From positions 1 to 32,044 of the forward strand of contig CAKZUU010000251.1 in the NCBI GenBank assembly GCA_937922175.1: a DNA stretch of 32,044 nucleotides. Direction: 5' to 3'. Of the stretch, positions 1 to 32,044 are shown in pieces. The position numbers were made by a program, and so were the translations under genes. This DNA is from an uncultured Gemmataceae bacterium. Its GTDB lineage: Bacteria > Planctomycetota > Planctomycetia > Gemmatales > Gemmataceae. Position 1 is the stretch's first letter. Each line of letters opens with the position of its first letter. The notes under the pieces were generated by a model. That model was not told where the DNA came from. It did no database searches and saw only the letters and a list, made by a program, of their open reading frames with translations.

Positions 1-924
1 CTCGAACTGTTGCGTGATCTCGAGAGCGTTGGCATCGCCGCCGTCGTGTTGCCCTCCTTGTGGGAAGAGCAGATCGAACATTACGATTGGCAGTTGACCC
101 AGTTGGAGGAGTACGGGGCCCACTCGTTCCCCGAGGCGCTGAATTATTTTCCACCGCTCGCGGATCGCCGCAGTAGTCCGGATGATTACCTGGATCGAGT
201 GATGGCCGCCAAGCAAATCCTCAAAATTCCGGTCATCGCCAGTCTGAATGGTCGGACACGCGGGGGATGGGTACGGTACGCTCGAATGCTTCAGGAAGCG
301 GGGGCCGACGCTCTCGAACTGAATATCTACTTTTTGGCGACCGATCCGAATCAGTCCAGCGCCGAGGTCGAGCAATGCTACCTTGATCTGGTGGAGGCAG
401 TTCGAGCCGAGGTCAAGATTCCCTTAGCGGTAAAAATTGGCCCGTTTTTCAGTTCCCTGCCCCATTTCGCCCGCCGACTCGTCGGAGCCGGTGCGGATGG
501 GCTGGTCTTCTTCAATCGTTTCCTCCAGCCCGACATCGACCTCAACACGCTCTCCGTGTCCGCTCATGTTCACTTGAGTGACTCGCGTGAGTTGCGGCTA
601 CCGCTCCGCTGGATCGCCATCTTGCGACAGGGACTTCGTTGTTCGCTGGCGGCGACGAGTGGCGTCCACAGCCCCGCCGATGTCATCAAACTGATCCTCG
701 CGGGCGCCGATGGCGTCCAAATCATGTCGGTTCTGATGCAACGAGGAGTCGGCCATGTTCGAGATTTGCTTGACGGCATCACCCGTTGGATGGTCGAACA
801 CGAGTATCAGTCGGTGGAACAGATGAAGGGCAGCTTGAGCCAAGCGAACTGTCCGGACCCGGCGGCCTTTGAACGTGCCAATTACATGAAAGCTCTCGTC
901 AATTACGCCGGACTCCAAATCTAA
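1..924 (+). CDS. Dihydroorotate dehydrogenase-like protein (5' truncated by window edge)
   Basis: Frame is open to base 1 (LELLRDLESVGIAAVVLPSLWEEQI...). TIM-barrel motifs VIASLNG, GADALELNIY, VKIGPFFSSL, GADGLVFFNRF, GADGVQIMSVL are typical of the DHOD-like family. Confidence 0.85.
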   Translation, partial: LELLRDLESVGIAAVVLPSLWEEQIEHYDWQLTQLEEYGAHSFPEALNYFPPLADRRSSPDDYLDRVMAAKQILKIPVIASLNGRTRGGWVRYARMLQEAGADALELNIYFLATDPNQSSAEVEQCYLDLVEAVRAEVKIPLAVKIGPFFSSLPHFARRLVGAGADGLVFFNRFLQPDIDLNTLSVSAHVHLSDSRELRLPLRWIAILRQGLRCSLAATSGVHSPADVIKLILAGADGVQIMSVLMQRGVGHVRDLLDGITRWMVEHEYQSVEQMKGSLSQANCPDPAAFERANYMKALVNYAGLQI

Positions 925-966
925 TCAACCGGGGGGGACTTTTCCGATCCCAAGGAGGCGTCCTCG

Positions 967-1416
967 ATGAACGTGATTCGCTCCATCTTGCACCCGACCG
1001 ATTTCTCGCCACAAGCCGACTCCGCGTTGATGTTCGCCCTGGCCCTGGCCCGAGACCAAAAGGCGAAGCTGGTGATCTTGCACGTTGCCCGTTGGCCGGC
1101 CCGACCGATCGGGTTGCCCCCCGAGTCGGCACCTCCGCCGGACGATGACGTGGAGCGGCGAGAGCTGGAGCGACAACTGCGACAAAGGCCCGTGGGCGAC
1201 CTCCCCGTCGAATACCGCCTCGAATACGCCGACACCTTCGCCGAGGGAATCCTCAAGGTCGCCCGCGAACTCGGCTCGGACCTGATCGTCATGGGGACTC
1301 ATGGGCGAACCGGCTGGCGCCGACTGCTTCTGGGAAGCGTCGCCGAAGAATTGATCCGAAAAGCTCCATGCCCTGTTCTGACAGTGCGCGAACAAATCCC
1401 TGCGGAATCGAATTGA
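967..1416 (+). CDS. Universal stress protein (UspA family)
   Basis: N-term IRSILHPTDFSPQADSALMFALALARD; C-term nucleotide-binding motif GTHGRTGWRRLLLGSVAEELIRKAPCPVLTVR; AGGAG-like RBS upstream. Confidence 0.95.
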   Translation: MNVIRSILHPTDFSPQADSALMFALALARDQKAKLVILHVARWPARPIGLPPESAPPPDDDVERRELERQLRQRPVGDLPVEYRLEYADTFAEGILKVARELGSDLIVMGTHGRTGWRRLLLGSVAEELIRKAPCPVLTVREQIPAESN

Positions 1417-1454
1417 GTCGCGGGCAACGAACCATTCTGGCGCAAGTCGAGGGT

Positions 1455-1482
1455 CAACACCGCGATGAATAGTCCGGTGTTG
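1455..1482. terminator. Candidate hairpin between convergent genes
   Basis: Inverted repeat CAACACCG-N12-CGGTGTTG between the stops of Usp (+) and DUF2934 (-). No clear U-tract on either side. Confidence 0.3.
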
Positions 1483-1495
1483 GCCTTCTCCGTCG

Positions 1496-1780
1496 TCACA
1501 TCGAACGACACGATTCATGTTCGGCAGAAACGTGACCCAGTTGAAGCTGGTGAATCAGTTCCTGTTCGGCTTCCAACCAAAAATTCACGCCATCGCCAGG
1601 AGGACAGCCCGCCGCCACCCATTTGTGGTAGGCCAGCACGCGAATCTCGTCGGGAGTCGGGATGCAAGGTTGTCGAGGCTCCTCCCAAAATGCCGACGCC
1701 AAACTTCCAACGGGAGAGACCGCGTCCACTTCCTGCCGCCGAACGGGGGACATCGGTTCTTGGGTCATGACGCTGCTCAT
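1496..1780 (-). CDS. DUF2934 domain-containing protein
   Basis: EIRVLAYHKWVAAGCPPGDGVNFWLEAEQEL matches the DUF2934 signature (IRxRAYxLWxxAGxPxGxxxxxWLxAExEL). ATG at 1780 is preceded by AGGAGG. Confidence 0.8.
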   Translation of the reverse strand: MSSVMTQEPMSPVRRQEVDAVSPVGSLASAFWEEPRQPCIPTPDEIRVLAYHKWVAAGCPPGDGVNFWLEAEQELIHQLQLGHVSAEHESCRSM

Positions 1781-2110
1781 GTGGCATCCTCCTGAAGCTG
1801 AGTGTGTTTCCGAGCCTTCCCACGAGCATCGTAGGAGGCCCACGAGGCAAACGGCGTCGCCCCCGGAAAAAAGCCCTCTCCCGCGGATCGAATCGCCGTT
1901 GACCACTTGTCTTTTTCCGACCTTGATCCAACGTCAGCGAATCCCGTCCGTTGGGAAAGTCCGGCAAGATGCCCCGTTAAGAGTTTCGGTCAAAATCGTT
2001 CTTCAAAAAGGTCGGCCGCGACCGTCATTCCCTCCGCAATTATCATGCCTGAAACCGCCCGAAGCTTGGCGACGACGACCGGCGGTCGTGTCGGGCAGCG
2101 ACTGCACCGA

Positions 2111-2127
2111 ACGAACACATGGTTCGT
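2111..2127. promoter_or_regulatory. Inverted repeat ACGAAC-acatg-GTTCGT, candidate enhancer (UAS) for a sigma54 activator
   Basis: Perfect 6-bp half sites with 5-bp spacer, centred ~85 bp upstream of the -24 element at 2204. Confidence 0.35.
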
Positions 2128-2203
2128 ACCGGATCCGCACATTGCCAAGCTCACGACGTGAAAAGGCTCCTGCAAGTCGAGCTTCGTAACGGTACGGTCG
2201 TTT

Positions 2204-2219
2204 GGGCACGATGATTGCT
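2204..2219 (+). promoter_or_regulatory. Candidate sigma54 (-24/-12) promoter: GGGCACGATGATTGCT
   Basis: Matches TGGCACG-N4-TTGCW at all specified positions except the first, with correct GG/GC spacing; ~70 nt upstream of the cytochrome ATG at 2290. Confidence 0.65.
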
Positions 2220-2289
2220 GCGAGGGAAAAAACTTGGTGGAAATCGAGACCAATGCAGGAGATTCGCCCGAGGGGCAAGGGGTGATCGC

Positions 2290-2694
2290 ATGCGGCCGGA
2301 ATTGAAGTACAGGATCGCGTACTTGGGGGCCTGTCTGATTTGGGTCAGTGGAATTCTGCCGCGTGTGAACGCGGACGAGAAGCCGACGGACTGGATGCAA
2401 GTGAAGTTGCAGATGTCGCAAGAGATCCTGGCGGGGTTGACGCGGGGTGACCTGGCGGCAGTTGAGACACATGCCCAGAAGATGAATGTGGTGAATTTCA
2501 TGGAGAAGCTGGTGAGCTCGGACAAGCCGCATTACAAAGAATACACGAGGCAGTTGCAGGCCTTCGAAACAGCAAACCGCGACCTGCTGCGGCAGTCAGC
2601 GGCGAAGAACACCGAGGGGGCGACGTTGGCCTATGTGCAATTGACCATCAGTTGCGTGCAATGCCACAAGCTGATCCGTGACGCGAAGAAGTAG
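2290..2694 (+). CDS. Secreted cytochrome c family protein, C-terminal CxxCH (cytochrome c'-like arrangement)
   Basis: N-terminal signal-like hydrophobic segment (AYLGACLIWVSGILPRVNA); single heme motif SCVQCHK near the C-terminus after a mostly helical domain. Confidence 0.7.
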   Translation: MRPELKYRIAYLGACLIWVSGILPRVNADEKPTDWMQVKLQMSQEILAGLTRGDLAAVETHAQKMNVVNFMEKLVSSDKPHYKEYTRQLQAFETANRDLLRQSAAKNTEGATLAYVQLTISCVQCHKLIRDAKK

Positions 2695-2702
2695 CCGATT
2701 CG

Positions 2703-3176
2703 ATGGGAGTCAAGGAGCCGATCATGGGAACCTTTCCGCCGCGTTTGACGCTGCGAGCCGATACGGCCGCCGAACTGATGAGTGAGAACCCGATTTCGCT
2801 ACCGGAACATGCCTCGGTGAGCGACGCGATTGCGTTGATGGCCCGGAGAGGTTTTTCGGTGGCACCGGTGATTGACGCGGCCGGGCGTCCGGTGGGGGTG
2901 GTCAGCGTGAGCGATTTGATCATTCATGAACGAGAATTCGATCTGTTTCCGCGAGCCCCATCGGGAGAGCAAGCGATTGGCGAACCCCGCCAGGATCGCG
3001 CGACGGTGGCCGACATTATGACCCCTGCCGTCCTTTCGGTTCGACCGACGGCGTTGGCGGGTGAAGTTGTGCGGATCATGAACAGCTACCGCGTGCATCA
3101 CGTCTTCGTGGCCGACGAGACCGGAACCCTCATCGGCGTGATCGGCACAAGCGATTTGGTGCGGAAACTCGGCTAA
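2703..3176 (+). CDS. Tandem CBS domain-containing protein
   Basis: Two CBS repeats: LMSENPISLPEHASVSDAIALMARRGFSVAPVIDAAGRPVGVVSVSDL and IMTPAVLSVRPTALAGEVVRIMNSYRVHHVFVADETGTLIGVIGTSDLVR. Start may be 2724. Confidence 0.92.
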   Translation: MGVKEPIMGTFPPRLTLRADTAAELMSENPISLPEHASVSDAIALMARRGFSVAPVIDAAGRPVGVVSVSDLIIHEREFDLFPRAPSGEQAIGEPRQDRATVADIMTPAVLSVRPTALAGEVVRIMNSYRVHHVFVADETGTLIGVIGTSDLVRKLG

Positions 3177-3208
3177 TCCGGGTTGGTCAGAGCGGAATTC
3201 ACACATCA

Positions 3209-3224
3209 TGGCATGACCTTTGCA
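3209..3224 (+). promoter_or_regulatory. Candidate sigma54 (-24/-12) promoter: TGGCATGACCTTTGCA
   Basis: Matches TGGCACG-N4-TTGCW with one mismatch (C6 to T) and exact GG-N10-GC spacing; ~60 nt upstream of the BON-domain ATG at 3285. Confidence 0.7.
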
Positions 3225-3284
3225 GAATGCTGAAGGGGTTGCGACCGTAAGGCCACGATTGGATCGAACTCAGCGGAGGTCGCG

Positions 3285-3581
3285 ATGCTTTCTCTCAGCC
3301 AACCGAGTAGTGCGAATCCGTACCGCGAACTAAGTCGCGACCGGACGGAGGCCATCCGCCGACGCCTGGATCGGCGTGTTCCCGAGCTTCGCTTGTTTGT
3401 CACCGACGACGGCCTGATCCTCACGGGTCGCGCTTATTCGTGGTACGCGAAGCAATTAGCGCAACAGGCGGCATCTGAAATCACCGGCTTGCCGGTGGTG
3501 CGCAACGCTATCGAGGTAGCTCCGCCACGCCATTCGGAGGATACGCCGGACGAGGAGCGACGCCATGTTTCGGGACCGTGA
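3285..3581 (+). CDS. BON domain-containing protein
   Basis: RRRLDRRVPELRLFVTDDGLILTGRAYSWYAKQLAQQAASEITGLPVVRNAIEV is a BON-like core; RBS GCGGAGG before ATG. Confidence 0.8.
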   Translation: MLSLSQPSSANPYRELSRDRTEAIRRRLDRRVPELRLFVTDDGLILTGRAYSWYAKQLAQQAASEITGLPVVRNAIEVAPPRHSEDTPDEERRHVSGP

Positions 3582-4266
3582 AGATGCGGCGGTTCGACTC
3601 GCGGAGACCTTGCGGGAACGCCGGCTCAACAACCCGGTCGTGCTGGGGATTCCCCGAGGCGGCGTGGTCATCGCGGCCATGCTGGCACGCATGTTGCCCG
3701 CCGAACTCGACGTCATCTTGGCCCGCAAACTCCGCTCGCCGACCAATCCCGAAGCTGCTTTGGGGGCCCTCGCCGAAGACGGGAGCGTCGTCATGAACCC
3801 GGAAGCGGCCCGCCTCATCGAAGAATATCCCGAATACGTGGCCGACGAGAAAAAGCGACAATGGGCGGAGATCGAGCGTCGCCAACGCCTTTTCCGCAAT
3901 GTTCGACCTGCCGTCCCTCTCACGGGGCGGAGCGTCATCATCACCGACGACGGGATCGCGACGGGTTCGACCATGGCTGCCGCCCTCCGTGCCGCAAGAG
4001 CCCAAAAGCCCGAACAACTCATCGTGGCGGTTCCCGTCGCGTCTCCGGATCGTTTGGCGGAACTTCGGCCCCTGTGCGATGAGATCATCTGCCTGTCCGC
4101 TCCGGAAGACTTCTGGGCGGTCGGCCAATTCTACGACGATTTCTCACCTATCGAGGACAGTGACGTCATCGCCTTGCTGCGGGAGACGTCGGACCGCGGC
4201 CCTCCCTGCCCGCACGCGACGGCGGCTGTTCCTCTTGGGAGGACCGATCCATGTTCACCACACTGA
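3565..4266 (+). CDS. Phosphoribosyltransferase family protein
   Basis: PRPP-binding loop VIITDDGIATGSTMAAAL; N-term VVLGIPRGGVVIAAMLA...DVILARKLRSPTNPEAALGALAEDG typical of the predicted-phosphoribosyltransferase family. Overlaps the BON stop by 17 nt. Confidence 0.9.
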   Translation: MFRDREDAAVRLAETLRERRLNNPVVLGIPRGGVVIAAMLARMLPAELDVILARKLRSPTNPEAALGALAEDGSVVMNPEAARLIEEYPEYVADEKKRQWAEIERRQRLFRNVRPAVPLTGRSVIITDDGIATGSTMAAALRAARAQKPEQLIVAVPVASPDRLAELRPLCDEIICLSAPEDFWAVGQFYDDFSPIEDSDVIALLRETSDRGPPCPHATAAVPLGRTDPCSPH

Positions 4267-5372
4267 CGATTATCAAGGCCGACGTGGGCAGCATCGGCGG
4301 ACATATCGCCCCGAGTCGGCGTCTACTCGACACCATTACCCGACGCATCGCGAGTGACGGCGAAAGCCTCTTGAGCGACTTCTTCGTCGGCCACACCGGA
4401 GACGACATCGCCATCCTGATGGTCCACCCACGCGGGGTGGGAGACTCGGAGATTCATCGGCTGGCTTGGGATGCCTTCCGCGCCGGGACCGATTCGGCCA
4501 AGGACCAAGGGCTGTATGGAGCCGGCCAGGACTTGTTGGTGAGTTCCTTCAGCGGCAATGTCAAGGGAGCCGGTCCCGCTGTCGCTGAGATGGAATTCGA
4601 GGAGCGGCCGAACGAACCGTTCCTGATGTTCCTCGCCGACAAGACTGAGCCGGGCGCGTTCAATTTGCCTTTGTATCTCGCGTTCGCTGACCCGATGAAC
4701 ACGGCCGGGCTTCTCTTGAGCCCCGAAATCACCCAGGGTTTCCGCTTCCGGGTGCAAGACGTCAGTCACGTCGACGGTGATCGCGTCATCGAGTTGGAGG
4801 CCCCCGAGGACCTCTATCGCTTGGCGGCTCTGCTCCGCGACAATGATCGCTTCGTCGTCGAGTCCATTCGCAGCCGACACGACGGAGAGATCGCGGCGGT
4901 CGTCAGCACGCAACGGTTGCACAACATCGCCGGCAAATACACCGGTAAGGACGACCCGGTGATGCTTGTTCGAGTGCAGAAAAACTTCCCGGCGACGGGA
5001 GAGATTTTGGCCCCGTTCGCGGCCGCACCGTATGTCGGCGGCTTCATGCGCGGCAGCCATGTCGGACCTTTGATGCCCGTGAAACACGGCACCGGATGCA
5101 GCTATTTCGACGGTCCGCCCATCATTAGCTGCTGGGCCTTCTGTGTGCATCACGGACGACTCACCGAGGCCTTGGATCCGTTCGATCATCCCTTCTGGGA
5201 CACCGTGCGGGATCGCGCCGCCGAAAAAGCCTTGGAAATGCGTCGGCAAGGGTTCAGCGGCCCCGCCATGCTGCCTTACAGCGAGTTGGAATACGGCGGA
5301 ATCGTCAAGATCCTCGAATCTCTCGAGTCCAAGTTCACTGTCGTTCGCCAAGACGAACTGGCCGCCGTCTGA
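4251..5372 (+). CDS. Fructose-1,6-bisphosphate aldolase/phosphatase (archaeal-type, FBPA/P)
   Basis: LTIIKADVGSIGGH, HTGDDIAILMVH, QGLYGAGQDLL, VAEMEFEERPNEPFLMFLADKTEPGAFNLPLYLAFADP, VVSTQRLHNIAGKYTGKDDPVMLVRVQ, GGFMRGSHVGPLMPV. Confidence 0.93.
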   Translation: MFTTLTIIKADVGSIGGHIAPSRRLLDTITRRIASDGESLLSDFFVGHTGDDIAILMVHPRGVGDSEIHRLAWDAFRAGTDSAKDQGLYGAGQDLLVSSFSGNVKGAGPAVAEMEFEERPNEPFLMFLADKTEPGAFNLPLYLAFADPMNTAGLLLSPEITQGFRFRVQDVSHVDGDRVIELEAPEDLYRLAALLRDNDRFVVESIRSRHDGEIAAVVSTQRLHNIAGKYTGKDDPVMLVRVQKNFPATGEILAPFAAAPYVGGFMRGSHVGPLMPVKHGTGCSYFDGPPIISCWAFCVHHGRLTEALDPFDHPFWDTVRDRAAEKALEMRRQGFSGPAMLPYSELEYGGIVKILESLESKFTVVRQDELAAV

Positions 5373-5398
5373 CGGATGACCCAATCGGGAGGGTGGTC

Positions 5399-7285
5399 AT
5401 GACGACCCAACGGGATGATAAGACGACACCTGCTTCGCCCTCCGAGTTTCACGAGTTGTTGACCGAGCTGGCAGCCATTCGGGAGGATCTGGTGGCCGCG
5501 GCTCAGTCACCACCCGAATTGGAACACGTTCATCCCAATTACCAGGAAAGTGCCAAGAATCTGCTGCACTACCTGGCGCTGCGTCGGCGGGACCTGCGGC
5601 CCTTGCAGCTTCGGCTCGCCGCCTTGGGGTTGTCCTCGCTGGGTCGCGCGGAGTCGCACGTCCTGCATGCGGTCGATGCGGTCCTGAATGTGCTGCGTCG
5701 GGTCACGAAAACGAAAGCTCCTCCGGTCGAAGACCACTCGATCGGAGTCGATCTGGCCGGCGGTCAGAAATTACTCGCGTCCCATGCCGACGCCTTGCTC
5801 GGCCCAGCTCCGTCGGGTCGCTCGGTCCGCATTATGGTGACCATGCCCACGCAAGCCGCCCGAGATTATACGTTGGTTCACGACTTGCTCCGTCTGGGCA
5901 TGAACTGTCTGCGGATCAATTGCGCTCATGACCGACCCGAGCAGTGGCGACAGATGATCGATCATCTTCGCCGAGCCGAGCAATCTCTGGGGCGATCTTG
6001 TCGGGTGGTCATGGACCTGGCCGGTCCGAAGCTCCGCACAGGGCCCCTCGAGCCGGGCCCTGCCGTAATTCGGATTCGACCCCAGCGCGATGTCTTCGGT
6101 CGAGTGACCGCGCCCGCTCGGGTCTGGCTGACATCGAACGAGCGACCGGTGCCGCCGCCCTCCCCGGCGGATGCCGTCCTCCCCGTGTCGACGGCTTGGC
6201 TAGAGCGACTAAAGATCAATGACCGCGTTCGCTTCCGCGACGCTCGCGATGCTCGACGTGAATTCGAGATCGCCGACACGGTCACGGGCGGCAGCTGGGC
6301 TTTGTTGCGTCAGACGGCTTACGTCGTCCCGGGTACGGTCTTGCGGCGAGACAAAAAAGGTCACGCTCAGGAAACCGTGGTCGGCGAGTTTCCTCCGTGC
6401 GAGCAGGCGATTCGCCTCAACGTCGGCGATCACCTGATCATCACCCGCAACCAGCAACCGGGCCGACCGGCTCGATTCGACCCCTCGGGCCGCGTCCTCA
6501 CCCCAGCGAGGATCGGTTGTTCATTGCCGCAGGTCTTCGACGACGTTCGCCCAGGCGAGGCGATCTGGTTCGACGACGGCAAGATTGGGGGCGTGGTGGA
6601 TGAGATCAACGCGTCCGCGGTCCATGTCCACATCACGCATGCTCGCCTCGGTGGCGAGACCCTTCGGGCGGATAAGGGGATCAATCTACCGGAGAGCGAC
6701 CTTCGGTTACCTGCCCTCACAGAAGATGACCTGGACTGTTTGCCGTTTGTGGCTCAGCATGCCGACGTGGTCGAATTGTCGTTTGCCAATAACGCCGCTG
6801 ATGTCGATGCGTTGCGCGAGCAACTCGATCGCTTGGGCAATCGCTGCCCGGCGGTGGTGCTCAAAATCGAAACGAGGCGCGGCTTCGAGAATCTGCCGGC
6901 CATGCTACTGGCGGCCATGAAATTGCCCTGCGTGGGTGTCATGATCGCGCGCGGCGATTTGGCGGTGGAGTGTGGGTTCGAGCGCTTGGCCGAAGTGCAG
7001 GAAGAAATCCTTTGGGTCTGCGAGGCGGCCCATGTTCCGGTCATCTGGGCGACCCAAGTGCTCGAAAGCCTCGCGAAACAGGGGCTGCCCTCGCGGGCCG
7101 AAATCACCGACGCCGCTATGGGTCACCGGGCCGAGTGCGTCATGCTCAACAAGGGGCCTCACATGCTCTCCGCTGTCCGCGTCTTAGATGACATCCTCCG
7201 ACGCATGCAGGCCCACCAAGCGAAAAAACGCTCGATGATGCGCGAGTTGCGTCTGGCGCACCGGCTTCGGATACCAAGGTCCTGA
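5399..7285 (+). CDS. Non-canonical pyruvate kinase-like protein with N-terminal extension
   Basis: PK motifs GMNCLRINCAHD, VVMDLAGPKLRTGPL, VVLKIETRRGFENLP, GVMIARGDLAVE, ATQVLESL, PSRAEITDAA. ~140-aa N-terminal extension; VMLNKGPH replaces canonical VMLSGETA; no obvious C-terminal allosteric domain. Confidence 0.85.
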   Translation: MTTQRDDKTTPASPSEFHELLTELAAIREDLVAAAQSPPELEHVHPNYQESAKNLLHYLALRRRDLRPLQLRLAALGLSSLGRAESHVLHAVDAVLNVLRRVTKTKAPPVEDHSIGVDLAGGQKLLASHADALLGPAPSGRSVRIMVTMPTQAARDYTLVHDLLRLGMNCLRINCAHDRPEQWRQMIDHLRRAEQSLGRSCRVVMDLAGPKLRTGPLEPGPAVIRIRPQRDVFGRVTAPARVWLTSNERPVPPPSPADAVLPVSTAWLERLKINDRVRFRDARDARREFEIADTVTGGSWALLRQTAYVVPGTVLRRDKKGHAQETVVGEFPPCEQAIRLNVGDHLIITRNQQPGRPARFDPSGRVLTPARIGCSLPQVFDDVRPGEAIWFDDGKIGGVVDEINASAVHVHITHARLGGETLRADKGINLPESDLRLPALTEDDLDCLPFVAQHADVVELSFANNAADVDALREQLDRLGNRCPAVVLKIETRRGFENLPAMLLAAMKLPCVGVMIARGDLAVECGFERLAEVQEEILWVCEAAHVPVIWATQVLESLAKQGLPSRAEITDAAMGHRAECVMLNKGPHMLSAVRVLDDILRRMQAHQAKKRSMMRELRLAHRLRIPRS

Positions 7286-7314
7286 TCTTGTCTTTCCCGA
7301 CTCGGAGGTCTGCG

Positions 7315-7818
7315 ATGCTCCCGATCAAAACCATTCTCCATCCGACCGATTTTTCCGAAAGCGCCATGCTGGCCTTCGATCTGGCCTGTGCTCTCGCACG
7401 GGATTACGGTGCTCGGATGATCGTGCACCACGTCGAGGTTCCACCGGTTTATGTGCATGGCGAGGCGATTGTGCCCTTGGAACCGCCCGAAGCGGATACG
7501 GCTCTTTATGAGCAACTGAAAAGCATCCGACCGACCGACCCGAAGATTCCCATCGAGCATCTCCTGACTCGGGGCGACGTGGTCGACGACATTTTAATGA
7601 CCGCGGAGAAATCCAATGCCAATCTGATCGTCATGGGAACGCATGGTCGAGGCCCCCTGATGCGGTTGCTCTTGGGAAGTGTCGCCGAACAAATTGTGCG
7701 CAAGGCCTCCTGTCCGGTCCTTACCGTGAGGAAGTCGATCCCTGCCGAGGGGTCAGCTGAGAAAAAAGATGACAACGTCGCCGTCAGCGGGAATCTGTCG
7801 GGGTCGATTTTGCCTTGA
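7315..7818 (+). CDS. Universal stress protein (UspA family)
   Basis: MLPIKTILHPTDFSESAMLAFDLACALARDYGARMIVHHVEV ... IVMGTHGRGPLMRLLLGSVAEQIVRKASCPVLTVRK; RBS CGGAGG before ATG 7315. Confidence 0.95.
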   Translation: MLPIKTILHPTDFSESAMLAFDLACALARDYGARMIVHHVEVPPVYVHGEAIVPLEPPEADTALYEQLKSIRPTDPKIPIEHLLTRGDVVDDILMTAEKSNANLIVMGTHGRGPLMRLLLGSVAEQIVRKASCPVLTVRKSIPAEGSAEKKDDNVAVSGNLSGSILP

Positions 7819-8230
7819 GATCGCAAAGAGGGACGCCCAACAGGGTTAATGCCTCGGCGACTTTGTCCCGGATGAGATCGCGGACCGTGTTAAATTGCTC
7901 GGGAGACATGTACTTCGGGTCCGGGATCGACCAGTCGGCTCGATGTCGCGCCGGAATCCACGGACACGAGTCGCCGCACCCCATCGTCGCGACGAAGTCG
8001 AACTCGACTTGAGGCAGATCGTGAAGCGACTTCGAGGCGTGTGTACTCAGATCGTAGCCGAGTTCCCTCATGGCGGCGATCGCCTTGGGATTGACCACGC
8101 CGGAGGGGCGCGAGCCGGCGCTGTAGGCCTCGACTGCCGCTCCCCCAAGGATCCGGGCGAAAGCTTCGGCCATTTGGCTCCGATTCGCGTTCTCAACACA
8201 AACGAACAGCAACCGCTTTGGATGGTTCAT
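7784..8230 (-). CDS. arsC: Arsenate reductase / low-molecular-weight protein tyrosine phosphatase (ArsC, thioredoxin-type fold)
   Basis: [23 protein letters not shown]-loop, [58 protein letters not shown] overlap with the upstream aquaporin fragment. Confidence 0.9.
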
Positions 8231-8945
8231 GGGGCGGCCCTGTGATCTTTCCAGGTGCAACACGCTTCATCTCGAACACAACGGCAGGCCCAAGGGGCCG
8301 CCAGTGCTCCCAAAATAGGGGCCGTCCAATAAATCCACAGTTCCGACCATCGCCCCGAGACCAGCGCCGGGCCCAACGACCGGGCCGGATTCATCGACGC
8401 CCCCGAGATCGGCCCTCCGACAAGCGCCTCCAACGCCACCATACTGCCGATCGCCAGCCCCGCGAAGATGCCTTTCTCTTGTGCCCCGGTCGAGACACCG
8501 AGGATGACGAACATCAATCCCGCGGTCATCAATAGAATAGCTCCAACACCCACGATTGTGTCAGAGTTCCAGCCGGGATGGTGGCCCCGAGCCGATCATC
8601 CTGCGGAAACAACAGCCGGACCGTCACGCTCGCTGAGATCGCTCCGAGACACTGGGATGCGATATACGGCATGATCCACCGGGAGGGAAAACGTCGTGCC
8701 GCAGCAAATGCCAGGGTGACGGCGGGGTTGATGTGGGCTCCAGAGACGTCGCCAATCGCGGAAATCATGGCAAACACGACCAGCCCGAACGTTAAGGCGA
8801 CACCTTCATGGGCCAGGCTCCCCTCGCGGTGCACGACGATAGCTGCTGTGCCGGCAAACACTAAAGCATAGGTTCCGATGAATTCCGCCACGAGCTTCCT
8901 CGATAGGGGGACCGACTGCGCCACTGCGGAACTCTCCCAAACCAT
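8227..8945 (-). pseudogene. MIP/aquaporin family channel, frameshifted into two ORFs (8529..8945 and 8227..8529)
   Basis: First NPA in SGAHINPAVTLAF (5' half), second in [14 protein letters not shown] (3' half). The halves are in different frames, separated by a 5-bp tandem duplication at 8531..8540. Confidence 0.85.
8531..8540. repeat. 5-bp tandem duplication AATAG AATAG causing the aquaporin frameshift
   Basis: Direct reading: gtcatc AATAG AATAG ctccaac. Deleting one unit gives minus-strand GTG TTG GAG CTA TTG ATG ACC GCG (VLELLMTA), joining both halves in frame. Confidence 0.9.
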
Positions 8946-9066
8946 TTGTTGACCCCGCTCTCAATTTACGGGCCCTCGTCGATGTCGGCCGGCTCGTGCT
9001 TGAAGGCGCGGGCGCACGTTCGTAGATTTCCGGGAATGCTGTCGTTTCCTCCACGGAGGCCGAGTC

Positions 9067-9966
9067 ATGGCTTCGCGCGGTGACCAATTCGCCGGCGTCA
9101 CAGTCGCGCTCGTGACGCCGTTCCGCAATGGCGACATTGACTTCGAGGAGTTGGGCCGACTCGTCGATTGGCATGTGGAACAGGGGACGGACTGTCTCGC
9201 CCCTGTTGGCACCACCGGAGAATCACCCACGTTGGATCATGAGGAACACGAACGTGTCATCGCCTTTGTGTGTGAGCGAGTCCGGGGGCGCATCAAGACG
9301 ATGCCCGGAACCGGGTCGAACAGCACCCGCGAAGCGATTCGCCTGACGAAGTTCGCGAAGAAGGCCGGAGCCGACGGCGTGCTCATGGTGGGACCCTACT
9401 ACAACAAGCCGACGCAAGAGGGATACTATCAACACTTCCGTGCCGTCGCCGATGCCGTCGATATTCCCATCGTGCTCTATAACATCCCCGGTCGCACCGG
9501 GTCCAACATTCTTCCGGAAACGATCGCTCGTATCGCCCAACATCCCAACGTGGTTGCCGTTAAAGAGGCGACCGGGTCACTGGATCAAGCCTCCCAGATC
9601 GCCCAATTGTGCGACATCGCGATCCTTTCAGGCGACGACAGCTTGACTTTGCCGCTCATGAGTATCGGCGGGAAAGGCGTCGTTTCCGTCGTGGGCAACA
9701 TCGTCCCGCGCGACATGAAAGGGCTGGTCGGCAGCTTCCTGAAAGGTGACATCGCTGCCGCCCAATCCTGGCACCGCAAGTTGTTCCCCCTGTGTCGGGA
9801 CATGCTGGGTGTGGCGACGAATCCAATCCCCATTAAATGCGCGCTGAAACTCCTCGGCCGGGGAACAGGCGAATTACGCCTCCCCATGACCCCCCTCGAC
9901 GCTGCCGGAGAGGCGCGAGTCCGCCAAACCTTGGTGCAGTACGGTTTGATCAAGTCACCGGCCTGA
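9067..9966 (+). CDS. dapA: 4-hydroxy-tetrahydrodipicolinate synthase
   Basis: [106 protein letters not shown]. Confidence 0.97.
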
Positions 9967-9985
9967 TGCTCGATAGGTTCCGAAG

Positions 9986-11110
9986 GTGCGACAATTGTCC
10001 CCAAGAATTGCCAAACTCGCTCTCGAAGACGGCACCGTATTCACCGGTCGCGCTTTCGGCGCTCCCGGTGAACGCTTCGGCGAAGTCGTCTTCAATACCA
10101 GCATGACGGGCTATCAAGAGGTCCTGACCGATCCGTCTTACAAGGGTCAGATCGTCACAATGACCTACCCGCATATCGGCAACTATGGTGTCACCGACGA
10201 GGATAAAGAATCGCGTGGCCCGCAGGTCGAGGGCTTCGTCATCCGGGAACTGGCCGTACATCCCAGCAACTTCCGCTCGCAGAAGACGTTAAACGAATAC
10301 CTCGCCGAACACGGTATCATCGGGTTGGAAGGGATCGACACCCGCGCGTTGGTCCGTCGGTTGCGTCTTCGCGGGGCCATGACCGGCGTGCTCTCCACCG
10401 AAGACCTCGACGACGCCTCCCTGGTGCGGAAGGCGCGATCGGCTCCAAGCATCGTTGGACGAGACCTCGTCCAACAGGTCCTTCCCACAGAACCGTTTGA
10501 ATGGCACGAGGGATTCGTCAGCCCGTTGGTCGCGCATCTAGCACCCCGACCGATCACTCGCCATGTCGTCGCGTTGGACTTCGGCATGAAATGGAACATC
10601 CTCCGCTGCCTGGTTCAAGTCGGTTGCCGTGTCACCGTCCTGCCTGGGAACGCCAGCGCCGAAGAGGTGCTCCGACTCGACCCGGACGGCATCTTCTTGT
10701 CGAACGGGCCAGGGGATCCCGAGCCTCTCACGTATGCCCATGAGACGATTCGCCGGCTCGTGGGGCACAAACCGATCTTCGGTATCTGCCTGGGCCATCA
10801 GCTGCTCGGGTTGGCTTTAGGCGCCAAGACCTTCAAGTTGAAATTCGGACATCGCGGTGCCAACCATCCTGTGCGGAATGAGCAAACTCGTCAGATCGAA
10901 ATCACAACGCAAAACCACGGTTTCGCTATCGATACCGATTCGCTGCCGTCAGATTTGATTCCGACTCATGTCAATTTGAACGATGGGACGTTGGAGGGGA
11001 TGCGGCACCGTCGCTTCCCCGTGTTCAGCGTCCAGTATCACCCCGAGGCGAGTGCCGGTCCGCACGACAGCGTTTACTTGTTCGAGGAATTTCGGTCGAT
11101 GCTGGGCTAG
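9986..11110 (+). CDS. carA: Carbamoyl-phosphate synthase small subunit
   Basis: [67 protein letters not shown], glutaminase motif [37 protein letters not shown] start. Confidence 0.96.
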
Positions 11111-11147
11111 GATGTCGTTGTGGAAGATTTCGGTCGCCGAGCCATCC

Positions 11148-11618
11148 TCAACCCTGCAATTCAAAAATGCACTCGATCTCGACGGCGATATTGCCCGGCA
11201 GCGCGTTGGTGCCGATGGCACTGCGAGCACCCACGCCGGCATCCTCGCCAAACACCTCAGCCATCAGTTCCGAGAAACCATTGATGACCTGGGGGTGGTC
11301 GCGGAACTCCGGCGTGCATTGCACCAAGCCGAGCGTCTTGACCAGGCGTTTGACCGGATCGAGAGAACCGAGCGTCGCCCGGACAGTGGAGAGGATCGCC
11401 AGTCCCGTCTGTCGGGCCGCTTGCTTACCTTGCTCGAGTGTCAAATCGGCCCCGACCCGACCGGTGATCATCGTCTTGTCCTCTTTCAACGGACCATGCC
11501 CCGAGACGTACAGCATGGAGCCGACCTGCACGGCGGTCTTGTACTTCGCCACAGGTTTGGGGGCGGGGGGCAATATCAAATGCAACTCTTGAATTCGTGT
11601 CTCGGGTTTGCTGGACAT
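11148..11618 (-). CDS. RidA family protein (YjgF/YER057c/UK114)
   Basis: YKTAVQVGSMLYVSGHGPL, TGRVGADLTLEQGKQAARQTGLAILSTVRATLGSLDPVKRLVKTLGLV, GARSAIGTNALPGNIAVEIECIFEL. ATG 11618 preceded by GGAGG. Confidence 0.9.
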   Translation of the reverse strand: MSSKPETRIQELHLILPPAPKPVAKYKTAVQVGSMLYVSGHGPLKEDKTMITGRVGADLTLEQGKQAARQTGLAILSTVRATLGSLDPVKRLVKTLGLVQCTPEFRDHPQVINGFSELMAEVFGEDAGVGARSAIGTNALPGNIAVEIECIFELQG

Positions 11619-11704
11619 GGCAGCCTCCGGGAGAGTCATGACCTCATAAGTACCGCTGGCAGTCAGGTCGGCAAGCCGCGTTGTCTCGTCGGCTCAACCG
11701 GCAG

Positions 11705-12724
11705 TCAGACGGAACCGGAACCTCGACATTCCTTCACCGCCCGCACGAAGGCTTCAAAATTCTCGACTCGGGTGCCCGGGTCGCAACCATGATTCAAATT
11801 GACGATATGTCGTTGGCCCCCGCCCGCTTGAACGCATCGACGAGTCGCTTCCGCCACCTGTTCGGGAGTACCGCAGCGGAGAAGCTCTTGATCCACGTTG
11901 CCCTGGAAGACCAGATGGGGAAACTCACGCCGAGCCGCCGCCAGATCGTGCCTCGTGCCGAGACTGACGACGTCGGCCCCGCTTTGGCACATCACCTCCA
12001 GATACGGGCATTCCTTCACGAAAAGGATCCGTGGTACCTCCGCGACCTCCGCGAAGATTCGACGGTGGTACGAAGCCGACCACCGCTCATATTCGTCGAA
12101 CCGCAACGCTCCGGCCCATGAGTCGAAAAGCTGATAAATGTCGGCCCCCTCCCGAATCAGCACGTTCAAAAAATGAACGGTGGCCTCGCTCAGCCGATGG
12201 AGCAGGGCATCCCACGTTTGCGGCTGAGATTCGGCAAAGCGTCGTGTCTCTTCGAGGTCTTTGCCCGTGCCCAGACAGTAGCTCGCGACCGTGAATGGGG
12301 CCCCGGCAAAGACGATGACGGGCAGATCTTCTTGCAACTCGTCTTTGACACGACGCAACAGGTCAAGAATGTGGCGAAATCGGGTCGGTTCCGGGCGCGG
12401 CGACAAGCGCCGAACATCGTCCAGACTTCGAATCGGTTGGTCGGGCCATGGACCCACATGGGGCCGAAGCGTGAAGGGCAACCCCATGGCGACGGGCAAA
12501 CTCGTGATGTCGTAGAACAAGATGATGGCATCGACGCCGAATCGTCTAGGACTCAGCGAGGCGCGAGCCGCCAATTCGACGTCTTCCGAAAACTCGTAAA
12601 AACTTTTTCCCTGCCGCCATCGGTTGAACTCGGGATCCCAGCGACCGGCTTGTCGCATGGCCCAGACGGGCGGCCGTTCGACCACTTCCCCCCGAGCTGC
12701 TCGAATCAGAAGGTGGCTCGACAT
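11705..12724 (-). CDS. hemE: Uroporphyrinogen decarboxylase
   Basis: PPVWAMRQAGRWDPEF, DAIILFYDITSLPVAMGL, GAPFTVASYCLGTG, YQLFDSWAGALRFDEY, FQGNVDQELL, NLNHGCDPGTRVENFEAFV. ATG overlaps the ubiE stop (TGATG). Confidence 0.95.
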   Translation of the reverse strand: MSSHLLIRAARGEVVERPPVWAMRQAGRWDPEFNRWRQGKSFYEFSEDVELAARASLSPRRFGVDAIILFYDITSLPVAMGLPFTLRPHVGPWPDQPIRSLDDVRRLSPRPEPTRFRHILDLLRRVKDELQEDLPVIVFAGAPFTVASYCLGTGKDLEETRRFAESQPQTWDALLHRLSEATVHFLNVLIREGADIYQLFDSWAGALRFDEYERWSASYHRRIFAEVAEVPRILFVKECPYLEVMCQSGADVVSLGTRHDLAAARREFPHLVFQGNVDQELLRCGTPEQVAEATRRCVQAGGGQRHIVNLNHGCDPGTRVENFEAFVRAVKECRGSGSV

Positions 12725-13446
12725 CAGCGTTTCCACCCGACGTAGAGGGTCGCGATGCCCCCCGTGAACGGGAAAAAGGTGACGTCGGTCAGACCATGCC
12801 CGCACATTCGCTCGGCCAACGCCTCGTAGTCGGGGAATTGCAACACACTCTCGGGAAGGTAGGAGTAAGCAGCGTCGGGGCTGCGTGACAACCGATTGCC
12901 CAACCGAGGTAAGACGTGCCGGAAAAACAGAAAATACGAACGCCGCAGCACTGGATTCCGTGGTCGCGAGAATTCCAGGACCGCGACGCGACCACTGGGC
13001 CGTGTCACTCGGACCATCTCCGACAGTCCTTTGTCCATATCGGTGATATTCCGTAAGCCGAAGGCAACGCACGTGATTTGGAATTGATCGCTGGCAAATG
13101 GCAAACGCTGCGCATCGGCTTCGATGAGTGTGATCCGACGATCCGCCTGAGCCTGGCGTATCTTGACCGTAGCTCGTTGCAACAATTCCGGGCAGAAATC
13201 GACGCCGACGATCGGCACCTTCCCGCCGCATGCCCGATCATACTGCAACGCTAAGTCTCCCGTGCCGGTACAGACATCGAGAATCGGACCATCACCGGCC
13301 GGGCGGACAAGCGTCGTCGTTCGGCGGCGCCAGCTCCGGTCCACGTTGAGGCTCAAGAGATGATTCAGCCGGTCATACCACGGCGCGATCGCTCCGAACA
13401 TTGAGCGGATACGCTCTTCTCGCTTATCGATGATCGGCGAAGTCAC
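12724..13446 (-). CDS. ubiE: Demethylmenaquinone/ubiquinone methyltransferase (UbiE/MenG)
   Basis: MFGAIAPWYDRLNHLLSLNVDRSWRRRT, ILDVCTGTGDLAL, GVDFCPELL, FQITCVAFGLRNITDMDKGLSEMVRVTRPSGRVAVLEFSRP. Confidence 0.95.
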   Translation of the reverse strand: MTSPIIDKREERIRSMFGAIAPWYDRLNHLLSLNVDRSWRRRTTTLVRPAGDGPILDVCTGTGDLALQYDRACGGKVPIVGVDFCPELLQRATVKIRQAQADRRITLIEADAQRLPFASDQFQITCVAFGLRNITDMDKGLSEMVRVTRPSGRVAVLEFSRPRNPVLRRSYFLFFRHVLPRLGNRLSRSPDAAYSYLPESVLQFPDYEALAERMCGHGLTDVTFFPFTGGIATLYVGWKR

Positions 13447-13635
13447 GGCAAATCCTCATTCGATAATGTCAATTAACCGCCAAGCAGCAAGATCGGCAAC
13501 GACCGGCTCCCACCAGGACAATAACGGATCGCCGCAACGCCTCGCCGACAATACTTCAGCAAGTATGATGCTCGTTGTCTTCGTCACGAGTCGGGTTCAA
13601 CTCCTGTATGATCGCCTGCATCGGGGGCCCCTCTT

Positions 13636-14226
13636 ATGCTTGAAGTGCAGAACTTTTTGATCAAAGAACGCGCCGCGATTCTTAAGACGACCGACGTCTA
13701 CGACATTTTCGATGCCGACAGCGGCGAACAAGTCGGCATCGCGGAAGAGCGCATTCCGGGGTGGATGAAAACCCTCCGTTGGATCGTTAGCAAGAAATTG
13801 ATGGCCACAACTTTTGAAATCCGTGAACACCCCAGCCATGCCATCGTCGCGAGCCTGAAAAAACCGTTCGCTCTGCTCCGTCCGACCGTGGAAGTTTTCG
13901 ATGCGGAACATCGTCGTTTAGGTTATTTCAAAGCCAAGTTGTTTTCCCTGGGCGGTGGGTTCTACGTTTACGATGACAAACATCAACAAGTCGCCGAGAT
14001 CAAAGGCAAATGGCACGGGTGGGACTTCAAGTTTGTGACGCCCAGCGGGCAAGAGTTGGGCCATGTGACGAAAAAATGGGCCGGCCTGACCAAAGAACTG
14101 TTCACCTCGGCGGACAACTACGTCGTCTCGATCGCGGAGGATCTACGCGATCAACCGATTGCCAAAATCCTGCTCTTGGGGGCCGCGATTGCTATTGACT
14201 CCGTTTACTACGAACAGTCCGGCTAA
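13636..14226 (+). CDS. LURP-one-related / phospholipid scramblase-like protein
   Basis: FLIKERAAILKTTDVYDIFDADSGEQVG..., FKAKLFSLGGGFYVYDDKHQQVAEIKGKWHGWDFKFVTPSGQELGHVTKKWAGLTKELFTSADNYVV; tubby-like/LURP1 pattern. Confidence 0.75.
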   Translation: MLEVQNFLIKERAAILKTTDVYDIFDADSGEQVGIAEERIPGWMKTLRWIVSKKLMATTFEIREHPSHAIVASLKKPFALLRPTVEVFDAEHRRLGYFKAKLFSLGGGFYVYDDKHQQVAEIKGKWHGWDFKFVTPSGQELGHVTKKWAGLTKELFTSADNYVVSIAEDLRDQPIAKILLLGAAIAIDSVYYEQSG

Positions 14227-14265
14227 CGAGCAGAGCTGGTCGACGACCTCGCTGGAGATTCGAGC

Positions 14266-15357
14266 ATGTTGACCGCGGAGGGATGTCGGCAACGACGTCA
14301 GCGATTGTGGCAGCGCCTGGGAGAGCGTCTGCCGACCGATCGGCTGCTCCTCGCCGATCCCCTGCACCTGATGTATTTGGCCAACTTCCACGTCGATCCG
14401 TTCAGCCTCGGCTTCGACTACGGCGGGATTCTCGAACTCCGTCGCGACGGATCCTGCATTCTTTGGCACGAGAATCGTTTGCCGGATTCGGTGAAATCCT
14501 CGTTTGCCGACGAGGTCCGAGTTGTGACTTGGTACGATGGCCAATCCGCACCATCCGGACCACGGCGGCTGGCTCTCGTGCGTGCCGTCTCCGAGACGGG
14601 CGAGTTTCGTCTTCACGATCGACCGGGTGATCCCTGGGCGGAGATCGTGGTCACGACCTTGGCCCAGATGCGCCGGAGCAAAGACGGGGACGAGATTGAG
14701 TTGTTGAAGCGCTGTGCCCGAGCCGCCGAGGCCGGTTTCGTCTGGGCCGAGCAGAACCTCGCTCCGGGAATGACCGAACTGGATGTTTATGTGGGGGTCC
14801 AGTCGGCGTGCACGAAAGAGGCGGCCCACGCGGTCATCGTGTACGGTGATTTCGCCGTCTCGCCCGGAGCCAGCCGACGCGGCGGTCCGCCGACGCAACG
14901 CGTTCTCGCCACGGGAGACATGTTCATCCTGGATTTCTCGGTTGTGATTCGAGGGTACCGGTGCGATTTCACGAAGACCTTCGTCGTCGGCCGCGAACCG
15001 AATCCGACTCAGCGGCGAATGCATGAATTGTGCTCGTCGGCCCTGCAAGCCGGCGAACGGTTGTTGCGAGCTGGTGTCCCTTGCCAAGCGGTGGATGACG
15101 CGGTGCGGGGCGTCTTCCGCTCTGCCGGCCTGGCGGAACATTTCGGCCACCACGTCGGTCACGGGTTGGGGTTGTCGCACCCAGAAGCACCATTCATTGT
15201 CCGGCATTCGAGTGAGACCTTGGTAGAGGGAGATGTAATCACTCTCGAACCGGGGCTGTACATCGAGGGAGTGGGGGGCCTTCGTATCGAGCACAACTAT
15301 CGAATCACGGCGGATGGATATGAGCGCCTCAGCCAACACGACCTCTCCTGGCGCTGA
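14266..15357 (+). CDS. Xaa-Pro peptidase family protein (M24 metallopeptidase)
   Basis: Metal ligands present: FILDFSVVIRGYRCDFTKTF, HHVGHGLGLSHPEAP, VITLEPGLYIEGVGGLRIEHNYRIT. Confidence 0.92.
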   Translation: MLTAEGCRQRRQRLWQRLGERLPTDRLLLADPLHLMYLANFHVDPFSLGFDYGGILELRRDGSCILWHENRLPDSVKSSFADEVRVVTWYDGQSAPSGPRRLALVRAVSETGEFRLHDRPGDPWAEIVVTTLAQMRRSKDGDEIELLKRCARAAEAGFVWAEQNLAPGMTELDVYVGVQSACTKEAAHAVIVYGDFAVSPGASRRGGPPTQRVLATGDMFILDFSVVIRGYRCDFTKTFVVGREPNPTQRRMHELCSSALQAGERLLRAGVPCQAVDDAVRGVFRSAGLAEHFGHHVGHGLGLSHPEAPFIVRHSSETLVEGDVITLEPGLYIEGVGGLRIEHNYRITADGYERLSQHDLSWR

Positions 15358-15380
15358 CCGCTCGAACGACATGGCGTCGA

Positions 15381-15944
15381 TTACAACCCCCGGAGGTGGC
15401 ATACCAGGTCAAACTCGCGGACCAGTTCGTCAAGCCGTGGCTGAATCGTTGCATACCGTTCCCTGGGGATCTCCACGATCAATTCCAACCGATCTGGGTC
15501 GTGCCAAGGGGCGAGCTCTGCGACTGGCTCCAGTCGGAGCGATTTTAAATCAGCGGCATCGAAGCCGGTCAATTCGAGTTCCGGGAGGTGCTGCAACTCC
15601 TCGAGCAGATCACGAAGGGCCTCGGGATCGAAGCGACCTTGAGCCTCGCGATTGTTGAGAACCACATTAAGGGCTTTTTCGCGTGCGGGACTGAGATGAA
15701 CGACCGAGACGGGTACTTCGGTAGCGCCGAGGTCTTTGAGAATTTGGAGACGAAGGTGCCCGCCGACGACGTGCAAGGTCGTCTCGTTCCAAACGAGAGG
15801 CTCAACGAGGCCGAACTCGCGCAAACTGCGGGCCAATCGGCGGTACACCGGGGAGTCGGGCCGGACGGGACGTCGCGGATTGTAGGGCGCGGGGGTGAGT
15901 TGATCCACAGGCAAGAAACGGAGTTGGAAGCCGGACGAATGCAT
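15381..15944 (-). CDS. ParB-like N-terminal (ParB/Srx) domain protein
   Basis: LRFLPVDQLTPAPYNPRRP...RSLREFGLVEPLVWNETTLHVVGGHLRLQILKDLGATEVPVSVVHLSPAREKALNVVLNN. Confidence 0.85.
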   Translation of the reverse strand: MHSSGFQLRFLPVDQLTPAPYNPRRPVRPDSPVYRRLARSLREFGLVEPLVWNETTLHVVGGHLRLQILKDLGATEVPVSVVHLSPAREKALNVVLNNREAQGRFDPEALRDLLEELQHLPELELTGFDAADLKSLRLEPVAELAPWHDPDRLELIVEIPRERYATIQPRLDELVREFDLVCHLRGL

Positions 15945-16032
15945 AGAATCCTACCTCAACACCCCAAGATTCCGACACGCGACTGTTGGATGCGGTCGCG
16001 AGGAAGTCAACCCGGACATAATAGGAGCCAGC

Positions 16033-17388
16033 ATGCCTAAAGCGTCCAAGCCGGTCCGAGTTCCCGTCCAGGCGATGCGGCGTCTGACGCAACCGTTTCG
16101 GCGATTCTTGGAGACCGAGACGTCCGGCGGTATCGTCCTGTTGGTTGCGACGATCGTCGCCTTGGCGTTGGCCAACTCCCACTGGGGCGCGAAGTACAAA
16201 GCGTTCTGGGAAACGCCGGGAGCCATCACCGTTAATGGGTTCAAATTAGAACTATCCCTTCTGCTCTGGGTCAACGATGCGTTGATGACATTGTTCTTCT
16301 TTGTTGTCGGGCTGGAGATCAAGCGGGAGATCGTCTCTGGCGAACTTCGGGAGTGGAGGAAGGCGGCCCTGCCGGTGATGGCGGCGCTGGGAGGAATGAT
16401 TGTCCCCGCCGTGATCTATTTGCTCCTCCGTAGTGGCAAAGAGGGGCAATCCGGGTGGGGCATCCCAACGGCGACGGACATTGCCTTCGTGGTCGGATTT
16501 CTGGCGCTGTTCGGTCGGCGTGTGCCTTTGGGATTGAAAATCATGCTCCTGTCGTTGGCCATCGCCGACGATATCGGCGCGGTCATTCTCATCGCGGTCT
16601 TCTATTCCTCGGACGTCAGTATCTATCCCTTGCTCTGGGCCGCTGTCGGGTTCGGCGCGGTGGTGGGGCTGCGCTACTTGGGCGTCAATCGCATCGCCAT
16701 CTATTTCTTGCTGGGTGCCGCAATTTGGTTCGCCTTTCTCAAGGCGCACGTTCATCCGACGGTGGCCGGTGTGATCCTCGGGTTGCTCACACCCACGGTG
16801 GCTCAATATGAAGGCACCGAGATGCTTGAGAATGTTAATCGGCTGCTGGACCGGATGCGGACGTCGGCTCGGCGCGGACCTGAACAGGTCAATCTGCTGA
16901 ACCAAATCGAATCGGCTGCGTGGCAATCCGTCTCGCCGCAAGAACGCCTCGAAGTAGCTTTGCACCCTTGGGTCGCTTTCGTCATTGTGCCGCTCTTTGC
17001 CTTGGCCAATGCCGGTGTCGAAATCCGACCCGAGTCGATTGGACACGGCGTGGCCTTTGCCGTCGCCTTAGGGCTGTTTCTCGGCAAACCCGTCGGCATC
17101 CTGGCCATGAGCGCCTTGGCCGTTCGATTGAACATTGCTCGCCTCCCCAGCGGCGTCACCTGGCCCATCATGCTCGGTGCTGGTTGCCTTGCCGGCATCG
17201 GGTTTACCATGTCTGTTTTCATCGCAGGTTTGGCCCTACCCGACTCCTTGTTAGACACCGCAAAAATCGGCGTGTTGACGGGTTCGCTGCTCAGCGCCGT
17301 CACCGGCGTCATCCTCCTGGCCATCTTGCTCCCCGAAAGCTCGGCCAGCCACGAAAACGACAATGGCAACGAGAACCTCAGCCATTAA
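16033..17388 (+). CDS. nhaA: Na+/H+ antiporter NhaA
   Basis: FFFVVGLEIKREIVSGEL, GWGIPTATDIAFVVGFLALFG, LKIMLLSLAIADDIGAVILIAVFY, FTMSVFIAGLAL. Confidence 0.96.
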   Translation: MPKASKPVRVPVQAMRRLTQPFRRFLETETSGGIVLLVATIVALALANSHWGAKYKAFWETPGAITVNGFKLELSLLLWVNDALMTLFFFVVGLEIKREIVSGELREWRKAALPVMAALGGMIVPAVIYLLLRSGKEGQSGWGIPTATDIAFVVGFLALFGRRVPLGLKIMLLSLAIADDIGAVILIAVFYSSDVSIYPLLWAAVGFGAVVGLRYLGVNRIAIYFLLGAAIWFAFLKAHVHPTVAGVILGLLTPTVAQYEGTEMLENVNRLLDRMRTSARRGPEQVNLLNQIESAAWQSVSPQERLEVALHPWVAFVIVPLFALANAGVEIRPESIGHGVAFAVALGLFLGKPVGILAMSALAVRLNIARLPSGVTWPIMLGAGCLAGIGFTMSVFIAGLALPDSLLDTAKIGVLTGSLLSAVTGVILLAILLPESSASHENDNGNENLSH

Positions 17389-17502
17389 GTCGCTCATTCG
17401 GGGGCTGGCCACCGCCCTACCTTTTGGGTCCGCTCGGTCGCTAAAATGACGTGGCCCGGCTGACTCGTGCCCGGGAGGTTGCCGATTCAGGAGATTCCCT
17501 TG

Positions 17503-20500
17503 ATGCTTCGATCCTATCTGGGGATGGCACTCATCTTTGCCTTGGGGATTCATGGACTCGGCATAATGCCCAACCTCTTCGGGCAGACTCCCCCCGAGGC
17601 GATGGTCGATCGACTGATCGTCGCCGAAAACATGCAAGTCCAACTCTTCGCTCATGAACCGGACCTGATGAACCCGACGAGCATCGACATCGACGCCCAG
17701 GGCCGGGTCTGGGTCGCCGAGGCCGTCAATTATCGCCGAATCAATTTCAACCGACCCATCCTCCGACCCGAAGGAGATCGCATCGTCGTACTGATCGACG
17801 AACGAGGTGAAGGCAAAGCAACCAAAGCGGTCACGTTCTATCAAGGGCCGGAACTTTACGGCCCGCTGTCGGTCTGCGTCATCCCGCAACGCGATCGTCG
17901 GTCCTTGCGAGTTCTCGTCGCGCAGTCGCCCGACATCCTCGAATTCTGGGATCGTGACGGTGACCTGAAGGCCGACGGTCCGCCGACGAAATTCCTCAGC
18001 GGCTTCGGTGGCTTCGACCACGACCACGGGGTCCACGGCTTACATCTTGGCCCCGACGGAAAGCTGTATTTTACCGTCGGCGACAGCGGTGTCGGCATTG
18101 GCCGCGATCGCAACGGACAACCGATTCCGCCCCTCCAAGCCCGAGATGGCCGAGGACGCCGCTGGCAAAGCAACAACTCCGATTGCCAAGCGGGAACCGT
18201 CTGGCGCTGCGATCTGGACGGGACCCATCTCGAACTGATCGCCCATAACTTCCGCAACAACTACGAAGCGTGCGTCGATTCCTTCGGCGAAATTTGGCTG
18301 TCAGATAACGACGACGATGGCAATCAACAGACCCGCATCTGCTTCGTGCTCCCCGGGGGAAACTACGGCTACTACCCGCGTGGCCCCGGCCAGAGTCATT
18401 GGCACGAAGAGCAACCCGGCATCGTGCACAAAGTCCTGCGCACGGGATTTGGCAGCCCGACGGGAATCCAGTTCTACGAGGGAACATTGTTTGGACCCAA
18501 GTACTTCGGTGCTTTGCTCCACTGCGATGCCGGGCCACGCGAGGTCCGCGCCTTCTTTCGCCGTCCCAAGGGAGCCGGTTACGAGCTGGCCAAAGAGGTT
18601 TTGCTGACCAGTACCGATTCCTGGTTTCGCCCCAGTGATGTGTGCGTGGCGCCCGATGGCAGCATCTTCGTCGCCGATTGGTACGACCCCGGCGTGGGCG
18701 GTCATGGCATGGGTGATTGGACGCGCGGTCGAATCTACCGGCTGACCCCCAAGGGTCACCAAGGTTACAACCTGCCCCAACTGAAGCTCGACACGCCGGA
18801 AAGCGTGCTGGCGGCGTTTGAAAGCCCGAACCTGCCTGTGCGAATGTCGGCCCTGCCCATTGTCGTCGATTGGCTCAACGACGCCAAAGCAGATTGGCGC
18901 GAACTGAGAGAACGCGTGACGAATTTTACCTCCCGAGGTCGGATAATCTACGCGGCCGCCCAAACGTCAATCGGCCGAGTGAACCTACTGCGAACGCTCC
19001 TGCAATTCAGCAAGAACGATTTCCTCACCGTCTCGGAGACGGAAGCGGTCTTGCGAACGATCGCTCAGCAGTTGGCCTCAAAACAGCTTGGGGGGATTTC
19101 ATTCGACAACCAAGCACTCAGGGCGGTGTCCGAAGTTAAACACCGCATCGGTCGCGAGTTTCTGCTGATGGCTCGGCATTTGGACGTCGAGCAATGCAAA
19201 CCGCTGTTTGACGCACTGGCCAAAGGCTACAACGAGCCGGATCATTTCTATCGAGCGGCGTTGAACATCGCATGTGGCACCGATGCCGCCCGCCGCGACG
19301 CCCTCCTCGCCGAATTCGACCAGCATTTCCCCGAGTGGAATCACAGCGTCGCGGACCTCGTCTGGGAACTTCGACCCAAGTCGATGCTCCCGAAATTAGC
19401 GCGGCTCCTCGCCAACGACCAACTCTCGCCGGCGGAACGGGCTCGCTTGGTGGAGATTCTGGGAGTCTACGACGATCCGAAGACTGCCCGACTCGTTCTG
19501 CAAATTGCTGCCACCGACCCGAGCGAGGTGGTCCAAAATCGGGCGCTCGAACTGCTCCGGACTTACTTGCCCCATCGCTGGAGAGCGATGACGATTTCGG
19601 CTGAGCTTTCCGACACCATCCGGCGGTTGCTGAACGACCCGGCGACACGGATTCGCGGCATGAAACTGGTCGCCGCCGCCAAGCAGGTGACCGAGGTCAC
19701 GAAGGTGATCGCGATTGCTCAGGATCCGTCGGCGCCAACCGAGCATCGACTCGAGGCGATTCGCACCTTGGGTCAATTACCCGACGAGAAGTCGGCCGCC
19801 GCTTTGGCCGATTTGCTGCGACTCACGCAAGAAACGACGCTCTTCCGCATGGAAGTCGCCGCAGCCTTGGGTGCCTACCTCGGCTCGACGGGGAGAGAAT
19901 CCGCCGCGATGCCCGCGATGCAAGCACTGCAAGAGACCCTTCTGGCGAAGGAAAATGTGCCGGAGGAACTCCGCACCGCCGCCTTGGACGTCATCGCCTC
20001 CACCCGCATCGGAACCGATTGGCTGCTGTCGCTTAAAGAAGCTGGCAAGATGCCCGATGCCCTGGTGGGTCCTGTGGGTCGGCTTTTGCGCAACAGCCCG
20101 TTTCAAGCGCAACGCAACAAAGCGATGCTTCTCTTTCCCGCCCCGGGCAAACTTGATCCGGCCAAGCTGCCGTCCCTGGCCATGTTGGCGCGATCCCGCG
20201 GCAATGCGGACCGAGGTCAGCAGCTCCTCGCGGCCAGCCGCCAGAACGAAGCGCAGTGCCTGAAGTGCCACACCATCCGCGGGGTAGGAGGACATGTCGG
20301 ACCCGACCTGTCAATGATCGGCTTGAAAGCCAGTCGGGAAAATTTGTTGGAGTCGATCCTGAACCCGAGTAAGGCCATCGCCGACCAATTCGCGCAATAC
20401 ACCATTGAAACGACGACCGGACAACTCATCTCCGGAATCCTCATCGCTCAAGGCGAAACCAGCGTGACGCTGCGCGATGCCAACGGCAAAGACCACACCT

Positions 20501-21153
20501 TCACGTCGGTGGATGTCGAAAGCATGACCAAAAGCTCCGTGTCGATTATGCCTGCCGACATTGTCAAAGCCTTCACGGAGGATGAACTCCTCGACGTGGT
20601 CGAATATCTCCTGACGCTTCGGACTCCCGCGTACACGCCGATCTCGTGGCAGGTGGTGGGACCATTCCCGGCAAAGTCCATGCTCGATGGATTGGATCGT
20701 GCGACCGACGTCGAGAAACATCCTTTTGTCGAGACCGACACGTTCACGGAAGAGGGCCAACGGAAGGCCATCACCGCTGGTTTTCTCGGGCGATTGAGTT
20801 GGAATGAACTTCGAGTCGATGGTCATGGTTATGTCGACCTGGCAACGCGATATGGAGCGGCCAGCCAGAATTCCTTCTCCTACGCTTTTGCGTCTGTTCA
20901 CTCTCCGACCGATCAAGCAGCCACCATCTTGTTGGGCAGTGACGACGGCGCGAAGTTGTTCGTCAATGGCGAATTGGTCGTCACCGTGCGGGAAACTCGA
21001 GCCGCTTCCCCCGATCAAAACCGCGTGCCAGTCCGCTTGAAAAAAGGGAGGAATACACTGCTGCTGAAGGTGGCCAACGGCGACGGCCCCCACGGCTTCT
21101 ATCTGACCATTGAAAGTGGCCAGGAATTGAAGGCGGCGAGCATCGCTCCTTGA
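17503..21153 (+). CDS. PVC-type heme-binding CxxCH protein with membrane-bound-dehydrogenase-like propeller, HEAT-like repeats and C-terminal sugar-binding-like domain
   Basis: Signal peptide MLRSYLGMALIFALGIHGLG; propeller IDIDAQGRVWVAEAVNYR, HGLHLGPDGKLYFTVGD; HEAT-like helices; CLKCHTIRGVGGHVGPDLSMIG; C-term LFVNGELVVTVRETRAASPDQNRVPVRLKKGRNTLLLKVANGDGPHGFYLTI. ATG 17503 preceded by CAGGAG. Confidence 0.9.
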   Translation: MLRSYLGMALIFALGIHGLGIMPNLFGQTPPEAMVDRLIVAENMQVQLFAHEPDLMNPTSIDIDAQGRVWVAEAVNYRRINFNRPILRPEGDRIVVLIDERGEGKATKAVTFYQGPELYGPLSVCVIPQRDRRSLRVLVAQSPDILEFWDRDGDLKADGPPTKFLSGFGGFDHDHGVHGLHLGPDGKLYFTVGDSGVGIGRDRNGQPIPPLQARDGRGRRWQSNNSDCQAGTVWRCDLDGTHLELIAHNFRNNYEACVDSFGEIWLSDNDDDGNQQTRICFVLPGGNYGYYPRGPGQSHWHEEQPGIVHKVLRTGFGSPTGIQFYEGTLFGPKYFGALLHCDAGPREVRAFFRRPKGAGYELAKEVLLTSTDSWFRPSDVCVAPDGSIFVADWYDPGVGGHGMGDWTRGRIYRLTPKGHQGYNLPQLKLDTPESVLAAFESPNLPVRMSALPIVVDWLNDAKADWRELRERVTNFTSRGRIIYAAAQTSIGRVNLLRTLLQFSKNDFLTVSETEAVLRTIAQQLASKQLGGISFDNQALRAVSEVKHRIGREFLLMARHLDVEQCKPLFDALAKGYNEPDHFYRAALNIACGTDAARRDALLAEFDQHFPEWNHSVADLVWELRPKSMLPKLARLLANDQLSPAERARLVEILGVYDDPKTARLVLQIAATDPSEVVQNRALELLRTYLPHRWRAMTISAELSDTIRRLLNDPATRIRGMKLVAAAKQVTEVTKVIAIAQDPSAPTEHRLEAIRTLGQLPDEKSAAALADLLRLTQETTLFRMEVAAALGAYLGSTGRESAAMPAMQALQETLLAKENVPEELRTAALDVIASTRIGTDWLLSLKEAGKMPDALVGPVGRLLRNSPFQAQRNKAMLLFPAPGKLDPAKLPSLAMLARSRGNADRGQQLLAASRQNEAQCLKCHTIRGVGGHVGPDLSMIGLKASRENLLESILNPSKAIADQFAQYTIETTTGQLISGILIAQGETSVTLRDANGKDHTFTSVDVESMTKSSVSIMPADIVKAFTEDELLDVVEYLLTLRTPAYTPISWQVVGPFPAKSMLDGLDRATDVEKHPFVETDTFTEEGQRKAITAGFLGRLSWNELRVDGHGYVDLATRYGAASQNSFSYAFASVHSPTDQAATILLGSDDGAKLFVNGELVVTVRETRAASPDQNRVPVRLKKGRNTLLLKVANGDGPHGFYLTIESGQELKAASIAP

Positions 21154-21351
21154 TCTCGCGCTTCGCCCGCGCGGCCTGCATCGCCCGACCGGGGAAAGGT
21201 GCTTCTTCGCCACGATTGATCCGACCGGTGTCCGCGACGAACTCGGCAACCACTGTCGACGGCGTGGTTGTTCCTCGGTGCTTGGTGTGCCTGCTCCCGT
21301 GGGCCGTGACCGTCTCCCACCGATCACCCGGCAACAGGAAATTGAGAGACA

Positions 21352-21401
21352 TCGAAAAACCCCGGCACCTTTCGGCCGAGAAGGCCACCGGCTGCCGGGG
21401 G
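21352..21401 (-). terminator. Intrinsic terminator for the minus-strand unit ending at 21440
   Basis: Stem CCCCGGCA (21360-21367) / TGCCGGGG (21393-21400) with inner GGCC-GAGAA-GGCC hairpin, followed on the minus strand by TTTTT (+ strand AAAAA at 21355-21359), ~40 nt past the stop. Confidence 0.7.
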
Positions 21402-21439
21402 TGAGGGAGAATTTCGAGTGCTCGAGATCGAACCGAAGC

Positions 21440-22849
21440 TCAATCCTCGGTTTCGAGTCCGCCCCGAGCGACGATCATGGTGGGCATGCCGCCGACTTTG
21501 AAAGTCGTCACAAATTCCAGATTTTTCAATGAAAGGACGGAAATGGTGCCGTCCCCCGGGTTCGTGATCAACACACAGCGACCATCCGCATCGACAGCGG
21601 CGTCATGATGCCCGTAGTGTCCATCGACGGCGCTTTGACCGACGGGCAGAGATTTGATGAGTTTGGCATCGGAAAAGTCGCCGTTGCGGTCGGGATCGAG
21701 ATCGATCACATCGAGCGTGTCTTCCGCTTCGACGCCTTTGTCATGATCGTGGAAAACCAGGGCCAACATTCGGCCCACGACGGTTTTCACGATGATGGGC
21801 GTGACAGGCTTGGTCCCCTCGTGACCAGCAAGTGAAATGAACTTCGGCGTGGGTTCGGCGGCGGCAGCATCGATGAGCACCAATTGGCCGCTTTGCCCTT
21901 TCCCGGTCACACAAAAAACGAATCGACCGAAAGTGGCGAAGGCCCCCGTGCGGAGCGGTTTGTCGCCATCCTGCCCCAAGTCAATGTGATGGACCTTCAC
22001 TTCCTCCGGCTTGGCAGACGCCGTGCGATCGACTTGGACCCAACACAATCCTTGGGCCGGGGCAAAAAAGACTTTGTCCGCCGCCGTCGTCGCGCCATGA
22101 ATGACTCCCGAGGGCAGGTAGAAGGAATAAGCAGGTTCACACGGTCCACCGTCGCGAATGGGGGTGACATCGACGCGGCCCTTGTTAGGGCCGCCGCCGT
22201 CAATCCATGCGGAGTAACCAACCTTGCCATCAACGACGGCGAGGGTGATGTGATTACCGCCCCCTTTGATGAACAGCGGTTGATCTTTCCCACCGTGGAC
22301 ATATTTGACCGGATTGACTCTTGTGTAGCCGTTGCGCAGGTCATTGGCGAGGTAGAAGGAGTCGCCATAGAGGTACAGGTGGGCCGGGTTACCCTGTTCC
22401 TTGTCGAGGCGATGATCGCAAACGGCAGGGGCCTTGTAATACCAGTGGCCGTGATCGCCATGTTCCTGGTAAGTCACACCGGTGTTGACCAGAATCCAGC
22501 CACTTTCAAATTTGCCGGCTTCCTGGTCACGAACGCCCACCATGAGAAAACCGTGACTTTCGGCCATTTGCACCAACGTTTGTTTCGATGCGTCGAGAGG
22601 CTTCCAACCGGGGAGGTCGGCCGGAGCTTGCAATTTGACCCGGCCTTGGTCGTCGAGCTTGACATCGGCCCAACGAAGAGTCCGATCCTGATGATTTTGG
22701 AAAAAGAGGCGAGTCAGCGTGCGCGGCGGATCACCAACGGGAACGCCGTCGATTTTGGTCGTCGTTGAAGTCGTTTGAGGAGGGGCAGCAATGGCGGCCG
22801 TCAGTCCGAGCAGAATTGTGCCCATCGTAAATACAAACGAGTGTCCCAT
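21440..22849 (-). CDS. Secreted, histidine-rich beta-propeller-like hypothetical protein
   Basis: N-terminal signal (MGHSFVFTMGTILLGLTAAIAA); EHGDHGHWYY, DGHYGHHDAAVDADGRCVLITNPGDGTISVLSLKNLEFV. Propeller-like blades by eye. Confidence 0.6.
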   Translation of the reverse strand: MGHSFVFTMGTILLGLTAAIAAPPQTTSTTTKIDGVPVGDPPRTLTRLFFQNHQDRTLRWADVKLDDQGRVKLQAPADLPGWKPLDASKQTLVQMAESHGFLMVGVRDQEAGKFESGWILVNTGVTYQEHGDHGHWYYKAPAVCDHRLDKEQGNPAHLYLYGDSFYLANDLRNGYTRVNPVKYVHGGKDQPLFIKGGGNHITLAVVDGKVGYSAWIDGGGPNKGRVDVTPIRDGGPCEPAYSFYLPSGVIHGATTAADKVFFAPAQGLCWVQVDRTASAKPEEVKVHHIDLGQDGDKPLRTGAFATFGRFVFCVTGKGQSGQLVLIDAAAAEPTPKFISLAGHEGTKPVTPIIVKTVVGRMLALVFHDHDKGVEAEDTLDVIDLDPDRNGDFSDAKLIKSLPVGQSAVDGHYGHHDAAVDADGRCVLITNPGDGTISVLSLKNLEFVTTFKVGGMPTMIVARGGLETED

Positions 22850-22879
22850 GGCGTCAACTCCTTTGATGTCACCCTTCGA

Positions 22880-24280
22880 TCAATCACGAGAACGGATGCA
22901 AATCAATTCAGTGCCTGTTCGAATGAAGAAGGCACCATCGACGGCGGCCACCCCGTACACGACATCGCCGATCGCTTCGGCAATCATCGACTCGCGCTGT
23001 GCGGAGGTCAGGGTCGCTGGAGGCGGTGGCGGACCTTGGGGATTGGGCGGGCCGAACCCCATCGGGCCGGGTATACGATTCTCGGGGCGAGATTTGGCCT
23101 GATTCTTCCTTGCTTGAAATTCGGCCTCGCTCCACAGCCGATTGGTGGCCAATTTCTCATACTTGGGGCCCGCCCTGAGAACGGTCGTGACCCCGTCCTT
23201 ACCAAAAAAGTAAACCCGATCGCCGGCCCCGATGGGCGTGGCCCAACACGGATTGTCGAGCCGCTCCACATAACGCTCGTCCCCTGTTGACAGGTCGAGA
23301 CAAAAGACCAGGCCAGGCTTCGTCACAATGTACACATGACCGGCATGGACGAGAGGGCTGGCGTGGTGGGCGATGGCCTTTCGGGCACGCCAGACCACTT
23401 CATAGCCCGGAGACTCATTTGTCAGTCTCAAACAACAATTGGAACGTTGGCTTGCAACCAGATCGGGTTTGAGGCGATTTTCTCCGGCCCCCACAACGAG
23501 GAGGCCGTTCATGTACACCGGCGAGGGGATGTTGTTGCCGTTCAGATCCGCCAATTCCCACAGAGCTTCGCCGGTGGCAGCATCGTAGGCGTTGACCGCG
23601 CCACTGCTACTGACGATCAGCAGATCCCTCCCCTCGTGTCGTGCCACAATCGGAGAGGTCCACGACATCCGGCTTGGGCGCTCCGTCCGCCAGAGATTGC
23701 TGCCGGTGGATTTTTCCACGGCGAGGAGATAAGACGGCCCCCCGTGGTCGATCAGCAGAATGACGGCCGATTCGGTCTGAGTCGGTGACGACGCCAGGCC
23801 ATGATTGTTTTGAAACGGCCCGTACTCCTTGGTCAATGACCGCTGCCACTTGACCTGGCCGTCATGATCCAAAGCGATGAAATCACCGCTCTCGAAAAAG
23901 GCATAGACGCCCTGCGCATCGACCAGCGGGGTCGGAGCGGCACGACTCATGGCCGGGTTATTCTTCCCTTTCTGGGTGGCGGGGAAATCCCGCTGCCAAA
24001 TCTTACGACCCGACTTGGCTTCGATCGCGATGACATGGAGGTTCTCTTTTTCGGCCCCATCGATGGCCGTCACAAAAACTCGACCATTCCAAGCCACCGG
24101 CGTCGACTGCCCGTAACCAGGGAGACTCACACGCCAGGCGACGTTCTCGGTGCCCGACCAAGTCAAGGGCAAGCGGATGGCGAAAGTCGTCGATGTGCCA
24201 TCGCCTCGGAAGCCGGACCACGTATTGCCCGGCGAACTGCTGATCGTAGCCAATAACAACGCTGACAACATAAGATTCAT
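22880..24280 (-). CDS. PQQ-binding-like beta-propeller repeat protein (secreted)
   Basis: SPGNTWSGFRGDGTS, GRVFVTAIDGAEKENLHVIAIEAKSGRKIWQRDF, LLAVEKSTGSNLWRTERP, VNAYDAATGEALWELAD, VFCLDLSTGDERYVERL. Confidence 0.88.
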   Translation of the reverse strand: MNLMLSALLLATISSSPGNTWSGFRGDGTSTTFAIRLPLTWSGTENVAWRVSLPGYGQSTPVAWNGRVFVTAIDGAEKENLHVIAIEAKSGRKIWQRDFPATQKGKNNPAMSRAAPTPLVDAQGVYAFFESGDFIALDHDGQVKWQRSLTKEYGPFQNNHGLASSPTQTESAVILLIDHGGPSYLLAVEKSTGSNLWRTERPSRMSWTSPIVARHEGRDLLIVSSSGAVNAYDAATGEALWELADLNGNNIPSPVYMNGLLVVGAGENRLKPDLVASQRSNCCLRLTNESPGYEVVWRARKAIAHHASPLVHAGHVYIVTKPGLVFCLDLSTGDERYVERLDNPCWATPIGAGDRVYFFGKDGVTTVLRAGPKYEKLATNRLWSEAEFQARKNQAKSRPENRIPGPMGFGPPNPQGPPPPPATLTSAQRESMIAEAIGDVVYGVAAVDGAFFIRTGTELICIRSRD

Positions 24281-24312
24281 GGTCAACTTCCAGAGCCTGA
24301 TTTAGAGGAGCC

Positions 24313-25392
24313 TCAATCGACGAGAGTGATGACTTCGCCGCCGGCGCGAGTCGCCATGGCCCGCCAAGTCACGATGTTGATGTCATCACGGACAAACCGG
24401 ACGCTGCCATCGGCCATTGCGACGTTCACGCCACCGGGGAAGTAACTACGAGCCGAAAGCCAGCCCATGCCGTGAGCCGTCGAGTCAGGGATCTTGGCAT
24501 TGGGGGGCAGAGCGGCGGTAAAGCCGTTCACGACGGCATTGCCCCAGATCCACGAGCCACCTCGATTCCCGCGCCAGTTGGTAGCCGAGAAGATGTCCCC
24601 GTCGGCAATGGGAGGCGCTGCCCCGAAACCCGGATTGGGACCGCTGGGGCCGGTGAACAAGCCCCGGCCACTCAGACTCGCCACTTGCCGCTCCCGCTCT
24701 TCCTGCGTGAGATCGGCATAAGGCTTGGTGAAATGCACGTTCATGCCGAGCAAGCTTTGCGACATGAACATGGTGTTCGACGTGCCATCGCGGATTTCCG
24801 CCATCTTAATACCGGGTCCGTAGTGGAACAATCCGTCGGTCTTGAAGCGAGTGTCATAACCGTTGGGCGTGGTGCCGCCGGGGCCCCCTCGACCGGAGCC
24901 GAGGTTCACGACATAGTTGGTTCCGGCGTGGACACCGCCGCCGGCGTTGGTGGTAAAAAGAGGATCTTGTCCGTCCGCCGGACAAAGGAAAAGCTTGACG
25001 ACGGTCGCGGCGGCCGGAGCTTGGATCGGGTTCAGGGTGAGAGAGACCGGCCAAACGCCAGTAAACAGCGGCTGAGAGAAATCGACGAGCCGATGGAGAT
25101 TCTCCTGCTCGACATAGGGCAAAAGTTGAGCGTGAACGGAGAAACCGAACGAGTTGCCGTGTGCCCCCGTTGAGACCTGCATTCCGGGCAGACGACCGTA
25201 AGCCGTCTCGTAGTTGTGCAAGGCCAGGGCCAGTTGTTTCAGGTTGTTCTGACTGGTGATGCGGGCCGCCGCTGTGCGAACTTTCTGGACGGCCGGCAAC
25301 AACAACCCGATCAGCACGGCAATGATGGCAATCACGACCAGGAGTTCGATCAGCGTGAAGGCGCGCCGGTGAGGAGGAGTTTTCAACGGCAT
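24313..25392 (-). CDS. DUF1559 domain-containing prepilin-like protein
   Basis: Type IV pilin-like N-terminus [55 protein letters not shown]-term [22 protein letters not shown] 25392 preceded by GAGGA. Confidence 0.96.
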
Positions 25393-25434
25393 GGGCAAAT
25401 CCTCGGGAGACAATGGTAAAAAATCGTAATACTG

Positions 25435-25462
25435 AATATATACGTCGATATCAATTAGTCAA
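25435..25462 (-). promoter_or_regulatory. Candidate sigma70-type promoter TTGACT-N16-TATATT
   Basis: Minus-strand reading in the AT-rich gap upstream of the DUF1559 start; leaves a short 5' leader. Confidence 0.45.
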
Positions 25463-25495
25463 TAGACGTCAAATGGCTTTCCTCCGCTGCATGGA

Positions 25496-27838
25496 TTGAC
25501 ACTTGGCGTAGGGTCCATAATCAGCCGACGCAGGGATCCCTTTCGGCAGGTGAGAGCGAGGTTCCACTTGACGCTGCTATTTGCCGCGACGTTGTTCGTC
25601 AGTGCGTTTTTGCTGTTTCAAGTGCAGCCCATGGTCGGCAAGATGGTGCTCCCCCAATGGGGAGGGACGCCGTCGGTCTGGAACACCTGCATGGTGTTCT
25701 TCCAGGCGGCATTGTTGATCGGGTATCTTTACTCGCACCTGACACCGCGATGGTTGGGTCTGCGACGGCAGATGCTCGGGCACGTCGTGTTGTGGCTGGC
25801 GTGTGCGCTGCTTCTGCCCATCGCGATTCCGGAAACGACTTCCGCCGACGCCGCGGAGATCGCCCATCCCTTTGCGCTGATCGTGGTGCAATTAACGCGA
25901 TCGGTCGGCTTGCCCTTCTTGGCGTTGGCGACAACGGCTCCTTTGGTCCAGCGCTGGTTTGTGGAGACGGGACACGGAGCTGCACGCGACCCGTATTTCC
26001 TCTACGCCTCTAGCAATGCCGGAAGTCTCCTGGCGCTTCTCACGTATCCCACGATCATCGAACCGACTTGGCCTTTAGATGAGCAACGCCGCCTCTGGAC
26101 TTGGGGTTTTCTCGGCTGTGCGGGTTTGGTGGCGGCCTGTGGCGGCAAGCTGGCACGCGGATCTTCCCGAACTCTTACCGATGGGAACCACTCGGCCGAC
26201 GAGGACGACGAACCGCTGACGTGGAGTCGGCGGTTGCGATGGATCGTGTGGGCACTGGTTCCATCGAGTGTGCTGCTCGGCGTCACAACGTACATCTCAA
26301 CCGATGTCGCGCCGATACCGCTTTTGTGGGTCGTGCCATTGGCTGTCTATCTGCTCACGTTTATCTTGACGTTTGCCCGCAAGCCATGGCTGCCACTCCG
26401 CTTGACCTCGCGCCTCCTGCCTTTCGTTGCGATCGCCCTGGTCTTGGTGGTGCTGACCGGCGGGGTCGAGCTGCGCGGTTTGCCCGTTTGGGTTTTACTT
26501 GTCCTCCACATCGCGGTGCTGTTCCTTGTGGGTCTGGTCTGTCACGGAGCGTTGGCTCACGACCGACCCGCGGCGAGTCGGCTGACCGAGTTTTATTTGT
26601 GGCTGTCGTTGGGCGGAGTCCTGGGCGGACTGTTCAATGCCCTGCTCGCGCCGCTGATCTTTCGCTTTGGCGGACTGTTGGAATATCCGCTGATGGTTCT
26701 GGTCGCCTGTTGGGTTCGGCCAACGTTTTTTTCTCCTGCGAGGTGGAATCAGCGGTGGTGGGATTTCGCCTGGCCGGCATTTCTCGGTGGATTGACCGGC
26801 GCCCTTTTATTTCTCACCCGTGAATTCGGGATGACCTCGGGATATGTGCGGTCAGCCCTGACCTACGGCTTGCCGTGCGTTTTGGCCTACTTGATGTCGC
26901 CTTGGCCCCGACGATTCGCCTGGAGTTTGGGAGTGACGTTCCTGGTGGGGACTTTATCCTCCAGCGGTCGTCCCGTGTTTCGTGAGCGGAACTTCTACGG
27001 AGTCGTGGAGGTCGCAAACGTGCAGGGGGGCAAATTCCGAGCCTTGTACCACGGGACGACGCTGCACGGCATGATGAGCCTCACATCGACCGACGACGAA
27101 GATCGGCACGAACCACTCACCTATTACCATCGCGCTGGTCCAATCGGGATTGCCTGCCGACGTTGGTTCGCTTCCCAGCCGCCGGGTCTGAGCGTGGCGG
27201 CCGTCGGCTTGGGGACGGGATCGCTGGCGTACTATGCCCGGCCCGGTGACTCGTGGACCTTCTTCGAGATTGATCCCACGGTGGTTCGCATCGCTCAGAA
27301 TCCCGAGTATTTCTTGTTTTGGTCTGAGTGTCGTGCCACGCACCGAGACGTTCGCCTGGGCGATGCCTTGGTGCAAATGCGACGGGCTCCGGAAAATTCG
27401 TTTGACATGATCATCCTTGACGCATTCAGTTCCGACGCGATCCCGGTGCATCTGCTGACGCGGGAAGCGTTGCAGTTGTATTTGTCGCGTCTGAAGCCGG
27501 GTGGGGTCATCGCGTATCATATTTCCAATCGATACTTGAACCTTCGGCCGGTGGTCGCCAAACTCGCCGACGACGCGAATCTCGTCGCCTACGAACGGCA
27601 CGATGTCAGCGGATCATGGGACGCGGGCACATGCGACTCGGATTGGGTGGTGATGGCGCGGAGCGACGCCGACTTGGGGACGATCTTGCTAGTGCGAGGA
27701 GTGGGACCAACGCGCGACACTCTGTGGGAACGATTGGTCGCTCCCCCGAATGCGCCATTGTGGACCAATCAGTATTCCCACGTTTTGGGGGTTTTCCGAC
27801 GCAGGGGAGTTAGCGATGACATTCCGGAACTTAATTGA
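25496..27838 (+). CDS. Fused MFS-like membrane / spermidine synthase-like protein (start uncertain; GTG 25547 or TTG 25568 also plausible)
   Basis: N-term FLLFQVQPMVGKMVLPQWGGTPSVWNTCMVFFQAALLIGYLYSHL, many TM segments; C-term synthase core AVGLGTGSLAYYARPGDSWTFFEIDPTVVRIA...ILDAFSSDAIPVHLLTREALQLYLSRLKPGGVIAYHISNRYL. Confidence 0.9.
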   Translation: MTLGVGSIISRRRDPFRQVRARFHLTLLFAATLFVSAFLLFQVQPMVGKMVLPQWGGTPSVWNTCMVFFQAALLIGYLYSHLTPRWLGLRRQMLGHVVLWLACALLLPIAIPETTSADAAEIAHPFALIVVQLTRSVGLPFLALATTAPLVQRWFVETGHGAARDPYFLYASSNAGSLLALLTYPTIIEPTWPLDEQRRLWTWGFLGCAGLVAACGGKLARGSSRTLTDGNHSADEDDEPLTWSRRLRWIVWALVPSSVLLGVTTYISTDVAPIPLLWVVPLAVYLLTFILTFARKPWLPLRLTSRLLPFVAIALVLVVLTGGVELRGLPVWVLLVLHIAVLFLVGLVCHGALAHDRPAASRLTEFYLWLSLGGVLGGLFNALLAPLIFRFGGLLEYPLMVLVACWVRPTFFSPARWNQRWWDFAWPAFLGGLTGALLFLTREFGMTSGYVRSALTYGLPCVLAYLMSPWPRRFAWSLGVTFLVGTLSSSGRPVFRERNFYGVVEVANVQGGKFRALYHGTTLHGMMSLTSTDDEDRHEPLTYYHRAGPIGIACRRWFASQPPGLSVAAVGLGTGSLAYYARPGDSWTFFEIDPTVVRIAQNPEYFLFWSECRATHRDVRLGDALVQMRRAPENSFDMIILDAFSSDAIPVHLLTREALQLYLSRLKPGGVIAYHISNRYLNLRPVVAKLADDANLVAYERHDVSGSWDAGTCDSDWVVMARSDADLGTILLVRGVGPTRDTLWERLVAPPNAPLWTNQYSHVLGVFRRRGVSDDIPELN

Positions 27839-29492
27839 GATCCATCGCGAGCAGGCCCAGCGGTTGGGTCCGAAGCCGGCCTTGCGCTTTCGCCGCTTCG
27901 GAGTTTTCTCTGATCTCACCTGGTCGGAATACCGTGAGCAGAGTCGGGCCTGCGCGGCGGCGTTGCTGGAGGCGGGGATCGAACCCGGCGATCGAGTCGG
28001 CTTGGTGTCGGAGAATCGAGTCGAATGGCTGATCGCCGACATGGGCATCATGACCGCTGGGGCCGTCAACGTCCCCGCTCATGCCGGTTTGCCGGGGAGT
28101 GCGGTGGCGCGGCAAATGGCGGACGCCGGCATCTCCTGGCTGATCGTCTCAACGGCGGCCCAACTGGCCAAAGCCTGCGAAATCCGCGAGGCCGTGCCGT
28201 CGTTGAAGGGGGTCGTCGTCTTCGATCGTCGGGCGGCCCTCAGCGATGTCATCTCATGGTCGGCGTTTCTGCATCGGGGTCGTCGAGCTTTGTCTCGCCT
28301 TGGTCCCGAATTGGATCGCCGGGAAAAGCGACTCGGCCCGGATGATCTCGCCACCATCATGTACACTTCGGGGACGACGGGTCATCCGAAAGGGGTCATG
28401 CTCACGCACGGCAATCTTGTGTCCAATGCCGAGGCGATGGTGGAGCTCGTGCCCAAGGATATTGACGTGGTGCTGTTGAGCTGGCTCCCCCTCAGCCACA
28501 TTTTTGCCCGAACCTGCGACCACTACTTGAGTTTGCGGAACGGAATCTTGGTGGTGCTGTCCGAATCGCTGGACGCGGTGCCGGTCGATTTGCTGGAAGT
28601 TCAGCCGACGCATTTGCATGGTGTGCCTCGATTCTGGGAGAAGATGCTGGCCGCTGCTCAAGCCACACCGGCTCCGGACAAGACCTTGCGAGCTATGTTT
28701 GGCCGACGAATCCGCTGGATGATGTCGGGAGGAGCCCCATTGCCGCCGGCGGTGTGTCAAGCGTATCGACAAGCCGGCCTTCCATTGTCCCAAGGTTATG
28801 GCTTGACCGAGACCGCCCCCGTCTTGACGGTCAATCGACCGGATCGAGTTCGGGTCGAATCGGTCGGACAACCTCTCCCTGGAGTCGAAATCCGCATCGC
28901 CCCAGACGGCGAAATATTGGCGCGGGGGCCCAACATAATGAAGGGTTATTGGAATCAACCGACCAGCACCGAAGCGGTCCTCCGGGAGGGGTGGTTTCAT
29001 ACCGGGGACATGGGCCGACTGGACGACGATGGGTACCTCTACATCACCGGTCGGAAGAAAGAACTGATCGTTTTATCGAACGGCAAAAAGGTCGCACCGA
29101 CGGAGGTGGAGGCCATCCTGATGCGTGAACCCGCCATCGAACAAGTCGTGGTGCATGGCGACAAGCGGAACTATCTGACAGCGTTGATCGTGCCGAATTG
29201 GACCCGCGTTCGGCAGGAGTTGCCGCATCGGATCGAGTCCGAAAACGAGTTGTCGACGCATCCGGAGGTGCTGGCCTGGTTCCAGCAACGCATCGATGCG
29301 TTGCAAGCGGAACTGTCCAGTTGGGAACAAGTGAAGCGATTTTTTCTGCGGCCGCGGCCGTTCTCGCCCGAGACGGGTGAAATGACCGTGAGTCTGAAAT
29401 TACGCCGGGAGGTGATCTTTCAGAAACACGCGGACGAATGGAACCAGTTGTATGAGGCGGAGAATAGCCCCCATGGGTCGCCGGCCTCTTAA
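27816..29492 (+). CDS. AMP-dependent synthetase / long-chain-fatty-acid-CoA ligase
   Basis: ATIMYTSGTTGHPKGVMLTHGNL (P-loop), LSQGYGLTETAPVLTVN, GWFHTGDMGRLDDDGYLYITGRKKELIVLSNGKKVAPTEVE. ATG 27816 with CAGGGGAG upstream. Confidence 0.95.
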   Translation: MTFRNLIEIHREQAQRLGPKPALRFRRFGVFSDLTWSEYREQSRACAAALLEAGIEPGDRVGLVSENRVEWLIADMGIMTAGAVNVPAHAGLPGSAVARQMADAGISWLIVSTAAQLAKACEIREAVPSLKGVVVFDRRAALSDVISWSAFLHRGRRALSRLGPELDRREKRLGPDDLATIMYTSGTTGHPKGVMLTHGNLVSNAEAMVELVPKDIDVVLLSWLPLSHIFARTCDHYLSLRNGILVVLSESLDAVPVDLLEVQPTHLHGVPRFWEKMLAAAQATPAPDKTLRAMFGRRIRWMMSGGAPLPPAVCQAYRQAGLPLSQGYGLTETAPVLTVNRPDRVRVESVGQPLPGVEIRIAPDGEILARGPNIMKGYWNQPTSTEAVLREGWFHTGDMGRLDDDGYLYITGRKKELIVLSNGKKVAPTEVEAILMREPAIEQVVVHGDKRNYLTALIVPNWTRVRQELPHRIESENELSTHPEVLAWFQQRIDALQAELSSWEQVKRFFLRPRPFSPETGEMTVSLKLRREVIFQKHADEWNQLYEAENSPHGSPAS

Positions 29493-29512
29493 AGATCAAG
29501 CGATGCGTCAGT

Positions 29513-32044
29513 TTAATGGGTCGCGTCAAGAGGGGGCAGAGGTGGGTGTTTCAAGACGCGCATTTTCCATAGCCATGCCTTGATGCTGAAGGCATCGCGA
29601 GCCATACGGCGGACACACTGTTTCCAGGCGCGGTGGATCGCTGGGTCGGGATCCAACTCTTGGTTGTGTTGGGCGGCTTGTTCCAGTTGTCGGCAGGCAT
29701 CGGCGAAGGCGGCACGACCGCCCTGTTGCACCTGAATGATCGCCTTGGTCATGGCGTGGATCATGCGGAAGTAGGCATCGAGACGATCTTTGTCCAGCTC
29801 GTGCTGACCCGACATTCGGGCCGCCTGGGCCGTCTTGCCGGCGACGGCCTCGTCAAAGGCCAGCCAAACGGAATGGAACATCAGCGTGGGATCTTTTCGG
29901 GCATGATCGCGGGCATGTCGGCTCACCTCGGCCGCTTCCCGATCGCGTCCGAGAGATCGAAGCGCGATCGCTAGATTGATGAGCATCCAAGATTCGGCGT
30001 CATCGCGGGACTTCCAGTCGTGCATCCAATGCACCAGGTCGTCGAAGCGATTGATGCGAGCCAGTGCCCAGCCGACTTTGCCCCAAGCGGAGGTGTCGGC
30101 CCGAAGGGCGTGGGCGTATCGCTTGACGAAGGGAGGCAAACGAGCGGCGTCTTGCTGATTTCCCAACGCTTCGAGATACGCCACCAATGCTTCGGTCCCG
30201 ATTTCACCCCGGGAGAGCAGATGGTCGAGGCGTTCGGCTACCGTGTGATCCCCCCGCTTCAGTCGGCGCTCAACCCAGAAGCGACCGACCAGAGGGACGG
30301 CGTCGGACGAACTGATCGCCTCATCGAAGACGCGATCGACCGCCTTGGACCAGCCGGCAGCATCCATCACCTCGATCGCTTTCCGGACGATGCCGGGGGG
30401 GGCTTCCTCGTCGGTCGAGAATTCGGCGAGGAGTTCCATGGCTTCGGCTTGCCGGCCATGTCGGGCGGCCAACTGGATCGCACGCAAGCGGACATGAGGC
30501 CCGTCGGAGTGTTCCCGTAGAATGGCGAGAGTTTCGGCGGCTTCGTCCAATTCGCCGTCGGCGAGCTGCTCATCCATGAGATTCAGACCCGCCATGACGT
30601 ATTCCGGGTCGATCTCGAAGGCACGGCGGAAGTCTTCCTTGGCACCGGCATGATCGCCGATGGCACGGCGCGCCTCACCTCGGTACTCGAACGACATGGC
30701 GTCGCGCGGAGCCAACCGGACCAACTGTTCCGACGCTTCGAGGAATTTATCGGGACGTTGGCTTGCTTCGTACCAATCGGCGAGTCGCTGCCAGCCCCAA
30801 TAATAGTCGGGTTCTTGGGCCAGGATTTCCTCCATCATGGCGATGGCACGTTGCAGCCGGCCTCGTTGAAATTCGACCCAGGCGGCCCGACCACGGAGGA
30901 TGAAGGGCACCTGCTGATCGGCAAACGCTGGCGGGGAACATGCCGCCAGCGCTTCATCCCAACGTTCCAGCCGCGTCAACAGCTCGGCGCGACGGTCGTA
31001 CGCATAGGGGAATCGAGGGTGTCGGCGGATGGCCCGATCCAGGATGTCCAATTGTTGTTCAGGACCGATGTCGGTACCAGAGGGACCGTCGAGCCATAGC
31101 AAGACGGCGTGCGGGTTGAATAAACGGGAGTCGATCGCTTCTTTCAGGAGGCGATCGGCCTCGTCGCTCCAACCGGCGGCTCGCAAATGAGACAAGGCAC
31201 TGGAGATCGGCCAACTCGCCTCGATGGGGGACTCGCAGAGATTCCGGAAAGCCTCCAGAGCGGTGGTTTTGTCTCCCTGTCGGCACGCGAGGTGGCATTG
31301 TCGCGCGATCACGAAATCGTCCGCCACGTGTTCCTGCATGATCGCGAGAGTGGCGGCGGCCTGATCGTACTGCTCGTCGGCCATGTACTCGTCAAATAAC
31401 AGCATCCCCGGCAAAGGGAAGTCGGGGGCAATCTGCTGAGCGTGGCGGAGGTCCGCCTTGCCCGCCTCCCGCTCGCCGTTCAACAACCGTGCCTCACCGC
31501 GTCGCGCCAGGGCGATGGGGTTGTCCGGCCGAAGTTCCACGAGTCGTTCGGCCGCCCGCAAGTACTCTTCGTTCCGACCCAGGTCGTGGTACCAGTCGGT
31601 CAATTGCTGCCAGCCCCAGTAATAGATCGGCTCGCTCTCGACGATCTTCTCCATCAGGGCGACAGCTCGATCAAGGAACCCCGCTCGGGCCTCGACCCAA
31701 GCGGCCCGTCCTCGCACGATCATGGGGGCGGTTTCTTCGCCCTCGGCCGGTCGGCACACTTCGCGGGCTTCGTCGAATCGGCCCAATTCGGCCAAGCGTT
31801 CGGCTTTCAAATCTCGCGCTTCGGGGTGCCGAGGACTGAGCGACAGCACTTTGTCCAACGCCGCCAGAACCTCCTCGCTTTCGGCTGGGTTGGTCAGTTG
31901 CCGAACCATCGCCAACCAGGTGCGAACATCACCCGGCCGCGATCGCGTCAACTCCCGGGCAAATCGGACCACCTCCTCCGGCTGCTCCATCCGCTCACAC
32001 CACAAGCTGAGCATGCGCCAGGCCGTGTCCTGACCCGGGTCGAG
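29513..32044 (-). CDS. TPR-repeat protein (5' end beyond window), with internal 273-residue duplication
   Basis: Frame stays open past the ATG at 32014 to the window edge (LDPGQDTAWR-MLSLWCERMEQPEEV...). Many TPR-like helices; RGRAAWVE, YYWGWQ and AAGWS each occur twice. Confidence 0.85.
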   Translation of the reverse strand, partial: LDPGQDTAWRMLSLWCERMEQPEEVVRFARELTRSRPGDVRTWLAMVRQLTNPAESEEVLAALDKVLSLSPRHPEARDLKAERLAELGRFDEAREVCRPAEGEETAPMIVRGRAAWVEARAGFLDRAVALMEKIVESEPIYYWGWQQLTDWYHDLGRNEEYLRAAERLVELRPDNPIALARRGEARLLNGEREAGKADLRHAQQIAPDFPLPGMLLFDEYMADEQYDQAAATLAIMQEHVADDFVIARQCHLACRQGDKTTALEAFRNLCESPIEASWPISSALSHLRAAGWSDEADRLLKEAIDSRLFNPHAVLLWLDGPSGTDIGPEQQLDILDRAIRRHPRFPYAYDRRAELLTRLERWDEALAACSPPAFADQQVPFILRGRAAWVEFQRGRLQRAIAMMEEILAQEPDYYWGWQRLADWYEASQRPDKFLEASEQLVRLAPRDAMSFEYRGEARRAIGDHAGAKEDFRRAFEIDPEYVMAGLNLMDEQLADGELDEAAETLAILREHSDGPHVRLRAIQLAARHGRQAEAMELLAEFSTDEEAPPGIVRKAIEVMDAAGWSKAVDRVFDEAISSSDAVPLVGRFWVERRLKRGDHTVAERLDHLLSRGEIGTEALVAYLEALGNQQDAARLPPFVKRYAHALRADTSAWGKVGWALARINRFDDLVHWMHDWKSRDDAESWMLINLAIALRSLGRDREAAEVSRHARDHARKDPTLMFHSVWLAFDEAVAGKTAQAARMSGQHELDKDRLDAYFRMIHAMTKAIIQVQQGGRAAFADACRQLEQAAQHNQELDPDPAIHRAWKQCVRRMARDAFSIKAWLWKMRVLKHPPLPPLDATH

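What the first reader, a model, noticed from the sequence alone, without database searches (positions are those of the whole stretch)
2111..2219. Second sigma54 promoter with an enhancer-like inverted repeat upstream of the cytochrome/CBS genes
GGGCACGATGATTGCT (2204-2219) fits the consensus except at base 1. A perfect ACGAAC-N5-GTTCGT inverted repeat sits ~85 bp upstream, typical for an enhancer-binding-protein site. Two near-consensus sigma54 sites ~1 kb apart, both oriented into the same stress island, are unlikely to be coincidental.
Basis: partly seen in the sequence, partly recalled or inferred. Interest (0 to 1): 0.7.

Follow-up and report, generated by a model that had tools for sequence, protein, structure and literature searches.

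The report
Sigma-54 promoter with misidentified enhancer site
A DNA switch in front of a small cytochrome gene is very probably a real sigma-54 promoter belonging to a family-wide stress (probably low-oxygen) regulon, but the activator's docking site is a neighbouring conserved motif (TGTGCGG), not the inverted repeat that was first pointed out.

Summary
The sequences are exactly as described. GGGCACGATGATTGCT (2204-2219) is very probably a real sigma-54 promoter: RpoN is encoded, the site lies 86 bp before the cytochrome start, and five cytochrome genes in four related genomes carry a sigma-54 site 54-87 bp before their start. In 23 of 30 orthologous CBS genes of the family a site sits at -46 to -78 on the coding strand, and in 12 of these the first base is not T, so the G here is no defect. 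The ACGAAC-N5-GTTCGT repeat is another matter: it occurs once in the genome, is not conserved above chance, and 6-bp-arm repeats are common. The same upstream regions share a different element, TGTGCGGAWTCCGCACA (exact half-sites 19 versus 1.8 expected). A motif trained without the window has its best hit in all 32 kb at 2126-2141, abutting the repeat. The likely activator is an NmpR-like response-regulator enhancer-binding protein (own contig C335), whose operon carries the same layout. Relatives place such activators beside CBS, Usp, cytochrome and globin-coupled kinase genes, as in Myxococcus NmpRSTU (hypoxia-linked). Sigma-54 before CBS and Usp genes in Planctomycetes was already predicted; operator and activator assignment appear to be new detail.

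The parts
2204..2219 (+). sigma-54 -24/-12 promoter element GGGCACGATGATTGCT; predicted transcription start about 2230 (inferred)
   Evidence: cytochrome genes of relatives have an equivalent site 54-87 bp before the start; CBS orthologues have one in 23/30 cases
2126..2141 (.). predicted upstream activating site GTACCGGATCCGCACA, with an exact half-site CCGCACA (TGTGCGG on the other strand) at 2135-2141
   Evidence: top hit in the whole 32 kb of a motif trained on 26 related promoters without the window; 0 of 143 control upstream segments reach its score of 13.6
2111..2127 (.).
   Evidence: the weak second half-site is inference only
2290..2694 (+). secreted mono-haem cytochrome c (SCVQCH near the C-terminus), 134 aa, weakly like cytochrome c'/c556
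   Evidence: weak PF01322 match, E 0.027, below the family cut-off
2703..3176 (+). protein with two CBS domains, probably co-transcribed with the cytochrome (8-bp gap)
   Evidence: CBS next to the cytochrome in other genomes
3209..3224 (+). second sigma-54 site TGGCATGACCTTTGCA, 76 bp before the BON-like gene
   Evidence: one of 4 exact consensus sites in the genome; 19.2 bits
3068..3074 (+). exact TGTGCGG 141 bp upstream of the 3209 site, inside the CBS gene; possible half-site, weak
   Evidence: may be chance within coding sequence
3285..7818 (+). rest of the island: BON-like, phosphoribosyltransferase, fructose-1,6-bisphosphatase, pyruvate kinase, Usp

Best explanation
2204-2219 is a genuine sigma-54 promoter for the cytochrome-CBS transcription unit. 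It is activated by an NmpR-like (NtrC-family) response-regulator enhancer-binding protein bound at the conserved TGTGCGG-type operator at 2126-2141, about 65-80 bp upstream. The closest own-genome candidate for that protein is the one on contig C335. Phosphorylation through a multi-kinase relay, most likely in response to low oxygen or respiratory stress, would let it form hexamers, loop to RNAP-sigma54 and open the promoter. It would switch on a dispersed stress regulon (CBS, Usp, periplasmic cytochrome). Shown by computation: the promoter element, its conservation, the operator motif and the presence of RpoN and the activator. Inferred: protein-operator binding, the signal and the expression outcome.
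For: RpoN and several enhancer-binding proteins are encoded. In 23/30 CBS orthologues of the family a sigma-54 site lies at -46 to -78: 24 of 25 sense hits fall in one 40-bp bin, against 6 scattered antisense hits; 12 of the 23 do not have T at base 1. Five cytochrome homologues in four related genomes have sigma-54 sites 54-87 bp before the start with CGCACA/TGTGCG half-sites upstream; L108 has GATCCGCACA as in the window. The palindrome motif scores log-likelihood 82-90 against 37-46 for ten shuffled sets. Exact half-sites number 19 against 1.8 expected, concentrated 75-150 bp upstream. The window's best motif hit in 32 kb is 2126-2141. Of 143 own-genome gene starts only this promoter and the CBS paralogue on C144 have both elements. 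The own C335 operon (PAS kinase, receiver, receiver-kinase, activator) has sigma-54 site TGGCACGACGAATGCT with half-sites 20 bp apart at -138/-118. The C335 protein groups with island activators of relatives (support 100/99) and shares their recognition helix ISRRALYRL. Relatives place such activators next to CBS, cytochrome, Usp and protoglobin-kinase genes.
Against: No expression or binding data. Most cytochrome homologues outside these cases show no sigma-54 site directly upstream. The window operator has only one exact half-site, closer to the promoter (-69) than the usual -80 to -145. C335 may be a sister group of the island activators, not a strict orthologue (53% identity). No protoglobin kinase was found in this 76%-complete assembly, so the oxygen signal is borrowed from relatives and from Myxococcus.
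Confidence: 0.72

Rival explanations
1. The sigma-54 promoter is real and the enhancer is the ACGAAC-N5-GTTCGT repeat itself, bound by a genome-specific activator.
For: Perfect 6-bp arms, unique in the genome, about 86 bp from the promoter.
Against: Not conserved in 26 related promoters (7-9 of 12, as in shuffles); such repeats are frequent; no second copy in the genome, unlike a regulon operator; a better supported motif abuts it.
Confidence: 0.1
2. The site at 2204 is a chance match and the cytochrome gene is expressed from another promoter.
For: One-mismatch sites are only about twice as frequent genome-wide as the reversed control; base 1 deviates.
Against: Position, strand, conserved placement in cytochrome and CBS homologues, and the co-located operator; first-base deviations are common in this family; no sigma-70-like site in 1780-2300.
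Confidence: 0.12
3. The promoter and the TGTGCGG operator are real, but the activator is another enhancer-binding protein (a DctD-like one, or one missing from the incomplete assembly), with a signal other than oxygen.
For: The published Rhizobium meliloti DctD site, TGTGCGgaaatCCGCACA (PMC11077940), has the same half-sites; the assembly is 76% complete; the own C335 relay starts with a PAS kinase, not a globin.
Against: The C335-type activator gene lies next to sigma-54/half-site promoters in three genomes: its own operon here, Usp in G013 and the cytochrome in G016.
Confidence: 0.2

Closest known systems
NmpRSTU system of Myxococcus xanthus (PMC11841059, PMC6211767)
   Same: Sigma-54 promoters with paired inverted operators; NtrC-like response regulator; regulon with a CBS protein as first gene of the nmpR operon and ties to oxygen use; globin kinase and further relay genes; synteny in Planctomycetes already noted by its authors. 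Relatives of this genome show globin kinase - receiver - receiver-PAS-kinase - CBS - activator clusters.
   Different: The NmpR operator is GCGCA-N5-TGCGC, here TGTGCG-N4/5-CGCACA; no globin kinase found in this genome; the cytochrome is an added target; hypoxia response untested here.
DctD operator of Rhizobium meliloti (TGTGCGgaaatCCGCACA, PMC11077940)
   Same: Same half-sites, inverted arrangement, tandem sites upstream of a sigma-54 promoter.
   Different: Spacer 4-5 instead of 6; target genes unrelated to dicarboxylate transport; activator clade not compared directly with DctD.
Predicted sigma-54 regulon of Planctomycetia (PMC12316311)
   Same: Sigma-54 promoters predicted before Usp (COG0589) and mentioned for CBS (COG0517) genes.
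   Different: That paper says it has no activator-promoter assignments for all its organisms; the word cytochrome does not occur in its main text.

Membership tests
sigma-54-dependent promoter | GG-N10-GC core within TGGCACG-N4-TTGCW | tested here: met
   core intact, only base 1 deviates
sigma-54-dependent promoter | rpoN and AAA+ enhancer-binding proteins in the genome | tested here: met
sigma-54-dependent promoter | conserved placement before orthologous genes | tested here: met
sigma-54-dependent promoter | rpoN-dependent transcription from the site | not testable with these tools
   needs RNA or reporter data
enhancer (upstream activating) site = ACGAAC-N5-GTTCGT | recurrence at other promoters of the regulon or conservation in relatives | tested here: not met
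enhancer (upstream activating) site = TGTGCGG palindrome 2126-2141 | recurrence upstream of sigma-54 promoters of orthologous genes at a set distance | tested here: met
   the window copy has one exact half-site at -69 and a degenerate partner
NmpRSTU-type system | NtrC-like response regulator of the island-activator clade in the genome | tested here: met
   C335, receiver-AAA-Fis HTH, clade support 100/99; NmpR itself was not in the tree
NmpRSTU-type system | globin-coupled oxygen-sensing kinase | tested here: not met
   no protoglobin in the 76%-complete own assembly; present in relatives G018, G019, G024
NmpRSTU-type system | GCGCA-N5-TGCGC operator | tested here: not met
   the family motif is TGTGCG-N4/5-CGCACA
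NmpRSTU-type system | induction by hypoxia | not testable with these tools
   needs culture or transcriptome data

The most novel reading that the evidence does not exclude
A whole planctomycete family runs a dispersed sigma-54 stress regulon (CBS, Usp, periplasmic cytochrome) through one NmpR-like activator and a conserved TGTGCGG operator. The sensor end of the relay has been swapped between lineages (globin kinase in some, PAS kinase in this one) while operator and targets stayed the same.
Probability: 0.45. Interest if true: 0.6.

Novelty: new member of a known kind. Interest (0 to 1): 0.47.

Why it matters
It turns an isolated promoter guess into a testable regulon: a defined operator, a named candidate activator and a list of target genes, in a bacterial phylum where few sigma-54 circuits have an assigned activator. 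It also suggests that the CBS/Usp stress islands of these bacteria are switched on by a respiratory or oxygen signal, as in Myxococcus.

Tried and rejected
(1) ACGAAC-N5-GTTCGT as a regulon operator: unique in the genome, not conserved. (2) Full operator pattern TGTGCGGAWTCCGCACA with up to 3 mismatches in the own genome: only 6 places, and not the window copy, so half-site plus sigma-54 context is needed. (3) The own contig C315 activator as cognate: it belongs to a different clade. (4) Nucleotide-level footprinting with a close relative: impossible, because the one congeneric genome lacks the cytochrome and the one named genome hit is only 44% identical with no sigma-54 site found upstream. 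(5) A divergent sigma-54 promoter at 2035-2050 on the minus strand: 11.4 bits only, and a terminator-like hairpin follows at once at 2023-2010. (6) A globin oxygen sensor in the own genome: none found.

Full report
What is there. The site faces a 134-aa secreted mono-haem cytochrome gene (2290-2694) followed after 8 bp by a gene for a protein with two CBS domains (2703-3176). A second sigma-54 site at 3209 faces a BON-like gene, a phosphoribosyltransferase, a fructose-1,6-bisphosphatase, a pyruvate kinase and a Usp gene. The window is one contig (C251) of a 3.4 Mb, 76%-complete assembly, probably a planctomycete: the only named genome with a cytochrome relative is a Planctomycetota MAG.

Is the sigma-54 site more than chance? 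On sequence alone only moderately so: 3 sites of at least 14 bits in the window against 0.4 expected (the matrix was written from general knowledge, so its values are approximate). Genome-wide there are 67 exact or one-mismatch sites against 34 for the reversed pattern. Comparative evidence is much stronger. RpoN is encoded. In 30 orthologous CBS loci of the family, 23 have a sigma-54 site at -46 to -78 on the coding strand; 24 of 25 sense hits fall in one 40-bp bin, against 6 scattered antisense hits. In 12 of those 23 the first base is C, G or A, so the G at 2204 is normal for this family. Five cytochrome homologues in four genomes (L052 and L102 of G016, L093 of G008, L108 of G004, L130 of G017) have their own sigma-54 site 54-87 bp before the start; L130's TGGCACGACGATTGCT closely resembles the window site. 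Elsewhere the cytochrome sits in a sigma-54-led CBS operon, for example CBS-CBS-cytochrome in G030.

Is the inverted repeat the enhancer? Probably not. It is unique in the genome. Perfect 6-bp-arm repeats with short loops occur 0.44 times per 250 bp in the window and 1.15 times per 250 bp in related upstream regions. The best matches to ACGAAC-N5-GTTCGT in 26 related promoters are 7-9 of 12, the same as shuffled sequence. An unbiased palindromic motif search on those 26 promoters, without the window, finds TGTGCG-AATT-CGCACA, best as the 17-mer TGTGCGGAWTCCGCACA. Its log-likelihood is 82-90, against 37-46 for ten shuffled sets. Exact TGTGCGG half-sites number 19 against 1.8 expected, peaking 75-150 bp upstream, often in pairs 20-24 bp apart. 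None of 143 control upstream segments reaches its score, and only this promoter and the CBS paralogue on contig C144 have both elements among the own-genome starts tested; those starts were enriched for loci fetched by sigma-54 searches.

Which activator? A receiver remnant beside the G030 island led to a clade of response-regulator enhancer-binding proteins that lie in or beside the islands of relatives. G027 has CBS, CBS, cytochrome, activator. G018 has protoglobin kinase, receiver, receiver-PAS-kinase, ANTAR regulator, CBS, activator. G019 has cytochrome, Usp, protoglobin kinase, activator. G024 has protoglobin kinase, activator and a Usp gene with half-sites and a sigma-54 site. Domains were verified with Pfam. 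The own genome's closest member is on contig C335 (53% identity against 45% for the next own protein; clade support 100/99) and shares the recognition helix ISRRALYRL. Its operon is PAS kinase, receiver, receiver-kinase, activator, preceded by TGGCACGACGAATGCT with CCGCACG and TCGCACA half-sites 20 bp apart at -138/-118, that is, the same promoter layout. C335-type genes of relatives (61-70% identical) adjoin a Usp gene with a sigma-54 site and TGTGCG pairs in G013, and the sigma-54 cytochrome gene in G016.

How it most likely works (inference from here). A kinase relay phosphorylates the activator, which binds TGTGCGG-type operators, contacts RNAP-sigma54 and opens the promoters of dispersed CBS, Usp and cytochrome genes. 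The signal is probably low oxygen or respiratory stress. The closest studied system, M. xanthus NmpRSTU, has a similar gene set; its CBS gene mxan_4236 heads the nmpR operon and rises 6.5-fold in hypoxia in an NmpR-dependent way (PMC11841059), and its authors noted synteny in Planctomycetes (PMC6211767). The own genome has a PAS kinase and no detected globin, so the signal is the weakest step.

Membership and novelty. As a sigma-54 promoter it meets every sequence-level criterion tested. As an NmpRSTU member it fails two tested features (globin kinase in this genome; GCGCA-N5-TGCGC operator), so it is described as working like that system, not as a member. The operator half-sites equal the published Rhizobium meliloti DctD site TGTGCGgaaatCCGCACA (PMC11077940). 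Sigma-54 control of Usp and CBS genes in Planctomycetes was predicted before (PMC12316311). What appears new, within the open-access library searched, is the operator, the activator assignment and the cytochrome target.

Limits.

Noticed in passing
window 2035-2050 (-): AGGCATGATAATTGCG, a weak sigma-54-like site facing the divergent DUF2934 gene (1496-1780, -); a terminator-like hairpin at 2023-2010 right behind it argues against use as a promoter.
   Followed up: partly
window 3683-3698 (+): TGGCACGCATGTTGCC, a strong sigma-54 match but inside the phosphoribosyltransferase coding sequence; probably coincidental.
   Followed up: no
L113:1863-1878 (G000:C78): Best sigma-54 site found in the genome (TGGCACGTTGATTGCA) with no called gene for about 490 bp downstream; could drive a small RNA or an unrecognised small gene.
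   Followed up: no
L210 (G000:C335), 2827-10565: The activator operon lies beside an HSP20 gene and a GNAT/ATP-grasp acyl-CoA synthetase gene; its predicted operator lies inside the start of the latter's called coding region.
   Followed up: partly
L119:4883-5297 (-): Receiver domain of an enhancer-binding protein reduced to a frameshifted remnant, divergent from the sigma-54-led CBS operon (assembly error or pseudogene).
   Followed up: partly
L035 (G000:C47:8475): Intergenic TGGCACCAGTTTTGCA with CCGCACA 61 bp upstream: a possible further regulon member.
   Followed up: no
L111:1-6400 (G000:C144): Genes that look by eye like a type III CRISPR (Cmr) cluster upstream of the CBS paralogue.
   Followed up: no
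L206:8322-8563 (G024): Usp gene preceded by TGTGCGG/CCGCACA and a sigma-54 site, next to the activator and a protoglobin kinase.
   Followed up: yes
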